DNA from: Sphingomonas sp. A2-49
GTDB taxonomy: Bacteria > Pseudomonadota > Alphaproteobacteria > Sphingomonadales > Sphingomonadaceae
Direction: 5' to 3'
NCBI RefSeq assembly: GCF_025548555.1
Contig: NZ_JAJLPA010000016.1
Location: forward strand, 1-64,000
DNA length: 64,000 nucleotides
In this document: in pieces, positions 1 through 64,000 of the stretch
Layout: the number at the start of each line of letters is the position of its first letter
How positions within the stretch are numbered: the first letter of the stretch is position 1
Notes under the pieces: model-generated
The model's database searches: none
Told to the model about the DNA's origin: nothing
What the model saw: the letters and a program-made list of their open reading frames with translations, nothing else
Program-made: the position numbers and the translations under genes

Positions 1-7
1 GGTTGCA

Positions 8-910
8 TCAGCGTGCCTCGGCCAGCGCTTCGGCGAGAAGCTGGAAATCCTTCTCGCGCGGCGACGCGCGCCGCCAGACGAGCGCGATCCGCCGCACGGC
101 ATTGTCCGCATCGAGCGGGCGCGCGACGATGCCGGTATGGTCGAGTATGCCGGCCTTCAGCGCCATTTCGGGCAGCATCGTCATGCCGAGCCCGTTGTCG
201 ACCATCTGCACGATCGTGTGGAGCGAGGTGCCGAGCATCGTCGCCTCGGCCCGCAGTTCGGGCCGGTTGCAGGCGGACAGCGCATGGTCCTTCAGGCAAT
301 GGCCGTCCTCGAGCAGCAGCAGCCGCGTCTCGTCGATCAGCGCGGCGGGGATCTTCGGCGGATCGCTCGGCATGTCCTGCGGCTGGTAGGCGACGAACAG
401 GCGATCGTCGAACAGCGGGTGCGACGCGACGTCGCCGCAGGCGAAGGGCAGGGCGAGCAGCACGCAATCGGTACGCCCGTTGTGCAGCCCCTCGCACGCC
501 GCGCCCGACGGTTCCTCGCGCAGGAACAGCTTGAGGTCGGGATAGTCGCGGCGCAGGCGGGGCAGGATATGGGGCAGCATGAACGGCGCGATCGTCGGGA
601 TGACGCTCATCCGCATCTCGCCCGACAGCGGCCGGCCGGCGGCGCGGGCGATATCGCCCAGTTCCTCCGCCTCGCGCAGCACGCGGCGCGCCTTGTCCGC
701 GATCCGGTCGCCGAGCGGCGTGAAGCGGACGACGCGCCGGGTACGCTCGACCAGCGTCACGCCGATCAGCGTCTCGAGCTCGCGCAGGCCCGCCGACAGC
801 GTCGACTGGGTGACGAAGCACGCTTCCGCAGCGCGGCCGAAATGGCCCGCGTCCTTCAGCGCGACGAGATACTGGAGCTGTTTGAGCGTGGGGAGATACG
901 TCGCCGCCAT
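8..910 (-). CDS. oxyR: OxyR-type LysR regulator, hydrogen-peroxide sensor
   Basis: LysR-family activator of 300 aa. The N-terminal winged helix (about residues 6-65) recognises DNA and the rest is the substrate-binding-like sensor domain. Two cysteines, C205 and C214, lie nine residues apart in a GHCLKDHALSAC stretch that matches the redox pair C199/C208 of E. coli OxyR, so disulfide-based peroxide sensing is expected. I chose the ATG at 910 because the family starts just before the LPTLKQLQYL helix; the frame stays open upstream to 979 but that part does not look like LysR. It is followed, after a repeat-rich gap, by the co-oriented ahpF and ahpC genes, its classic targets. Family assignment is strong; regulation of ahpC is inferred. 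Confidence 0.93.
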   Translation of the reverse strand: MAATYLPTLKQLQYLVALKDAGHFGRAAEACFVTQSTLSAGLRELETLIGVTLVERTRRVVRFTPLGDRIADKARRVLREAEELGDIARAAGRPLSGEMRMSVIPTIAPFMLPHILPRLRRDYPDLKLFLREEPSGAACEGLHNGRTDCVLLALPFACGDVASHPLFDDRLFVAYQPQDMPSDPPKIPAALIDETRLLLLEDGHCLKDHALSACNRPELRAEATMLGTSLHTIVQMVDNGLGMTMLPEMALKAGILDHTGIVARPLDADNAVRRIALVWRRASPREKDFQLLAEALAEAR

Positions 911-1084
911 GCGCGGGGCGATAGAGGCGCCGCGGGGGAGGCGCCACCCCCAATCCTGCGCTTTTGCGGTGGGCACCACAGCGGCGCGGGGGATCTCGTT
1001 CGCCTCTGGTACGGCGGACGGGCAGCCACGGGCGGTAATCCCGCAGTGCTGTGCCCATCATTCGCAGGTGCGGATCGCGGAACG

Positions 1085-1258
1085 TCATTCCTCCCCGGTA
1101 CGGGGAGGGGGACCGCCCGGCGCAGCCGGGAGTGGAGGGGCAGTCGCGGGCAATGGTCCGGCTGGGCTGCCCATCCGCCATTCGCTGGCGCGAACGGTCC
1201 CCTCCCCTGCGAAAGCAGGGGAGGAATTGCGGGGATCGTTCCCCTGCGGAAGGGAGGG
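1085..1258. repeat. GC-rich intergenic hairpin repeats between oxyR and ahpF
   Basis: The 348-base gap between oxyR and ahpF holds no convincing gene. It contains a perfect 8-bp stem at 1090-1108 (CCTCCCCG, loop GTA), a perfect 10-bp stem at 1201-1224 (CCTCCCCTGC with a GAAA tetraloop) and further CCCCTCC/GGAGGGG copies. The pattern resembles the CTCCCC...GGGGAG intergenic repeats scattered through sphingomonad genomes. They may work as terminators or REP-like elements; which one cannot be told here. Confidence 0.6.
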
Positions 1259-2845
1259 CTATTCCGCCGCTTCTTCCCAGTCGTGGGTTTCCTCGGCGGG
1301 CATGCGGATCAGATGGTCGAACGCCGACAGCGCCGCCTTCGACCCTTCGCCCATGGCGATCACGATCTGCTTGAAGGGCACCGTCGTCGCATCGCCCGCC
1401 GCGAACACGCCGGGCAGCGACGTCTGGCCGCGATGGTCGACCTCGATCTCGCCGCGCGGGCTGAGCGCGATCGCACCGGCGAGCCATTCGGTGTTGGGCA
1501 CGAGCCCGATCTGCACGAACACGCCCTCCAGATCGATACGGTGCACGCTGTCGCGGTTGCGATCGCGATAGGACAGGCCGGTCACCCGGTCGCCGTCGCC
1601 GTCCACCTCAATGGTTTGCGCGGAGGTGACGATGCGGACGTTGGGAAGGCTGGCGAGCTTGCGCTGAAGTACCGCGTCGGCGCGCAGTTCCGCATCATAT
1701 TCGATCAGCGTGACGTGCGCGACGATGCCGGCGAGGTCGATCGCCGCCTCGACTCCCGAATTGCCGCCGCCGATCACCGCGACGCGCTTGCCCTTGTACA
1801 GCGGCCCGTCGCAATGCGGGCAATAGGCGACGCCCTTGTTGCGATAGGCGTCCTCGCCCGGCACGTTCATCTGCCGCCAGCGCGCGCCCGGGGACAGGAT
1901 GACGGTGCGCGCACGCAGCGACGCGCCGTTCGCCAGCGCGACCGTGTACAGCCCGTCGGGCCCGGCCGGGACCAGCCGCTCGGCGCGCTGCAGGTTCATG
2001 ATGTCGACGTCATAGTCGCGCACATGGCGTTCGAGGTCGGCGACGAGCTTCGGCCCCTCGGTGTGCGAGACGGAGATGAAATTCTCGATCGCCATCGTGT
2101 CGAGCACCTGCCCGCCGAAGCGTTCGGCGACGATGCCGGTGCGGATGCCCTTGCGCGCGGTGTAGATCGCCGCCGCCGCGCCCGCCGGCCCGCCGCCGAC
2201 GACCAGCACGTCGAACGCATCCTTCTGCGCGATCTTCGCCGCGGCGCGGGCGGGCGCATCGGTGTCGAGCCGCGCGACGATCTGTTCGAGCTCCATCCGG
2301 CCCTGTCCGAACACCTCGCCGTTCAGGAAGATCGTCGGCACCGCCATCACCTTGCGGTCCGCGACCTCGTCCTGGAACAGGCCGCCGTCGATCGCGGTGT
2401 GGGTGACGCGGGGGTTGAGCACCGCCATCAGGTTGAGCGCCTGCACCACGTCGGGGCAGTTCTGGCACGACAGCGAGAAATAGGTTTCGAAGTGGAAGCT
2501 GCCCTCCAGCGCCTCGACCTGCGCGATCAGCTCCTGCGCGGCCTTCGAGGGATGGCCGCCGACCTGGAGCAGCGCCAGCACCAGCGAGGTGAATTCATGC
2601 CCCATCGGCAGGCCGGCGAAGCGCACGCCGATGTCGGTGCCGACGCGGCGGATCATGAAGCTCGGCTTGCGACGGTCGTCCGCGGCGACGACGGCGATGC
2701 TGTCCGACAGCGCCGCGATCTCGTCGACCAGCTCGCCCATCTGGCGCGACTTGGCGTCGTCGCCCAGGCTCGTCACCAGCTCGATCGGCTGGCGGATGTT
2801 GACCAGATAGGCCTTCAGCTGCTGCGTCAGATTGGCGTCGAGCAT
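1259..2845 (-). CDS. ahpF: Alkyl hydroperoxide reductase subunit F
   Basis: FAD-dependent NADH:peroxiredoxin oxidoreductase, 528 aa, the usual AhpF length; it re-reduces AhpC in the cytoplasm. The N-terminal double-thioredoxin domain carries the CQNC dithiol (C127, C130). It is followed by an FAD-binding GGGPAG motif near residue 220, the CPHC redox centre near 350, the NAD-binding GGGNSG motif and the C-terminal AAGD FAD motif. The start at 2845 (MLDANL...) fits the family; the open frame further upstream is Arg-rich and not protein-like. It lies downstream of ahpC on the same strand, separated by two strong hairpins, so it is probably co-transcribed at a lower level. Confidence 0.96.
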
Positions 2846-2884
2846 GATGGAATTCCTGAAATGCGGGCGTCGTAGAGGGCAGGC

Positions 2885-2949
2885 GCGCCGCCCCGTTGCG
2901 AAGGGGCGGCGCGGCAGGGTCCGGCGCCCGCGCGGTGCGGGCGCCGGAC
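2885..2949. promoter_or_regulatory. Two strong hairpins between ahpC and ahpF
   Basis: Two perfect inverted repeats fill the 110-base gap: a 10-bp stem (2885-2894 with 2903-2912) and a 13-bp stem (2919-2931 with 2937-2949, loop GCGGT). Neither is followed by a T run in the direction of transcription. They look like partial terminators or RNA-stabilising structures that let ahpC exceed ahpF. Confidence 0.65.
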
Positions 2950-2955
2950 GTCGCG

Positions 2956-3519
2956 TCAGATCTTGCCGACGAGGTCGAGACTGGGGGCGAGCGTCTCTTC
3001 GCCCTCTTCCCACTTGGCCGGGCACACCTCACCCGGGTGCGCGGCGATGTACTGCGCGGCCTTGATCTTGCGCAGCAGCTCGGCGGCGTTGCGGCCGACG
3101 CCTTCCGAGGTCACCTCGACCAGCTGGATCGTGCCCTCCGGATCGATCACGAACGTGCCGCGATCGGCCAGGCCCTGACCTTCGCGCAGAATGTCGAAGT
3201 TGCGGCTGATCGCGTGGCTCTGGTCGCCCAGCATGTAATAGTTGATCTTGCCGATCGCCGGCGAGCTGTCGTGCCACGCCTTGTGGCTGAAGTGGGTGTC
3301 GGTCGACACGCTGTACACCTCGACGCCCATCTTCTGGAGCGTCGGATAGACGTCGGCGAGGTCCTCGAGCTCGGTCGGGCAGACGAAGGTGAAGTCGGCC
3401 GGATAGAAGAAGAATACCGCCCATTTGCCGAGCACGTCGGCATCGCCGACGCTGACGAACTTGCCCTGGCGATACGCCTGGGTGGTGAAGGGCTTCAGCT
3501 TGCTGCCGATGAGGGACAT
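2956..3519 (-). CDS. ahpC: Alkyl hydroperoxide reductase AhpC (2-Cys peroxiredoxin)
   Basis: Typical 2-Cys peroxiredoxin of 187 aa that reduces H2O2, organic peroxides and peroxynitrite. The peroxidatic cysteine C47 sits in the FTFVCPTE motif and the resolving cysteine C166 in [10 protein letters not shown]. Length and both motifs match E. coli AhpC almost end to end. It is first in the ahpCF unit, with its reductase AhpF downstream. A sigma70-like promoter and a candidate OxyR site lie just upstream, in keeping with OxyR control. Confidence 0.97.
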
Positions 3520-3549
3520 GATCGCGTCTCCGGTGGAATGGATGAACGC

Positions 3550-3617
3550 GGGATATGGGGTGTCATGCCGCAGTGCAAAATCAATCTCTTTCCGCGACGT
3601 GATCGCCTGAGACGATC
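3550..3617 (-). promoter_or_regulatory. ahpC promoter with candidate OxyR site
   Basis: On the minus strand a -35 TTGCAC (3578-3573) and a -10 TATCCC (3555-3550) are 17 bp apart, about 30 bases before the ahpC ATG. Upstream lies GATCG-N7-CGATC (3601-3617), with the 7-bp spacing of OxyR half-site pairs. The promoter is seen; OxyR binding is inferred. Confidence 0.5.
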
Positions 3618-3661
3618 AGCAGCGAAAAGAGTGACTTAGCGGACCAAGGGCAGCCGCAATT

Positions 3662-4435
3662 TCACTTCGCGAACGCGGCATAGACCGACCAGGCACTGGT
3701 CAGCGTCAGCAGCACGCCGACCAGCGCCATCAGCTGGCGGGTCGGCACCCGCTTGGCGAGCACGCCGCCGATCGGCGCCGCGACCAGCCCGCCGATGAGG
3801 ATACCCAGCGTATGGACGGTGAACGCCGACCAGCCGATCGCGATGAAGAACGTCACCGACGCGGTCGCGGTCAGGAAGAATTCGGCGGTGTTGACGGTCC
3901 CGATCGTGTGCCGCGGCGTCGCCCCCTGGATCAGCAGGTTGCTCGTCACCACCGGCCCCCAGCCGCCGCCACCGGCCGCGTCGAGGAACCCGCCGACGAG
4001 GCCCAGCGGCGCGATCACGCGCGGCTTGCGCGGCTCGATCGTGCCCTTCACGGCGCGGAACAGAAGGTAGAGCCCGATGCAGGCGAGGTAGAGCATCACG
4101 AACGGCCGCGCGACCGAGGCGTCGATGTTCGACAGCAGCGTCGCGCCCAAAATCGCGCCGATCATGCCGGGGATGACCAGCCGCCGGAACAGCTTCCAGT
4201 CGACGTTGCGATGCGCGATGTGGCTGATGCCCGACGCGGCGGTGGTGAAGGTCTCGACCGCGTGCACGCTGGCGGAGGCGACCGCCGGCGGCACGCCCAT
4301 CACCGTCACCAGCAGCGTCGAGTTGATGACGCCGAACGCCATGCCCAGCGCACCGTCGACGACCTGCGCGGCGAAACCGATCGCGATGAACGGCACCACC
4401 TGGCTCCAGTCGATGGCGGTGAGGAAATCTGGCAT
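3662..4435 (-). CDS. TauE/SafE-family membrane permease
   Basis: Polytopic inner-membrane protein of 257 aa with about seven to eight hydrophobic segments and the Gly-rich N-terminal repeat typical of the TauE/SafE (DUF81) family (start MPDFLTAIDW, then QVVDGALGMAFG). Relatives export sulfite, sulfoacetate or other organosulfur anions. The divergent neighbour is cysE, a serine acetyltransferase gene, which fits a sulfur theme, but substrate and direction cannot be read from sequence. Confidence 0.85.
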   Translation of the reverse strand: MPDFLTAIDWSQVVPFIAIGFAAQVVDGALGMAFGVINSTLLVTVMGVPPAVASASVHAVETFTTAASGISHIAHRNVDWKLFRRLVIPGMIGAILGATLLSNIDASVARPFVMLYLACIGLYLLFRAVKGTIEPRKPRVIAPLGLVGGFLDAAGGGGWGPVVTSNLLIQGATPRHTIGTVNTAEFFLTATASVTFFIAIGWSAFTVHTLGILIGGLVAAPIGGVLAKRVPTRQLMALVGVLLTLTSAWSVYAAFAK

Positions 4436-4606
4436 CGGCGCGCGTAACTCCGCAAGGCGCGGGAAGGTCCGCCCGGCCTTACCTGCACGTCCGGATCAAT
4501 CCCGACAACAAAGCTGGGCTTTGCCCGCGCCAAGCTGCGGCGGCGCGGGCATGGAAATCGGCGGGCGGAGCGATTACATGCGGCGGGGTTTGAAGGGATA
4601 TGGTGG

Positions 4607-5299
4607 ATGTTCGGACGGCTCGGCGCCTATCTCGATTCGATCAGGGCGCGCGATCCGGCCCCGCATTCCCGGGCGGAGATCCTGCTGTATCCCGGCGTCT
4701 GGGCGCTGGGGCTCCACCGCGTGGCGCATCGGCTGTACCGGCGCCGGCTGTTCTTCCTCGCCCGGCTGGTCAACCACATCGCGCGCGGCTGGACCGCGAT
4801 CGACATCCATCCGGGCGCGAAGATCGGCCGCAATTTCTTCATCGACCACGGCTTCGTCGTGATCGGCGAAACGGCGGAGATCGGCGACGACGTCACTATC
4901 TACCAATGCGTGACGCTCGGCGGGACCAGCCCCGACAACGGGGTCGCGGGCAAGCGCCATCCGACGCTGGCCGACGGTGTCATCATCGGGTCGGGCGCAC
5001 AGGTGCTGGGGCCGATCCTGGTGGCATCGCGCGCGCGCGTCGGCGCCAATGCGGTGGTGACGCGCGACGTGCCCGAAGGCGCGGTGATGGTCGGCATCCC
5101 GGCGCGCGCGACGATGGTGGAGGGCGGCGCGGCGACGGTGCCGAGCCGCTTCGTCCCCTATGGCACGCCGTGCAGCGAGATGTTCGACCCCGCCACGCAG
5201 AAGATGGAGATCATGCGCTGCGAACTCGAATCGATGCGCAAGCGGCTCGACGCGCTGCTCGCCGAGCAATCGCCCGAAGCGGAGCGTGACCGCGCCTGA
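4607..5299 (+). CDS. cysE: Serine O-acetyltransferase (EpsC-type CysE)
   Basis: Acetylates L-serine with acetyl-CoA to O-acetylserine, the first committed step of cysteine synthesis. The 230-aa protein is the short form with an abbreviated N-terminal helical domain. The left-handed beta-helix contains the family block HPGAKIGRNFFIDH (about residues 67-80), GETAEIGDDV and CVTLGGT. The C-terminal tail is long and charged. The stop codon overlaps the next start by one base (TGATG), so translation is probably coupled to the DUF2794 gene. Confidence 0.93.
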   Translation: MFGRLGAYLDSIRARDPAPHSRAEILLYPGVWALGLHRVAHRLYRRRLFFLARLVNHIARGWTAIDIHPGAKIGRNFFIDHGFVVIGETAEIGDDVTIYQCVTLGGTSPDNGVAGKRHPTLADGVIIGSGAQVLGPILVASRARVGANAVVTRDVPEGAVMVGIPARATMVEGGAATVPSRFVPYGTPCSEMFDPATQKMEIMRCELESMRKRLDALLAEQSPEAERDRA

Positions 5300-5637
5300 T
5301 GGGTATCGTCACGCCGTTTCCCCATGCCGCCCCGCCCGCGCAGGTCGGGTTCGAGCGCGCCGAGCTCAACCGTATCCTCGACCTGTATGGCCGGATGGTC
5401 GCCGCGGGGCATTGGAAGGATTATGCGATGGATCTGGGCAAGGACGCCGCGGTCTTCGCCGCGTTCCGTCGCGCCGCCGAACGCCCCGAGTTCCGCATCG
5501 AGAAGCGCCCGGCGCTGCGCGGGCGGCAGGGGCAGTGGGCGCTGATCGGCGAACAGGGCATGGTGCTGAAGCGCGGCCATGAGCTGGGTCCGGTGCTCGC
5601 ACCGGTCGAACGGCGGCTGATGAAGCTGGTCGACTGA
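5299..5637 (+). CDS. DUF2794 family protein
   Basis: Soluble 112-aa protein matching the alphaproteobacterial DUF2794 family (RILDLYGRMVAAG, WKDYAMDLGKDAAVFAAFRR and RIEKRP blocks). No enzymatic motif or signal is visible and the function is unknown. Its ATG overlaps the cysE stop, so the two form a unit that ends at the strong hairpin just downstream. Confidence 0.85.
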   Translation: MGIVTPFPHAAPPAQVGFERAELNRILDLYGRMVAAGHWKDYAMDLGKDAAVFAAFRRAAERPEFRIEKRPALRGRQGQWALIGEQGMVLKRGHELGPVLAPVERRLMKLVD

Positions 5638-5665
5638 GCGTCCCCCGGCACCGGCCGGGGGACGC
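5638..5665. terminator. Bidirectional terminator hairpin
   Basis: A perfect 11-bp stem (GCGTCCCCCGG with CCGGGGGACGC, loop CACCGG) sits between the convergent DUF2794 gene and the membrane-protein gene. There is no long T run, so Rho-independence is only probable. Confidence 0.65.
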
Positions 5666-5671
5666 GGATCG

Positions 5672-6697
5672 TCACGCCACCGCGACTGGGGGCAGGCGAT
5701 GGCGCAGCGACTGCGACAGCGCGGTGACCACCGCACGCCGCATCGGCTGCCAGAACGCCGACAGGCTGAGCAGCGCCGATCCGATCACGAACGCGGTCAG
5801 CGCCGCACCCAGTTCGATCGCGCCCGCGCTGCGGAACAGGGCGTAGAGCGCCGCCAGCACGTAGACGAGGCCGGACACGAGCAGCGCGCGGCGGTCGACC
5901 GCCAGCGCGACCGCGGCGAAGCAGAGGTAGAGCGCCAGCACGACCAGCGCCTTGCCCGCGCCGATGTCGCCCGCGAACACGCCGAGCATCTGGAAGATCG
6001 AATGTGCGATCATCGGCGCGGCGGCGAGGTGCAGCCAGAAGGCGACGTCGGCGCGCCGCGTCTTGCGTTCGGTGTCGCTCATGTCCCAGCGCATGGCGAC
6101 CGCGAACACCGCCAGCCCGCCGATCAGCAGCAGCGGCCAGACCGCCTGCCTGATGTCCGGGATCGCGGCGACGACGAGTCCGATGCCGGTCGCGACCAGC
6201 GCCGCCGCCCCCGCCGCGACCGTGATCGGCACCATGAACCGGCGCCAGTGCAGCCACGCCGCGCCCGCGGAACAGAGCCCGATGGCCGCGGCGGCGAGCG
6301 CGCCGGCGCGTCCGTCGATGTCCGGCGCGATCGTTTCGACCAGCCCGATCAACCCGCCGGCGACGCCCCCGACGAAGGCGACCAGCAGCAGGATGCTCGG
6401 CAGCGCCATGCGGCGGCGCGCGGTGAAATATTCTGCGAGGGCCCAGGCCGCGGCGGCGACCAGCGCACCGCCCGCAGGCTTCGCGATCGACAGGCCGATC
6501 TGTCCCACCGCGACGAGCAGCAGTACGATCGCGATCGAGACGAAGATGTCGTTGAATCCGGTCAGCAGCCGGAAATGTTCCTCGTCCACTGCCGGCGTCG
6601 CGTGGCTCGCGGCGACGTGGCGGCGCAGCGCGGCGGCGGCGTCGGGCGAGATCGCCCCCGCCGTCACCGCGCCATCGATGTCGCTTTCGCTGTACAT
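5672..6697 (-). CDS. Multi-pass membrane protein of unknown function
   Basis: 341-aa integral membrane protein. A short soluble N-terminus (about 55 residues, including SPDAAAALRRHV) is followed by roughly nine to ten hydrophobic helices up to the C-terminus. The layout recalls the DUF2157/DUF4401 group of membrane proteins, which often start with such a small helical domain, but I see no diagnostic motif and assign no function. It stands alone, convergent with cysE-DUF2794. Confidence 0.8.
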   Translation of the reverse strand: MYSESDIDGAVTAGAISPDAAAALRRHVAASHATPAVDEEHFRLLTGFNDIFVSIAIVLLLVAVGQIGLSIAKPAGGALVAAAAWALAEYFTARRRMALPSILLLVAFVGGVAGGLIGLVETIAPDIDGRAGALAAAAIGLCSAGAAWLHWRRFMVPITVAAGAAALVATGIGLVVAAIPDIRQAVWPLLLIGGLAVFAVAMRWDMSDTERKTRRADVAFWLHLAAAPMIAHSIFQMLGVFAGDIGAGKALVVLALYLCFAAVALAVDRRALLVSGLVYVLAALYALFRSAGAIELGAALTAFVIGSALLSLSAFWQPMRRAVVTALSQSLRHRLPPVAVA

Positions 6698-6788
6698 GGC
6701 CTTCCTCCCTTGTTGACCGGAAGGCGGTACCAGCTGTGTATTATGGAATCAATACACCTGTCGCGAGCGCGGAAGGGAGGCAGGGGTG

Positions 6789-7694
6789 TCAACCGCCTTG
6801 CAGGAGCTTACCGATCGACATCGACTGTTCCGCGCCCGTCCGCGGCACGATTTCGTCCGTGCGGTCCGCGATCGCTGCCCAATGCGCGGCGACGCCTTCG
6901 GGCGACAGGTCGTCGCCGGTGAGCAGCGCGCCCCTGGTCAGCGTGACGTAGGACGTCTGGAACGCGCCCGCGCCGGCGCCGAGGATGACGTTGGTCGGCG
7001 CGTCCTCGCTGACCAGATACAGCGCGCCCGGCGCGACCTTTTCGGGCGCGAACGCCTTGAACGCGGCGTCGGGGAACAGGTCTTCGGTCATGCGGGTGCC
7101 CGCGGTCGGTGCGATCGTGTTGACGCGGATGTTGTTCTTCGCGCCTTCGATGCTGAGCGTCTTGGTCAGGCCGGCGAGGCCCATCTTGGCGGCGCCGTAG
7201 TTCGCCTGGCCGAAATTGCCGAACAGTCCGGTCGACGAGGCCGTCATCAGCACGCGGCCGTAATTCTGGTCGCGGAACGTCTCCCAGCATGCCTTGGTGG
7301 CGAAGGCGGACCCGATCAGATGGACGCGGACGACGAATTCGAAATCGGCCGGATCCATCTTGGCAAAGGTCTTGTCGCGCAGCACGCCGGCATTGTTGAT
7401 GAGGATGTGGACGCCGCCCCAGGCTTCCTTCGCCTTGGCGACCATCTCCGCCATCTGATCGAAATCGGCGACATTGCCGCCGTTCGACATCGCCTCGCCG
7501 CCCGCCGCGCGGATCTCCTCGACCACCGCCAGTGCGGCGTCGGAATGGCCGGTGCCGTCGCGCGCCCCGCCGAGGTCGTTGACCACCACCCGCGCGCCAC
7601 GCCGCGCCAGTTCGAGCGCATAGTGGCGACCGAGGCCCCCGCCGGCACCGGTCACGATGGCGACGCGGCCATCGAAGCGAATGGGATTGGACAT
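6789..7694 (-). CDS. Short-chain dehydrogenase/reductase
   Basis: NAD(P)-dependent SDR of 301 aa. It has the Rossmann TGAGGGLG cofactor motif near residue 16, NNAG near 100, and the catalytic Ser (TASSTG) and YGAAK triad around residues 155-170. The block RVVVNDLGG with a following DGTG and the length resemble the dehydrogenase part of peroxisomal multifunctional enzyme type 2, suggesting a 3-hydroxyacyl-CoA or steroid-type substrate. That is inference. Its Shine-Dalgarno GGAG lies inside the 3' arm of the hairpin immediately upstream. Confidence 0.88.
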   Translation of the reverse strand: MSNPIRFDGRVAIVTGAGGGLGRHYALELARRGARVVVNDLGGARDGTGHSDAALAVVEEIRAAGGEAMSNGGNVADFDQMAEMVAKAKEAWGGVHILINNAGVLRDKTFAKMDPADFEFVVRVHLIGSAFATKACWETFRDQNYGRVLMTASSTGLFGNFGQANYGAAKMGLAGLTKTLSIEGAKNNIRVNTIAPTAGTRMTEDLFPDAAFKAFAPEKVAPGALYLVSEDAPTNVILGAGAGAFQTSYVTLTRGALLTGDDLSPEGVAAHWAAIADRTDEIVPRTGAEQSMSIGKLLQGG

Positions 7695-7697
7695 GGA

Positions 7698-7729
7698 AAA
7701 GGCGCTCCTCGTACCCGTGGAGCGCCTTT
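7698..7729 (-). terminator. Terminator-like hairpin abutting the SDR start
   Basis: A perfect 11-bp stem (AAAGGCGCTCC with GGAGCGCCTTT, 10-base loop) reads into TTTT on the minus strand, so it should end the upstream Pro/Ala-rich gene. Its 3' arm also contains the only GGAG ahead of the SDR ATG at 7694. Confidence 0.7.
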
Positions 7730-7783
7730 CCCTAAACGTTAAGTAGCATCTGGCAACCGGCTTTGCCGGCCGCCGTCAGCGGC

Positions 7784-8218
7784 TCACTTGCCGCCGCGCT
7801 GCATGCACTTGTCGTACTGACCCTTCTTGCAGATCGGGTACTTCGCCAGCGGTGCCGGGGCGGGATAGGCCTCGGCCGGCGACGGCGCGGGACGGAATGT
7901 GGGCTGAACCCCCGCTGTGGGCGTGCCGGTCACCGCCGAACCGGTCGGGGCGTAACCGCCGACGGGATCACCCGAACCGGTCGCCATCGGCGCCGGCGTA
8001 CCGGCCTGCGGCATCGGTGCGGCGGGCGCTGGCGCGGCCGGATCGGCTGGTGCCATCGCAGGGTCGCCCGCGGCCGGCGCCGCTGCCGGATCGGCAGGCG
8101 CGGTGGCGGGGTCGGCGGGTGCGGTCTGCGCATCGGCGGGCGGCGGTGGCGGCGGCGTGGTCTGCGCCAGAACCGGGGCGGCGATCAGGGCCGTGGCGGC
8201 TAGCAGAATGAGCTTCAT
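7784..8218 (-). CDS. Pro/Ala-rich secreted protein of unknown function
   Basis: 144-aa protein with a clear Sec signal peptide (MKLILLAATALIAAPVLA, cut before QT). A low-complexity stretch of Pro, Ala, Asp and Thr follows (about residues 20-85, recurring ADPA units), then a tail with two cysteines (YPICKKGQYDKCMQ). The composition suggests an extended periplasmic linker or surface protein. No known domain is recognised. The hairpin downstream probably ends its transcript. Confidence 0.7.
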   Translation of the reverse strand: MKLILLAATALIAAPVLAQTTPPPPPPADAQTAPADPATAPADPAAAPAAGDPAMAPADPAAPAPAAPMPQAGTPAPMATGSGDPVGGYAPTGSAVTGTPTAGVQPTFRPAPSPAEAYPAPAPLAKYPICKKGQYDKCMQRGGK

Positions 8219-8341
8219 CGCGGGGTCTCCTTTGGAATCTCATGCGCCGAATGGCTTCGACACCCCCGCCCAACGCCCGATGCGGTATTTTTCTCCGTCG
8301 TTTCGTATGCGATTCTATCCGGCCCCGTCCCGGCGGGCAGG

Positions 8342-9034
8342 TCAGGCGCCCGAATCGAGCGAATAGCCCGCCGACCGTACCGTGCGGATCAGGTCGGGGC
8401 GATCGCCGACGTTGATCGCCTTGCGCAGGCGGCGGATGTGGACGTCGACGGTGCGGCTTTCGATGTCGCTGTCGTGGCCCCAGACCGCGTCGAGCAGCCG
8501 TTCGCGGCTGAACACCCAGCCGGGATGTTCCAGGAAGTGCTTGAGCAGGCGGAATTCGGTCGGCCCCAGCGGCACAACCTCGCCCGAGCGGCGGACCTTG
8601 TGGCCGACCGTATCCATCTCGATGTCGTCATAGGTCAGCGCCTCGCCGGCGAGCGCCGGACGGACGCGGCGCAGCACCGCGCTGACGCGGGCGACCAGTT
8701 CGCGCGGGGAAAAGGGCTTGGTGACGTAATCGTCGGCGCCCGTCTCCAGCCCGCGGATGCGGTCCTCCTCCTCGCCGCGCGCGGTCAGCATGATGATCGG
8801 CACGTTCTGCGTCTCGGTCATCCGGCGCAGGCGACGGCACACCTCGATGCCCGACAGTCCCTCGACCATCCAGTCGAGCAGCACGATGTCGGGCGCCTTT
8901 TCCTTGGCGAGCAGCAGCGCTTCTTCGCCGTCGGGGGTGTGCGCGACCTCGAAATCCTCGCGCTTGAAGTGATAGATCAGCAGTTCGGCGAGGGCGGCGT
9001 CGTCCTCGACCAGCAGCATGGATGCGCGTGCCAT
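8342..9034 (-). CDS. phoB: Phosphate regulon response regulator PhoB
   Basis: OmpR-family transcription factor, 230 aa. The receiver domain (about residues 5-120) has the acidic pair EDD, the phospho-acceptor Asp in IVLLDWMVEG and the Lys of VTKPFS. The C-terminal winged helix (about 135-228) ends with RTVDVHIRRLR and VRSAGYSL. It activates Pho-box promoters when phosphorylated by PhoR. Its ATG overlaps the phoU stop (TGATG), making it the last gene of the phoR-pstSCAB-phoU-phoB operon. Confidence 0.96.
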   Translation of the reverse strand: MARASMLLVEDDAALAELLIYHFKREDFEVAHTPDGEEALLLAKEKAPDIVLLDWMVEGLSGIEVCRRLRRMTETQNVPIIMLTARGEEEDRIRGLETGADDYVTKPFSPRELVARVSAVLRRVRPALAGEALTYDDIEMDTVGHKVRRSGEVVPLGPTEFRLLKHFLEHPGWVFSRERLLDAVWGHDSDIESRTVDVHIRRLRKAINVGDRPDLIRTVRSAGYSLDSGA

Positions 9035-9744
9035 CAGCGTTTGTCCTCGAAGTTGGCGCCGCCGCGGTCGCGGTCGGCCATCTGGGTGCCGGTAGCGGCG
9101 AAATAGACCATTTCGGCGACATTGGTGGCGTGGTCGCCGATCCGTTCCAGGTTCTTGGCGACGAACAGCAGGTGCGCGACCTGGCTGATCGTGCGCGGAT
9201 TCTCGACCATGTAGGTGACGAGCGTGCGGAAGATGCTGTCGTAGAAATCGTCGAGCGCGGCGTCGCTCTCGACCACCCGGATCGCCGCTTCCGCGTCGCG
9301 CGCGGCGAAGGCGTCGAGCGCGCGGCGCACCATGTCGCTCGCCATCCGCGCCATCGACGGCAGCAGCGAAATCGGCTCGATGCGGTGGTCGCCGCCCTCG
9401 TTGGTGCTGGCGATCATCGGCACGCGCTTGGCGATGTTCTTGGCATAGTCGCCGATCCGCTCGACCACCGCGGCGATCTTCAGCGCCGCCACCACCTCGC
9501 GCAGGTCGACCGCCATCGGTGCGCGCAGCGCGATGATCCGCACCGCCAGCCGCTCGACCTCCGCCTCGATCGCGTCGATCGCCTTGTCGTCGGCGCGCAC
9601 CCGCGCCGCGAGTTCGGGGTCGGGGCGGGCGAGCGCCTGCATCGCCAGCCCGATCGCGTCCTCGGCCAGCCCGCCCATCTGCGAGATCATGCCCCGCAGC
9701 TGGCCGATGTCGGCGTCGAACGCCTTGACGGTATGTTCAACCAT
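9034..9744 (-). CDS. phoU: Phosphate signalling protein PhoU
   Basis: 236-aa all-helical protein with the two PhoU repeats. The conserved VERIGDYAKNIAKR motif in the first repeat and its counterpart LERIGDHATNVAE in the second are the metal-binding signature. PhoU links the PstSCAB transporter to PhoR and is needed to silence the Pho response in high phosphate. It lies 12 bases after pstB and overlaps phoB by one base. Confidence 0.96.
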   Translation of the reverse strand: MVEHTVKAFDADIGQLRGMISQMGGLAEDAIGLAMQALARPDPELAARVRADDKAIDAIEAEVERLAVRIIALRAPMAVDLREVVAALKIAAVVERIGDYAKNIAKRVPMIASTNEGGDHRIEPISLLPSMARMASDMVRRALDAFAARDAEAAIRVVESDAALDDFYDSIFRTLVTYMVENPRTISQVAHLLFVAKNLERIGDHATNVAEMVYFAATGTQMADRDRGGANFEDKR

Positions 9745-9756
9745 GTGCGCCGATCC

Positions 9757-10515
9757 TTAGCCGTAGCGGCCGGTGATATAGTCGCGGGTGCGTTCCTCCC
9801 GCGGGTTGGTGAAGATGTCGCCGGTGCGCCCGAACTCGACCAGCCGGCCGAGGTGGAAGAAGGCGGTCTGCTGCGAGACGCGCGCCGCCTGCTGCATGTT
9901 GTGGGTGACGATGACGATCGCGTAGCGGCCCTTCAGCGCGTGGATCAGCTCCTCGATCTTCGCGGTCGCGATCGGATCGAGCGCGCTGCACGGCTCGTCC
10001 ATCAGGATCACCTCGGGATCGACCGCGATCGCGCGGGCGATGCACAGCCGCTGCTGCTGGCCGCCCGACAGCGCGGTGCCGCTGTCGCTCAGCCGGTCCT
10101 TCACCTCGTCCCACAATCCGGCGCGGCGCAGCGATTGCTCGACCATCGCGTCCAGGTCGGCGCGCGCCGTCGCCAGCCCGTGGATGCGCGGGCCGTAGGC
10201 GACGTTCTCGTAGATCGACTTGGGGAAGGGATTGGGCTTCTGGAACACCATGCCGACCCGTGCGCGCAGCTGCACGACGTCCATCGCGGGGGCATAGATA
10301 TCCTCGCCGTCGAGCAGGATCTGCCCCGTCACGCGCGCCGACGGCACCGTGTCGTTCATCCGGTTGAGCGTGCGCAGGAAAGTCGACTTGCCGCAGCCCG
10401 ACGGGCCGATGAAGGCGACGACATTGTCCTGCGTCACGTCGATCGAGACGTGGTCGATCGCCTGGTTGGCGCCGTAGAAGACGCTGACGTCGCGGGCGGA
10501 GATCTTGGGGGTCAC
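9757..10515 (-). CDS. pstB: Phosphate ABC transporter ATPase PstB
   Basis: ATP-binding subunit of the high-affinity phosphate importer, 252 aa. It shows Walker [10 protein letters not shown], the signature LSGGQQQR, Walker [14 protein letters not shown] and the switch histidine in THNM. The start is a GTG at 10515 that shares a GTGA overlap with the pstA stop. The same frame is open further upstream to 11658, but that part is only the shadow of pstA. Confidence 0.96.
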
Positions 10516-11768
10516 CAGCGGGTCTCGAATCGGTTGCGGAGGTAGATGGCGAGGCCGTTCATCGCGAGCAGGAAGACGAGCAGCACGACGATCGCCGCCG
10601 ACGTCTTCTCGACGAAGCCGCGATCGACGTCGTCGGACCACAGGAAGATCTGCACCGGCAGCACGGTCGCCGGATCGGTCAGCCGCGACGGTGCGGCGGC
10701 GATGAAGGCACGCATGCCGATCATCAGCAGCGGCGCGGTCTCGCCCAGCGCCCGCGCCATGCCGATGATCGTGCCGGTCAGGATGCCGGGCAGCGCGAGC
10801 GGCAGGACGTGGTCGAACACCACCTGGACCGGGGAGGCGCCGACCGCCAGCGCGGCGTCGCGGATCGAGGGCGGCACCGCCTTGATCGCGTTGCGGCCGG
10901 CGATGACGATCACCGGCATCGTCATCAGCGCCAGCGTCAGCCCGCCGACCAGCGGCGCCGAGCGCGGCAGGTGCAGCGTGCCGAGGAACACCGCGAGGCC
11001 GAGCAGCCCGAAGATGATCGACGGGACCGCGGCCAAATTGTTGATCGACACCTCGATCAGGTCGGTCCAGCGGTTCCGCGGCGCATATTCCTCGAGGTAG
11101 AGCGCCGCCAGCACGCCGATCGGAAAGGCGAGGCCGATCGTGACGAGCATCGTGAGCAGCGATCCCTTGAAGGCGCCCCAGATGCCGACGCGGGTCGGGT
11201 CGGTCGAATCGGCCCCGGTGAGGAAGCCGAGGTTCCAGCCGGTGTCGAGCACGCCCCGCGCCGCCAGCCGGGCAACGATCGCCTCCGCCGCCGGGCTGCC
11301 GTCGTGCTTGGCGGCGACGTCGATCGCGCTCGCGACGGGCACGGCGATCGTCAGCCGGCCGTGCAGCACGGCGGGATCGTGCTCGATCCGGTCGCGCACC
11401 ACCAGCCACGCGCCGTCGGACAACAGCATCGTGCCGTCGCGGCCATAGGCCCGCACCGCCGCCGCATCGACCGCGGTTTCCAGCCCGGTGGCGGCGAGCG
11501 CCAGATCCGCGCCCGGGCCCTGCACCTGCGCCGCCGTCACGGGCAGCCGCGCCGCGGCGAGATCGACCGGCAGCAGCACGCGCGTGCTGCGGAACCCGCT
11601 CGCCCCCTGCCACAGCATGCTGGCGAGCAGGAAGGCGAGGAACCCCGCCGACAGCCATACCGCGGCAAGCCCCATCAGCCGGAAGCGGCGCTCGGCCGCA
11701 TAGCGCCGGCGCGTGCGACGCTGCACCGCCGCGGCCTTCCAGTCGGTCGGCTGGCGGGGGCTATTCAT
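10512..11768 (-). CDS. pstA: Phosphate ABC transporter permease PstA
   Basis: Inner-membrane permease of 418 aa. One transmembrane helix (about residues 30-52) is followed by a large periplasmic region to about residue 175, of the kind called DUF3333 in alphaproteobacterial PstA. Then comes the usual permease core with the EAA loop around [14 protein letters not shown]. It overlaps pstC by 8 bases and pstB by 4. E. coli PstA is about 296 aa, so the extra length is this periplasmic insert. Confidence 0.94.
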
Positions 11769-13137
11769 ACGCCTCGCGATACCGCTTCACGACGGTCAGC
11801 GCGACGATGTTGAGCGCCAGCGTGATAACGAACAGCGTCAGCCCGAGCGCGAAGGCGGCGAGCGTCTTGGCGCTGTCGAACTCCGCCTCGCCGGTCAGCA
11901 GGTCGACGATCTGCTTGGTGACGGTGGTGGTGCTGGCGAAGGGGTTGGCGGTAAGCGTCGCGACGCCCGATGCGGCCATGACGACGATCATCGTCTCGCC
12001 GATCGCCCGCGACACCGCGAGCAGGATGCCGCCGACCACGCCGGGCAGCGCCGCGGGCAGGATGACGCGGCGGATCGTCTCCGATTGCGTCGCGCCCATC
12101 GCCAGGCTGCCGTCGCGCATCGCGGCCGGAACCGCGGCGATCGCATCGTCGGCCATCGACGAGACGAAGGGGATAATCATGATCCCCATCACCGCGCCCG
12201 CCGCCAGCGCGCTTTCCGACGAGGCATCGGCGATGCCCAGCGCGAGGCCGAACTGGCGCACCGCGGGTGCCACGGTAAGCGCGGCGAAATAGCCGTAGAC
12301 GACGGTGGGCACGCCTGCGAGCATCTCCAGCACCGGCTTCATCCAGCGGCGGGTCGAGCCCTTTGCATATTGGGTCAGGTAGATGGCGCTCATCAGCCCG
12401 AACGGGATCGCCACCGCCATCGCGATCACCGCACCGATAAAGAAGGTCCCCCAGAACAGCGGCACCGCGCCGAGCGACGCGCCCGGATCGCGCGCATCGA
12501 TGACCTGCGGGCTCCAGTGCGTCCCGAACAGGAACTCGCCCACCGGCACGATGCGGAAGAAGCGCGCGGATTCGTACAGCAGCGACGCGACGATCCCGAC
12601 CGTGGTCAGGATCGCGATCAGCGATGCGGCGAGCAGCAGCAGCATGACGCCGCGCTCGACCTGCGTCCGCGCGGCGAAATCGGGGCGCACGCGCGTGAAG
12701 GCGACGCCGCCGCCGGTGAAGGCGAGCAGCAGCGCCGCGGCGGTCGCGATCCAGTCGTAGCGCGCCTGCGCGGCGGCATAGGCGGGGGCGAGGTCGCGCG
12801 ACAGCGCATGGAAGGCGCCGTGGCCCCGCCCGGCGGCGAGCGCCCGCGCCTCCGACAGGATCGACGCGCGCTCGAAGCCCGAGGCGGGCAGCGCCGCGGC
12901 GGCCGGGGTCGCGACGACCGCGTCGGTGACCAGCGCGGGCGAGGTGAGGCTCCACACGGCGAGGAACAGCAGCGGCGGCGCCAGCGCGCAGATCGCGACG
13001 AAATAGCCGTAATGGACAGGCAAAGCGGTGAACCGCGCCACCCCCGGCTTGCGGAACGTCGCCGCCCGCATGCGCGCCACGAGCCAGCCGATCAGCGCGA
13101 GCCCGACCACGACGATAACGATCGCGAGCCCGCTCAT
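11761..13137 (-). CDS. pstC: Phosphate ABC transporter permease PstC
   Basis: Second permease subunit, 458 aa, also longer than the E. coli protein (about 319 aa) through N-terminal extra helices and a soluble segment (about residues 55-140). The permease core holds YLTQYAKGSTRRWMKPVLE, MLAGVPTVVYGYFA and the EAA-type DGSLAMGATQSETIRR loop. It sits between pstS and pstA and forms the membrane channel with PstA. Confidence 0.95.
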   Translation of the reverse strand: MSGLAIVIVVVGLALIGWLVARMRAATFRKPGVARFTALPVHYGYFVAICALAPPLLFLAVWSLTSPALVTDAVVATPAAAALPASGFERASILSEARALAAGRGHGAFHALSRDLAPAYAAAQARYDWIATAAALLLAFTGGGVAFTRVRPDFAARTQVERGVMLLLLAASLIAILTTVGIVASLLYESARFFRIVPVGEFLFGTHWSPQVIDARDPGASLGAVPLFWGTFFIGAVIAMAVAIPFGLMSAIYLTQYAKGSTRRWMKPVLEMLAGVPTVVYGYFAALTVAPAVRQFGLALGIADASSESALAAGAVMGIMIIPFVSSMADDAIAAVPAAMRDGSLAMGATQSETIRRVILPAALPGVVGGILLAVSRAIGETMIVVMAASGVATLTANPFASTTTVTKQIVDLLTGEAEFDSAKTLAAFALGLTLFVITLALNIVALTVVKRYREAYE

Positions 13138-13261
13138 GCTGGCCGAAATCCGTCGGCCGGGAGTCGGGGGGTGGCAAGGCGCGCGCCGCCTGCCAGCGCT
13201 GCCCCTGCGGCGCGGTGAGCCCCGGAACCGGTCCGGGGTGACGGGGCGAGCGCATCGCGCG

Positions 13262-14308
13262 TCACGACGGCAGCGTCGCGGGATCGAGCGGCGTCTCGTC
13301 GGCCACGACTGCCGCCGCCTTCGCCCGCACCGCGGCGGGAGCGGCGATCAGGCCGCGGCGGACCAGCGGTCCCTGCGGTCCCCACGCGCCCGCATAGAGG
13401 CTCAGGAAAGTCGCGAGCCCCGGCACCGCGCGCAGGTGTGCGATCTTGACGTACAGGTAGAGCGGCCGCGATCCCGGATAGGCGCCGGCGGCAATCGTCG
13501 CATAGGTCGGGCGGACCCCGTCGATGGCGACGCCGTTCACGCTCGCTGCATTCTGTTCGAGATAGCTGTAGCCGAACACGCCGATCGCGGTCGGATTCGC
13601 CGCCAGCTTCTGCACGATCAGATTGTCGTTCTCGCCGGCGTCGACATAGGCGCCATCCTCGCGCACGCGGGTGCAGCGCGCCCTGTGCGCCTCCGGATCG
13701 AGCGCCTTCGCGGCCGGATCGGTCGCCTCGCAGCCCCGCGTCAGGATCAGTTCGGCGAGCGCGTCGCGCGTCCCGCTGGTCGCCGGGGGGCCATAGACCT
13801 GGATCGGCGTCGCCGGCAGCGCCGCGTTGACGTCGCGCCACAGCCGCGCGGTGTTGCGCCGCCCGAGCGGTGCTGCCGCGAGCGCGCGATACAGGTCGGC
13901 GGGGGTCAGCGTCATGCCCGGCCCGCCCTTCGCCTCGGCGAAGGCGATGCCGTCGATCCCGACCTGCACCTCCATCACCGGACCGACGCCGTTCGCCGCG
14001 CAGGCGGCATATTCGCCGCGTTTCATCCGCCGCGACGCATCCTCGATATCGGGATGGCCCGCGCCGACGCCCGCGCAGAACAGCTTCATCCCCGCGCCCG
14101 TGCCGGTCGATTCGATCACCGGCGCCTTCGCATCGGGATTGTTGGCGACGAACGTCTCGGCCACCAGCGTCGTGAACGGATAGACGGTCGACGATCCCAC
14201 CGCGGTGATCTGTTCGCGCGATCCGCCGCCGCCGCCGTCGGCCTGGTCCCGACAGGCCGCCAGGCCCAGGGCCGACGCGACGAAAAGGCCGAGAGAAGGA
14301 AGGCGCAT
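13262..14308 (-). CDS. pstS: Phosphate-binding protein PstS
   Basis: Periplasmic phosphate receptor, 348 aa. The N-terminus is a signal peptide with a lipobox-like LGLAAC, so it may be a lipoprotein (Cys about residue 19). The binding core begins with ITAVGSSTVYPFTTLVAETF and includes GTGAGMKLFCAG and PATSGTRDALAELIL, both typical of PstS. It is placed directly after phoR and before pstC. I see no convincing Pho box in the 54-base gap upstream. Confidence 0.94.
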   Translation of the reverse strand: MRLPSLGLFVASALGLAACRDQADGGGGGSREQITAVGSSTVYPFTTLVAETFVANNPDAKAPVIESTGTGAGMKLFCAGVGAGHPDIEDASRRMKRGEYAACAANGVGPVMEVQVGIDGIAFAEAKGGPGMTLTPADLYRALAAAPLGRRNTARLWRDVNAALPATPIQVYGPPATSGTRDALAELILTRGCEATDPAAKALDPEAHRARCTRVREDGAYVDAGENDNLIVQKLAANPTAIGVFGYSYLEQNAASVNGVAIDGVRPTYATIAAGAYPGSRPLYLYVKIAHLRAVPGLATFLSLYAGAWGPQGPLVRRGLIAAPAAVRAKAAAVVADETPLDPATLPS

Positions 14309-14362
14309 CGGGTTCCCGCAGGCGACCCCGAGTCGCCACGCCCCGCCTGTGTGACGGTTCGG

Positions 14363-15601
14363 TTACCCTTTGATGACACCCGTCCCGGACGCGGCGCGCG
14401 CGAGCGTTTCCGCCGGCGGGATCGCGACGGTCACGGTGGTGCCGATGCCGACCTTGCTCGCGATGTCGAGCCGGCCGCGATGCCGCTCGACGATATGCTT
14501 GACGATCGCAAGGCCGAGCCCGGTGCCGCCGACGCTGCGGCTGCGCCCGGCGTCGACGCGATAGAAACGCTCGGTCAGGCGCGGGATGTGCTGGGCGGCG
14601 ATCCCTTCGCCCTCGTCGGTGACGGCGAGGCGCAGCAGCCCCGACCGGTCGAGGCCGAGCTGCACCGTCACCGGCGTCCCGGCGCGGCCGTATTTCATCG
14701 CGTTGCCGATCAGGTTGTGGAGCAGCTGCGACAATTGCGCCTCGTCGCCGATCACTGCGGGCAACGCCGGCTCGACCGTGACCGCGACGTCGTCCGCCCG
14801 CGGGCTGCGCGCCGCCGCGATTTCCGCCACGACGTCGTCGAGCAATTCGCCGAGGTCGATCCGGGCGTCGGGCAGCCGGTATTTCTCCGCCTCGATCCGG
14901 CTGAGCGAGATCAGATCCTCGACCAGCCGCTGCATCCGCTGCGCCTCGGCGAACATCACGTCGAGGAAGCGCTTGCGCAAGGCCGGGTCCTCGCCCGCCT
15001 CCTCGTTCAGCGTCTCGATGAACCCCAGGATCGAGGCGAGCGGCGTGCGCAGTTCGTGGCTGGCGTTGGCGACGAAGTCGACGCGCATCTTTTCCGCCGC
15101 GTAATTGCCGCTGCGGTCGACCAGATGGACGATGCGCGCGCCATCGCCGGTCTCGCCGGTGCGCATCTCCCATTTCTGGTCGGGGGTGCCGAGCCCGACC
15201 AGCTCGACGGGGCGCCCCGGCAGCGGCGCGCCAGAGGTCAGGCGGTCGGCGGCGGCGGGATGGCGGATCGCGACGCGGACGTCCTCGTCGACGATATGAC
15301 GGCCGAGCAACGCCCTGGCCGCGGTATTGGCGCAGGTGACGATGCCGCCGCGGACCAGCAGCACGGGTTCGGCGATCACGTCGATCACCTCGGCCAGCAA
15401 CAGGTTGGCGTCGGGGGCACTGTGCCCGGTCGCCGCGATCCCCTCGTCGCCGCGGCCCATGGCGGCGAGGGCGGCGGCGACCGCCCCGACCAGCGCCACC
15501 GCCGCGCCGTCGATGCGCCCGTCCACCGCCAGCACGCCGATCGCGGCGGCGAGCGCGATCCCCAGCGCGCCGCTGAGCCGTCGGGCGAATCGGGACATCA
15601 T
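14363..15601 (-). CDS. phoR: Phosphate regulon sensor kinase PhoR
   Basis: Histidine kinase of 412 aa with two closely spaced N-terminal hydrophobic segments (about residues 8-45), a PAS-like sensor region, and the H-box ASHELRTPLASI. The ATPase domain has NLIGNAMKYG, DEGEGI and GTGLGLAIVKHIV. It phosphorylates PhoB in phosphate starvation. Two adjacent ATG codons (15601, 15598) are possible starts; the frame runs on to 15712 without protein-like sequence. It is first in the pst operon and divergent from the next cassette. Confidence 0.94.
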   Translation of the reverse strand: MMSRFARRLSGALGIALAAAIGVLAVDGRIDGAAVALVGAVAAALAAMGRGDEGIAATGHSAPDANLLLAEVIDVIAEPVLLVRGGIVTCANTAARALLGRHIVDEDVRVAIRHPAAADRLTSGAPLPGRPVELVGLGTPDQKWEMRTGETGDGARIVHLVDRSGNYAAEKMRVDFVANASHELRTPLASILGFIETLNEEAGEDPALRKRFLDVMFAEAQRMQRLVEDLISLSRIEAEKYRLPDARIDLGELLDDVVAEIAAARSPRADDVAVTVEPALPAVIGDEAQLSQLLHNLIGNAMKYGRAGTPVTVQLGLDRSGLLRLAVTDEGEGIAAQHIPRLTERFYRVDAGRSRSVGGTGLGLAIVKHIVERHRGRLDIASKVGIGTTVTVAIPPAETLARAASGTGVIKG

Positions 15602-15731
15602 GCGCGTCTGGCTAGCCGAGGTTGGCCGCGACGGGGAGGGGGATCGTCGGGCCTTGCCCCCGCGCGCCGGAAAGGCCGGGCGCTTGCCAGTGGTTAGCGA
15701 ATGTGAAAGCAAGATCCGCTAGCGGGGGGCC

Positions 15732-16154
15732 ATGAGCGACGAGACGCCTATCGAGGGCAACGATCCGACGGAGGGGGCGGCGGCGCCCCTGGCCGACCGC
15801 CGCCGCGTGCTGATGCTGGGCGCGATCACCGCGGGCGCGGTGGTGTCGATCCGGCCGGCGCTCGGCCAGACGGCGGGGTCGGTATTGACCTGCGAGATCC
15901 CGGTTCCCGACATGAGCCGAGCGGGCAGCTTCATCGATCCGACCGGGGCCGTCGTCCCTGCCGGGACCAAGGGCGCGTTCCCGCCCGCGCCCCGCCCGTT
16001 CAAGGGCGAGGAGGTGCGCCGCGCGCTCGCCGGCACGCAACTGCCCGGCACCAGCTACGAAAGCAACCGCGCCTATATCGGCTATATCCGCCGGCTCCAG
16101 CGCGGGCAGGGCGGCTTCACCTGTTTCGCCTCGTTGCAGATGCCGCGCGGCTGA
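15732..16154 (+). CDS. Secreted protein heading the HPr-rel-A cassette
   Basis: 140-aa protein of unknown function. An Arg-rich n-region (DRRRVLML, residues 22-29) precedes a hydrophobic stretch and an ALGQ cleavage site near residue 46, so export is likely, possibly by the Tat route. The mature part has two cysteines (C54, C131), a Pro-rich middle and a C-terminal block AYIGYIRRLQRGQGGF ending CFASLQMPRG. It is three bases upstream of the PqqD-like gene, in one unit with the kinase and nucleotidyltransferase genes. I infer it could be the substrate of that machinery; there is no direct evidence. Confidence 0.75.
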   Translation: MSDETPIEGNDPTEGAAAPLADRRRVLMLGAITAGAVVSIRPALGQTAGSVLTCEIPVPDMSRAGSFIDPTGAVVPAGTKGAFPPAPRPFKGEEVRRALAGTQLPGTSYESNRAYIGYIRRLQRGQGGFTCFASLQMPRG

Positions 16155-16157
16155 CCG

Positions 16158-16424
16158 TTGCGATACCGCGCCCCGCCACCCGAGGCGTTGCTGACCGCCG
16201 ACCTCGACGCGTTCACCGCCGTCTTCCATCGCCCGTCCGGGATCACCCACCTGCTCGCCAGCCCGGCGCCGGAGATCCTGGCGGTGCTGGGCGACGCCTC
16301 GCTCGACCTCGACGACCTGCTGGCGCGACTGGCCGGACGCTTCGCGCTCGCCGACGCGGATCGCGACGCGCTCGCCGCCCGGCTCGACGAATTGCGCGAG
16401 GCGGGGCTGGTCGAGGCGACATGA
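16158..16424 (+). CDS. PqqD-like peptide chaperone (HPr-rel-A system)
   Basis: 88-aa small protein resembling the PqqD fold used as a RiPP recognition element. An N-terminal beta region (FHRPSGITHLL, about residues 23-33) is followed by LDDLLARLAGRFAL and a last helix ARLDELREAGLVE. It fits the NCBI family described as HPr-rel-A system PqqD family peptide chaperone. The start is a TTG at 16158, since no ATG or GTG fits. It overlaps the kinase gene by an ATGA. PqqD proteins usually bind a leader peptide and present it to a modifying enzyme. Confidence 0.8.
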   Translation: MRYRAPPPEALLTADLDAFTAVFHRPSGITHLLASPAPEILAVLGDASLDLDDLLARLAGRFALADADRDALAARLDELREAGLVEAT

Positions 16425-17275
16425 GGCACAGCTTCACCGTGCGGATCGGCCCGATCGGCTTCCGGATCGGCAGCGACTGGCGCGCGCCGGTCGAGCAGCT
16501 GCGCGAGTTGTACCGCTTCTACCCGTCGCCGAACCTGCCCGATTTCACCGTGCGGCTGGAGGCGGGGCGGCCGTGGCGGCGCTGGATCCGCCCGTCGATC
16601 TGCATCGGCGGCGACCATATGCTGCCCGAGGCCGCGCCGTTGCCGCTGGCGCAGGGGCTGCTCGCCGCCGAAATGGCGATGAACCTGCAACTGGCGCTCG
16701 GCGGGCGACGGTTCCTGCTGCTCCACGCCTCCTGCGTCGAGCGCGACGGGCGCGCGGTGCTGATGACCGGCGAATCGGGCGCGGGCAAGTCGACGCTGGC
16801 GGTGCTGCTCGCCGCGCGCGGATGGCGGTTCATGGGCGACGAATTCGCCCTGATCGATCCCGACACCGGCCTCGTCCACGCCTTTCCCCGCCTCGTCAGT
16901 CTCAAGAACGAGGGCATCGCCGCCGCGCACGCGGCGCGCCCGGACGCGCAGCTCGGGCCGCTGCTGACGGGCACGCCCAAGGGCACCATCCGCCACATGG
17001 TCCCCGACGGACTCGCGGTCGGCGCCATGGACGAGCCCGCCCGGCCCGCGCTGCTGCTGTTCCCCCGCTTCGGTGCGGCGGCGGACGTGCGTGCGGTCCG
17101 GCCGAGCGAAGCCTTCGTGCGGCTGACGCAGGCGTCGACCAATTACGTCGCGCTGGGCGAGGCGGGGTTCGGCGCGCTCACCCGCCTGGTCCGCGACGTG
17201 CCCGCGCGTGCGATCGATTATCCCGACGGCGCGGCGGCGGTGGCGCAGGTGGAGGCGGCGTGGCGGACGCTCTGA
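16421..17275 (+). CDS. HprK-related kinase A
   Basis: 284-aa protein related to HPr kinase/phosphorylase. It has the P-loop GESGAGKST (residues 117-125) preceded by an LHASCVERDG strand as in HprK, and a Walker B-like MGDEFALID near 138-146. It lacks the N-terminal HprK domain and no HPr gene is nearby, so the target is unlikely to be HPr. HprK-like kinases in lasso-peptide clusters phosphorylate the peptide C-terminus, which suggests a peptide target here. It overlaps both neighbours (4 and 16 bases), indicating strict co-expression. Confidence 0.85.
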   Translation: MRHSFTVRIGPIGFRIGSDWRAPVEQLRELYRFYPSPNLPDFTVRLEAGRPWRRWIRPSICIGGDHMLPEAAPLPLAQGLLAAEMAMNLQLALGGRRFLLLHASCVERDGRAVLMTGESGAGKSTLAVLLAARGWRFMGDEFALIDPDTGLVHAFPRLVSLKNEGIAAAHAARPDAQLGPLLTGTPKGTIRHMVPDGLAVGAMDEPARPALLLFPRFGAAADVRAVRPSEAFVRLTQASTNYVALGEAGFGALTRLVRDVPARAIDYPDGAAAVAQVEAAWRTL

Positions 17276-18291
17276 CCCTCGCCCGCGCGCTGGCCGACCC
17301 GCAGTCGCTGACGCTCGACACCGACTGGATCGGCCTCGTCACCACCGCGCGCGCCGAACGGCTGCTGGGCACGCTGGCGTATCGGCTCGATGGGCTGCCG
17401 TTGCCCGAGGACGTCGCGCTGTTGCTCGCCGACGCGCGCGACGCGGCGGAAAACGGGCGCCGCGCCGCGCTGTGGGAGGCGGAGATGGCGCGGCGCGCGC
17501 TGGCGCCGATCGGCTGTCCGGTGGTGCTGCTGAAGGGCACCGCGTTCGTCGCCGCCGGCCTGTCGGCGGGGCGGGGCCGGTCGATCGGCGACCTCGACAT
17601 CCTCGTGCCGCACGCCGCGCTCGCCGCGGTCGAGGCGGCGCTGCTGGGCGCGGGCTGGGAATGGGTCAAGCCCGATCCCTATGACGATGCCTATTACCGC
17701 CGCTGGATGCATGAACTGCCGCCGCTGATCCACCGCACGCGCGACCGGATGATCGACGTCCACCACACCATCCTGCCGCTGACCGCGCGGGTCACGCCGG
17801 ATGCGGCGGCGTTGCTCGCCGGCGCGGTGCCGCTCGGCAACGGCTTGTCGGTGCTGTCGCCCGAGGCGATGGTGGTCCATGCCGCCGCGCACCTGTTCGC
17901 CGACGGCGACCTGTCGGGTGGCTTGCGCAACCTGTGGGACATCCACTGCCTGCTCTGCGAGGGCGCCGAGGACGATCCCGATGTCGCGCTGGCGGTAGTC
18001 GACGAGGCCGCGCGGCACGGCCTGTCGGCGGCGGTGGCGCGCGCGCTGCGGCTGACGCACCGGATCTTCGGTACGCCTGTGACGCAAGCCGACCGGCCGG
18101 CGCGGGTCGGCGTGGCGCCGGCGCCGCTCGATGCCCTCTACCGCCGCCGCCTGCTCGCCCGCGACGACTGGGGGCGGCCGACCCGGCCGGTGACGCGGTT
18201 CGCCTTCTACGTCCGCTCGCACTGGCTGCGCATGCCGCCGGCCATGCTGGCGCGGCATCTGTGGACCAAGTGGCGCGCGCGCGGACGGTAG
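17260..18291 (+). CDS. Nucleotidyltransferase family protein (PF14907-like)
   Basis: 343-aa protein with the PF14907 nucleotidyltransferase hallmarks: VVLLKGTAF (about residues 84-92) and GRSIGDLDIL (about 103-112), which carries the metal-binding DxD. It continues with a YRRWMHELPP region, MIDVHHTI and HAAAHLF. The start is the GTG at 17260, inside the kinase gene; the frame stays open upstream but only as a shadow of the kinase. Same-family enzymes accompany HprK-like kinases in some lasso-peptide clusters. Substrate unknown. Confidence 0.82.
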   Translation: MADALTLARALADPQSLTLDTDWIGLVTTARAERLLGTLAYRLDGLPLPEDVALLLADARDAAENGRRAALWEAEMARRALAPIGCPVVLLKGTAFVAAGLSAGRGRSIGDLDILVPHAALAAVEAALLGAGWEWVKPDPYDDAYYRRWMHELPPLIHRTRDRMIDVHHTILPLTARVTPDAAALLAGAVPLGNGLSVLSPEAMVVHAAAHLFADGDLSGGLRNLWDIHCLLCEGAEDDPDVALAVVDEAARHGLSAAVARALRLTHRIFGTPVTQADRPARVGVAPAPLDALYRRRLLARDDWGRPTRPVTRFAFYVRSHWLRMPPAMLARHLWTKWRARGR

Positions 18292-18304
18292 CGCGTGGTG
18301 CCCA

Positions 18305-18997
18305 TCAGCGCGCCGCGAGCCGCTCCAGCGCCGGGATCAGTTCGGCATAGCCGTCGATGATCGCGTCCGCGCCGAGCTCATCGACCGGCTGCATCAGGAA
18401 ACCGAACGAGCAGGCGACCGTGGGCAGCCCGGCGGCCTGGCCGGCGCGGATGTCGAAGACCGAATCGCCGACGAAGGCCGCGGTGCCGCCGCCGCAGCGC
18501 GCCAGCATCTCGTAGATCGGCTTGGGACTGGGCTTGGCGTTGCCCGGCCCCATCGTGTCGCCGCCGATGATGCAGGCGAAGCGCGGGGTCAGGTCGAGCG
18601 CGTCGAGCAGCTTGCGGGCCAGCGCCTCCAGCTTGTTGGTCACCACCGCCAGCCGCACGCCGCGCGCCGCCAGCGCGTCGAGCGTGTCGAGCACGTCGGG
18701 ATAGGGCTGCGTCAGCACCGCGATATGCTCTTCGTACCAGGCGAGCAGCCGCCGGTGGAGCCGGTCGAGCGTCGCCTCGTCGCAGCCGCCCGAGGCCGCC
18801 ATCCCCTGCGCCAGCATGTGGCGCGCGCCGCCGCCGATCATCGGCCGGACCCGTTCGACCGTCAGGGGCGCGCGGCCGATCGACCCGAGCGCGTGATTGA
18901 CCGCCGCGGCCAGGTCGCCGCTGGTGTCGAGCAACGTCCCGTCGAGGTCGAATCCGACGATGTCGAACGGCGGACGGGGCGATGAAATCTGCGTCAT
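18305..18997 (-). CDS. gph: Phosphoglycolate phosphatase (HAD family)
   Basis: HAD-superfamily phosphatase of 230 aa. Motif I is FDLDGTLLDT (about residues 15-24), motif II VVTNK, the motif III lysine is near PSPKP, and motif IV is FVGDSVFDI. The cap insertion between motifs I and II and the overall length fit Gph, which removes 2-phosphoglycolate from DNA repair or oxygenase side reactions. It is divergent from glmU; the small gap probably holds both promoters. Other small HAD substrates are possible. Confidence 0.88.
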   Translation of the reverse strand: MTQISSPRPPFDIVGFDLDGTLLDTSGDLAAAVNHALGSIGRAPLTVERVRPMIGGGARHMLAQGMAASGGCDEATLDRLHRRLLAWYEEHIAVLTQPYPDVLDTLDALAARGVRLAVVTNKLEALARKLLDALDLTPRFACIIGGDTMGPGNAKPSPKPIYEMLARCGGGTAAFVGDSVFDIRAGQAAGLPTVACSFGFLMQPVDELGADAIIDGYAELIPALERLAAR

Positions 18998-19059
18998 ATC
19001 GCCGCGCGGTGACGGCTCGGTATGGAAATGGCAAGCCTTCCATGGCAGGCGCTGGCGCC

Positions 19060-20412
19060 ATGGACACGCCTCTCGCCGTCATCATCCTCGCCGCGGGCAA
19101 GGGCACCCGGATGAAGTCCGACCTGCACAAGGTCCTGCACCCGATCGCCGGTCGGCCGATGCTGCTTCACCTGATCGACAGCCTCGATCGCGCCGGGGCG
19201 GTCCGCCGCGTCGTCGTGGTCGGCGCGTCGGGCGAACAGGTCGAGCGCGCGGTCGCGGCGACCGGGGTCGAGATCGCGTGGCAGCACGACCAGCTCGGCA
19301 CCGCACACGCCGCCTTGCAGGCGCGGGACGCGCTCGCCGGGTTCGACGGCGTCGCCATCGTCTGTTTCGGCGACACGCCGCTGCTCGCGACCGAGACGGT
19401 CGCGCGGCTGGCGGAACGGCTGGAGGCGGCGGACGCGCCGACGGTGGCGGTGCTCGGCTTCCGCCCCGCCGACGCGCGCGCCTATGGCCGGGTCATCGCC
19501 GACGCCGACGGCACGATCCGCAAGATGGTCGAGTTCAAGGACGCCAGCGCCGCGGAACGCGCCGTCGACCTGTGCAATTCGGGGGTCACCGCGGTGCGCA
19601 CGCGCGATCTGTGGCGGCTGCTCGACGCGGTCGGCAACGACAATGCGGCGGGCGAATATTATCTGCCCGACATCGTCACGCTGGCGATCGCGGAGGGCGG
19701 TCGCGCGGTGGCGATCGAGACGGGCGAGGACGAGGTCGCCGGGATCAACAGCCGCGGCGAGCTGGCGGCGGTCGAGGCGGGCTGGCAGGCGGCGCGGCGC
19801 GCGCAGGCGATGGCCGATGGCGCGACATTGGTCGCGCCCGCCACGGTCTGGTTCGCGCACGACACGCAGATCGGCCGCGACGTGGTGATCGAGCCCAACG
19901 TCGTCTTCGGGCCGGGCGTCGACGTGGCGGACGGCGCCACGATCCGGGCGTTCAGCCATCTGGAGGGTGCGACCGTCGGCGCGCAGGCGGACGTCGGTCC
20001 CTATGCCCGGCTGCGCCCCGGCGCGACGCTGGCGGAAAAGGCGAAGGTCGGCAATTTCGTCGAGATCAAGAAGGCGGCGATCGGCGTCGGCGCCAAGGTG
20101 AATCACCTGTCGTATATCGGCGATGCCGAGGTCGGCGCGGACGCGAACATCGGCGCGGGCACGATCACCTGCAATTACGACGGTTTCTTCAAATACCGGA
20201 CGGTGATCGGCGCGGGCGCGTTCGTCGGATCGAATTCGGCGCTGGTCGCACCGGTTTCGATCGGCGCGGGCGCGATCGTCGGGGCCGGATCGGTGGTGAC
20301 GACGGACGTCGAGGCCGACGCCCTGACGCTGGTGCGGGCGCAACGCGCGACCAAGCCCGGCTGGGCGGCGCGCTTTCGCGACATGATGCGGGCGCGCAAG
20401 GCTGGAAAGTGA
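19060..20412 (+). CDS. glmU: Bifunctional UDP-GlcNAc pyrophosphorylase / GlcN-1-P acetyltransferase
   Basis: Makes UDP-N-acetylglucosamine in two steps for peptidoglycan and LPS. The 450-aa protein has the N-terminal uridylyltransferase with LAAGKGTRM (about residues 9-17) and a C-terminal left-handed beta-helix acetyltransferase (from about 250) with the LRPGATLAEKAKVGNFVE block and NYDGFFKYRT. I prefer the ATG at 19060; an in-frame ATG at 19042 is possible. glmS, which supplies the substrate pathway, lies 0.8 kb downstream with vapBC between them. Confidence 0.96.
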   Translation: MDTPLAVIILAAGKGTRMKSDLHKVLHPIAGRPMLLHLIDSLDRAGAVRRVVVVGASGEQVERAVAATGVEIAWQHDQLGTAHAALQARDALAGFDGVAIVCFGDTPLLATETVARLAERLEAADAPTVAVLGFRPADARAYGRVIADADGTIRKMVEFKDASAAERAVDLCNSGVTAVRTRDLWRLLDAVGNDNAAGEYYLPDIVTLAIAEGGRAVAIETGEDEVAGINSRGELAAVEAGWQAARRAQAMADGATLVAPATVWFAHDTQIGRDVVIEPNVVFGPGVDVADGATIRAFSHLEGATVGAQADVGPYARLRPGATLAEKAKVGNFVEIKKAAIGVGAKVNHLSYIGDAEVGADANIGAGTITCNYDGFFKYRTVIGAGAFVGSNSALVAPVSIGAGAIVGAGSVVTTDVEADALTLVRAQRATKPGWAARFRDMMRARKAGK

Positions 20413-20429
20413 TATCGGTCGATGATATC
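20411..20429 (+). promoter_or_regulatory. Candidate VapB operator overlapping the glmU stop
   Basis: Two copies of the palindrome GATATC (20411-20416 and 20424-20429) lie 7 bp apart, 9 bp before the vapB start and partly inside the glmU stop codon. Paired short palindromes are typical ribbon-helix-helix operators. Binding is inferred. Confidence 0.5.
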
Positions 20430-20437
20430 GTGAAGCT

Positions 20438-20809
20438 ATGCGCACGCTGATCGACTTGCCCGAGGACGATATGAAATGGCTCGATCGCCGGGCGGCCGAG
20501 CAAGGCAAGTCGCGCGCCGCCTTGGTGCGCGAGGCGGTGTCGCAATACCGGGCGGAAGCGCCTGCTGCGGGGCCTCTGGATTGGCTCGAAAAGGGGTTCG
20601 GCCTTTGGGCGCGTCATGGCATCGTCATCGACCCCGCCGAATACGACCGACGCCGACGTGCCGAGTGGACCCGTCCTTGGGACGACGATTACGAGGAGGT
20701 GCGCGCCGAATCGCCCGACTGTTTCACGCCGGAGGACGATAGGGAACGCGCGCATTATCTCGCCTTGATGGCGAAGTCTGCCGTCAGGACGCCCGCGTCG
20801 GACGCATGA
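20438..20809 (+). CDS. vapB: Ribbon-helix-helix antitoxin of a VapBC pair
   Basis: 123-aa protein whose N-terminal 40 residues read as a ribbon-helix-helix DNA-binding domain (MRTLIDLPEDDMKWLDRRAA, then SRAALVREAV). The rest is a long acidic, Trp-rich tail (WTRPWDDDYEEV), probably the toxin-neutralising part. It is longer than the usual 70-90 aa VapB. The stop overlaps the toxin start by ATGA, the standard antitoxin-first layout. It should repress its own promoter through the paired GATATC sites. Confidence 0.82.
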   Translation: MRTLIDLPEDDMKWLDRRAAEQGKSRAALVREAVSQYRAEAPAAGPLDWLEKGFGLWARHGIVIDPAEYDRRRRAEWTRPWDDDYEEVRAESPDCFTPEDDRERAHYLALMAKSAVRTPASDA

Positions 20810-21186
20810 GCGGTTACAGCCTCGACGCCAATATTCTGATCGATGCGTTGCTGGGTCATGAGCCGGCGCATGTCGAATTGGCGCGCATCGGCGATACCGG
20901 TGAGGAATTGCGCATCAGTCGCATGGCGTGGATCGAAGTGCTGTCGAAGGGAGGGGAGGGCGTCGTACGCGAGGCCCTCCAGTTTCTGGGACGGTTCGCC
21001 CTCGACGAGATCGACGAGGACATCGCGCTGCGGGCGGCGGCGCTGCGGCGTCAGCGGGCGGGGCTGAAGTCGCCCGACGCCGTCATCCTCGCCACTGCGC
21101 AGATGCGCGGCCGCATTCTCGTTACCCGCAATACCAGGGACTTCCCGGCGAACATGCCGGGCGTCCGCATCCCCTACACCCTCTGA
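20806..21186 (+). CDS. vapC: PIN-domain ribonuclease toxin VapC
   Basis: 126-aa PIN-domain protein. The four acidic residues expected at the metal centre are present: D7 (YSLDANI), E44 (AWIEVLS), D91 (SPDAVILATAQ) and D112 (NTRDFP), so it looks catalytically intact. VapC toxins cut RNA, often tRNA or 23S rRNA, when VapB is degraded. It ends 16 bases before glmS, so a transcript from glmU or vapBC would probably also serve glmS. Confidence 0.87.
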   Translation: MSGYSLDANILIDALLGHEPAHVELARIGDTGEELRISRMAWIEVLSKGGEGVVREALQFLGRFALDEIDEDIALRAAALRRQRAGLKSPDAVILATAQMRGRILVTRNTRDFPANMPGVRIPYTL

Positions 21187-21202
21187 AGGCAGGTCCCGTA
21201 CC

Positions 21203-23026
21203 ATGTGTGGAATCGTTGGAATCGTCGGCGCCGAAGACGTCGCGGATCGTCTGCTCGACGGCCTCAAGCGCCTGGAATATCGCGGCTATGATTCGGCCGG
21301 TATCGCGACCGACCATGATGGCCGGATCGAGCGGCGGCGCGCGAGCGGCAAGCTGGTCAACCTCGCGAAGGAATTGGCCGCGTCGCCGCTGCCCGGCACC
21401 ACCGGCATCGCGCACACGCGCTGGGCGACGCACGGCGGCCCGACCACCAACAACGCGCACCCGCACGCGACCGACGAGGTCGCGGTGGTCCACAACGGCA
21501 TCATCGAGAATTTCAAGCCGCTGCGCGACGAACTGATCGCGCGCGGCCGCGTCTTCACCAGCGAAACCGATACCGAAGTCGTCGCCCACCTCATCAGCGA
21601 GAAGGTGGAGGCGGGGATCGAGCCGACCGCCGCCGTGCGCGAGGTGCTGCCGCGGCTGCACGGTGCGTTCGCGCTCGCCATCCTGTTCCGCAAGCATCCC
21701 GAGCTGCTGATCGGCGCGCGGCTCGGTTCGCCGCTGGTCGTCGGCCATGGCGAGGGCGAGACGTATCTGGGGTCGGACGCGCTGGCGCTCGCGCCGCTGA
21801 CGCAGCGCATCGCCTATCTCGACGAGGGCGACTGGGTCGTCTGCACCGCCGAGGGCGCGCAGGTCTACGACCGGGACAACAAGCCCGTCGAGCGTGCCAT
21901 CACCATCTCGGGCGTCACCGGCGACCTCGTCAGCAAGGGCAACCACCGCCATTACATGCTGAAGGAAATCTACGAACAGCCGATCGTCGTCGCGCAGACG
22001 CTGCGCTCCTACCTCCAGCGGATGGAGGAGCGGGTGACGCTGCCCATCCCCGATTTCGACCTGGCGGCGATCAGGCGCGTCACGATCGTCGCCTGCGGCA
22101 CCAGCTATTACGCCGGGATGGTCGCCAAATACTGGTTCGAACAGTTCGCGCGCGTGCCGGTGGACATCGATGTCGCATCCGAATTCCGCTATCGCGGGCC
22201 GGTGATGGAGCCGGGCGGGCTGATGATCGTCATCAGCCAGTCGGGCGAGACGGCGGACACGCTCGCCGCATTGCGCCACGCCAAGGCGGAAGGGCAGACG
22301 ATCGCCGCGGTCGTCAACGTGCCGACCAGCAGCATGGCGCGCGAGGCGGACCTGCTGCTGCCGACGCATGCGGGACCGGAGATCGGCGTCGCCAGCACCA
22401 AGGCGTTCACCTGCCAGCTCGCGGTGCTCGCCGCGCTCGCCGCCAACCTGGCGCGCGCCAAGGGCAAGCTGTCCGCCGCGGACGAGCGCGCGCTGGTGAA
22501 GCACCTGGCCGAGGCGCCGGCGGCGCTCAACGGCGCACTCGCCTATGACGAGGCGATCGAGGCGATGGCGGGCGTGATCGCGGGGGCGCGCGACGTCCTG
22601 TATCTCGGCCGCGGCACGGACTATCCGCTCGCCCTCGAAGGCGCGCTGAAGCTTAAGGAAATCAGTTACATCCACGCCGAAGGCTATGCCGCTGGCGAGA
22701 TGAAGCACGGACCGATCGCGCTGATCGACGAGAACGTGCCGGTCATCGTCATCGCACCGTCGGGACCGCTGTTCGACAAGACGGTCAGCAACATGCAGGA
22801 GGTGCAGGCGCGGGGCGGCAAGGTCGTGCTCATCAGCGACTATGACGGTATCCAGGCGGCGGGCGAGAATTGCATCGCGACGATCACCATGCCCAAGGTG
22901 CATCCGCTGATCGCGCCGCTGGTCTATGCGGTGCCGGTGCAGCTGCTTGCCTATCACGTCGCGGTGGCGAAGGGCACGGACGTCGACCAGCCGCGCAACT
23001 TGGCGAAATCGGTGACGGTGGAATAG
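21203..23026 (+). CDS. glmS: Glutamine-fructose-6-phosphate aminotransferase
   Basis: Makes glucosamine-6-phosphate from fructose-6-phosphate and glutamine. The 607-aa protein begins MCGIVGIVG, so the catalytic Cys becomes N-terminal after Met removal. The glutaminase half runs to about residue 240, followed by two SIS sugar-isomerase domains (VACGTSYYAG, ISQSGETADT, then GRGTDYPLALEGALK). The C-terminus AKSVTVE matches the family. No glmS ribozyme is expected or seen in the 16-base gap after vapC. Confidence 0.97.
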   Translation: MCGIVGIVGAEDVADRLLDGLKRLEYRGYDSAGIATDHDGRIERRRASGKLVNLAKELAASPLPGTTGIAHTRWATHGGPTTNNAHPHATDEVAVVHNGIIENFKPLRDELIARGRVFTSETDTEVVAHLISEKVEAGIEPTAAVREVLPRLHGAFALAILFRKHPELLIGARLGSPLVVGHGEGETYLGSDALALAPLTQRIAYLDEGDWVVCTAEGAQVYDRDNKPVERAITISGVTGDLVSKGNHRHYMLKEIYEQPIVVAQTLRSYLQRMEERVTLPIPDFDLAAIRRVTIVACGTSYYAGMVAKYWFEQFARVPVDIDVASEFRYRGPVMEPGGLMIVISQSGETADTLAALRHAKAEGQTIAAVVNVPTSSMAREADLLLPTHAGPEIGVASTKAFTCQLAVLAALAANLARAKGKLSAADERALVKHLAEAPAALNGALAYDEAIEAMAGVIAGARDVLYLGRGTDYPLALEGALKLKEISYIHAEGYAAGEMKHGPIALIDENVPVIVIAPSGPLFDKTVSNMQEVQARGGKVVLISDYDGIQAAGENCIATITMPKVHPLIAPLVYAVPVQLLAYHVAVAKGTDVDQPRNLAKSVTVE

Positions 23027-23078
23027 GCCACGACCGCGCCGGCCCGGCGACCCCGGGCGGCGCGGCCATGGCGCAGGG

Positions 23079-23504
23079 TCATGCCAGCGTCAGCCCGACG
23101 TCGACATTGCCGCGCGTCGCGTTCGAATAGGGACAGATCTGGTGCGCGGTCTCGACCAGCCGCTCCGCGGTTTCGCGCGCGACGCCGGGCAGCGAAACGG
23201 TGAGGTCGGTGGTGATGCCGAAGCCGCCCGCGGCACGGGGGCCGATGCCGACCGTCGCGGATACCGCGACCGCATCGGGGATCTTCACCTTCAATTGCTG
23301 GCCGGCGACCTTCAGCGCGCCGATGAAACAGGCGGAATAGCCCGCGGCGAACAATTGCTCCGGATTGCTGCCCTCGCCACCCGCACCGCCGAGTTCCTTG
23401 GGCGTCGACAGCGCGACGTCGATGCGGCCGTCGTCCGAACGGGCGTGGCCGTCGCGGCCGCCGGTCGCGGTGGCATTGGTGCTGTACTTGACGTCGATCG
23501 ACAT
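23079..23504 (-). CDS. ohr: Organic hydroperoxide resistance protein Ohr
   Basis: OsmC/Ohr-fold thiol peroxidase of 141 aa that reduces organic hydroperoxides. The two reactive cysteines are in [10 protein letters not shown] (about residue 59) and [13 protein letters not shown] (about residue 124), the typical Ohr signatures. The start [16 protein letters not shown] fits the family; upstream in-frame sequence is not protein-like. It is divergent from ohrR with two inverted repeats between them, the usual arrangement for OhrR-repressed ohr. Confidence 0.95.
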
Positions 23505-23522
23505 GGCGTTTTCCTCGGCTGA

Positions 23523-23542
23523 TTGCTTATCGCGATAAGCAA
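23523..23542. promoter_or_regulatory. Perfect 20-bp palindrome, candidate OhrR operator
   Basis: TTGCTTATCGCGATAAGCAA is its own reverse complement and lies 18 bp before the ohr ATG. MarR-family OhrR repressors bind such dyads. A position over the ohr promoter or start region fits repression. Confidence 0.7.
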
Positions 23543-23567
23543 ATAGGAAGCGCGCTTGGTGCTGTCC

Positions 23568-23591
23568 ACGATTATTTTGCGTGATAATCGT
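23568..23591. promoter_or_regulatory. Second inverted repeat near the ohrR start
   Basis: ACGATTAT and ATAATCGT (perfect 8-bp arms, 8-bp spacer) lie 36 bp before the ohrR ATG, with a further TGATAATC copy at 23596-23603. Its core TTAT/ATAA resembles the palindrome nearer ohr, so it may be a second OhrR site for autoregulation. Confidence 0.5.
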
Positions 23592-23627
23592 TTTCCTGAT
23601 AATCATTGCGGCCCCAAGGAGGATGCG

Positions 23628-24077
23628 ATGGCCGACCCCCTGCCGCTCGACGACCAATTGTGCTTTTCGCTCTATGCCGCGTCGATCGCGATCAATCGTG
23701 CGTACAAGCCCGCACTGGACCGGCTCGGCATCACCTATCCCCAGTTCCTGGTCCTGCAGGCGATCCACGAGGCGGGCGAGGAGGGGCGGTCGATCGGCGG
23801 CCTTGCCGACCGGCTGGCGCTCGAACCGAGCACGATCACGCCGCTCGCCAAGCGACTGGAGGCTGCGGGGCTGGTGACGCGCACGCGCCATCCCGAGGAC
23901 GAGCGGCAGGTGCGCGTGCGGCTGACCGACGTCGGCCGGACCCGCTGGGCGGAAACCGGCTGCCTCGCCCCGATCCTGATGCGCCGCAGCGGCATGACGC
24001 GCGACCGGATCGCAGCGCTGAACGCGGAGGTCGGCGCGCTGCGTCGCGCGCTCGCATCGGCGGCCGCCGCCGCGTGA
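23628..24077 (+). CDS. ohrR: MarR-family organic peroxide sensor OhrR
   Basis: 149-aa MarR-type repressor. The N-terminal [12 protein letters not shown] block carries the single conserved cysteine (about residue 12) that is oxidised by organic peroxides in OhrR. A winged helix follows (about 50-110, with [19 protein letters not shown] and the ERQVRVRLT wing). The start at 23628 is supported by an AAGGAGG ribosome site at 23616-23622. Divergent from ohr, its target. Confidence 0.94.
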
Positions 24078-24143
24078 CGCGCGGGGCGTGAGCCCGCTAC
24101 CCTAGCCGCCGGTTCTGGTCTAACCCCGGCGGCGAAGGAGAAC

Positions 24144-25064
24144 ATGATCGTGGCGAGCGTCCCCCCTCTGGTAGCCGGCATCGAACTGGGCGGCACCAAG
24201 ATCGTCTGCCTGCTCGCCCGCGGGCCGGATGCGATCGAGGATCGGGTACAGCTGCCGACGACGCGGCCGGACGAGGCGCTGGCGGGGATCGAGCGGGTGC
24301 TCGACGGCTGGGGTGGGTTCGACGCGCTCGGCATCGCGAGCTTCGGGCCGATCTCGATCGACCGCGCATCCGCCGATTACGGCCACATCACCTCCACCCC
24401 CAAGCCGCATTGGGCGGGGACCGACGTCGCCGGGCGGCTCGCGCGCCGGTACGACGTGCCGACCGGTTTCCACACCGACGTGGTCGGCGCGGCGCTGGCC
24501 GAGGCGCGCTGGGGGGCGGCACGGGGCCTGCGCGACATCGCCTATGCGACGGTCGGGACCGGCATCGGCGTCGGCCTGATCGCGGGCGGCAAGCCCGTCG
24601 ACGGCCTGACCCACAGCGAGTTCGGTCACATCCGCCCCGACCGGCTGCCGCACGACGACTGGATGGGCATCTGCCCCTTCCACGGCGGATGCCTGGAGGG
24701 GCTCGCCGCAGGGCCCGCGATCGGCGCGCGCGCCGGGCGGAAGGGTGAGGAGATCGCCGCGGACGATCCGGTGTGGGAGCCGGTCGCGCATGTGCTGGGC
24801 CAGTTGTGCCACACGCTGGTGCTGACCGGCGTGCCGCGGCGGATCGTCATGGGCGGCGGCGTCATGGTCGGCAACGACCACCTGTTCCCCCGCGTCCGCG
24901 CGGCGATGGTGAAGAGCCTGGCGGGCTATATCGCGCTGCCCGAAATCGCCGAGCCCGGCTTCGTCGTCGCCCCCGCGCTCGGCGGCAACGCCGGCCCGCT
25001 CGGCGCGATCGTCCTGGGCGCGCAGGCGCTCGCGGATCACCGGAATTCGTTTACAACCTGTTAA
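24144..25064 (+). CDS. ROK-family sugar kinase, probable fructokinase
   Basis: 306-aa ROK kinase. It has the ATP-binding GIELGGTKI motif (about residues 12-20), a catalytic-site TVGTGIGVGLI block and the zinc-type motif CPFHGGCLEG around residues 177-186. That motif, together with HIRPDRLPHDDW, is characteristic of ROK fructokinases. It would phosphorylate fructose (or a related hexose) with ATP in the cytoplasm. No sugar transporter is next to it, so the substrate is family-based only. Confidence 0.88.
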   Translation: MIVASVPPLVAGIELGGTKIVCLLARGPDAIEDRVQLPTTRPDEALAGIERVLDGWGGFDALGIASFGPISIDRASADYGHITSTPKPHWAGTDVAGRLARRYDVPTGFHTDVVGAALAEARWGAARGLRDIAYATVGTGIGVGLIAGGKPVDGLTHSEFGHIRPDRLPHDDWMGICPFHGGCLEGLAAGPAIGARAGRKGEEIAADDPVWEPVAHVLGQLCHTLVLTGVPRRIVMGGGVMVGNDHLFPRVRAAMVKSLAGYIALPEIAEPGFVVAPALGGNAGPLGAIVLGAQALADHRNSFTTC

Positions 25065-25100
25065 CCACGTTCGGATACCGCCTCGTCAATCATTCGAGGG

Positions 25101-27014
25101 ATGTTCGTACCGATGATCGCCAGCGTACCCAAGCGCCTCCTGATCGTCGACGACGAACCGGCGATGCACGACAGCTACGTGCGCAGCTTCGCCGTCCGGC
25201 GCGGTGCGGACGGCGAGGCGCTCGACGCGATGGCGGCCGAGCTGTTCGGTGCGCCCGCCCTCGATGCCGCGGACGAGCCGGACGCATTCGCGCTGACGCA
25301 TTGTCACCAGGGGACCGATGCCGTCGCCGCGGTCGCCGCCGCGCGCGCCGCCGGCACCCCCTTCGCCGCCGCGTTCATCGACATCCGCATGCCGCCGGGC
25401 ATCGACGGGCGCGAGACGGCGCGGCGGATCCGCGCGGTCGATCCCGAGATCAACCTGTGCATCGTCACCGGCTTTTCGGATTTCGCGCCGATCGAGATCA
25501 GCCGCGCCGCCGGCCCCACGGACAAGATCTTCTACACCGCCAAGCCGTTCGAGGTGGCCGAGATCGTCCAGACCGCGACCGCGCTCGCGCACCGGTGGCA
25601 GGTCGACCGCGAGCAGGCCGCCGCGCGCGCGCAGCTGGCGGCGCAGGTCGCGCAGCTCGAGGTGCAGGGCGCGGAGCTTGCCGCGAACGAAAGCCGCGCG
25701 CTGCACATGGCGACGCACGATTCGCTCACCGACGCGCCGAACCGGCTCGCCTTCCAGCGCGCGCTCGCCGAACGCGCGCGGCGACCGGGGCTGTTCGCCA
25801 CCGCGATGCTCGATCTCGACCGGTTCAAGCTCGTCAACGATACGCTCGGCCATCTCGCGGGCGATGCGCTGATCCGCGACGTCTACGCCATTCTGCACGC
25901 GCAGGCGCCCGAGGGCGCGGTGGTCGCGCGGCTCGGCGGTGACGAATTCGGCGTCCTGTTCGATTGCGCGGGCGAGGATGCCGCGGTGATGGCCTGCGAC
26001 CGCATCGTCGCCGCCTGCGCCGGTACGCATCAGCTGTTCGGCAATTCGGTGCAGAGCGGCGCATCGGCGGGGCTGGTCGTCGTCGAGGGCGCGGCGGTGT
26101 GCGATCCCGTCGATGCGCTGCGCCGCGCCGACCTCGCGCTCAACGACGCCAAGCGCGCCGGCCGCGGCGTCACCCGCCTGTTCGACGAGACGATGGACGA
26201 AGGCATCCGTTTTCGCCGCCGCATCGAACAGGGGCTGGCGCAGGCGATCGCGCGCGGCGAACTCAGCCTCGTCTACCAGCCCATCGTCAGCCGCGGCGAC
26301 CTGGAGGTGGTGGGGTTCGAGGCGCTGGTGCGCTGGCATACCGAGGATTATGGTGCGCTCAGTCCGGCGACGTTCATCCCGATCGCCGAGGAATCGAACG
26401 TCATCCACGACGTCGGGGACTGGGTCCTCGCCGAGGCGCTCGCGGCGGTCGGGCGATTCCCGGGCCAGTATGTCTCGGTCAATTTCTCGCCGCGCCAGTT
26501 CCGCCGGCACAATTTCGTCGGCCACCTCATGGAAAGCGTCGAGCGCGCCGGCGTCCTGCCCGGCCGCGTGCAGATCGAGATCACCGAAACCGCGATCTTC
26601 GACGACGCCGAACGCGCCGCCGAGACGCTGTACCGGCTGCGCCAGATGGGCTTCCGCATCGCGCTCGACGATTTCGGCACCGGCTATTCCTCGCTCTACA
26701 ACATCCGCAAGTTCGCGCTCGACAGCCTGAAGATCGACCGCAGCTTCATCGACGGCATGGGGCGCGAGCGGGAAAGCGCGGCGATCGTCCATTCGATCAT
26801 CCACCTCGGCCGGGCGCTGGGGCTGGAGGTGATCGCCGAGGGCGTCGAAACCGAGGCGCAGGTGCAGGCGCTGCGGCTGGCGGGTGCCAGCCATCTGCAG
26901 GGATTCTTCTTCTCGCGTCCGGTCGAGCCGCATCTCGCCTTCGAGCTGGCGGACCAGCGTTTCTTCGGCCGCGACCCCGCGCAGGAGCGGCCCTCGACCG
27001 GAACGCGCGGCTGA
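25101..27014 (+). CDS. REC-GGDEF-EAL c-di-GMP signalling protein
   Basis: 637-aa cytoplasmic protein with three domains. The receiver (about residues 10-160) has DDE near the N-terminus, phospho-acceptor D94 in FIDIRMP and K148 in TAKPF. After a coiled-coil linker (about 165-200) comes a diguanylate cyclase with intact GGDEF (279-283), then an EAL phosphodiesterase with FEALVRW (407-409), VNFSPRQF, DDFGTGYSS and EGVE all present. Both activities may work, so the receiver could set the direction. An in-frame ATG at 25113 is an alternative start. It overlaps the histidine kinase by one base. Confidence 0.93.
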   Translation: MFVPMIASVPKRLLIVDDEPAMHDSYVRSFAVRRGADGEALDAMAAELFGAPALDAADEPDAFALTHCHQGTDAVAAVAAARAAGTPFAAAFIDIRMPPGIDGRETARRIRAVDPEINLCIVTGFSDFAPIEISRAAGPTDKIFYTAKPFEVAEIVQTATALAHRWQVDREQAAARAQLAAQVAQLEVQGAELAANESRALHMATHDSLTDAPNRLAFQRALAERARRPGLFATAMLDLDRFKLVNDTLGHLAGDALIRDVYAILHAQAPEGAVVARLGGDEFGVLFDCAGEDAAVMACDRIVAACAGTHQLFGNSVQSGASAGLVVVEGAAVCDPVDALRRADLALNDAKRAGRGVTRLFDETMDEGIRFRRRIEQGLAQAIARGELSLVYQPIVSRGDLEVVGFEALVRWHTEDYGALSPATFIPIAEESNVIHDVGDWVLAEALAAVGRFPGQYVSVNFSPRQFRRHNFVGHLMESVERAGVLPGRVQIEITETAIFDDAERAAETLYRLRQMGFRIALDDFGTGYSSLYNIRKFALDSLKIDRSFIDGMGRERESAAIVHSIIHLGRALGLEVIAEGVETEAQVQALRLAGASHLQGFFFSRPVEPHLAFELADQRFFGRDPAQERPSTGTRG

Positions 27015-27895
27015 TGCGCGCGCCGCTCGGCCGCAGCCTCGACGCGATGCTGGCGCAGCTCAGGACGTTGCGCGAACGGGTCGAGGTGCAGGGCTTCGCG
27101 CTGGGCCGCAGCGACAGCGCGGTCGCGGTGATGCACAATGTCCGCAACGCGCTCAATCCGATCAGCACGATCCTGAGCCGGGGGATCGCCCAGCCGCCGC
27201 CGGTCGACCGTGCCACCGTCGCGCGTGCGCTGGACGAGCTCGCGCGCGACGATCTGTCCCCCGATCGTCGGGCGAAGCTCTCCGCCTTCGCCGCCGCGGC
27301 CTTCGCCGCCGAGGCCGCGGATCGCGAGACGATGCGCGACGAACTCAGGGTCGGGCGCGAGGCGATGGCGCACGTGCTGGAGATCATCGGCGAGCAACAG
27401 CGCTATGCGCACGAGCGCCCCCGCCTCGACCCGTGCGACGTCAGCGCGATCCTCGCCGGCAACGCCGCCATCGCACGCTATGCGGACGGCGCGTCGATCG
27501 CGTTCGGCTTTCCGGCGGAGGCGCCCCTGGTGCTGGCGAACCGCGTCATCCTCAGCCAAGTGATCGGCAACCTGCTCGGCAATGCGGCGGAGGCGATCGT
27601 CGCTTCGGGCCGTGACGGCGGCTCGATCGGCGTGACGATCGACGCCGCTGGCGATGTCGTTCGCGTCCGGATCCGCGACGACGGCGAGGGCTTCGACCCG
27701 GCGGCCGGCGCGACGATGTTCCAGCGCGGCTTCTCGACCCGCGGCCACAAGTCGGGGGGGCTCGGCCTGCACTGGTGTGCGAATGCCATGACCGCGATGG
27801 ACGGCAGCCTGCGGCTGGAGAGCGAGGGCAGGGGGCGGGGCGCCGTGGCGATCCTGACGCTCCGTCCCGCTGTGCCGGTGGCGCTGGCCGCCTGA
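27014..27895 (+). CDS. Soluble histidine kinase paired with the GGDEF-EAL protein
   Basis: 293-aa protein without membrane segments. The putative phospho-accepting His lies in VMHNVRNALNPI (about residues 38-49), an atypical H-box. The ATPase domain has an N-box GNLLGNAAEAI (about 181-191), DDGEGFDP and a G2 box GGLGLHWCANAM. The start codon overlaps the upstream stop (TGATG), so it is translated with the REC-GGDEF-EAL protein and is its likely partner kinase. No sensor domain is obvious in the first 40 residues; the signal is unknown. Confidence 0.82.
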   Translation: MRAPLGRSLDAMLAQLRTLRERVEVQGFALGRSDSAVAVMHNVRNALNPISTILSRGIAQPPPVDRATVARALDELARDDLSPDRRAKLSAFAAAAFAAEAADRETMRDELRVGREAMAHVLEIIGEQQRYAHERPRLDPCDVSAILAGNAAIARYADGASIAFGFPAEAPLVLANRVILSQVIGNLLGNAAEAIVASGRDGGSIGVTIDAAGDVVRVRIRDDGEGFDPAAGATMFQRGFSTRGHKSGGLGLHWCANAMTAMDGSLRLESEGRGRGAVAILTLRPAVPVALAA

Positions 27896-27908
27896 CGGCG
27901 CGCCGGCG

Positions 27909-28259
27909 CTATAGCTGGAGGCCGAAGCGCGGCGCGATCCACGTCATGGCGGCGTAGAGCGCGATGGTGAGGGCGCAGCCCGCGACCAGCGCCGCCCAGA
28001 ATCCGACGCCGTGGCGCAGCAGCGCCGGGATCAGCAGGAACATCGGCAGCGACGGCAGCACGTACCAGAAGGTCGCCCCGGCATGCGCGGCCATCGTTTC
28101 GGGATCGGGCTTGTCGCTCCACAGCCAGATCATGCCCAGCACCGACACCAGCGGCAGCGACGCGACCAGCGCGCCGAAGCCGGGATAGCGCCGCGCGAGC
28201 GTCGAGGCGACGGCGATCAGCGCGCCGGAGATCAATGCCTTGGCGGTGAGGTAGAGCAT
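27909..28259 (-). CDS. DUF3147-family small membrane protein
   Basis: 116-aa integral membrane protein with four hydrophobic helices, starting MLYLTAKALISGALIAVAST and containing ARRYPGFGALVASLPLVSVLGM, which fits DUF3147 (GlpM-like) proteins. Function unknown. It is convergent with the kinase gene and divergent from the lipase-like gene. Longer in-frame upstream sequence is Arg/Pro-rich and overlaps the lipase gene, so I rejected it. Confidence 0.82.
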   Translation of the reverse strand: MLYLTAKALISGALIAVASTLARRYPGFGALVASLPLVSVLGMIWLWSDKPDPETMAAHAGATFWYVLPSLPMFLLIPALLRHGVGFWAALVAGCALTIALYAAMTWIAPRFGLQL

Positions 28260-28365
28260 GGGCTCCTGTAGCCCGCGGCGGCGGCGGCATGAAGCGGATC
28301 GTTCGACAAACGCCGATCCCCGGCATAGCCTCTCCATCGCGGCATCCGCCGCCTGGGGAGGGCGT

Positions 28366-29490
28366 ATGCGGCCATCTATAGCCTCTATCGCGATCTGTGC
28401 GACCGTGTGTCCGGGGGCGGCGGGCGCACAACGCGCCGGGCAGCTGATCGCCGCGGAGCCGGTGCGCACCGCGCCCGCCGGCATGCAGGCTTGGACGATC
28501 GTCTATTGGACCACCGACGGCCGTGGTCGGCCGGCGCGGGTGACGGGGATGGTCGTCGCGCCGCAGGGGGCCACGCCCCGGGTTCCGCGCGACGTGCTGG
28601 CATGGACGCACGGCACGTCGGGCGTCGCCACCCAATGCGCGCCGTCGCTGGCGCCCGGCTTCTGGACGCATTCGCCCGGCCTCGACGGCGTGCGCGAGGG
28701 CTATGTCGTGGTCGCGCCCGACTATCCCGGACTGGGCAGCGCGGGCGTGCATCCGTATCTGGTCGGGCAGGATACCGGCCGTTCCGTGCTCGACGCGGTG
28801 CGTGCGGCGCGATCGATCCCCGCGGCCGCGGCGGGCCGGCGATTTGCGGTGTGGGGCGAATCGCAGGGTGGCCACGCCGCGCTGTGGACCGGCCAGATCG
28901 CGCGAGCCTATGCGCCGGAACTCCAGCTGGTGGGCGTGGCTGCGGCGGCGCCGACGACCGATCTCGTCGCCAACGTCCGGCAGGTACCCGACCGCACGGT
29001 CGGGGCGCTGATGACGGCGTTCATCGGCTACAGCTGGGCCGCGCATTACGGCGCGCCGCTGGCGACGCTGGGCGGTCCGCAGACACGGGCGATCATGACG
29101 CGGCTGGCGAAGAACAATTGCATCAAGCTGGACGCCAGGCCGAAGCTGATGACGATGCTCGGGGTCGCGACGGTGCAGGCGCGGCTGAAGGACCGGGATC
29201 TCGGCACGATCCAGCCATGGGCGCGGCTGGCGCGGCTCAACAGCCCGACGACGACGCCGTTCGGCGTGCCGATGTTGATCGCGCAGAATCCGAAGGACGA
29301 TCTGGTCGCGCCTGCGGTGACGCGCGCCTATGCGCAGGCGCTGTGCCGCGGGGGCGCCCGGCTGCGCTACCTGACGATCGGCGGGTCGGGGCATGCGACC
29401 AGCGCGCGGGATTCGGCGGCCGCGACGCTGCGCTGGATCGGCGACCGCTTCGCCGGCCGGCCGGCACCGAGCGACTGCGGCCGGATCTGA
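28366..29490 (+). CDS. Secreted lipase-like alpha/beta hydrolase
   Basis: 374-aa exported protein with a signal peptide (about residues 1-22, ending AAGAQ). The nucleophile elbow GESQGG (about 165-170) and a late Asp and His (PKDDLVAP, GSGHATSA) give a plausible Ser-Asp-His triad. Early blocks RVTGMVVAP and WTHGTSGV are typical of the secretory lipase (LIP) family. It probably acts on esters or lipids in the periplasm or outside. A GGGAGG site 3-9 bases before the ATG at 28366 supports this start. Confidence 0.85.
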   Translation: MRPSIASIAICATVCPGAAGAQRAGQLIAAEPVRTAPAGMQAWTIVYWTTDGRGRPARVTGMVVAPQGATPRVPRDVLAWTHGTSGVATQCAPSLAPGFWTHSPGLDGVREGYVVVAPDYPGLGSAGVHPYLVGQDTGRSVLDAVRAARSIPAAAAGRRFAVWGESQGGHAALWTGQIARAYAPELQLVGVAAAAPTTDLVANVRQVPDRTVGALMTAFIGYSWAAHYGAPLATLGGPQTRAIMTRLAKNNCIKLDARPKLMTMLGVATVQARLKDRDLGTIQPWARLARLNSPTTTPFGVPMLIAQNPKDDLVAPAVTRAYAQALCRGGARLRYLTIGGSGHATSARDSAAATLRWIGDRFAGRPAPSDCGRI

Positions 29491-29523
29491 CCAGCCGGCG
29501 CAGCGGTCGCGCCGCCGCAATGG

Positions 29524-29552
29524 AAAAGGCCGGGGCGTCGCCACCCCGGCCT
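29524..29552 (-). terminator. Terminator for secE-nusG
   Basis: A perfect 9-bp stem (AGGCCGGGG with CCCCGGCCT) is followed by TTTTCC on the minus strand, 45 bases after the nusG stop. It lies between the convergent lipase-like and nusG genes. Confidence 0.75.
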
Positions 29553-29597
29553 CGCGATCCGCGTGTCACCGGCCGTCCGGACGGGCCGGCGATCGCA

Positions 29598-30134
29598 TTA
29601 CTTGCTGCGTTCGACCTGTTCGAAGTCGAGTTCGACCGGGGTGGCGCGACCGAAGATCGACACCGACACCTTGACCTTGGACTTGTCGAAATCGAGTTCC
29701 TCGACGATGCCGTTGAAGCTCGCGAACGGGCCTTCCAGCACCTTGACCGCGTCGCCGATCTCGTAGTCGACCTTGACCTTGGTCTTGGGGGCCGCCGCCG
29801 CCTCTTCCTTGCTGTTGAGCATGCGCGCGGCCTCGGCCTCGCTGATCGCCTGCGGCTTGCCCATGCTCCCCAGGAAGCCGGTGACCTTGGGCGTATTCTT
29901 GACGAGGTGATAGACGTCGTCGTTCATGTTGAGCTTGGCGAGGACGTAGCCCGGCATGAACTTGCGCTCGACCGCGATCTTCTTGCCGCGGCGTGCCTCG
30001 GTGATCGTCTCGGTCGGAACCTCGATCTGCTCGACCAGCTGTTCCAGCCCGAGCCGTGTCGCCTCGGACATGATCGCGTCGCGGACCTTGCCCTCGAAGC
30101 CCGAATAGGCGTGAATGATGTACCAGCGCGCCAT
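29598..30134 (-). CDS. nusG: Transcription elongation/antitermination factor NusG
   Basis: 178-aa NusG with an NGN domain (MARWYIIHAYSGFEGKVRD start, FMPGYVLAKL near residue 60) and a C-terminal KOW domain (GDAVKVLEGPFASFNGIVEE). It binds RNA polymerase, suppresses pausing and links to Rho or ribosomal S10. secE lies 10 bases upstream. Unusually for bacteria, no rplK follows: the unit ends at a terminator facing the lipase gene. Confidence 0.97.
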   Translation of the reverse strand: MARWYIIHAYSGFEGKVRDAIMSEATRLGLEQLVEQIEVPTETITEARRGKKIAVERKFMPGYVLAKLNMNDDVYHLVKNTPKVTGFLGSMGKPQAISEAEAARMLNSKEEAAAAPKTKVKVDYEIGDAVKVLEGPFASFNGIVEELDFDKSKVKVSVSIFGRATPVELDFEQVERSK

Positions 30135-30144
30135 TGGAAAACCC

Positions 30145-30342
30145 TTACTTCGCGAGCTTGAGCAGCGCCTGGACGACCGCGTTGAAGAACGTGTCGACGC
30201 CCAGGAAGAACAGCGCGAGGACGGTCGTCATGATGACCACCATGACGCCCGTCATGATCGTTTCGCGCCGGGTCGGCCAGACGACCTTCTTGGTCTCGGC
30301 CTGCACCTGACGGATGAATTCGATGGGGGTCGTTTTCGCCAC
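30145..30342 (-). CDS. secE: Preprotein translocase subunit SecE
   Basis: 65-aa single-span SecE with the amphipathic helix FIRQVQAETKKVVWPTRRE and one C-terminal transmembrane helix (about residues 30-50). It clamps SecY in the translocon. It is followed after 10 bases by nusG, the usual pair. Confidence 0.95.
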   Translation of the reverse strand: MAKTTPIEFIRQVQAETKKVVWPTRRETIMTGVMVVIMTTVLALFFLGVDTFFNAVVQALLKLAK

Positions 30343-30547
30343 TGTTTTTTCTCAGAACCCGCTGGAATCACGAAATCCGATTCAGCGGGGCATGAAGGCT
30401 CCGCCGCTTTCCCTGATGTGGGAAACCGGCGAAAGGCCCGTCCTCGCTGTCGGATGGCCCGCGCAGATAGCCCGGCGGGCCGGCGAGCGCAAGTCTGGTG
30501 GCGACGGCGCGCGTCCCGCCGCGGCGGCCGCGCGCATGCGGCGGGGA

Positions 30548-30691
30548 TCAGTGCCCGTAGCGTTTGATGCCGCGGCGGCGCAGCTTTTCGCGTTTTCGCC
30601 GGCGCAGGTAGAGCACCAGCGCGGGCACGCCCACCAATATCAAAACGCCGATGATGGCTAACACGATGGTGTGTCGGGTCGTCTCGTCCAT
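30548..30691 (-). CDS. 47-aa membrane protein of unknown function
   Basis: Small protein with a short polar start (MDETTRHT), one hydrophobic helix (about residues 9-29) and a very basic tail (RRRKREKLRRRGIKRYGH). This gives a cytoplasmic, RNA- or phospholipid-facing tail by the positive-inside rule. It lies between tRNA-Trp and secE on the same strand, 205 bases from secE. Family not recognised. A TATAGG hexamer 7 bases before the ATG could be a promoter for a short or leaderless transcript. Confidence 0.6.
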   Translation of the reverse strand: MDETTRHTIVLAIIGVLILVGVPALVLYLRRRKREKLRRRGIKRYGH

Positions 30692-30791
30692 CCCCACGCC
30701 TATAGCACCGATATCGCGTTCGTCACGTCGCGTCGTGCCGGAAAGGCCTCGGCCGGTCGAATCGGGCCGGACCCGCAAGCGGCGGGGAGAC

Positions 30792-30867
30792 TGGCAGGAG
30801 TGCACGGACTCGAACCGTGGGCCCTCGGTTTTGGAGACCGATGCTCTACCAACTGAGCTACACTCCT
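30792..30867 (-). tRNA. trpT: tRNA-Trp (CCA)
   Basis: A 76-base tRNA with a full cloverleaf: acceptor AGGAGTG paired with CACTCCT, D-arm GCTC-AGTTGGTA-GAGC, anticodon stem TCGGT/ACCGA with 7-base loop CTCCAAA (anticodon CCA), T-arm with GGTTCGAGTCC, and an encoded 3' CCA. It is upstream of the 47-aa gene and secE, a placement also seen in other alphaproteobacteria. Confidence 0.97.
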
Positions 30868-30879
30868 GCAGCGCCGCGC

Positions 30880-30908
30880 CCTCTAGCGCCGTCGGCCGGA
30901 AAGGGCAA
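30880..30908 (-). promoter_or_regulatory. tRNA-Trp promoter
   Basis: On the minus strand -35 TTGCCC (30908-30903), 17-bp spacer and -10 TAGAGG (30885-30880) put the start about 5 bases before the mature tRNA end. Confidence 0.7.
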
Positions 30909-30954
30909 GCCGGCGCGTGGCCGTACGATCCCCGCCATCGGCGCGGAGCGGCGA

Positions 30955-30983
30955 TTGACCGATCGCGCGACTCCACGTATAGG
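30955..30983 (+). promoter_or_regulatory. Strong promoter of the str operon
   Basis: TTGACC (30955-30960), a 17-bp spacer and TATAGG (30978-30983) form one of the best sigma70-like promoters in the window. It predicts a leader of about 155 bases before rpsL. The leader includes a GC-rich palindrome near 31058-31074 and then a run of five T at 31080-31085, possibly an attenuator. Confidence 0.72.
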
Positions 30984-31144
30984 CCCGCCCCGTTCGCCGG
31001 AGCCATCCGGTGGGCAAGCTTGAACATTGCTGGATGCAAAATTGTCGGGGCCGGGGTGGCGCATGCGCTGCCCACGTCCCTTTTTGTATTCCGAAGTGCT
31101 GTGATGGCTCCAGCAAAGTAACCCATTTACGAGGTGAAGGCTTC

Positions 31145-31516
31145 ATGCCGACGATCAACCAGCTGGTCCGCAAGGGCCGCGAACCGCAGAAGGCCAAGTC
31201 CAAGGTCCCTGCGATGGAGCAGAACCCGCAGAAGCGCGGCGTCTGCACCCGCGTCTACACGACGACCCCGAAGAAGCCGAACTCGGCGCTGCGCAAGGTG
31301 GCCAAGGTCCGCCTGACCAACCAGCGCGAAGTCATCAGCTATATTCCGGGCGAAGGCCACAACCTTCAGGAGCACTCGGTGGTCCTGATCCGCGGCGGCC
31401 GCGTGCGCGATCTTCCCGGCGTCCGCTACCACGTCCTGCGCGGCGTGCTCGATACGCAGGGCGTCAAGGATCGTCGCCAGTCCCGCTCCAAGTACGGCGC
31501 CAAGCGTCCGAAGTAA
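31145..31516 (+). CDS. rpsL: Ribosomal protein S12, with arginine at position 88
   Basis: 123-aa S12 of the decoding centre. K43 (TPKKPNS) is the wild-type residue, but the second streptomycin loop reads GGRVRDLPG, with R88 where E. coli and most bacteria have lysine (codon CGC). K88R is a known streptomycin-resistance substitution elsewhere. It is the first gene of the str operon. The start at 31145 ([11 protein letters not shown]) is standard. Confidence 0.97.
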
Positions 31517-31579
31517 GCCGGTCGGCCCTGCCGCCGTGCGGGGCTCGCCCACCAGGCTGAAGTTAGAAAGGTTTTTGAA

Positions 31580-32050
31580 ATGGCACGTCGTCGTCGTCCC
31601 GAAAAGCGGGTCATCCTGCCTGATCCCAAGTTCGGGGATGAGGTCCTCTCGAAGTTCATGAATTCGGTCATGCTCGACGGCAAGAAGTCCGTCGCCGAAC
31701 TGATCGTCTACGGTGCGCTGGAAACCGTCGAGACCCGCGCCAAGCGCGAGCCGATCGGCGTGTTCCACGACGCGCTGAACAACATCAAGCCCGGCATCGA
31801 GGTGCGTTCGCGCCGCGTCGGCGGTGCGACCTACCAGGTTCCTGTCGAGGTGCGTCCCGAGCGTGCCCAGGCACTGGCGATCCGCTGGCTCATCACGGCC
31901 GCCCGCGCGCGCAGCGAGAACACCATGGCCGCCCGCCTGTCGGGCGAGCTGATGGACGCGGCGAACAATCGCGGCAACGCGGTCAAGAAGCGCGAAGACA
32001 CGCATCGCATGGCCGAAGCCAACCGCGCCTTCAGCCACTATCGCTGGTAA
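31580..32050 (+). CDS. rpsG: Ribosomal protein S7
   Basis: 156-aa S7, the primary binder of the 16S rRNA 3' major domain and the str operon repressor in E. coli. Family blocks [23 protein letters not shown] and [18 protein letters not shown] are intact. An 83-base gap to fusA contains a perfect 9-bp hairpin (GTGGGGAGC at 32083-32091 with 32105-32113). Confidence 0.97.
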
Positions 32051-32133
32051 GGCTTGGAAGCCTCGACCTTCTAACCTATATCGTGGGGAGCCGGCGGAAG
32101 CTGCGCTCCCCACATCGCTAAGGAAACACGATC

Positions 32134-34230
<2,097 letters not shown>

Positions 34231-34441
34231 GCCGCGCGGGGCCGGGGCAACCTGGCCCCGAGACGGCGACAGGCCGGCCCTCGGGTCGGCCCGAGCCGAG
34301 CCCGTCCGACGACACCGGATCCACGCCGGTGTCGGCCTCTCCGGCAAAACGGGGAAGGGCTGGCGTTACCCATCATCACCCGCTACACGGCCGCGTTCGC
34401 GTGGCCCCGGCGGCACCGAATTCGAATCAGAAGGTAGGAAC

Positions 34442-35635
<1,194 letters not shown>

Positions 35636-35670
35636 TCGGTCCGGCGCCCCGGCGCCGGCCTGACAGACAG

Positions 35671-35717
35671 CGGCCCGGCTCTCCCCAAAAAAGGAGAGTC
35701 GGGCCGTTGCTATTTTA
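35671..35717 (+). terminator. Intrinsic terminator after tuf
   Basis: A 14-bp stem with one G-U pair (CGGCCCGGCTCTCC with GGAGAGTCGGGCCG, 8-base loop) followed by a T-rich tail. It ends the str operon, so rpsJ begins a new unit. Confidence 0.88.
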
Positions 35718-35885
35718 TGAGGGCTCCGTTAGGGCGCGCCTTCCAAGTTTTACTGAGTTACGGCTCTTTCTCGTCGTCCCGGCCTGGCCGGGATCTCATC
35801 CCGCCGGTCCAGCACCAGCGGCACGAGTCCTCCGCCACGGCGGGGGAGACGGCCGGGGTCGTGCTCCATCGCATCGGTAGGGATC

Positions 35886-36194
35886 ATGGACAGCAATATC
35901 CGCATTCGCCTCAAGGCGTTCGATCATCGCGTGCTCGACCAGGCGACCGGCGACATCGCCGACACCGCGCGTCGTACCGGCGCGCTCATCCGCGGCCCGA
36001 TTCCGCTGCCCACGCGCATCGAGAAGTTCACCGTCAACCGCGGCCCGCACATCGACAAGAAGTCGCGCGAGCAGTTCGAGGTGCGCACCTACAAGCGCAT
36101 GCTCGACATCGTGCAGCCGACCCCGCAGACGGTCGACGCGCTGATGAAGCTCGACCTGGCCGCGGGCGTTGACGTCGAGATCAAGCTGGCGTAA
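35886..36194 (+). CDS. rpsJ: Ribosomal protein S10
   Basis: 102-aa S10 ([15 protein letters not shown] start; [18 protein letters not shown] core), also the NusE partner of NusG. It heads the S10 operon here, after the tuf terminator and a 168-base leader with CCCGG hairpins. A 284-base gap separates it from rplC, much longer than usual. Confidence 0.97.
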
Positions 36195-36478
36195 TGGCGC
36201 GCATCCCGCGGTCGACGTCGAGTCCCGCGGGTTTGCCGTTTCCACCCCGGTGGAACGGCCGGTTTGGGAACTCCGCGCAGCGGGGCACCTGACAGACACG
36301 AGATACCGCCGGCCCTTCGGGGTCGGGCCAGCGTCTCCCGTCATGTCCCCGGCAACGGGGGCGACCAGCCCGGGACGGGGCGACGTAACGACAATCGGGC
36401 CGGATGGCGTGTCCTTGGACATGCCGCACGCACGTTCGGGAATGGTCCCGGCGTGCCTCTGTAATGGAGTGATGGATC
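36195..36478 (+). other. Structured leader between rpsJ and rplC, no gene
   Basis: No protein-like frame is present in these 284 bases. Several hairpins are: CCCCG-gcaa-CGGGG near 36353-36362, an 8-bp stem GGCGTGTC-CTTG-GACATGCC (36406-36425, one G-U), and CGGGA-atgg-TCCCG near 36437-36450 nested in a GCACG...CGTGC stem just before rplC. This resembles an autoregulatory mRNA leader. The S10 operon leader of E. coli, bound by L4, sits before rpsJ instead. Confidence 0.45.
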
Positions 36479-37228
36479 ATGCGTACTGGCGTGATCGCGA
36501 AGAAAATGGGTATGACCCGCCTGTTCCAGGATGATGGCCGCCACGTGCCGGTCACCGTCCTGCAGCTCGAAGGCCTCCAGGTCATTGCCCGTCGCGAACA
36601 AGATCGTGATGGCTACACCGCCGTCCAGCTCGGTGCTGGCGTCGCCAAGGCCAAGAATGTCGCCAAGCCGCAGCGCGGCCACTTCGGCAAGGCCGAGGTC
36701 GAGCCCAAGGCGGTCGTCGCCGAATTCCGCGTGACCGAGGACAACCTCCTCGACGTCGGCGCAGAGATTTCGGCAGAGCATTTCGTCGCGGGCCAGCTCG
36801 TCGATATCCAGGGTCGTACCCAGGGTAAGGGCTTCGCCGGCGGCATGAAGCGCTGGAACTTCGGCGGTCTGCGCGCGACGCACGGCGTCTCGGTCTCGCA
36901 CCGTTCGCTCGGTTCGACCGGCCAGCGCCAGGATCCGGGTCGCGTCTTCAAGAACAAGAAGATGGCCGGCCACATGGGCGACAAGTACCGCACGCAGCAG
37001 AACCTCGAGGTCGTCGGCACCGACGCCGAGCGCGGTCTGATCTTCGTCAAGGGCTCGGTCCCGGGATCGAAGGGCGGCTGGCTGTTCGTCAAGGACGCGG
37101 TCAAGGTCAAGGCGCATGCCGAGGCTCCCTATCCCGCCAGCCTGAAGCAGGCTGCCAACAGCAACACCGCAGCCGACACGCCCGTTGAGACGAGCGCGCC
37201 GGAAGCTACCGACGGCCAGGAGGGCTGA
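36479..37228 (+). CDS. rplC: Ribosomal protein L3
   Basis: 249-aa L3, longer than the E. coli 209 aa mainly because of a C-terminal tail rich in Ala, Thr and Glu (from about residue 215). The core keeps [28 protein letters not shown] and MAGHMG. Binds 23S rRNA near the peptidyl transferase centre. Confidence 0.96.
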
Positions 37229-37230
37229 AC

Positions 37231-37872
37231 GTGAAGGTCAAGGTTCAATCCTTCGCCGGCACCGCCGCGGCGGACGTCGAGCTCAACGACGAGGTCTTCG
37301 GCCTCGATCCGCGCGCCGACATCCTGCACCGCGTGGTCACCTGGCAGCTCGAGAAGCGTCGCGAGACGGCGCGCGGCACGCGCGAGCGCGCCGACGTCGC
37401 CCGCACCGGCAAGAAGTTCGGTCGCCAGAAGGGCGGCGGTACCGCACGTCACGGCGATCGCCGCGCGCCGGTCTTCATCGGTGGCGGTAAGGCGCACGGC
37501 GCCCGCGTCCGCGACTTCAACCCGGGCCTCAACAAGAAGGTCCGCGCGCTGGGGCTGAAGATGGCGCTGTCGAGCCACGCCAAGGCCGGCTCGCTGTTCG
37601 TCATGGACAGCCTGGCGGTCGAGGGCAACAAGACCAAGACGCTGGTCGGCGATCTCGCCAAGCTCGGCTTCGGAAAGTCGGCGCTGGTCATCGACGGCGA
37701 CGCCGTCGAGACGAGCTTCGCGCTCGCCGCGGGCAACCTGCACCACGTCAACGTGATGCCGGCCGCCGGCGCCAACGTCTATGACATCCTGAAGGCTGAC
37801 ACGCTGGTCCTGACCCGCGCGGCGGTCGAGAAGCTGGAGGCGCGCTTCGCCCTCCCGGGAGGGGCCAACTAA
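37231..37872 (+). CDS. rplD: Ribosomal protein L4
   Basis: 213-aa L4 beginning at a GTG two bases after rplC. The internal loop region [23 protein letters not shown] reaches into the exit tunnel. L4 autoregulates the S10 operon in E. coli. The stop overlaps the rplW start by one base. Confidence 0.96.
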
Positions 37873-38183
37873 TGGCTAAGCAGCAGAAGGCCGTCGACAA
37901 CCGTCACTATGACGTGATCGTCGCGCCGCACATCACCGAAAAGGCGACCTTGCTCTCCGAGCATAACGCCGTCGTGTTCAAGGTCGCCAACGACGCGACC
38001 AAGCCGCAGATCAAGGCTGCCGTCGAGGCTCTCTTCGACGTCACCGTGACCGGCGTGAACACGATCGTCCAGAAGGGCAAGACCAAGAAGTGGAAGGGCG
38101 CTCCCTACCAGCGCTCCGACATGAAGAAGGCCATTGTCACCCTGAAGGACGGCCAGTCCATCGACGTGACGACGGGGATCTGA
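37872..38183 (+). CDS. rplW: Ribosomal protein L23
   Basis: 103-aa L23 at the exit-tunnel rim, docking site for trigger factor and SRP. Family blocks [13 protein letters not shown] and [18 protein letters not shown] are present. Start overlaps the rplD stop (TAATG). Confidence 0.96.
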
Positions 38184-38188
38184 GGATC

Positions 38189-39028
38189 ATGGCACTCAAG
38201 CATTATAATCCGACGACGCCGGCACAGCGCGGCCTCGTCCTCGTCGACAAGTCGTCGCTCTGGAAGGGCAAGCCGGTCAAGGCGCTCACCGAGGGCAAGC
38301 GCAAGTCGGGCGGCCGCAACAACAAGGGCCATGTGACCAGCCGCGGCATCGCCGGCGGTCACAAGCAGAAGTACCGCTACGTCGACTTCAAGCGTCGCAA
38401 GTGGGACGTCGAGGGCACCGTCGAGCGGCTGGAATACGATCCCAACCGCACCGCGTTCATCGCGCTGGTGAAGTATGCCGACGAGGAGCTGGCCTACATC
38501 ATCGCGCCGCAGCGTCTGGCGCCGGGCGACAAGGTCCTTGCGGCCAAGAAGACCGACACCAAGCCGGGCAACGCGATGGAGATCGGCCAGGTCCCCGTCG
38601 GCACCATCGTCCACAACGTGGAGATGAAGCCGGGCAAGGGCGGCCAGATCGCGCGTTCGGCCGGCACCTATGTGCAGGTCGTCGGTCGCGATCGCGGCAT
38701 GGTCATCGTCCGCCTCAACTCGGGCGAGCAGCGCTACATCCGTGGCGAGTGCATGGCGACGGTCGGTGCGGTGTCGAACCCGGACAACCAGAACCAGAAC
38801 CTCGGCAAGGCCGGGCGTTCGCGCTGGATGGGCAAGCGTCCGCTGACCCGCGGCGTCGCCAAGAACCCGGTCGACCATCCGCACGGCGGTGGTGAAGGCC
38901 GGACCTCGGGCGGCCGTCATCCGGTCACCCCGTGGGGCAAGCCGACGAAGGGTGCGCGCACCCGTCACAATAAGTCGACCGACAAGATGATTATCCGGTC
39001 GCGTCATTCGACTAAGAGGAAGGGCTAA
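38189..39028 (+). CDS. rplB: Ribosomal protein L2
   Basis: 279-aa L2 beginning [15 protein letters not shown] at 38189. The conserved peptidyl-transferase-associated block [13 protein letters not shown] is intact. An upstream open frame extends into rplW but is out of register with the family start. Confidence 0.97.
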
Positions 39029-39030
39029 CC

Positions 39031-39306
39031 ATGGCTCGTTCAGTCTGGAAGGGCCCGTTCGTTGAACTGAGCCTTCTGAAGAAGGCGGAAACCGCGCAGG
39101 ACAGCGGTGGCCGCTCGCCGATCAAGACCTGGTCGCGTCGTTCCACCATCCTGCCGTCGTTCGTCGGCCTCACGTTCAACGTCTACAACGGCCGCAAGTT
39201 CGTGCCGGTGTCGGTCAACGAAGACATGGTCGGCATGAAGCTGGGCGAGTTCGCGCCGACGCGCTACTTCCCGGGTCACGCCGCCGACAAGAAGGGCAAG
39301 CGCTGA
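39031..39306 (+). CDS. rpsS: Ribosomal protein S19
   Basis: 91-aa S19 ([12 protein letters not shown] start, [14 protein letters not shown] core, C-terminal [10 protein letters not shown]). Located in the 30S head with S13. Its stop overlaps rplV by one base. Confidence 0.97.
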
Positions 39307-39682
39307 TGAGCAAGCCAGTCTCCCCCCGCAAGGTCGGTGATAAGGAAGCGCTGTCGGTCGGCACGCAGATCCGCGGTTCGGCGCAGAAGCTGAACCTGGT
39401 CGCCGCGCTGATCCGCAACAAGCCGGTCGGCGATGCGATGAACATCCTCGCCTTCTCGACGAAGGCGATGGCGGTCGACGCGCGCAAGGTGCTGGCCTCG
39501 GCCATCGCCAATGCCGAGAACAACCACAACCTCGACGTCGACGCGCTCGTCGTCGCCGAGGCGTCGGTCGGCAAGTCGATCACCATGAAGCGCTTCGCGA
39601 CCCGCGGCCGTGGCAAGTCCACCCGCATCCTGAAGCCGTTCAGCCGTCTGCGCATCGTCGTGCGCGAGCAGGAAGAAGCATA

Positions 39683-39683
<1 letters not shown>
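39306..39683 (+). CDS. rplV: Ribosomal protein L22
   Basis: 125-aa L22 with the long hairpin loop ([21 protein letters not shown]) that lines the exit tunnel and affects macrolide access. Overlaps both rpsS and rpsC by one base. Confidence 0.96.
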
Positions 39684-40390
<707 letters not shown>

Positions 40391-40402
40391 GGGGCAACAG
40401 AC

Positions 40403-40837
40403 ATGCTGCAACCGAAAAAGACAAAGTTCCGCAAGGCCTTCAAGGGCCGCATCCATGGCGACGCCAAGGGTGGCACCAGCCTCAACTTCGGGTCGTACGG
40501 CCTGAAGGCGATGGAGCCGGAGCGGATCACCGCCCGCCAGATCGAGGCGGCCCGCCGCGCGATCACGCGTCACATCAAGCGCCAGGGGCGCTTGTGGATC
40601 CGCATCTTCCCGGACGTCCCCGTCTCGTCGAAGCCGGCCGAAGTCCGCATGGGCTCGGGCAAGGGTTCGCCCGAATTCTGGGCCGCCCGCGTCAAGCCGG
40701 GCCGGATCCTGTTCGAGCTCGACGGCGTCGAGGGCAAGATCGCCGCGGAGGCGTTCGAGCGCGCCGCGATGAAGCTGCCGATCAAGGTCAAGGTCGTTGC
40801 CCGCCTTGGCGACACCAGCCACCTCGGAGGCGAGTAA
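40403..40837 (+). CDS. rplP: Ribosomal protein L16
   Basis: 144-aa L16 ([16 protein letters not shown] start, [14 protein letters not shown] core), near the A-site tRNA elbow. Ends one base before the rpmC ATG. Confidence 0.97.
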
Positions 40838-40838
40838 G

Positions 40839-41042
40839 ATGGCCAAGAGTGATTTCGTGAGCCAGAGCGACGATCAGCTGTCCGAGAACCTCGGCCAGCT
40901 GAAGCGCGAGCAGTTCAACCTCCGCTTCCAGGCGGCGACGAACCAGCTCGAAAAGCCGAGCCGCGTCAAGGAAGTCCGTCGCGACATCGCGCGGATCAAG
41001 ACCCTCCAGGCGCAGCGCACCAGCGCCGCGGCTGCCAAGTAA
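40839..41042 (+). CDS. rpmC: Ribosomal protein L29
   Basis: 67-aa helical-hairpin L29 at the exit tunnel. Start at 40839 ([14 protein letters not shown]) agrees with the family; the open frame 42 bases upstream lies inside rplP. Contains [17 protein letters not shown]. Confidence 0.95.
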
Positions 41043-41052
41043 GGAACATCAG

Positions 41053-41325
41053 ATGCCGAAGCGCGTGCTGACCGGACTGATCGTGTCCGACAAGGGCGAG
41101 AAGACGGTGGTCGTGAACGTGGAGCGCAAGGTCAAGCACCCGCTCTACGGCAAGATCATCCGCCGCTCGAAGAAGTACCACGCCCATGACGAGGCGAACG
41201 AGTACAAGCAGGGCGAGACCGTGCGCATCGAAGAGACCGCGCCGATCTCCAAGCTGAAGACCTGGAAGGTCGTCGATCGGGTCAACACCCACGCGACGCC
41301 CGAGCGGGTCGACGTCGACGCATGA
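41053..41325 (+). CDS. rpsQ: Ribosomal protein S17
   Basis: 90-aa OB-fold S17 ([20 protein letters not shown]), last gene of the S10 operon. A GC-rich 165-base spacer with a terminator and a new promoter follows. Confidence 0.96.
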
Positions 41326-41368
41326 TCCCGCCGCCGGCTGGCGCCGGCGGATGGGGTGAGGGCAGGGG

Positions 41369-41397
41369 TTGCACCCTGCCAGCGGAGTGGTTACAGG
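41369..41397 (+). promoter_or_regulatory. Candidate spc operon promoter
   Basis: TTGCAC (41369-41374), 17-bp spacer, TACAGG (41392-41397). The predicted start, about 41404, coincides with the first bases of the terminator stem. Initiation here would therefore bypass the terminator that stops S10 transcripts. Confidence 0.55.
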
Positions 41398-41404
41398 GCC
41401 GCTC

Positions 41405-41440
41405 CCCCGGTGCAGTCCGCTGCGCCGGGGTCATTATTTT
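41405..41440 (+). terminator. Intrinsic terminator of the S10 operon
   Basis: An 11-bp stem with one T-G pair (CCCCGGTGCAG, loop TCCG, CTGCGCCGGGG) followed by TCATTATTTT. It lies between rpsQ and rplN, the classical S10/spc boundary. Confidence 0.82.
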
Positions 41441-41490
41441 AGGCGGGGTTGGGTCGGTATCCACCCCATAGACGAGAAGGACACGGATCC

Positions 41491-41859
41491 ATGATCCAGA
41501 TGCAATCCAATCTCGACGTCGCTGACAACAGCGGCGCGAAGCGGGTGCAGTGCATCAAGGTGCTGGGCGGCTCGAAGCGTCGCACGGCATCGGTCGGCGA
41601 CATCATCGTCGTCAGCATCAAGGAAGCGCAGCCCCGCGGCAAGGTGAAGAAGGGTGACGTGCATCGCGCGGTCATCGTCCGCACCGCCAAGGACATCCAT
41701 CGTGCCGATGGCTCGACCATCCGCTTCGACGGCAACGCCGCCGTCCTGGTCAACAAGAACGAGGAGCCGATCGGCACCCGTATCTTCGGCCCGGTCGTGC
41801 GCGAGCTGCGCGGCAAGAAGCACATGAAGATCATCAGCCTTGCGCCGGAGGTGCTGTAA
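41491..41859 (+). CDS. rplN: Ribosomal protein L14
   Basis: 122-aa L14 ([19 protein letters not shown]), at the subunit interface. First gene of the spc operon; the start at 41491 is the family start. The stop overlaps rplX by one base. Confidence 0.97.
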
Positions 41860-42176
41860 TGGCCGCCGCGAAGATCAAGAAGGGTGACCGCGTCGTCGTC
41901 CTGTCCGGCAAGGACAAGGGCAAGACCGGCACAGTGACGCTGGCCATGCCAAAGGACGGCAAGGTCGTCGTCGAGGGCGTCAACATCGCCACCCGCCACA
42001 AGAAGCCGACCCAGGCGAACCCGCAGGGCGGTCTCGAGAAGACCGAGGCGCCGATGCACATCTCGAAGGTCGCGCACGTGACCGCCGACGGCAAGCCGAC
42101 GCGCGTCCGTTTCGAGACGCAGGACGGCAAGAAGGTCCGCGTGGCGGTCAAGACCGGAGACAAGATCGATGGCTGA
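41859..42176 (+). CDS. rplX: Ribosomal protein L24
   Basis: 105-aa KOW-domain L24 ([20 protein letters not shown]), an assembly initiator of the 50S subunit. Overlaps rplE by 8 bases. Confidence 0.97.
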
Positions 42177-42756
42177 TGCAGTCTACAAGCCCCGCATGAA
42201 GGGCATCTACGAAGAGACGATCGTCAAGGCGATGGTCGAGAAGTTCGGCTACAAGAACGTCAACGAGATCCCGCGCATCGACAAGATCGTCCTGAACATG
42301 GGCGTCGGCGAGGCGACGCAGGACAAGAAGCGTGTCGACCAGGCCGCGTCCGAGATGGAGCTGATCGCCGGTCAGAAGCCGGTCATCACCAAGGCGAAGA
42401 AGTCGATCGCGCAGTTCAAGCTGCGCGAGGGCATGCCGATCGGCGTGAAGGTCACCCTTCGCCGCGAGCGCATGTACGAGTTCCTCGATCGCTTCATCAC
42501 GATCGCGCTGCCGCGCGTCCGCGATTTCCGTGGGCTGAACCCGAAGAGCTTCGATGGTCGCGGCAATTATGCCTGCGGCATCAAGGAGCAGATCGTGTTC
42601 CCGGAGATCAACTATGACCGCATCGACAAGGTGCGCGGCATGGACGTGATCGTCACCACCACGGCGAAGACCGACGACGAGGCGCGCGAGCTGCTCCGCC
42701 TGTTCGGTTTCCCGTTCCCTCAGCCCGAGGCTGAGCAGCAGAAGCAGGCCGCGTGA
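42169..42756 (+). CDS. rplE: Ribosomal protein L5
   Basis: 195-aa L5, a 5S rRNA binder. [30 protein letters not shown] and [17 protein letters not shown] are typical. The tail is slightly extended ([10 protein letters not shown]). Confidence 0.97.
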
Positions 42757-42797
42757 GCGGTCTGCCCGTCCTGAAGTAAGGAAGAGAGCTTAAGTCC

Positions 42798-43103
42798 ATG
42801 GCGAAACTGAGTTCGATCAACAAGAATGAGCGTCGCAAGAAGCTCGTGAAGCAATATGCGCCCAAGCTGGCGAAGCTGAAGGCGATGGCCAACGACCAGA
42901 GCCTCGACGAGAGCGAGCGTCTGATCGCGCGCCTCAAGATGGCGGAACTGCCGCGCAACGGCAATCCGACCCGTATCCGCAACCGTTGCGAGATCACCGG
43001 TCGTCCGCGTGCGTATTATCGCAAGTTCCGTCTCGCTCGCGTGATGCTGCGTGATCTGGCCAACAAGGGCATGATCCCCGGCCTCACAAAGTCGAGCTGG
43101 TAA
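42798..43103 (+). CDS. rpsN: Ribosomal protein S14 (zinc-free type)
   Basis: 101-aa S14 of the long, zinc-independent (C-minus) type. It has only one cysteine in [10 protein letters not shown] instead of the CxxC pairs of the zinc form, and ends [11 protein letters not shown]. Confidence 0.97.
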
Positions 43104-43112
43104 GGATTTATC

Positions 43113-43508
43113 ATGGCATTGACCGACCCCCTGGGTGATTTGCTCACCCGCATCCGCAACGGCCAGCGTGCGAAGAAGGACTCCGTCCTGTCGCCGTCGT
43201 CGAAGCTGCGCATCCGCGTCCTCGACGTGCTCCAGCGCGAAGGCTACATCCGTGGCTACAGCGACGAGCAGATGGGCCCGGCCGCCGGCGTCCGCATCGA
43301 GCTGAAGTATTTCGAGGGCCAGCCCGCGATCAAGCACGTCGCGCGCGTCTCGAAGCCCGGCCGCCGCGTCTATTCCGGTTCGCAGGAGCTGCCGCGCGTC
43401 CGCAACGGCCTCGGCATCACCATCGTCTCGACGCCCCGTGGCGTTCTGTCCGACGCGGAAGCGCGCGAGCAGAACGTCGGTGGCGAAGTCCTTGCGGAGG
43501 TCTTCTGA
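43113..43508 (+). CDS. rpsH: Ribosomal protein S8
   Basis: 131-aa S8 ([38 protein letters not shown]), which represses the spc operon in E. coli. Overlaps rplF by one base. Confidence 0.97.
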
Positions 43509-44041
43509 TGAGCCGCATCGGTAAGAAGCCGGTTCCCGTACCGGCCGGCGTGACGCCGTCGATCGACAAGGGCATCATCAGCGTGAAGGGTCCCAAGGGC
43601 ACCCTCACGATGCCGATGCGCGACGAGATCAGCTACACGATCGAGGACGGCGGCATTTCGGTGCAGCCGGCCAACGACACCAAGCGCGCCCGTGCCTTCT
43701 GGGGCATGCAGCGCACGATGGTGCAGAACCTGGTGACCGGCGTGACCGACGGCTTCACCAAGAAGCTGCTCATCACCGGCGTCGGCTATCGTGCCGCGGC
43801 GCAGGGTCGCAACCTCAAGCTGCAGCTCGGCTACAGCCATGACGTCAACATCGACGTGCCGGATGGCATCGAGGTGAAGACGCCTGACGCGACCACGGTC
43901 GAGATCAGCGGCTCCGACAAGCAGAAGGTCGGCCAGCTGGCCGCCGAAATCCGTCAGTGGCGCAAGCCCGAGCCGTACAAGGGCAAGGGCATCAAGTACG
44001 ACGGCGAGTTCATCTTCCGCAAGGAAGGGAAGAAGAAGTAA
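43508..44041 (+). CDS. rplF: Ribosomal protein L6
   Basis: 177-aa L6 with two related domains. [15 protein letters not shown] start, [20 protein letters not shown] core and C-terminal [13 protein letters not shown]. The rplR ATG overlaps its stop by one base. Confidence 0.97.
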
Positions 44042-44397
44042 TGACCAAGGGTCTCTCTCTTTTCGCGAAGCGCCGCCGGCGCAATCGTACTGCGCTGAAG
44101 GCACGCTCGGGCACGCGCCCGCGGCTGTCGATCCATCGCTCGGGCAAGCACATGTACGCCCAGGTGATCGACGACGTCGCCGGCAAGACCGTCGCATCGG
44201 CCTCCACCCTCGAGAAGGACGTGCGCGACACGTCGGGCGCCAACATCGCGGCGGCTGCCGCGGTCGGCACCCGCGTCGCGGAAGCGGCCAAGGCGGCGGG
44301 CGTGACGCAGGTCGTGTTCGATCGCGGCGGCTTCGTGTTCCACGGCCGTGTCAAGGCGCTGGCGGAAGCCGCGCGCGAAGCCGGATTGGAGTTTTAA
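44041..44397 (+). CDS. rplR: Ribosomal protein L18
   Basis: 118-aa L18 binding 5S rRNA with L5. Begins [16 protein letters not shown]; core [21 protein letters not shown]-terminal [20 protein letters not shown]. Confidence 0.96.
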
Positions 44398-44400
44398 AGA

Positions 44401-45174
44401 ATGGCTGACGAGAACAACGTGCAGCCGGCAGCGGCTGAAGGCGCTCCCCAGGAGGCCAATGCGGCGCCCCAGGGCGGCCAGCAGGGCGGTTTCGGCGGCG
44501 GTCGCGGCGGTCCTCCGCGCGGCGGTCGTGGCGGCGGCGGCGGTGGTCGTGGCCCCGGTGGTCCCGGCGGCAATCGCGGTGGCCGTGACGGCGGTCGCGG
44601 TCGCGACAACCGCGGTCGTGGCGGCCCCGGCAGCGACGATGGCGGCGAAGAGCTGATCGAGAAGCTGGTCCACATCAACCGCGTCTCGAAGACGGTGAAG
44701 GGCGGCAAGCGCTTCGGCTTCGCGGCGCTGGTCGTCGTGGGTGACGGCAAGGGTCGCGTCGGTTTCGGCCACGGCAAGGCACGCGAAGTGCCGGAAGCCA
44801 TCTCCAAGGCCACCGCGGCCGCGAAGAAGGCGATGGTTCGCGTCCCCCTGAAGGACGGTCGCACGCTGCATCACGACGGCAACGGCCACTTCGGTGCCGG
44901 TCGCGTGACGCTGCGGTCGGCGCCGCAGGGCACGGGCATCATCGCGGGTGGCCCGATGCGCGCCATCTTCGAGAGCCTGGGTGTCGCCGACGTCGTCACC
45001 AAGTCGATCGGCACGTCCAATCCGTACAACATGATCCGCGCCACGTTCGAGGCCCTGGGCGAGCAGACTTCGCCGAAGTCGGTCGCACAGCGTCGTGGCA
45101 AGAAGATCGCCGACCTGCTCGGCCGCGGTGGGTCGCAGACCGCCGAGGCGGATGCTGCGGCCGTCGTGGAGTAA
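44401..45174 (+). CDS. rpsE: Ribosomal protein S5 with Gly/Arg-rich N-terminal extension
   Basis: 257 aa, about 90 more than E. coli S5 (167). The standard S5 begins only near residue 84 ([19 protein letters not shown]). Before it lie an acidic/Ala start ([20 protein letters not shown]) and a low-complexity stretch rich in Gly and Arg (residues about 29-78) with many RGG units such as [16 protein letters not shown] tracts commonly bind RNA and are disordered. S5 itself helps decoding accuracy and mRNA unwinding. Nothing suggests a frameshift; the extension is in frame and follows rplR by 3 bases. Confidence 0.95.
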
Positions 45175-45179
45175 TCGAC

Positions 45180-45356
45180 ATGGCAACCGTCAAGATCAAG
45201 CAGACCGGATCGCCGATCCGCCGCACCAAGGATCAGCGCGCGACGCTGATCGGGCTGGGGCTCAACAAGATGCACAAGGTTTCGGAGCTGGAGGACAGCC
45301 CCGAGGTCCGCGGAATGATCCGCAAGGTGCAGCACATGGTCGAGGTGCAGGGCTGA
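45180..45356 (+). CDS. rpmD: Ribosomal protein L30
   Basis: 58-aa L30, read directly from the [23 protein letters not shown] start, then [15 protein letters not shown] and a [11 protein letters not shown] end. It begins 5 bases after the rpsE stop. A terminator follows 35 bases later. Confidence 0.95.
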
Positions 45357-45390
45357 CGCCCACATCAACACCTAGTGACAAATACGGGGA

Positions 45391-45420
45391 AGGGGGCTAA
45401 CCGGCCCCCTTTCTTTTTCC
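45391..45420 (+). terminator. Intrinsic terminator between rpmD and rplO
   Basis: AGGGGGC-taaccg-GCCCCCT (7-bp stem, extendable by A-T and G-U pairs) followed by TTCTTTTTCC. It lies inside the spc operon, where most bacteria have none. Confidence 0.82.
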
Positions 45421-45478
45421 AGTTTTCACACCCCGGCCGTGGCCGGGCGCGCGACAAAAGCGAAAGCGAGTGCATATC

Positions 45479-46021
45479 ATGAAGCTCAACGAACTCCGCG
45501 ACAACCAGGGTGCCCGCAAGTCCAAGATCCGCGTCGGACGCGGAATCGGCTCGGGCAAGGGCAAGACCGGCGGCCGCGGCCAGAAGGGCCAGAAGAGCCG
45601 CGAGGGCGTCAGCATCGCCGGCTTCGAGGGCGGCCAGATGCCGCTCCACATGCGTCTGCCGAAGCGCGGCTTCAACAACATCTTCGCCAAGGACTATGCC
45701 GAGGTGAACACCGGCGCGATCCAGAAGGCGATCGATTCGGGCAAGCTGTCTGCCGAAGGCACGATCGACCAGGCCGCGCTGAAGGCGGCCGGCCTCGTGC
45801 GTGGCGGCAAGGACGGCGTCCGTCTGCTCGCCAAGGGCGAGCTGACCACCAAGCTGGCTCTGCACGTCGCAGGGGCCTCGGCCGGTGCGATGGCGCAGGT
45901 CGAGAAGACGGGCGGCTCGCTCGACATCCCGGTCCTCGTTCCAGCCGCCGAGAAGGCCGCCGCCAAGAAGGGCTTGCAGTACAAGGCGCGCCAGGAAAAG
46001 AAGGCGTCGTTCAAGGCGTAA
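45479..46021 (+). CDS. rplO: Ribosomal protein L15
   Basis: 180-aa L15, somewhat longer than the E. coli 144 aa. It starts [20 protein letters not shown] at 45479, with the Gly-rich [19 protein letters not shown] segment that threads into 23S rRNA. The C-terminus is Ala/Lys-rich ([18 protein letters not shown]). It is flanked by terminators on both sides. Confidence 0.96.
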
Positions 46022-46123
46022 GCCTTTGTGTCCCCGCGAAGGCGCGGTCCCGGCCCCGTGCTCCCGCCATCGCGGGCGCATGGAAATGGGCCCCGCCGAC
46101 GTGGTCACAAAGCGCCGGCCCGA

Positions 46124-46152
46124 TTAGACAAGGCGCGTACAGCGCCTATATG
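46124..46152 (+). promoter_or_regulatory. Candidate secY-adk promoter
   Basis: TTAGAC (46124-46129), 17-bp spacer, TATATG (46147-46152). The predicted start near 46159 falls inside the 5' arm of the following terminator stem, so transcripts made here would lack a complete hairpin. Confidence 0.6.
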
Positions 46153-46153
46153 A

Positions 46154-46195
46154 GCGGCGGGGCGGAGAAAAACGCATCCCGCCGCTTTTGTTTCC
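46154..46195 (+). terminator. Intrinsic terminator after rplO, just before secY
   Basis: GCGGCGGG (46154-46161) pairs with CCCGCCGC (46178-46185), followed by TTTTGTTTCC. It ends only 15 bases before the secY ATG. Confidence 0.78.
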
Positions 46196-46210
46196 AGGAC
46201 ACCGACACGC

Positions 46211-47575
46211 ATGGCATCCGCAGCCGACCAGATGGCGCAAAGCATCAGCCTCGCGAAGTTCGCGCAGGCGACCGATCTCAAGAAGCGGTTGTGGTTCACG
46301 ATCGGCGCGCTGATCGTCTTCCGCCTGCTCAGCTACGTGCCGCTGCCGGGTATCGACCCGACCGCGCTCGGCCTGCTGTCCGCCCGCACGACGGGCGGCG
46401 TGCTCGATTTCTTCAACACCTTCTCGGGCGGATCGCTCAGCCGCATGTCGCTGATCGCGCTCGGCGTGATGCCCTACATCACCGCCTCGATCGTCGTGCA
46501 GCTCGCCACCTCGCTGTCGCCGCAGCTCGCCGCGATCAAGAAGGAAGGTGAATCGGGCCGCAAGAAGCTCAACCAGTACACCCGCTACGGCACCGTCGCG
46601 CTGACCGCGATCCAGGGCTATTTCATCGCCGTCGGGCTGGAGGCGCTGTCCGCGACCAACGGCGTCGCCGCGGTGATCGAACCGGGCATGACCTTCCGCG
46701 TCGCGGCGGTCATCAGCCTGATCGGCGGCACGATGTTCCTGATGTGGCTGGGCGAGCAGATCACCAGCCGCGGCATCGGCAACGGCGTCAGCCTCATCAT
46801 CATGGCGGGCATCGTCGCGCACCTGCCGACGACGCTGGTCAATTTGCTCGAAGGCGGGCGGTCGGGCTCGATCGACGCGGTCCGGCTGATCGGCATCGTC
46901 ATCGCCGTCGTCGCGCTGATCCTGTTCATCTGCTTCATGGAGCGCGCGCAGCGCCGCATCCTGATCCAATATCCCAAGCGCCAGACGCAGCGCGGGATGC
47001 AGGCGGATCGCAGCCATTTGCCGCTCAAGATCAACACCGCGGGCGTGATCCCGCCGATCTTCGCCTCGTCGCTGTTGCTGATGCCGCTGACGATCAGCCA
47101 GTTCGCCGGACAGCGCGTCGCGGGCGAATCGAAGTGGGGCGATTTCATCATCACCCTCAACCAGTATCTGGCGCACGGGCAGCCGGTGTACATGGCGCTC
47201 TATGCCGCCGGCATCATCTTCTTCTCGTTCTTCTATACCGCCGTCGTCTTCAATCCCGAAGAGACCGCGGACAACCTGAAGCGCTATGGCGGGTTCATCC
47301 CCGGCATCCGTCCGGGCAAGAATACCGAGACCTATTTCGACTATGTGCTGACCCGGATCACCGTGATCGGCGCGGCCTATCTGACGATCATCTGCCTGTT
47401 GCCGGAATATCTGGTGTCGGCGCTGTCGATCCCCTTCTACCTTGGTGGGACTAGCCTGCTGATCGTCGTCAACGTAACGATGGATACGGTGACGCAGATC
47501 CAGAGCCACCTGCTGGCGCACCAATATGGTGACCTCATCAAGAAGGCGAAGCTGAAGGGCGGGCGTCTCCGCTAA
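46211..47575 (+). CDS. secY: Preprotein translocase subunit SecY
   Basis: 454-aa channel protein with ten transmembrane helices. N-terminal AQATDLKKRLWFTIGAL, the plug region after LPGIDPTAL and the ERAQRRILIQYPKRQ cytoplasmic loop (C4) are all recognisable. It forms the Sec translocon with SecE, encoded at 30.1 kb. A terminator and a candidate promoter lie immediately upstream, so it may be expressed separately from the ribosomal genes. Confidence 0.97.
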   Translation: MASAADQMAQSISLAKFAQATDLKKRLWFTIGALIVFRLLSYVPLPGIDPTALGLLSARTTGGVLDFFNTFSGGSLSRMSLIALGVMPYITASIVVQLATSLSPQLAAIKKEGESGRKKLNQYTRYGTVALTAIQGYFIAVGLEALSATNGVAAVIEPGMTFRVAAVISLIGGTMFLMWLGEQITSRGIGNGVSLIIMAGIVAHLPTTLVNLLEGGRSGSIDAVRLIGIVIAVVALILFICFMERAQRRILIQYPKRQTQRGMQADRSHLPLKINTAGVIPPIFASSLLLMPLTISQFAGQRVAGESKWGDFIITLNQYLAHGQPVYMALYAAGIIFFSFFYTAVVFNPEETADNLKRYGGFIPGIRPGKNTETYFDYVLTRITVIGAAYLTIICLLPEYLVSALSIPFYLGGTSLLIVVNVTMDTVTQIQSHLLAHQYGDLIKKAKLKGGRLR

Positions 47576-47609
47576 GCCTGGCATACGCGCGCAAACAGGG
47601 AGTGCGGCT

Positions 47610-48263
47610 GTGAACATCATCCTTCTCGGGCCGCCGGGGGCGGGCAAGGGCACGCAGGCGCAGCGGCTGATGGCGGCGCGCGGCATGGTCCAGTTGTCTA
47701 CCGGCGACATGCTGCGCGCGGCGGTCAAGGCGGGTTCGCCCGTCGGGTTGCAGGCCAAGGCCGTGATGGAGGCGGGCGAACTGGTGTCCGACGCCATCGT
47801 CTCGGCGCTGATCGGCGAACGGCTGGACCAGGGCGTCGCGGGGGGCGCGATCTTCGACGGCTATCCGCGCACCGCGGCGCAGGCCGTGGCGCTCGACGGC
47901 CTGCTCGAAGCGCGCGGGCTGACGCTGGACCATGTCATCGAGCTGGAGGTCGACGAGGCGGCGCTGATCGAACGCGTCGAGGGCCGCTACACCTGCGCCA
48001 AGTGCGGCGAGGGCTATCACGACCGCTTCAAGCACCCGAAGGTGGAGGGCGTCTGCGACGTCTGCGGCTCGACCGATTTCAAGCGGCGGCCCGACGACAA
48101 TGCGGAAACCGTCCGCACCCGCATGACCGAATATCGCGCCAAGACCGCACCGATCCTGCCGATCTATCAGACGCGCGGGCTCGTCGAGCGGGTCAACGGC
48201 ATGGCCGACATCGATCACGTGTCGCAGGCGATCGGCGCGATCTTGGACGGCGAAACCGCCTGA
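47610..48263 (+). CDS. adk: Adenylate kinase (zinc-LID type)
   Basis: 217-aa adenylate kinase (AMP + ATP to 2 ADP). P-loop GPPGAGKGT (residues 7-15), STGDMLRAAV and FDGYPRT are present. The long LID carries four cysteines (CAKCGEGYH, CDVCGS), the structural zinc site found in some bacterial Adk proteins. It begins at a GTG (47610), 34 bases after secY, with which it is probably co-transcribed. Confidence 0.97.
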   Translation: MNIILLGPPGAGKGTQAQRLMAARGMVQLSTGDMLRAAVKAGSPVGLQAKAVMEAGELVSDAIVSALIGERLDQGVAGGAIFDGYPRTAAQAVALDGLLEARGLTLDHVIELEVDEAALIERVEGRYTCAKCGEGYHDRFKHPKVEGVCDVCGSTDFKRRPDDNAETVRTRMTEYRAKTAPILPIYQTRGLVERVNGMADIDHVSQAIGAILDGETA

Positions 48264-48433
48264 ACCCCCGGGGTCGCGCGGCCCGTCGCATCCCGGTCGG
48301 GGCCGAATGACATCTTTGTCATGTCACGGTCACCGCGCCGCCACCCGGTCTCGCCTAGACGGAACGCACGGTCGCACGACGGTCGGCAGTTTGGACGAGA
48401 TCGGTACCCGACACTCCCGGGGGTGCCGTAGGG

Positions 48434-48467
48434 GCCGGCGGAAGGGATGCTTTCCGCCGGCTTTTCC
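48434..48467 (+). terminator. Strong terminator upstream of the response-regulator gene
   Basis: A perfect 10-bp stem (GCCGGCGGAA with TTCCGCCGGC, 8-base loop) then TTTTCC, 30 bases before the next start codon. It lies 170 bases after adk, so it may end adk transcripts or a separate small RNA from 48264-48466. Confidence 0.83.
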
Positions 48468-48496
48468 TGTATCGAAGAGCGCGTGAGGAAGGTCCC

Positions 48497-49192
48497 GTGA
48501 GCCGCAAGATCCTGATCGTCGAGGACGATAGCTCGACCGCCGCCTATCTGGCCAAGGGCCTGTCCGAAGGCGGCTATTCGGTCGAATCGGCACGCGACGG
48601 GCGTGACGGCCTGTTCCTCGCGAGCGAGGGGATCTTCGACCTCATCATCGCCGATCGGATGCTGCCCGGCCTCGACGGCCTGTCGATGGTCAGCGCGATC
48701 CGCGCCGCCGGCATCGCGACGCCGGTGCTGGTGCTGTCGGCGCTCGCGGCGGTCGACGACCGCGTCGACGGGCTGAAGGCCGGCGCCGACGATTATCTGT
48801 GCAAGCCCTTCTCGTTCGCCGAACTGTCGGCGCGGATCGAGGCGCTGATGCGCCGGTCCGATCGTGCCGCGACCGAGCCGACGCGCACCAGGCTCGCGGT
48901 CGGCGATCTCGAGATCGACCTGCTCGCGCGCCACGTCACCCGCGCCGGGCGCAGCATTCCGCTGGGCGCGCGCGAATTCAACCTGCTTGAATTCCTCGCC
49001 CGCCACGCCGGTCAGGTGGTGACGCGGACGATGATGCTGGAAAAGATCTGGAACTACCATTTCGACCCCGGCAGCAACGTCGTCGACGTGCATATCGGCC
49101 GCCTGCGCCGCAAGCTCGAGGACGGTTTCGCCTCGCCGATCCTCCATACCGTGCGCGGGGCCGGATACCGTCTTGCGGCCGATCCGGCCTGA
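48497..49192 (+). CDS. OmpR-family response regulator
   Basis: 231-aa regulator with a GTG start. The receiver has EDD near residue 9, phospho-acceptor Asp in IIADRMLPG (about residue 53) and Lys in LCKPFS (about 103). The C-terminal winged helix has LGAREFNLLEFL and VDVHIGRLRRKL. It resembles the CzcR/QseB/CopR group. The cognate kinase gene follows 40 bases later. The signal is not evident; an ATGAC...GTCAT dyad at 48307-48322 could be a binding site. Confidence 0.9.
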   Translation: MSRKILIVEDDSSTAAYLAKGLSEGGYSVESARDGRDGLFLASEGIFDLIIADRMLPGLDGLSMVSAIRAAGIATPVLVLSALAAVDDRVDGLKAGADDYLCKPFSFAELSARIEALMRRSDRAATEPTRTRLAVGDLEIDLLARHVTRAGRSIPLGAREFNLLEFLARHAGQVVTRTMMLEKIWNYHFDPGSNVVDVHIGRLRRKLEDGFASPILHTVRGAGYRLAADPA

Positions 49193-49232
49193 CGCAGGCT
49201 CGCTTTTCCGGCCGATGAGGGTAGGACGGGCC

Positions 49233-50570
49233 ATGCGCCTGTCCGTCACCGCCCGTATCGCGCTGCTGTCGATCGCGCTGGCGCTGGTGTCGAACCTCGT
49301 CCTGGTCGGGTTCGTCTGGAGACAGACGGACGCCGCGGTGATCGGCACGGTCCGGCGCGAGACGATCGAACAGTCCGACGCGATGCGCGCCATCTACCGC
49401 GTCGGCGGCCTGTCGGCGGTGGTGGAGGCGATCGGTCACGCGCGCGCGAGCGGTGACACCTCGCTGCTGCTCGCGGTGCTCGATCGCAACGGCGCGCGCG
49501 TCGCGGGCTATGCGCCGCCGCGCATTGCGATCCCGCTCGCGCCGACGCCGTTCCGGATCGCCGACATCGACGCGTCGGCCGCGACGGTCGATATCGGCTA
49601 TATCCTGCACCCGATCGGCGATCACTGGCTGCTCAACGGCCGCCGGCTCGACCTCGTCGAGGCGGAGCGCCGCGCGGTCGAGGATGCCTTCACCGTCGCG
49701 GTGCTGCTGTCGCTGGTGCTGGGCGTCGGCGCGGGGCTGGTGCTGGCACGCTACGTCGGCACGCGGCTCAACGATATCGCCGCGGTGATCGAGGCGGCGG
49801 GGGAGGGCGACCTGTCGCGGCGCGTGCCGGTCGCGCCGACCCGGCGGGACGCCTTCGACCGCCTGGCGAACCAGCTCAACCTGATGCTCGGCAAGCTCGA
49901 ACGGCTGATGGTCGAACTGCGCCTCGTCACCGACAGTCTGGCGCACGACCTGCGCTCGCCGCTGACGCGGTTGCGCACCAAGACCGAACAGGCGGTGCTC
50001 ATCGCCGACCCCGCCGCGCGCGAGGCGGCGCTGGGCGGGCTGCTGGTCGAAACCGACCTCGTCATGCGGATGCTGACCATGGTGATCGAGATCAGCCGAT
50101 CCGAATCGGTGTCGCGCGAGCGCTTCATCCTGGTCGAGCCCGCCGAACTGGTCGAGGAGATCGCCGAGCTGTACGAGCCGGTGGCCGAGGAGGCGGGGCT
50201 GGATTTCACCGTCGCGATCGACGTGTCGGCGCCGGCGATGCTGCTGCACCGCGAGCTCGTCAGCCAGGCGATCACCAACCTGATCGACAATGCGCTGAAG
50301 CATGCCGCGGCGGGCGGCGTGCTGACGCTGCGGCTGGTCGCCAATGCGGGCGAGATCGCGATCCAGGTCGAGGATCGCGGCGGCGGGATCGCCGAATCGG
50401 ACCGTGCGCAGGCGCTCAAGCGCTTCGGCCGGCTGGACGCGGCGCGGACGACGCCGGGCGCCGGGCTGGGCATGGCGCTGATCGAGGCGGTCGCGCGGTT
50501 GCACAACGGCCGCTTCGAACTCGCCGACAACGCGCCGGGCCTGATCGCGCGGATCGTCCTGCCGGTGTGA
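49233..50570 (+). CDS. Membrane sensor histidine kinase
   Basis: 445-aa kinase with TM1 at about residues 8-30, a periplasmic sensor of roughly 135 residues, TM2 (VAVLLSLVLGVGAGLVLARYV), HAMP, H-box LAHDLRSPLTRLRTKTE, N-box NLIDNALKHA and G2 GLGMALIEAV. It is the likely partner of the OmpR regulator upstream. Starts at 49215 or 49233 are possible; I chose 49233 because a GGTAGGAC site precedes it. Confidence 0.9.
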   Translation: MRLSVTARIALLSIALALVSNLVLVGFVWRQTDAAVIGTVRRETIEQSDAMRAIYRVGGLSAVVEAIGHARASGDTSLLLAVLDRNGARVAGYAPPRIAIPLAPTPFRIADIDASAATVDIGYILHPIGDHWLLNGRRLDLVEAERRAVEDAFTVAVLLSLVLGVGAGLVLARYVGTRLNDIAAVIEAAGEGDLSRRVPVAPTRRDAFDRLANQLNLMLGKLERLMVELRLVTDSLAHDLRSPLTRLRTKTEQAVLIADPAAREAALGGLLVETDLVMRMLTMVIEISRSESVSRERFILVEPAELVEEIAELYEPVAEEAGLDFTVAIDVSAPAMLLHRELVSQAITNLIDNALKHAAAGGVLTLRLVANAGEIAIQVEDRGGGIAESDRAQALKRFGRLDAARTTPGAGLGMALIEAVARLHNGRFELADNAPGLIARIVLPV

Positions 50571-50712
50571 CGCCGAGGCTCATCGCATTTCCGCCCCGGC
50601 CTGCGGGTTAACCACTTGCTAGCCAGCGTGCGATAATGTGACGGACACGATGCGGCCGGGGGGCCGCATCCATGTGAGGGGCTTTGCGCCGGGAACGGCA
50701 AGAAGGAGCGTT

Positions 50713-50913
50713 ATGCTTGGGGCGATCGTCTTTACCTACGGCATGCTGATGAGCTTCGTGTTGCAGGGCGCGTCCCGCAACGCCAGGCTGAAGCGGGCCA
50801 ATCCGCCGATGCTGCAATATGTCGGCTACGTGCTGTGCGGCTTGTCCGCTGGCCTGTCGGCGATGCTGCTGCTGATGGCGTTCACCGCCAGGGCCCCGTT
50901 CCCGCTGATGTAA
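50713..50913 (+). CDS. Small two-helix membrane protein
   Basis: 66-aa protein with two hydrophobic helices (about residues 2-20 and 39-58) joined by a basic loop (ASRNARLKRANPP). An AAGGAG site lies 4 bases before the ATG. Longer in-frame upstream sequence is not protein-like. I do not recognise the family. Confidence 0.65.
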   Translation: MLGAIVFTYGMLMSFVLQGASRNARLKRANPPMLQYVGYVLCGLSAGLSAMLLLMAFTARAPFPLM

Positions 50914-51072
50914 CGGGCATCCGCCCCTTTAGTTGGCCGGCCACGGTTTTCTGACCGTGTTACGTTTCATTGCGAATGCCTATCGCGTTGTTTTGCATCG
51001 CGTTAATCAATTTGACTGACTCGACCGGAAGTTGTTTGATCGGTGGATCAACAACTCTTGGAGGAGACGGTC

Positions 51073-51372
51073 ATGAAACGCATATCCGGATTTTTTTCTT
51101 GCATCGCTTTGTTGGCCGCAATGACGACAGAAGCGTCAGGCCAGCAGAAATCTCCTGAGCAACGCGACATCGATTACGCGAATTGCCGGTCGGAATTTGT
51201 TGCGCGTGGCATGGGCGATGATGACGCAGCGAACGTCTACTGTACCAAACGCGAGTACGGTGACGAAGGTCCGAGCACTCCCGGCCCGACTGGCAGGACG
51301 TATTTTCCTGGACCAGGAAGGGAATGCTACGGCAGTTTTACTGTGGGATGCGATCCTGTCTTGCCTGATTGA
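51073..51372 (+). CDS. Small secreted Cys-containing protein, low GC
   Basis: 99-aa protein with a signal peptide (MKRISGFFSCIALLAAMTTEASG) and a mature part with four cysteines and a Gly/Pro-rich second half (PGPTGRTYFPGPGRECYG). The base composition is far lower in GC than its neighbours (roughly half by eye) and codon use is atypical, suggesting recent acquisition. A GGAGGAG ribosome site lies 8 bases upstream, preceded by a hairpin (51030-51056, 11-bp arms with one bulge) and TTGACT-N17-TTTGAT. No family recognised. Confidence 0.6.
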   Translation: MKRISGFFSCIALLAAMTTEASGQQKSPEQRDIDYANCRSEFVARGMGDDDAANVYCTKREYGDEGPSTPGPTGRTYFPGPGRECYGSFTVGCDPVLPD

Positions 51373-51445
51373 TGGGAATACTTTTCGGCGTATCTGTCGC
51401 GGTTCCGGTGAGGTGTCTGTCACAAATTCCCGGTAATGCTGTGTG

Positions 51446-51631
51446 TCAATGGGTGTCAGTCGCTCGGCGTGCGTCGATCGCGGCGTCGATGCGCGCGACC
51501 AGATCGCTGAGCGCGGGCGGGGACCATGGCGTATGGCCGATCGGCATCGGGGCCTGCACCCGCTTGGCGATCCGGCTATAGGCGTGGTGCGAGGGGGCCA
51601 TGAACTCTTCTCCGGCTGGAGAATCGCTCAT
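51446..51631 (-). CDS. Possible 61-aa hypothetical protein
   Basis: The region 51373-51730 has little else. This minus-strand frame reads MSDSPAGEEFMAPSHHAYSR, then a helix ALSDLVARIDAAIDARRA, with protein-like composition. No ribosome site is clear and no family is recognised. It may be a gene fragment. Confidence 0.35.
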   Translation of the reverse strand: MSDSPAGEEFMAPSHHAYSRIAKRVQAPMPIGHTPWSPPALSDLVARIDAAIDARRATDTH

Positions 51632-51730
51632 GCCGCAAACGCACCTTCCAACTGGTTAATCGGGTGGCCATTCATTGGTTAAGCGACTGGACGCCAAGGT
51701 CTTCCCCGATCGGGACAGCATGGGGACGCG

Positions 51731-51994
51731 ATGGATACGCTAAGTCTGTTCGGGCTGTTCGCCATCCTCTTCATGCTGTTGTGCTAGCTGATGGAGGATC
51801 GCTCGCCGTGGTGGACGCTGGGGTTCGCGGCGGGCTGCGTGCTGAGCTCGATCTACGGATTCCTGCAGGGGGCGTGGCCGTTCGGTGCGGTCGAGCTGCT
51901 CTGGACGGTCATCGCGCTGCGGCGCTGGTGGATGGCGCTCGCCCGGCAAAGGGCCGGAGCGGCTGTTGTTGACCGCGTCACGGATCGGGCATAA
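51731..51994 (+). pseudogene. Small conserved membrane protein interrupted by an in-frame TAG
   Basis: An ATG at 51731 opens MDTLSLFGLFAILFMLLC and meets TAG at 51785-51787. The same frame continues with LMEDRSPWWTLGFAAGCVLS, GFLQGAWPFGAVELLWTV and ALRRWWMALARQ to a TAA at 51992-51994. I recall intact relatives with a tyrosine at the stop position (CY.LEDRS), so one base (TAC or TAT to TAG) would explain it. An ATG at 51791 could still make the second part. Read as a nonsense-inactivated gene, or a sequencing error. Confidence 0.72.
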
Positions 51995-52047
51995 CCTCCG
52001 CCGCATCACCGAGTAATGCGTTCCCTCTCGTCCGCAGGAACTCCACG

Positions 52048-52845
52048 ATGCTCCGATATCCGCATGCCCTCGTCGCCGCCGCCTGCATGCTCGCCGTGCC
52101 CGCCGGTGCGCAGACCGCGCCGTCCTTCACGGGAACGTGGAAGGCCGACATCGCCTCCGCCAAGCTGCCGGCCAAACCCGACGTCTTCGCCCTGAAGGAC
52201 GGCCGCTACACCTGTTCCAGCTGCGTCCCCGCGATCGACGTCAAGGCCGACGGCACGCCGCAGGCCGCGTCGGGCCACGATTACTGGGATCATATCGCGG
52301 TGAAGGCGGTCGACGCCAACGCGATCGCCTACACCTTCATGCGCGACGGCAAGGTCACCAGCGCCAACACCGACACGCTGTCCGCCGACGGCAACACCCT
52401 GACCAGCCGGTGGCGCTCGACCGACAACGTCAAGAAGCTGGAGCAGTCGGGCACGTCCACCGAAACCCGCATCGGCCCGGCACCCACCGGCGCGCATGCC
52501 GCATCGGGGACGTGGAAACAGGCGGAGATCAAGGCCGTCACCGATTCGAACCTGACGCTCGAGCTGAAGGAAACGCCCACGACCTTCGGCTGGACGCAGC
52601 CGAGCGGCGAGAGCTACACCGCGACCTTCGACGGGCCGGCCGTGCCCTTCGTCGGCGACCCGGCGAAGACGATGGTCAAGGTCCGCCGCATCGATGCGAC
52701 GACGGTGGAGGAAACCGATACGCGGGGGGGCAAGATCGTCGCCGTCTATCGCCTGGCGATGGCACCCGACGGCCGGACCCTGGCCGTGACGTTCGACAAC
52801 CGGAAGGAAGGCACCACGACGCAGTTCACCGCCTATCGCCAGTAG
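52048..52845 (+). CDS. Secreted protein of unknown function
   Basis: 265-aa exported protein with a signal peptide (cut after GAQ, about residue 22). The mature part has FTGTWKADIASAKLP, a CSSC pair (about residue 56), and a long beta-rich sequence with repeated DG..L and TVEETDTRGGK elements, similar to lipocalin-like or DUF-type periplasmic proteins. Function not recognised. It ends 44 bases before the promoter of the rpsM operon. Confidence 0.75.
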   Translation: MLRYPHALVAAACMLAVPAGAQTAPSFTGTWKADIASAKLPAKPDVFALKDGRYTCSSCVPAIDVKADGTPQAASGHDYWDHIAVKAVDANAIAYTFMRDGKVTSANTDTLSADGNTLTSRWRSTDNVKKLEQSGTSTETRIGPAPTGAHAASGTWKQAEIKAVTDSNLTLELKETPTTFGWTQPSGESYTATFDGPAVPFVGDPAKTMVKVRRIDATTVEETDTRGGKIVAVYRLAMAPDGRTLAVTFDNRKEGTTTQFTAYRQ

Positions 52846-52888
52846 CGCCGGTCCGGAACGGGCGCGCGTGCGACGGGGAACCGGTCGC

Positions 52889-52917
52889 TTGACACGGCGT
52901 TTGCGCGCGCCTACCTG
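52889..52917 (+). promoter_or_regulatory. Promoter of the alpha ribosomal operon
   Basis: TTGACA (52889-52894), 17-bp spacer, TACCTG (52912-52917). It leaves a leader of about 150 bases before rpsM, which contains GCGGCG/CGCCGC palindromic segments. The -35 is a perfect consensus. Confidence 0.7.
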
Positions 52918-53073
52918 CCTTTCCCTCCGAAACACCGGCTCCCGGCGGCGCTTGCTTGCGCTCGCCGCGCTTTGCGTAGACGTAAGGCGAGGGCGGCGGT
53001 GTTGGGCGGAGGATGCGACGAGATGGGGGTCGTGCGGCCATGCCGAACCCCGTGGAGCTAGGAGAATTGTTTC

Positions 53074-53442
53074 ATGGCACGTATCGCGGGTGTCAATATC
53101 CCGACCAACAAGCGCGTGGTGATCGCGCTGACCTATATCCACGGCATCGGCCTGACGAAGTCGAAGGAAATCACCGCCAAGCTGAACATCGCGCCCGAGC
53201 GTCGCGTGCAGGACCTGACGGACCAGGAGGTCCTCCAGATCCGCGAGACGATCGACGCCGACCACACGGTCGAGGGTGATCTTCGTCGCGAAACCGCGAT
53301 GAACATCAAGCGCCTGATGGATCTGGCCTGCTATCGTGGCCTGCGTCACCGCAAGGGCCTGCCGGTCCGCGGCCAGCGCACGCATACCAATGCGCGCACC
53401 CGCAAGGGCAAGGCCAAGCCGATCGCAGGCAAGAAGAAGTAA
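53074..53442 (+). CDS. rpsM: Ribosomal protein S13
   Basis: 122-aa S13 ([36 protein letters not shown]), binding S19 and forming the subunit bridge B1. First gene of the alpha operon here, 228 bases after the secreted-protein gene rather than next to adk. Confidence 0.97.
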
Positions 53443-53524
53443 GCGCGGGGCGCTTACTTTTCCGCCGGAGGCAGGCTTGAGGCCGATTGCCCGGCGCTTT
53501 CCGTATCAGGTCAGGATTTAACAA

Positions 53525-53914
53525 ATGGCACGTGAACCGCAGCGTATTCGCCGTCGCGAACGCAAGAACATCACCGCCGGCGTCGCGCATGTGAACGCCA
53601 GCTTCAACAACACCATGATCACCATCACCGACGCGCAGGGCAACGCCATCTCGTGGTCGTCCGCCGGCACGATGGGCTTCAAGGGCAGCCGCAAGTCGAC
53701 CCCGTACGCCGCCCAGGTGGCTGCGGAAGACGCCGGCAAGAAGGCCGCCGAGCACGGCGTCCGCACCCTGGAAGTCGAAGTCAAGGGTCCGGGTTCGGGT
53801 CGCGAATCGGCGCTGCGCGCGCTGCAGGCGGTCGGTTTCCAGATCACCTCGATCCGTGACGTCACCTCGATCCCGCACAATGGCGTGCGTCCGTCGAAGC
53901 GTCGTCGCGTCTGA
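53525..53914 (+). CDS. rpsK: Ribosomal protein S11
   Basis: 129-aa S11 of the 30S platform, with [20 protein letters not shown] and [13 protein letters not shown]; ends [11 protein letters not shown]. rpsD does not follow; rpoA is next, as in other alphaproteobacteria. Confidence 0.97.
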
Positions 53915-53997
53915 TCTGCCACGCGCGGGCTGACGAGTCCGCGCGTCTCTCTCCCGGCTGGAGCTGCCCCCGTTCCGGCCCAAATTAGGGGACACCT

Positions 53998-55065
53998 GTG
54001 TCTGTCAATGCAAAGAACTGGCAGGAACTGAAGAAGCCCAACGGCCTTGAGAAGAAGGGCGGCGATGGCAAGCGCAAGGCGACCTTCGTCGCCGAACCGC
54101 TGGAGCGGGGCTTCGGCCTGACGCTCGGCAACGCGCTGCGTCGCGTGCTGCTCTCCTCGCTTCAGGGCGCGGCCGTCACCTCGATCAAGATCGAGAACGT
54201 GCTGCACGAGTTTTCTTCGCTTGCCGGCGTTCGTGAGGACGTCACCGACATCGTCCTGAACGTCAAGCAGATCGCCATCCGGATGCAGGGCGAGGGGCCG
54301 AAGCGCCTCCAGCTCTCCGCGACCGGCCCCGGCGAGGTCAAGGCCGGCGACATCGCCGTGTCCGGCGACATCGAGGTCATGAACCCCGAGCTGGTGCTGT
54401 GTCACCTCGACGAAGGCGCGACGCTCAACATGGAGCTGACCGCCGACATCGGGAAGGGCTATGTGCCCGCGACCGCCAACCGTCCGGCCGATGCGCCGAT
54501 CGGCCTGATCCCGGTCGACGCGCTCTATTCGCCGGTACGTCAGGTGTCGTACAAGGTCGATCCGACCCGCGTTGGACAGGACCTGGATTACGACAAGCTG
54601 ACGCTGACGGTCGAGACCGACGGCACGGTGACCCCGGAAGACGCGGTGGCCTATGCCGGCCGCATCCTCCAGGACCAGCTGGCGCTGTTCGTGCACTTCG
54701 ACGATTCCGCGATCACGCGCTCGTCCGCTCCGATCGGCCAGGCGGCCGCTCCTGCGGCCGGTGGCGAGACGGCGGGCGACACGCAGCAGATCAACCGTTA
54801 CCTGCTCAAGAAGGTCGACGAGCTGGAACTGTCGGTGCGCTCGGCGAACTGCCTGAAGAACGACAACATCATCTACATCGGTGACCTCGTCGGCAAGACC
54901 GAGGCAGAGATGCTCCGGACCCCGAACTTCGGCCGCAAGTCGTTGAACGAGATCAAGGAAGTCCTGTCTTCCATGGGTCTGCGCCTCGGCATGGAAATCC
55001 CGGGCTGGCCGCCCGAGAACATCGAAGAGATGGCGAAGAAGTTGGAACAGGAGATCATGGGCTGA
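53998..55065 (+). CDS. rpoA: RNA polymerase alpha subunit
   Basis: 355-aa alpha subunit starting at a GTG (53998). The N-terminal assembly domain has [20 protein letters not shown]; after a linker with an Ala/Gly stretch, the C-terminal domain (about residues 265-340) has [16 protein letters not shown] and [12 protein letters not shown], contacting UP elements and activators. Confidence 0.97.
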
Positions 55066-55328
55066 GCGAAGCCGCACGGAGATAGCGCAAGCTATCTCCG
55101 AGACGGCGCCAGCTCGGCCGACGGGCGGGGAAGCGACGAAGTCGCGACACCGTCCCGGTCGACGTGACCGGTGCGGCTTCGCCGCACCGCCATCCGGCCA
55201 TCGAAAGACATGCTCTCCGGCATGACTCTTTGTGATTTTCCGAAGGGGGCAAACGGCGGTCCCCTGAACGTAAACCGCCTGCTCTGGGGTACCGTGACAC
55301 GGCCCCTTAACGAACGAAGGAAGTTACC

Positions 55329-55751
55329 ATGCGTCATCGCGTCGGCGGCCGTAAGCTGCAACGTACCTCGGCCCATCGTCTTGCGCTGTTCCGCAACATG
55401 TCGGCCGCGCTCATCAAGCATGAGCAGATCACCACGACCGTCGCCAAGGCGAAGGAACTGCGCCCCTACGTCGAAAAGCTTATCACGCTCGCGAAGAAGG
55501 GTGGCCTGTCCAACCGTCGTCTCGCGCATGCGCGCCTGCTCGACGACGCGCAGTTGGTGAAGCTGTTCGAAGTCCTGGGGCCGCGGTATGCGGACCGCAA
55601 CGGGGGCTACACCCGCGTCATCAAGGCCGGCATCCGCGCCAGCGATGCCTCGCCGATGGCGATCATCGAATTCGTCGATCGTGACGTGTCGGCCAAGGGC
55701 CAGGATTCGGGTCCGGTCCAGTCGGACGAGGATTTCGACGAGGCGGCCTGA
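55329..55751 (+). CDS. rplQ: Ribosomal protein L17
   Basis: 140-aa L17 ([20 protein letters not shown]) near the exit tunnel, slightly longer than E. coli by an acidic C-terminal tail. The 263-base gap after rpoA contains no gene and ends in a weakly structured leader. Confidence 0.97.
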
Positions 55752-55822
55752 GCCGCATCGGGCTGCGACGAGGCTCAACCCTCGTTCGACGACCCGGCTT
55801 TGCCGGATCGGGCTTTAAAGGG

Positions 55823-55861
55823 AAGGGCCGTGCCAGCGATGGTGCGGCCCTTTTCGTTTTC
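55823..55861 (+). terminator. Intrinsic terminator of the alpha operon
   Basis: A 12-bp stem with two G-U pairs (AAGGGCCGTGCC with GGTGCGGCCCTT, 6-base loop) followed by TTTCGTTTT, 70 bases after rplQ. Confidence 0.85.
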
Positions 55862-55967
55862 GGCCAGAGCGCTGAAGCCCGCCGCGGCAAGGCCGGGTCG
55901 CCGGACGGGGCAGGGCCCGCCGGCCGGCCCCTTGGCCTCGCCGGCCCGCGCCGCTAAGGCCGGCGCC

Positions 55968-57524
55968 ATGCAGCACACCGATACCATCCTGATCGTCGAT
56001 TTCGGCAGCCAGGTGACCCAGCTCATCGCCCGCCGCGTGCGCGAGGCCGGCGTCTACAGCGAGGTCGCGCCGTTTCAGTCGGCACAGGCGGCGTTCGACC
56101 GGCTCCGTCCGGCCGGGATCATCCTGTCGGGCGGCCCGGCCTCGGTCACCGCGAACGACAGCCCGCGGGCACCGCAGGCGCTGTTCGAGGCGGGCGTGCC
56201 GATCCTCGGCATCTGCTACGGCCAGCAGCTGATGAGCGCGCAGCTGGGCGGCAACGTCGTCGTCTCGGGCGACGGCGGCGAATTCGGCAAGGCGTTCGTC
56301 GAGGTGAAGGCGCCGTGCGCGCTGTTCGACGGCCTGTGGGCGGAGGGCGAACGGCATCAGGTGTGGATGAGCCACGGCGACAAGGTCGACGCCTTGCCGC
56401 CCGGTTTCACCCCGGTGGCGACGTCGGAGGGCGCGCCCTATGCGATGGTCGCCGACGAGGCGCGGCGCTTCTACGGCGTGCAATTCCATCCCGAGGTCGT
56501 CCACACCCCCGACGGCGGCAAGCTGATCGCCAATTTCGCGCGCCACGTCTGCGGCCTCGCCGGCGACTGGACGATGGCGGAGTTCCGCGAGGCGAAGATC
56601 GCGGAGATCCGCGAACAGGTCGGAACGGGCAAGGTGATCTGCGGCCTGTCGGGTGGGGTCGATTCGTCCGTCGCCGCGCTGCTGATCCACGAGGCGATCG
56701 GCGACCAGCTGACCTGCGTCTTCGTCGATGGCGGCATCCTCAGGGCAGGGGAGGCCGAGCAGGTCGTCGGTCTGTTCCGCGGCCATTACAACATCCCGCT
56801 CGTCCATGTGCAGGCGCAGACGCTGTTCATGAACGGCCTCGCCGGCGTCACCGACCCGGAGGCGAAGCGCAAGTTCATCGGCAAGACCTTCATCGACGTG
56901 TTCGAGGCGGAGGCCAAGAAGATCGGCGGCGCCGAGTTCCTGGCGCAGGGCACGCTCTATCCGGACGTGATCGAGAGCGTCAGCTTCACCGGCGGTCCGT
57001 CGGTGACGATCAAGAGCCATCATAATGTCGGCGGCCTGCCCGAGCGCATGAACATGAAGCTCGTCGAACCCTTGCGCGAATTGTTCAAGGACGAGGTGCG
57101 CGCGCTGGGCCGGGAACTCGGGCTGCCCGACGTGTTTGTCGGCCGCCATCCCTTCCCCGGTCCCGGCCTCGCGATCCGCATCCCCGGCGAGGTGACGCAG
57201 GAACGCTGCGACATCCTGCGCAAGGCGGATGCGGTCTATCTCGAGGAAATCCGCAACGCCGGCCTCTACGATGCGATCTGGCAGGCGTTCGCGGTGCTGC
57301 TGCCGGTGCGCACGGTCGGCGTGATGGGCGACGGGCGCACCTACGACCATGTGCTGGCCCTCCGCGCGGTCACCTCGACCGACGGCATGACCGCCGAGGT
57401 GTTCGACTTCCCGAGCGACTTCCTGCCCCGCGTCGCGACGCGGATCGTCAACGAGGTGAAGGGCGTCAACCGCGTCGTCTACGACTATACCTCCAAGCCG
57501 CCCGGCACGATCGAGTGGGAATGA
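55968..57524 (+). CDS. guaA: GMP synthase (glutamine-hydrolysing)
   Basis: 518-aa enzyme converting XMP to GMP. The class I glutaminase domain has GICYGQQLM (catalytic Cys about residue 84) and VQFHPEV. The PP-loop ATP pyrophosphatase follows with [12 protein letters not shown] (about 227-238), and the dimerisation domain ends with [13 protein letters not shown]. The start at 55968 matches the family; the frame is open back to 55800 over the terminator but that is not coding. Confidence 0.97.
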
Positions 57525-57726
57525 CCGGCATATACCCTGGTCGCGACGCCGGCCGGGGCAGGCGCGCGCTGGCATAGCGACACGGCCCGGGCTGCTCGCC
57601 GGGCGCGGTCTTGCGCTGCATCGGCATCCATCCGTCGGGGCGCGCCCCCGTCGCGATGCCATGGCAGCCGCGATCGGGGGACCTGGGTGCTGGCGCGTAC
57701 GCGATTTGCTGCGTAGCGTGGACGGC

Positions 57727-58029
57727 ATGGGTGAAATCGAAAGACTGGTACCGTCGGGCGTCATCGAGCAATGGGTGTTTCACCTCCGGCGGCAGAGATC
57801 GCGGGCCCAGGACACCATCTGGCTGATCGATCAGGGCTATACGCTGCATGACGGGCAGCGCGGGACGCCGACCGCCGATGCGAGCGAGCGGTTCCGCCGC
57901 GAACAGCAGACCGTCGTCGACGAGGTCGACCAGCTGCTCGAACTCTACGATCGCATCAACCTGCGCTCGTCCGAATTCGTCGCGGCGGAGCGCAAGCAGG
58001 GGCGCCGGGCGACCGACCGGATCGTCTGA
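57727..58029 (+). CDS. Hypothetical 100-aa soluble protein
   Basis: Mostly helical, charged protein (VIEQWVFHLRRQRSRAQDTI; TVVDEVDQLLELYDRIN; basic tail KQGRRATDRIV). No signal or domain recognised. The start at 57727 is a guess among in-frame ATGs (another at 57661); no good ribosome site decides it. Convergent with the response-regulator gene. Confidence 0.55.
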   Translation: MGEIERLVPSGVIEQWVFHLRRQRSRAQDTIWLIDQGYTLHDGQRGTPTADASERFRREQQTVVDEVDQLLELYDRINLRSSEFVAAERKQGRRATDRIV

Positions 58030-58045
58030 ACGTGGCGGCCTCCTC

Positions 58046-58465
58046 CTATCGCTCGAACACGCTTTTCGACGTTTCGTGCTCGCGCTTGGCGAGCACCTTG
58101 CGCAGCATCGCGCGAAAGCGGCCGGCTTCCTTGGTCAGCAGGCTCTTGTCGAAGAAGGCGGCGGCGCCGGCCTTCATCACCTCTGCGGCGCGGTCCGATC
58201 CCGACCGGGTCGACGACGACAGGACGACGATCGGCGCGTGGCGCGGCGTCGCGAACCGGTCGAGGAACGCCAGCCCGCCCGCGCCCGGCATGTTGAGGTC
58301 GAGCGTGATGAGATTGGGTTTCAGCACGTCGAGCAGGGTTCTTGCGGTCTCGGCGTCGGCGGCGACGCCGACGACCTCGGCGCCCGGCTCCTCGACGACC
58401 AGACGCTCGATGATCGCGCGGGCCGTGCTGGAATCCTCGATGATGAGAAGGCGAACGTTCGTCAT
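58046..58465 (-). CDS. Single-domain response regulator (CheY-like)
   Basis: 139-aa stand-alone receiver. It has IEDS near residue 8, phospho-acceptor Asp in ITLDLNMPG (about 53), Ser in VLSSST and Lys in FFDKSL (about 105). Sequence style (SSSTRSGSDRAAEVMKAGA) resembles the receiver of CheB without the methylesterase. No kinase or chemotaxis gene is next to it, so its partner is unknown. Confidence 0.85.
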   Translation of the reverse strand: MTNVRLLIIEDSSTARAIIERLVVEEPGAEVVGVAADAETARTLLDVLKPNLITLDLNMPGAGGLAFLDRFATPRHAPIVVLSSSTRSGSDRAAEVMKAGAAAFFDKSLLTKEAGRFRAMLRKVLAKREHETSKSVFER

Positions 58466-58702
58466 CGGGCACCTCACCAACACGAGCCGTCGTGACGTGC
58501 GGCCCACCATCGCGATTAGGGCCGACATGCTAACCGGACGTGAAGCCGGACCCGCGCAAACGCACATCAAACAAAGGCTTAGGGCGGCATCCACGGGCTG
58601 GGCGTCGCCCGGATACGGTGCCGGCCATCCGCCGGTCCCGCAGGCCGGTGCGTCCAGGGCGGCGGGACGATCGTACCTCGAACGAACCAGTCGGAGCCGG
58701 TC

Positions 58703-58870
58703 ATGACCGATCGTGCAATTCTCAAGGGCCTGGGTGCGGCGCTGCAGCGCGCCTACGATCCGGCTCCGCGCGCGACCGATCCGGATGCGGACCTGCTCGC
58801 CCGGCTCGACGGCGTGCCCGCGGTTCCGGTCACGCCGCCGCCGCCGGCCTGGACGGCTTGGGTCGGGTAA
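58703..58870 (+). CDS. Possible 55-aa small protein
   Basis: Frame read directly from the DNA: MTDRAILKGLGAALQRAYD, then ADLLARLDGVPAVPV and a Trp-containing end. A GGAG sequence 7 bases before the ATG gives some support. The helix LGAALQRAYD followed by LLARLD faintly recalls NepR-like anti-sigma proteins, but no general-stress sigma or PhyR gene is nearby. It precedes the toxin remnant. Confidence 0.45.
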   Translation: MTDRAILKGLGAALQRAYDPAPRATDPDADLLARLDGVPAVPVTPPPPAWTAWVG

Positions 58871-58995
58871 CGGACGGCGGTGCCGCGCGAGCGCGAGGCG
58901 ACGGCTGGCAGCGTCATCGCGACGGCGGGCGCAGGTCGCCGGGTGTGCGGTCGTGGCAGTGGATCTGGACGACGTCGTGGACCGGCATATGCCAA

Positions 58996-59316
58996 GTGCA
59001 GGCCCGCGCCGGTGGGGCGGACCGTTGCCCGACCGACGATGGCGGCCATTACGTCGCGGCGCGGTTCAGGGGGCCTGCCGAAGCGGTCAATCACTTCGCA
59101 CAGGATGCCGGTATCAATCGGGGCCGGTACCGCGCGCTCGAGAACGAGTGGGCGAGGGACAAGCGGGACCGCAGGATGGTCACGGTCAGGATCGTGCCGC
59201 GGTTTCCCGGTGGATCGGCCCGGCCGAGCGCCATCGACATAGGGTGGACGGTCGATGGCGTGGAGAAGAGCCAGAAGCTTCCAAACGAACGGTCGGAGAG
59301 ACGCGGTGGCAAGTGA
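58996..59316 (+). pseudogene. C-terminal nuclease toxin domain, N-terminally truncated
   Basis: This frame encodes the core of the DNA/RNA non-specific endonuclease domain used in polymorphic and contact-dependent toxins (NS_2 type): GGADRCPTDDGGHYVAARF, GPAEAVNHFAQDAGINRG, YRALENEWARDKRD and VRIVPRFPGG. The delivery region and the start of the domain are missing: upstream frames (58871-58995) contain only fragments. A GTG at 58996 could start a 106-aa product. It overlaps the downstream immunity-like gene by 11 bases. I read it as a decayed or displaced toxin tip. Confidence 0.6.
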
Positions 59317-59725
59317 CGAAACCGAACGACTGCTCGACGAGATCGGCCGGTTGCTGGGGCAGGACAGGGATTGCCCACGCCACGACACGCTGCTCTACGC
59401 CGAGCTCGATCACGACATGATCGGCGAGTCGATCTTCAAGGACCTCGACGATCGGGTGCTGTACCGGCGGCCGGTCATACCGGACCTGCCCTATGCGCTC
59501 CACGATCTGTGGAAGGCACAGACCGGCACCGAGCGGTGGATGGAAATGGAATATCTGCTGCGCGACGGTCGGTTCGAGGTCGTCTATTTCCATCCCGACG
59601 CGATCGATCCGGACACGGATCTGGTCGAACGTCGCGCACGATCGGGCCTGCGACACTTCGGCCCGATGCCGATCATCTACCCGCCGTGGACGTGCGAGCC
59701 CCATGAACTGGACTATGACCAGTAA
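59306..59725 (+). CDS. YezG/DUF600-type immunity protein
   Basis: 139-aa acidic protein starting at a GTG with GGAGAG 5 bases upstream. Features are LLYAELDHDMIGESIFKDL, RWMEMEYLLRDGRFEVVY and RHFGPMPIIYPPW, matching the YezG (DUF600) antitoxin/immunity family that protects from nuclease toxins. It overlaps the toxin-domain frame by 11 bases, the usual toxin-then-immunity order. It looks intact and would protect the cell even if the toxin is dead. Confidence 0.75.
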   Translation: MASDETERLLDEIGRLLGQDRDCPRHDTLLYAELDHDMIGESIFKDLDDRVLYRRPVIPDLPYALHDLWKAQTGTERWMEMEYLLRDGRFEVVYFHPDAIDPDTDLVERRARSGLRHFGPMPIIYPPWTCEPHELDYDQ

Positions 59726-59899
59726 GTCGCAAGGCGCGCGGGACCGTCGGATGACGGACGCCCGTGTCCGGCAGCTGCCGTGCCTCGATTTACGCCATCG
59801 CATCCGGCCCCTATGGAACGGCACGGTGTTCCGCGCGCCACGATCGGTCGTTTCGGCCGGTGGGGCGTCGGTGCCCCGCTCTCATATGAAGGACAAGGC

Positions 59900-60655
59900 A
59901 TGACCCCGACCGCATTCATCACCGGCGCGACATCGGGCATCGGGGCTGCGGCGGTGGACGAATTCGTCGGTGCGGGCTGGCGGGTGATCGCCACCGGACG
60001 GCGCGCGGACCGGCTGGCCGCGTTGCAGGCGCGGCTGGGGGCGGAGGCGGTGCACGCACTGCCGTTCGACATCGCGGACGAGGCCGCGGTCGCCGCGGCG
60101 ATCGATGCGCTGCCCGCGGCGTGGCGCGACATCGACCTGCTCATCAACAACGCCGGGCTGGCCCTCGGCACGCGGCCCGCGCAGGAGGCGAGCCTCGACG
60201 ACTGGCGCACGATGATCGCGACCAACGTCACCGCGCTGGTCGGGCTGACGCACCGCCTGTTGCCGGGGCTGGTCGCGCGCAAGGGGGCGATCATCAACCT
60301 GTCGTCGGTCGCGGCGACCTATCCCTATGCGGGCGGCAACGTCTATGGCGGCACCAAGGCGTTCGTCGAGCAATTCTCGCTGGGATTGCGGTCGGACCTG
60401 CACGGCAAGGGGGTGCGCGTCACCTCGATCGAGCCGGGGATGGTCGAGACAGAATTCACCACGGTGCGCACCGGCGGCGACCAGGCGGCTTCCGATGCGC
60501 TGTACAAGGGTGCGGACCCGATGACGGCGGAGGATATCGCGGCGACCATGTTGTGGGTCGCGACGCTGCCGCCGCACCTCAACATCAACCGGCTGGAGCT
60601 GATGCCGGTGAGCCAGTCGTTCGCCGGTTTCCAGGTCGCGCGCGGCGAGGGCTGA
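59900..60655 (+). CDS. Short-chain dehydrogenase (YdfG-like)
   Basis: 251-aa NADP-dependent SDR. It has TGATSGIG (about residues 8-15), the NADP-type GRRADRL, NNAG (about 84-87), SSVAAT and YGGTKAF with the catalytic Tyr-Lys pair. It resembles E. coli YdfG (3-hydroxy acid/serine dehydrogenase), including the C-terminal LNINRLELMPVSQ block. The ATG at 59900 is the family start. Convergent with the LysR gene. Confidence 0.92.
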   Translation: MTPTAFITGATSGIGAAAVDEFVGAGWRVIATGRRADRLAALQARLGAEAVHALPFDIADEAAVAAAIDALPAAWRDIDLLINNAGLALGTRPAQEASLDDWRTMIATNVTALVGLTHRLLPGLVARKGAIINLSSVAATYPYAGGNVYGGTKAFVEQFSLGLRSDLHGKGVRVTSIEPGMVETEFTTVRTGGDQAASDALYKGADPMTAEDIAATMLWVATLPPHLNINRLELMPVSQSFAGFQVARGEG

Positions 60656-60667
60656 CGCGGCCGCCGC

Positions 60668-61573
60668 TCAGTCGTGGCCCGCGCACGGATCGCGCAGGGT
60701 GGCCGACAGGAACGCGATCAGCGCCTCGACGCGGGCGGGTCGCAGCGGGCTTGGCGGCGTCAGGATGTGCAGCCCGATCGGAGCGGGCGCCCAGTCGCGC
60801 AAGATCTCGACCACCGCGCCGCTGGCGAGATGCGGACCGACGATGAAGCCGGGCAGGCGGGCGATGCCGAGCCCCGCGACCAGTGCCGGCAGCAGTGCCT
60901 CGCCGCTGTTCGCGGTCAGCGGCCCGCGCGGGCGGATCGCGATGTCGCTGCCGTCGGCATGCTGGAAATGCCACGGCCCGTGCACGTTGGAATAGCCGAG
61001 GATGCGGTGCCGGGCGAGGTCGGTGGGATGCGCCGGCGTGCCGTGCGTCGCAAGATAGGCGGGCGCGGCGACGAGGTGCGCGGCGATGTCGCACAGCCGG
61101 CGCGCGCGCAGGCTGCTGTCGGGCAGGTCGCCGATCCGCAGCGCGACGTCGAACCCTTCCGCGACGATATCGACGCGCGCGTCCGAACAATGCAGGTCGA
61201 TCTCGACGCCGGGATGCGCGGCGAGGAATTGCGCGAGCAATGGCGCGACGTTGCTGATCCCGAAGCTCATCGGCACGGCGAGGCGGACGCGGCCGGTGGG
61301 GGAACTGGCCGCGTCGCGCGCGGCTTCTTCCGCCGCATGCGCCTCGGCAAGGATGCGCGCGGCATGGTCGGCGAGCGGCCGGCCCGCCTCGGTCAGCGTC
61401 AACCGGCGCGACGTGCGGTGGAACAGCGACTGGCCGATATGCTCCTCCAGCCGCGTGATCGCCTTGGACACGGTCGCCTTGCTGCGGCCGATCGCATCCG
61501 CGGCGCCGCTGAACGAGCGCTGTTCGACCACCGCGGCGAAGATCGCCCAGGCTTCGAGGTCGGGTAACCGCAT
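60668..61573 (-). CDS. LysR-family regulator divergent from wrbA
   Basis: 301-aa LysR protein: winged helix ([23 protein letters not shown], about 20-42) and substrate-binding domain. It belongs to the AaeR/DsdC-like group often found divergent from oxidoreductase genes. The start at 61573 ([12 protein letters not shown]) is standard; extra upstream sequence is Arg-rich. The inverted repeat at 61628-61651 between it and wrbA is the likely operator. Confidence 0.92.
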
Positions 61574-61627
61574 GATCGTCGTCCTCCGCGGGCGTCGTCC
61601 GGCGCCGTCCCGGAGGAACCTAGCGCA

Positions 61628-61651
61628 GAAACGATCGGTTTCCATCGTTTC
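61628..61651. promoter_or_regulatory. Inverted repeat in the lysR-wrbA gap
   Basis: GAAACGAT and ATCGTTTC (perfect 8-bp arms, 8-bp spacer) midway between the divergent genes. The dyad matches the size of a LysR recognition site; an effector for the regulator is unknown. Confidence 0.6.
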
Positions 61652-61711
61652 CGTTTACGCGACCCCGGCACGGGCCCATCCTTGCCGGGACCTATCATTG
61701 GAGACGTTCGC

Positions 61712-62311
61712 ATGACCAAGGTTCTGGTGCTCTATTATTCGTCCTACGGCCACATCGAGCAGATGGCGGACGCGATGGCCGAGGGCGCGCGCGCGGGCGG
61801 GGCGGAGGTCGACATCCGCCGCGTCGCGGAAACCGCGCCCGAAGCCATCGTGAAGGCGGCGCATTTCAAGACCGATACCGCGCACCCCGTGATCGAAGGC
61901 CCCGATGCGCTCGCCGCCTATGACGCGATCATCGTCGGCGCGCCGACCCGCTACGGCCGCATGCCGGCGCAGATGGCGCAATTCTGGGACACGACCGGCG
62001 GGCTGTGGGCGAAGGGTGCGCTGGTCGGCAAGATCGGCGGCGCGTTCACCTCGACCGCGAGCCAGCACGGCGGCCAGGAAACGACGTTGTTCTCGATCAT
62101 CACCAACCTGCTGCATCACGGGCTGACGATCGTCGGGCTCGACTATGGCTTCCAGGGCCAGATGGGCGTCGACGAGGTTCGCGGCGGTTCGCCTTATGGC
62201 GCGACGACGATCGCCGCCGGCGACGGTTCGCGCCAGCCGCACGACGAGGAACTGGCGGGCGCGCGCTACCAAGGCAAGCGTATCGCCGAACTGGCCGCGA
62301 AGATCGGCTGA
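61712..62311 (+). CDS. wrbA: NAD(P)H:quinone oxidoreductase WrbA
   Basis: 199-aa flavodoxin-like enzyme reducing quinones by two electrons to avoid semiquinone radicals. FMN site [13 protein letters not shown] (about residues 8-20), [12 protein letters not shown] (about 76-87) and [13 protein letters not shown] are all WrbA signatures. It starts at the ATG at 61712. Its divergent LysR regulator probably responds to quinones or oxidative stress (inferred). Confidence 0.95.
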
Positions 62312-62445
62312 CGCCGGACGCGGGAGGCACGCGGCAGCGGTCGCGTGCCTCCGACGCCAGGGAGGACCTGACCCGTCCCCGCCCGCAGCGGCCTGCGGTT
62401 TTGCGCCGTCGCGTCGCGCCGCAATACGGCGTAGGATGCGTCGCG

Positions 62446-63726
62446 ATGGCCACCCAAGCGACCCGCCTGCCACCCCCCGCACCGGAGGATGCGGCCGCGC
62501 GCAACATGCGGTTGCTCGTGCTGCTGCGCTGGCTCGCGGTCGGCGGCCAGCTGGCGACGATCCTGACCGTCCATTACGGCTTCGGCATCCGCCTGCCGAT
62601 CGCGCCGATGGCGGTGGTGCTGGCGGCGCTCGTGATGCTGAACGTCATGACGTGGCTGGGCCATCCGCACTGGCCGGTGACCAATTTCCAGCTGTTCGGC
62701 GCGCTGGCATGCGACGTGCTGGCGCTGACCGCGCAATTGCATCTGAGTGGCGGCGCGGCGAACCCGTTCGTGTCGCTCTATCTGTTGCAGGTGGTGATGG
62801 GCGCGGTCCTGCTGCATGCCTGGTCGAGCTGGGCGCTGGTCGGGCTTACCTCTGCGGCGTTCGCGGGCGTCGCGTTGCTCAGCCCGCCGCTGGTGCTGCC
62901 GCCGTGGCTCGCGACGACGCTGTCGCCGGCCTATGTGCTGGGGCTGTGGTGCAATTTCGTGCTCGCCGCGGTGCTGCTGGTGCTGTTCGTGACGCGGATC
63001 GCGGCCAATCTGCGCAGCCGTGACGCCCATCTGGCGACGATGCGGCAGCGCGCGGCGGAGGAGGATCATATCGTGCGCATGGGCCTGCTCGCGAGCGGCG
63101 CGGCGCACGAACTGGGTACGCCGCTGTCGTCGATCTCGGTCCTGCTCGGCGACTGGAAGAGCGAACCCGCGATCCGCGGCGAGGCGCGGCTGGCGGCGGA
63201 AGTCGACGAGATGCAGGCGGAGTTGATGCGCTGCAAGACGATCGTGTCGGGCATCCTGTTCGCAGCAGGCGAGGTGACGGGCGAGGCGCCGGAGCGCACG
63301 ACGCTGCGCCGGTTCCTGGCGGGGATCGTCGATACATGGCCCGGATCGCTGGCGTTCGACGACCGGCTGGGCGAAGATCGCCCGATCGTCGCGGACCGGG
63401 CGCTGGGACAGGCGCTGACCAACCTGCTCGACAATGCGGCCGAGGCGGGCGCGGCGACGATCACGATGACGGCACGGCTGGAGGAGGCGATGCTGGTGCT
63501 GGACGTGCGCGACGACGGCGGGGGCTTTCCGGCGGAGGTGCTCGCCGCGCTGGGGCGGCCGTACAACAGCAGCAAGGATCGGCGCGGCGCGGGGCTGGGC
63601 CTGTTCCTCGCCACCAACGTGCTGCGCACGCTCGGCGGGACGTTGCAGGCGCGCAACCTGCCGGGCGGGGGCGCGGAGACGGTGTTGCGGCTGCCGCTCG
63701 CCAGCCTCGCACTGGCGCCGGCATGA
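62446..63726 (+). CDS. regB: RegB/PrrB-type redox sensor kinase
   Basis: 426-aa membrane histidine kinase with about six transmembrane helices (residues 20-185). The quinone-binding motif of RegB, GGAANPF, is at 102-108. The H-box ASGAAHELGTPLSSI (H221) and C263 in MRCKTIV lie close to the redox cysteine of Rhodobacter RegB (C265). The ATPase domain has NLLDNAAEAG and GAGLGLFLATNV. RegB-type kinases tie respiration and photosynthesis gene expression to oxygen. It overlaps the regulator gene by 4 bases. Confidence 0.93.
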   Translation: MATQATRLPPPAPEDAAARNMRLLVLLRWLAVGGQLATILTVHYGFGIRLPIAPMAVVLAALVMLNVMTWLGHPHWPVTNFQLFGALACDVLALTAQLHLSGGAANPFVSLYLLQVVMGAVLLHAWSSWALVGLTSAAFAGVALLSPPLVLPPWLATTLSPAYVLGLWCNFVLAAVLLVLFVTRIAANLRSRDAHLATMRQRAAEEDHIVRMGLLASGAAHELGTPLSSISVLLGDWKSEPAIRGEARLAAEVDEMQAELMRCKTIVSGILFAAGEVTGEAPERTTLRRFLAGIVDTWPGSLAFDDRLGEDRPIVADRALGQALTNLLDNAAEAGAATITMTARLEEAMLVLDVRDDGGGFPAEVLAALGRPYNSSKDRRGAGLGLFLATNVLRTLGGTLQARNLPGGGAETVLRLPLASLALAPA

Positions 63727-64000
63727 CCGGCCAGCGGCGGCTGCTGATCGTCGAGGACGACGCCAATTTCGCGCGGACGCTGGCGCGATCGTTCGAACGG
63801 CGCGGCTATGCGGTCGCGACGCTGCCCGGGCCCGAGGAACTGGAGCGCGTCGTGGCGGCGTTCCGCCCCGACCATGCGGTCGTCGACCTGCGGCTGGGCG
63901 GTGCGTCCGGGCTGACCTGCGTCGCGGCACTGCATGCGCTCGACGCGGCGATGCGGATCGTCGTGCTGACCGGCTTCGCCAGCATCGCCACCGCGGTGGA
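63723..64000 (+). CDS. regA: RegA/PrrA-type response regulator (5' part)
   Basis: Start of the partner regulator, cut by the window end (92 codons seen). The receiver has LLIVEDDANF, phospho-acceptor Asp in VVDLRLGGASGL and IVVLTGFASIATAV, a pattern highly specific for RegA/ActR/PrrA. The Fis-type DNA-binding helix should lie beyond 64000. Confidence 0.9.
   Translation, partial: MTGQRRLLIVEDDANFARTLARSFERRGYAVATLPGPEELERVVAAFRPDHAVVDLRLGGASGLTCVAALHALDAAMRIVVLTGFASIATAV

Follow-up and report, generated by a model that had tools for sequence, protein, structure and literature searches.

Among the closest described systems are the enzymes that tailor phosphorylated lasso peptides. According to the portions of PMC9266682 dealing with them, the kinases PadeK, ThcoK and SyanK phosphorylate the C-terminal Ser of the precursor and carry a His-Lys-Asp-Asp catalytic set, and the addition of a hexose onto that Ser requires PsmN, a protein annotated as a nucleotidyltransferase. 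Judged by family names, the SynChlorMet cassette likewise contains an HprK-like kinase (ScmC) and a PqqD family protein (ScmD). NCBIfam names an HPr-rel-A system, whose family names carry no function, and the adjacent PF14907 nucleotidyltransferase is presumably part of it.

We analysed positions 1 to 64,000 of contig NZ_JAJLPA010000016.1 from Sphingomonas sp. A2-49 (GCF_025548555.1), referred to below as the window. Open reading frames read from the sequence delimit a cassette, A-B-C-D, at positions 15732-18291, with all four genes on the plus strand:

Gene A, 15732..16154, plus strand: 140 aa, ATG start; exported-type protein, proposed substrate.
Gene B, 16158..16424, plus strand: 88 aa, TTG start; PqqD/RRE-fold protein, TIGR04353.
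Gene C, 16421..17275, plus strand: 284 aa; HprK-related kinase A, TIGR04352.
Gene D, 17260..18291, plus strand: 343 aa, GTG start; PF14907 nucleotidyltransferase-fold protein.

A gap of 3 bases separates A from B, B and C overlap by 4 bases (ATGA), and C and D by 16. The original prediction of an overlapping four-gene unit is borne out by these coordinates and by the family matches of B, C and D, and the two HPr-rel-A profiles it named were indeed found: C scores 228.5 bits with TIGR04352 (cut-off 200) and B, which adjoins it, 61.2 bits with TIGR04353 (cut-off 35). Both are thus above the curated cut-offs of the HPr-rel-A system; A matches no NCBIfam model. D reaches 173.3 bits with PF14907 (cut-off 31.2) and is the sole match to this family in the genome. 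We found no description of the cassette in open PMC papers (subscription papers and preprints lie outside this coverage); going by their titles and the opening of their abstracts, the papers listed deal with lasso peptides or other subjects. In the RefSeq annotation of the matching Sphingomonas parapaucimobilis locus the gene order is the same and A is a 'hypothetical protein'. By analogy with the phosphorylated lasso peptides, we favour on balance the reading that the cassette modifies the exported protein A post-translationally, following the same tailoring logic although no lasso would be made.

The four genes were expected to occur together in other genomes, and they do. The A-B-C-D order on one strand was present in all 80 named loci, which are the best 80 of 200 kinase loci, meaning that the cassette is not a chance arrangement. 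The flanks are conserved too: the window has pho/pst genes on one side of the cassette and pgp-glmU on the other, and among the same best 80 of 200 loci a divergent phoR was found in 74 and a convergent pgp in 69. A putative Pho-box reading was noticed in the phoR-A interval. Such flanks are what would be seen if the kinase and the PqqD-like protein were regulatory and A merely co-transcribed, the order being inherited synteny between phoR and pgp-glmU. We consider this very improbable, since the association of A with the kinase exceeds synteny. In a sample of 213 genomes of the family, A was found in 70/70 genomes with the kinase and in 1/143 without it (a weak match), and this co-occurrence persists in the 13 of the 70 in which A does not adjoin the kinase; in one of these (G053) A still adjoins a B, with C-D on a different contig. 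The A-B-C-D layout also occurs outside the class of the host, in different surroundings. Beyond the family, the gene preceding B usually encodes another protein with an Arg-Arg signal and an unrelated mature sequence.

These co-occurrence counts, like those given below for exosortase, TIGR03088 and the distance to PF14907, were read manually from coordinates. An A was obtained for the motif survey described below from 170/185 kinase loci. For the 15 others, A lies elsewhere (L029, L174, L176, L178, L005 and L168, and L180, L181 and L182, where it is further upstream within the same locus), is cut by a contig end with a tail that nonetheless carries the motif (L166), or was not found at the kinase locus (L129, L131, L132, L138 and L139; 5/185). 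As for D, 170 loci yielded both it and C, and in 168 of these the two are no more than 400 bases apart on one strand; D was absent from the vicinity of the kinase at 15/185 loci. Among the 16 genomes behind the D-less loci (these 15 and G317), PF14907 is matched in 15, and in six of these the match follows the kinase at a distance of about 1.8-2.4 kb; in several of these genomes D is at least 1.8 kb from C or on another contig.

Protein C resembles HPr kinases in its core. Among solved structures, HPr kinases come nearest to it (E 3e-4), and the H, GxxGKS and D elements match, at the following positions:

Kinase H102, 16724..16726, plus strand: invariant, 185/185.
Kinase Walker A, residues 117-125 (GESGAGKST), 16769..16795, plus strand: K123 in 185/185.
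Kinase D140-E141, 16838..16843, plus strand: invariant, 185/185; the aligned HPr kinase 2qmh has Asp-Asp here.

In contrast, C is below the Pfam Hpr_kinase_C cut-off (26.9 vs 33.3 bits) and far below that of TIGR00679 (26.8 bits vs 240), and the second Asp has become Glu. It also differs from the SynChlorMet kinase (ScmC, 32.2 bits vs a cut-off of 125). Regarding the His-Lys-Asp-Asp set of the lasso kinases, H102, K123 and D140 are invariant among the 185 sequences; the fourth position could be Glu141 (185/185) or Asp146 (125/185), and from the alignment the fourth catalytic residue is not clearly present. Kinases near lasso-like genes in related sphingomonads (L235, L237 and L238, the last being G194:C35) score 50-54 bits with TIGR04352, above the 30 bits of the HprK region of the genome itself; these lasso-like neighbours are themselves below the lasso cut-offs.

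Carbon regulation through HPr was considered and rejected. The HPr matches are on contigs C1 and C54 and the window is on C8, while the HprK of the genome is likewise on another contig than the window; with both located elsewhere such a role is unlikely, as had been claimed. Anti-phage defence was also set aside, the kinase-mad8 match being weak (E 9e-4, 16.8 bits) and A, B and D giving nothing at E 0.01.

We then turn to B, whose assignment to the PqqD/RRE group is made on TIGR04353 and the fold alone, its score of 14.9 bits being below the Pfam PqqD gathering score of 23.4. Its predicted model (pLDDT 94.9) is a three-stranded sheet with three helices and matches solved PqqD/RRE structures: 5v1v (E 3.2e-4), 6jx3 (E 1.4e-3) and 5sxy (E 0.06) are all in the top 13. 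The best matches of this predicted model are TbiB1 and another lasso B1, both with leader peptide. The parallel with lasso peptides drawn in the original prediction is strengthened by this fold and by the precedent, in the relevant portions of PMC9266682, of a kinase and a 'nucleotidyltransferase' acting on a C-terminal Ser. Binding of A by B is, in our view, likely.

If B recognises A, the signal of A is a candidate leader. The features of A are:

Arg-Arg (Tat-like) signal of A, residues 23-46, 15798..15869, plus strand: proposed leader recognised by B; conserved.
Cys54 of A, 15891..15893, plus strand: invariant; probable disulfide partner of Cys131.
Tail motif T130-C131-F-A-S134-L of A, 16119..16136, plus strand: [ST]-C-x-x-S-hydrophobic consensus; candidate modification site S134 or T130.

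The Arg-Arg motif reads RRRVLMLG. A had no match at E up to 1 in Pfam or in NCBIfam, which includes the Tat-signal model TIGR01409, and the label 'Tat-like' is therefore drawn from the motif alone; ten divergent A proteins likewise gave nothing above cut-off in Pfam and NCBIfam. The alignment statistics cover 82/84 A matches (L085 was masked and L093 unparsed), with 79 in the signal comparison. Mean pairwise identity was 0.79 for the signal of A vs 0.68 for its mature part, compared with 0.35 and 0.67 for the control PstS and 0.63 and 0.66 for the Tat control PhoX. PhoX was taken because NF003767, which we take to be MsrP and was our first choice, had no match in 41 genomes. The signal was at least as conserved as the mature part in 2776/3081 pairs for A vs 130/378 for PhoX. 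The margin by which the signal of A exceeds that of the Tat control is moderate, and the comparison covers two control proteins in all.

An alignment of 31 A proteins, that of the window among them, keeps C54 and C131 without exception; with the even Cys numbers given below, a C54-C131 disulfide is probable. The low-confidence AlphaFold model of A (pLDDT 65.2, pTM 0.49) found no match better than E 1.8 in the PDB and was discarded as evidence.

The C-terminus of A is conserved, as had been claimed: residues T130, C131, A133, S134 and Q136 are invariant in the same 31 proteins, and the identity of the last 12 residues is 0.92 in sphingomonads. A C-x-x-S-hydrophobic ending, shared by many Proteobacteria, was present in 52/67 sequence clusters vs 3.3 expected by shuffling, related clusters being counted separately. 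When the motif is not presupposed, and positions are counted from the last Cys, Ser occupies +3 in 49/60 and Ser or Thr occupies -1 in 51/60. The median distance from the tail Ser to the C-terminal end is 7.5 residues. The automatic A calls of L135, L172 and L146 were exchanged for the frame ending in the motif, a choice that favours it; the 52 positive clusters include L135 and L172. Among the 15 misses, L083, L085 and L092 are wrong or masked calls, leaving 52/64 usable clusters; in 12 clusters, all outside Sphingomonadales, the exported protein of the cassette is without the motif. The Ser at +3 could have a structural role. The modification site is probably near this tail. That C phosphorylates A is fairly probable, and whether the phosphate would go onto the tail is an even call.

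A well-conserved tail beside an RRE protein, a kinase and a transferase, which together are RiPP tailoring machinery, could also mean that A is a precursor whose short C-terminal part, once modified, is set free and secreted as a signalling or antimicrobial peptide. We regard this as improbable: the four genes include no peptidase or transporter, and the mature part of A is conserved along its length, with an even number of Cys in 51/52 motif-bearing mature regions, so that it looks like a folded domain. Moreover, the position of the cassette between housekeeping genes is conserved, unlike that of most antimicrobial clusters.

The candidate active site of D is as follows:

D-x-D of D, residues 110 and 112 (17263 = residue 1), 17590..17598, plus strand: candidate active site; 161/161.

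By analogy with nucleotidyltransferases we take this motif to be the active site; K91, R106, D165 and H167 are also invariant (161/161). A sequence search of solved structures found no relatives of D at E up to 1. That D adds a sugar or a nucleotide to A is a tentative proposal.

For the preferred reading, protein modification, we infer the following course. A would be made in the cytoplasm with its Arg-Arg signal, which B, as a precursor-recognition RRE/PqqD domain, would bind as a leader so as to present A to C. The kinase would use a nucleotide to phosphorylate a hydroxyl of the C-terminal [ST]-C-x-x-S tail; Ser134 is the likeliest site and Thr130 the alternative. D would build on this phosphate with a nucleotide or with a hexose, the latter being the sugar reported for PsmN. 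The modified A would then be exported, probably via Tat, and fold with the C54-C131 disulfide.

Outside Sphingomonadales the cassette is often found in polysaccharide loci. In 24/47 genomes the exosortase-system glycosyltransferase TIGR03088 is found no more than 2 kb from the kinase (of the 49 kinase-bearing genomes outside the order, G334 was left aside as below cut-off and G463 as fragmentary). D is followed by a gene of about 630 aa that is an XrtA amidotransferase in 3/3 scanned loci, whose proteins were chosen by size. Of 34 genomes searched, 23 have an exosortase, and 6 of these have it within 25 kb. This context, together with the fact that a kinase and a nucleotidyltransferase also suit sugar activation, would fit B, C and D supplying an envelope polysaccharide with a small molecule in activated form (a sugar or carrier that is phosphorylated and linked to a nucleotide). 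A would then be secreted, have a structural or assembly role that draws on this product, and be unmodified in the cytoplasm. We hold this to be unlikely, since it leaves unexplained the predicted fold of B, nearest to leader-bound B1, the strongly conserved signal of A, and the presence of one tail motif on unrelated mature domains; in addition, the genome of the window has no match to exosortase (PF09721, E 1e-5) or to TIGR03088 (E 1e-60).

Protein modification may itself be connected with these loci: a phosphoglycosyl group on the tail Ser of the exported protein might be where an extracellular polysaccharide is attached or primed, a quite speculative extension that we think has little chance of being right. 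If true, a protein-anchored glycan would be built by lasso-peptide tailoring enzymes, tied to exosortase-A-type loci and kept in Sphingomonas without exosortase. More generally, if the protein-modification reading holds, phospho- or glyco-modification of a protein tail would be tied to exosortase-type polysaccharide loci. As for XrtA/PEP-CTERM polysaccharide loci, roughly half of the other Pseudomonadota studied have the cassette embedded in one, whereas in the window, whose genome is without exosortase and TIGR03088, it sits between pho/pst and pgp-glmU.

Compared with the phosphorylated lasso peptides, the locus differs in its substrate and in its target position. The genome has no match to the lasso cyclase NF033535 at E 0.001, and no B2 leader peptidase is annotated at the matching RefSeq locus. 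A looks like a folded protein that is exported and bears an Arg-Arg signal, and its candidate Ser stands a little before the C-terminus rather than at it, whereas the lasso kinases, in the portions of PMC9266682 that describe them, target the last residue. The original interpretation is thus supported in part, and the analysis adds to it the C-x-x-S motif across lineages, the conservation of the signal, the exosortase/polysaccharide surroundings and the variants devoid of the motif. Altogether, a widespread and named but functionally blank gene set is given a definite candidate for its substrate and for the residue modified. If the proposal is true, many Proteobacteria apply to ordinary exported proteins the kind of tailoring enzymes described for lasso peptides. 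The kinases PadeK, ThcoK, SyanK and PsmK, the transferase PsmN and the B1 RRE, to which the predicted model of B is nearest, are the same three kinds of protein as C, D and B, with PadeK, ThcoK and PsmN likened by description.

The cassette lies where the original prediction had placed it. Reading frames called from the sequence gave the same positions, with the 3-base gap and the overlaps of 4 and 16 bases exact, and the family names also held: B (TIGR04353) and C (TIGR04352) each scored above the curated cut-off, and D belongs to PF14907, of which it is the sole match in a search of the window's genome.

15732-18291, forward strand: four-gene cassette, A (exported-type protein), B (PqqD-like protein), C (HprK-related kinase A), D (nucleotidyltransferase-fold protein)
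15683-15709, interval between phoR and A: conserved block CTTGCCAG...GTGAAAG
20438-21186, between glmU and glmS: small ribbon-helix-helix-like protein overlapping a PIN-like protein

Protein A (140 aa) carries the Arg-Arg signal RRRVLMLGAITAGAVVSIRPALGQ and matched nothing in Pfam and NCBIfam at E values up to 1. The RefSeq counterpart in Sphingomonas parapaucimobilis is annotated as hypothetical protein, HPr-rel-A PqqD family chaperone, HprK-related kinase A and nucleotidyltransferase family protein, flanked by pst genes on one side and by a HAD hydrolase gene, glmU and glmS on the other. The cassette belongs to the HPr-rel-A system, which already has a name, and the gene set itself is known; as far as the open papers searched go, the new points are the near-constant presence of an exported partner, the tail motif and conserved signal of that partner, the resemblance of B's fold to lasso B1, and the link to polysaccharide loci. 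The block ahead of A may be promoter sequence or, alternatively, a Pho box belonging to the divergent phoR; exact copies of GTGAAAG with its flanks precede A in 35 of 82 loci, which are related and not independent. The two genes between glmU and glmS, judged from their translated reading frames, resemble a toxin-antitoxin pair of the VapBC type.

A kinase-relative search of genome contigs supplied the neighbourhood count that had been proposed. Every one of the best 80 of 200 loci had the order A-B-C-D on a single strand, with A and B at most 250 bases apart in 78 (the exceptions being loci L083, 3.7 kb, and L109, 475 bases). In these same best 80 of 200 loci the flanking genes were also kept (divergent phoR upstream in 74/80, convergent pgp downstream in 69/80, glmU in 73/80), so gene order by itself proves little. 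In the genome represented by L083, L029 and L182, where A is about 3.7 kb from B, the insertion between them, read from its sequence, carries genes for a sigma-factor-like protein and for a membrane protein resembling an anti-sigma factor. In two relatives from another genus (L180, L181), A and B are separated by an additional gene encoding about 390 aa, presumably a glycosyltransferase when its sequence is inspected by eye.

We then considered co-occurrence independently of linkage. The kinase was above cut-off in 126 of 296 Sphingomonadales genomes, and the sphingomonad-A profile matched 88 of the 296 at E 0.001. Within the window's own family (213 genomes, 70 with the kinase above cut-off and 143 without), A was matched in 70/70 kinase-bearing genomes, 67 of them at E <1e-30 (G053, G262 and G287 were weaker), and in 1/143 of the others, a marginal match to the signal only (G194, E 5e-4). 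A did not adjoin the kinase in 13 of the 70, being at least 87 kb away on the same contig in eight and on a different contig in five (draft assemblies); 12 of these 13 genomes came from a single genus. In the unlinked A loci fetched from that genus (L173, L175, L177, L179), A is beside phoR and none of B, C and D was matched; the corresponding kinase loci (L174, L176, L178) hold B-C-D together beside pgp and glmU. In G053, from a different genus, A and a B are neighbours by phoR (L169) and C-D lie on a separate contig (L168), a split in which the candidate substrate and its candidate binding partner stay together. This co-occurrence when unlinked supports A and the kinase as functional partners.

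Among 79 sphingomonad A proteins, mean identity was 0.79 in the signal (residues 23-46), 0.68 in the mature part and 0.22 in the n-region. At 58 shared loci, signal and mature identities were 0.80 and 0.69 for A compared with 0.35 and 0.67 for the lipoprotein PstS; for PhoX, the Tat-type control (28 of 29 loci of the genus), they were 0.63 and 0.66. The signal was at least as conserved as the mature part in 2776/3081 pairs of A proteins but in 130/378 pairs of PhoX, so that signal conservation in A exceeds that in the Tat control by a moderate margin.

The C-terminus of A, predicted to be conserved, proved to be so: in an alignment of 31 A proteins, the window's included, T130, C131, A133, S134 and Q136 never change, and neither does C54 farther upstream in the protein. 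Beyond the family, the gene ahead of B mostly encodes another Arg-Arg-signal protein whose mature part is unrelated in sequence. A proteins from 170 of 185 kinase loci (none was found in five) were grouped at 60% identity into 67 clusters, and C-x-x-S-hydrophobic occurred within the last 65 residues in 52 of the 67, against 3.3 expected when each mature sequence was shuffled. In a motif-free tally, 60 of 64 usable clusters had a Cys in the last 65 residues; around the last Cys of these 60, position -1 was Ser or Thr in 51, +3 was Ser in 49 and +4 was Ile, Phe, Leu or Val in 47. The motif Ser lies a median of 7.5 residues from the protein end. The Cys count of the mature part was even in 51 of the 52 motif-bearing clusters, which fits disulfides. 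All 12 clusters in which the motif was absent fell outside Sphingomonadales. In seven motif-less loci (L183, L186-L191) the B profile found nothing on the cassette strand; motif-less tail and unrecognised B together indicate a divergent cassette subtype. Several of the motif-less variants outside Sphingomonadales (L115, L116, L130, L183, L186-L191) have an SPG-[YFW]-W-like stretch. In family f5 (L153-L162), several A proteins bear long Asp-rich or Gly/Ser-rich insertions and retain the signal, the Cys residues and the tail motif, as would be expected if A could accommodate a variable loop.

The model of B was of high confidence (pLDDT 94.9). In a fold search its top solved match was TbiB1 with the TbiA leader peptide (5v1v, E 3.2e-4); 6jx3, another lasso B1 with leader, gave E 1.4e-3, and PqqD (5sxy, E 0.06) ranked 13th. 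Invariant residues were H102, G122, K123, T125, D140, E141, K162, K187 and N241 in 185 kinases, and K91, G92, R106, D110, D112, D165 and H167 in 161 D proteins. D went undetected in 15 of the 185 kinase loci, four of which end within 140 bases of the kinase and eleven of which hold about 1.5 kb. When 16 genomes behind loci without an adjacent D were searched, 15 had a PF14907 match: about 1.8-2.4 kb after the kinase in six (G331, G402, G406, G414, G424, G320), directly beside it in two (G044, and G317, where the match is at a contig end), and farther off or on a different contig in the remainder. D is therefore usual, if not always adjacent to the kinase.

The kinase also exceeded the cut-off in other Sphingomonadales families and in 61 genomes of a 398-genome phylum sample; 13 of the 61 were Sphingomonadales, and none belonged to the same class outside that order. 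Outside the order, 47 kinase-bearing genomes were searched for the PEP-CTERM/XrtA glycosyltransferase TIGR03088: 42 have one at E 1e-60, and in 24 it lies no farther than 2 kb from the kinase. In three of the TIGR03088-adjacent loci (G301, G386, G339), D is followed by a gene of about 630 aa that encodes the XrtA amidotransferase TIGR03108. Of 34 genomes searched, 23 had an exosortase (PF09721), and in six (G577, G007, G554, G003, G054, G027), including three other Sphingomonadales families, it lay no more than 25 kb from the kinase; in G027 the genes ahead of A are those of the XrtA ATPase, FemAB and exosortase and, after these, of a trypsin-like protease. Genome searches matched neither PF09721 nor TIGR03088 in the window's genome. 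On a Vibrio alfacsensis plasmid (L242), an HprK-related kinase A and a nucleotidyltransferase with a hypothetical protein upstream, beside 2-aminoethylphosphonate genes, may be read as a plasmid-borne cassette variant.

This polysaccharide-locus context favours the strongest rival explanation, that B, C and D activate a sugar for polysaccharide, and places it first among three, the others being that A gives a released peptide and that the cassette is regulatory. The simplest account of all observations is that B would bind the signal of A, C would phosphorylate a hydroxyl of its tail, D would extend that phosphate, and A, modified beforehand in the cytoplasm, would be exported by Tat; we infer the steps from binding onward. 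Tat exports folded proteins, so this route would permit the modification to come first.

Some sub-threshold TIGR04352 matches in related sphingomonads have lasso-like genes nearby: a cyclase-like protein in L238 (439.6 bits, under the 525 cut-off), a lasso-type PqqD protein in L237 (65.7 bits, under 80) and a weak cyclase-like protein in L235 (109.6 bits). The four kinases scanned (L233, L235, L237, L239) scored 48-56 bits with TIGR04352, and the HprK region of the window's genome 30 bits. In L233 and L239 the gene after an HprK-like kinase encodes a relative of D (E 5e-18 and 3e-15), and no B was recognised; these are possibly different kinase-transferase systems. A genome search found no lasso cyclase in the window's genome. 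According to the review PMC9266682, PadeK adds phosphate to the C-terminal Ser of a lasso precursor, ThcoK and SyanK (the latter from a Sphingobium) polyphosphorylate that of theirs, and a His-Lys-Asp-Asp set is required in lasso kinases; PsmN, annotated as a nucleotidyltransferase, is required if the phosphorylated Ser is to carry one or two hexoses, and the review leaves undecided whether it is itself the glycosyltransferase (PMC9266682). This lasso-peptide tailoring, by a kinase and a PsmN-type "nucleotidyltransferase" acting on a C-terminal Ser, is the closest precedent for the cassette.
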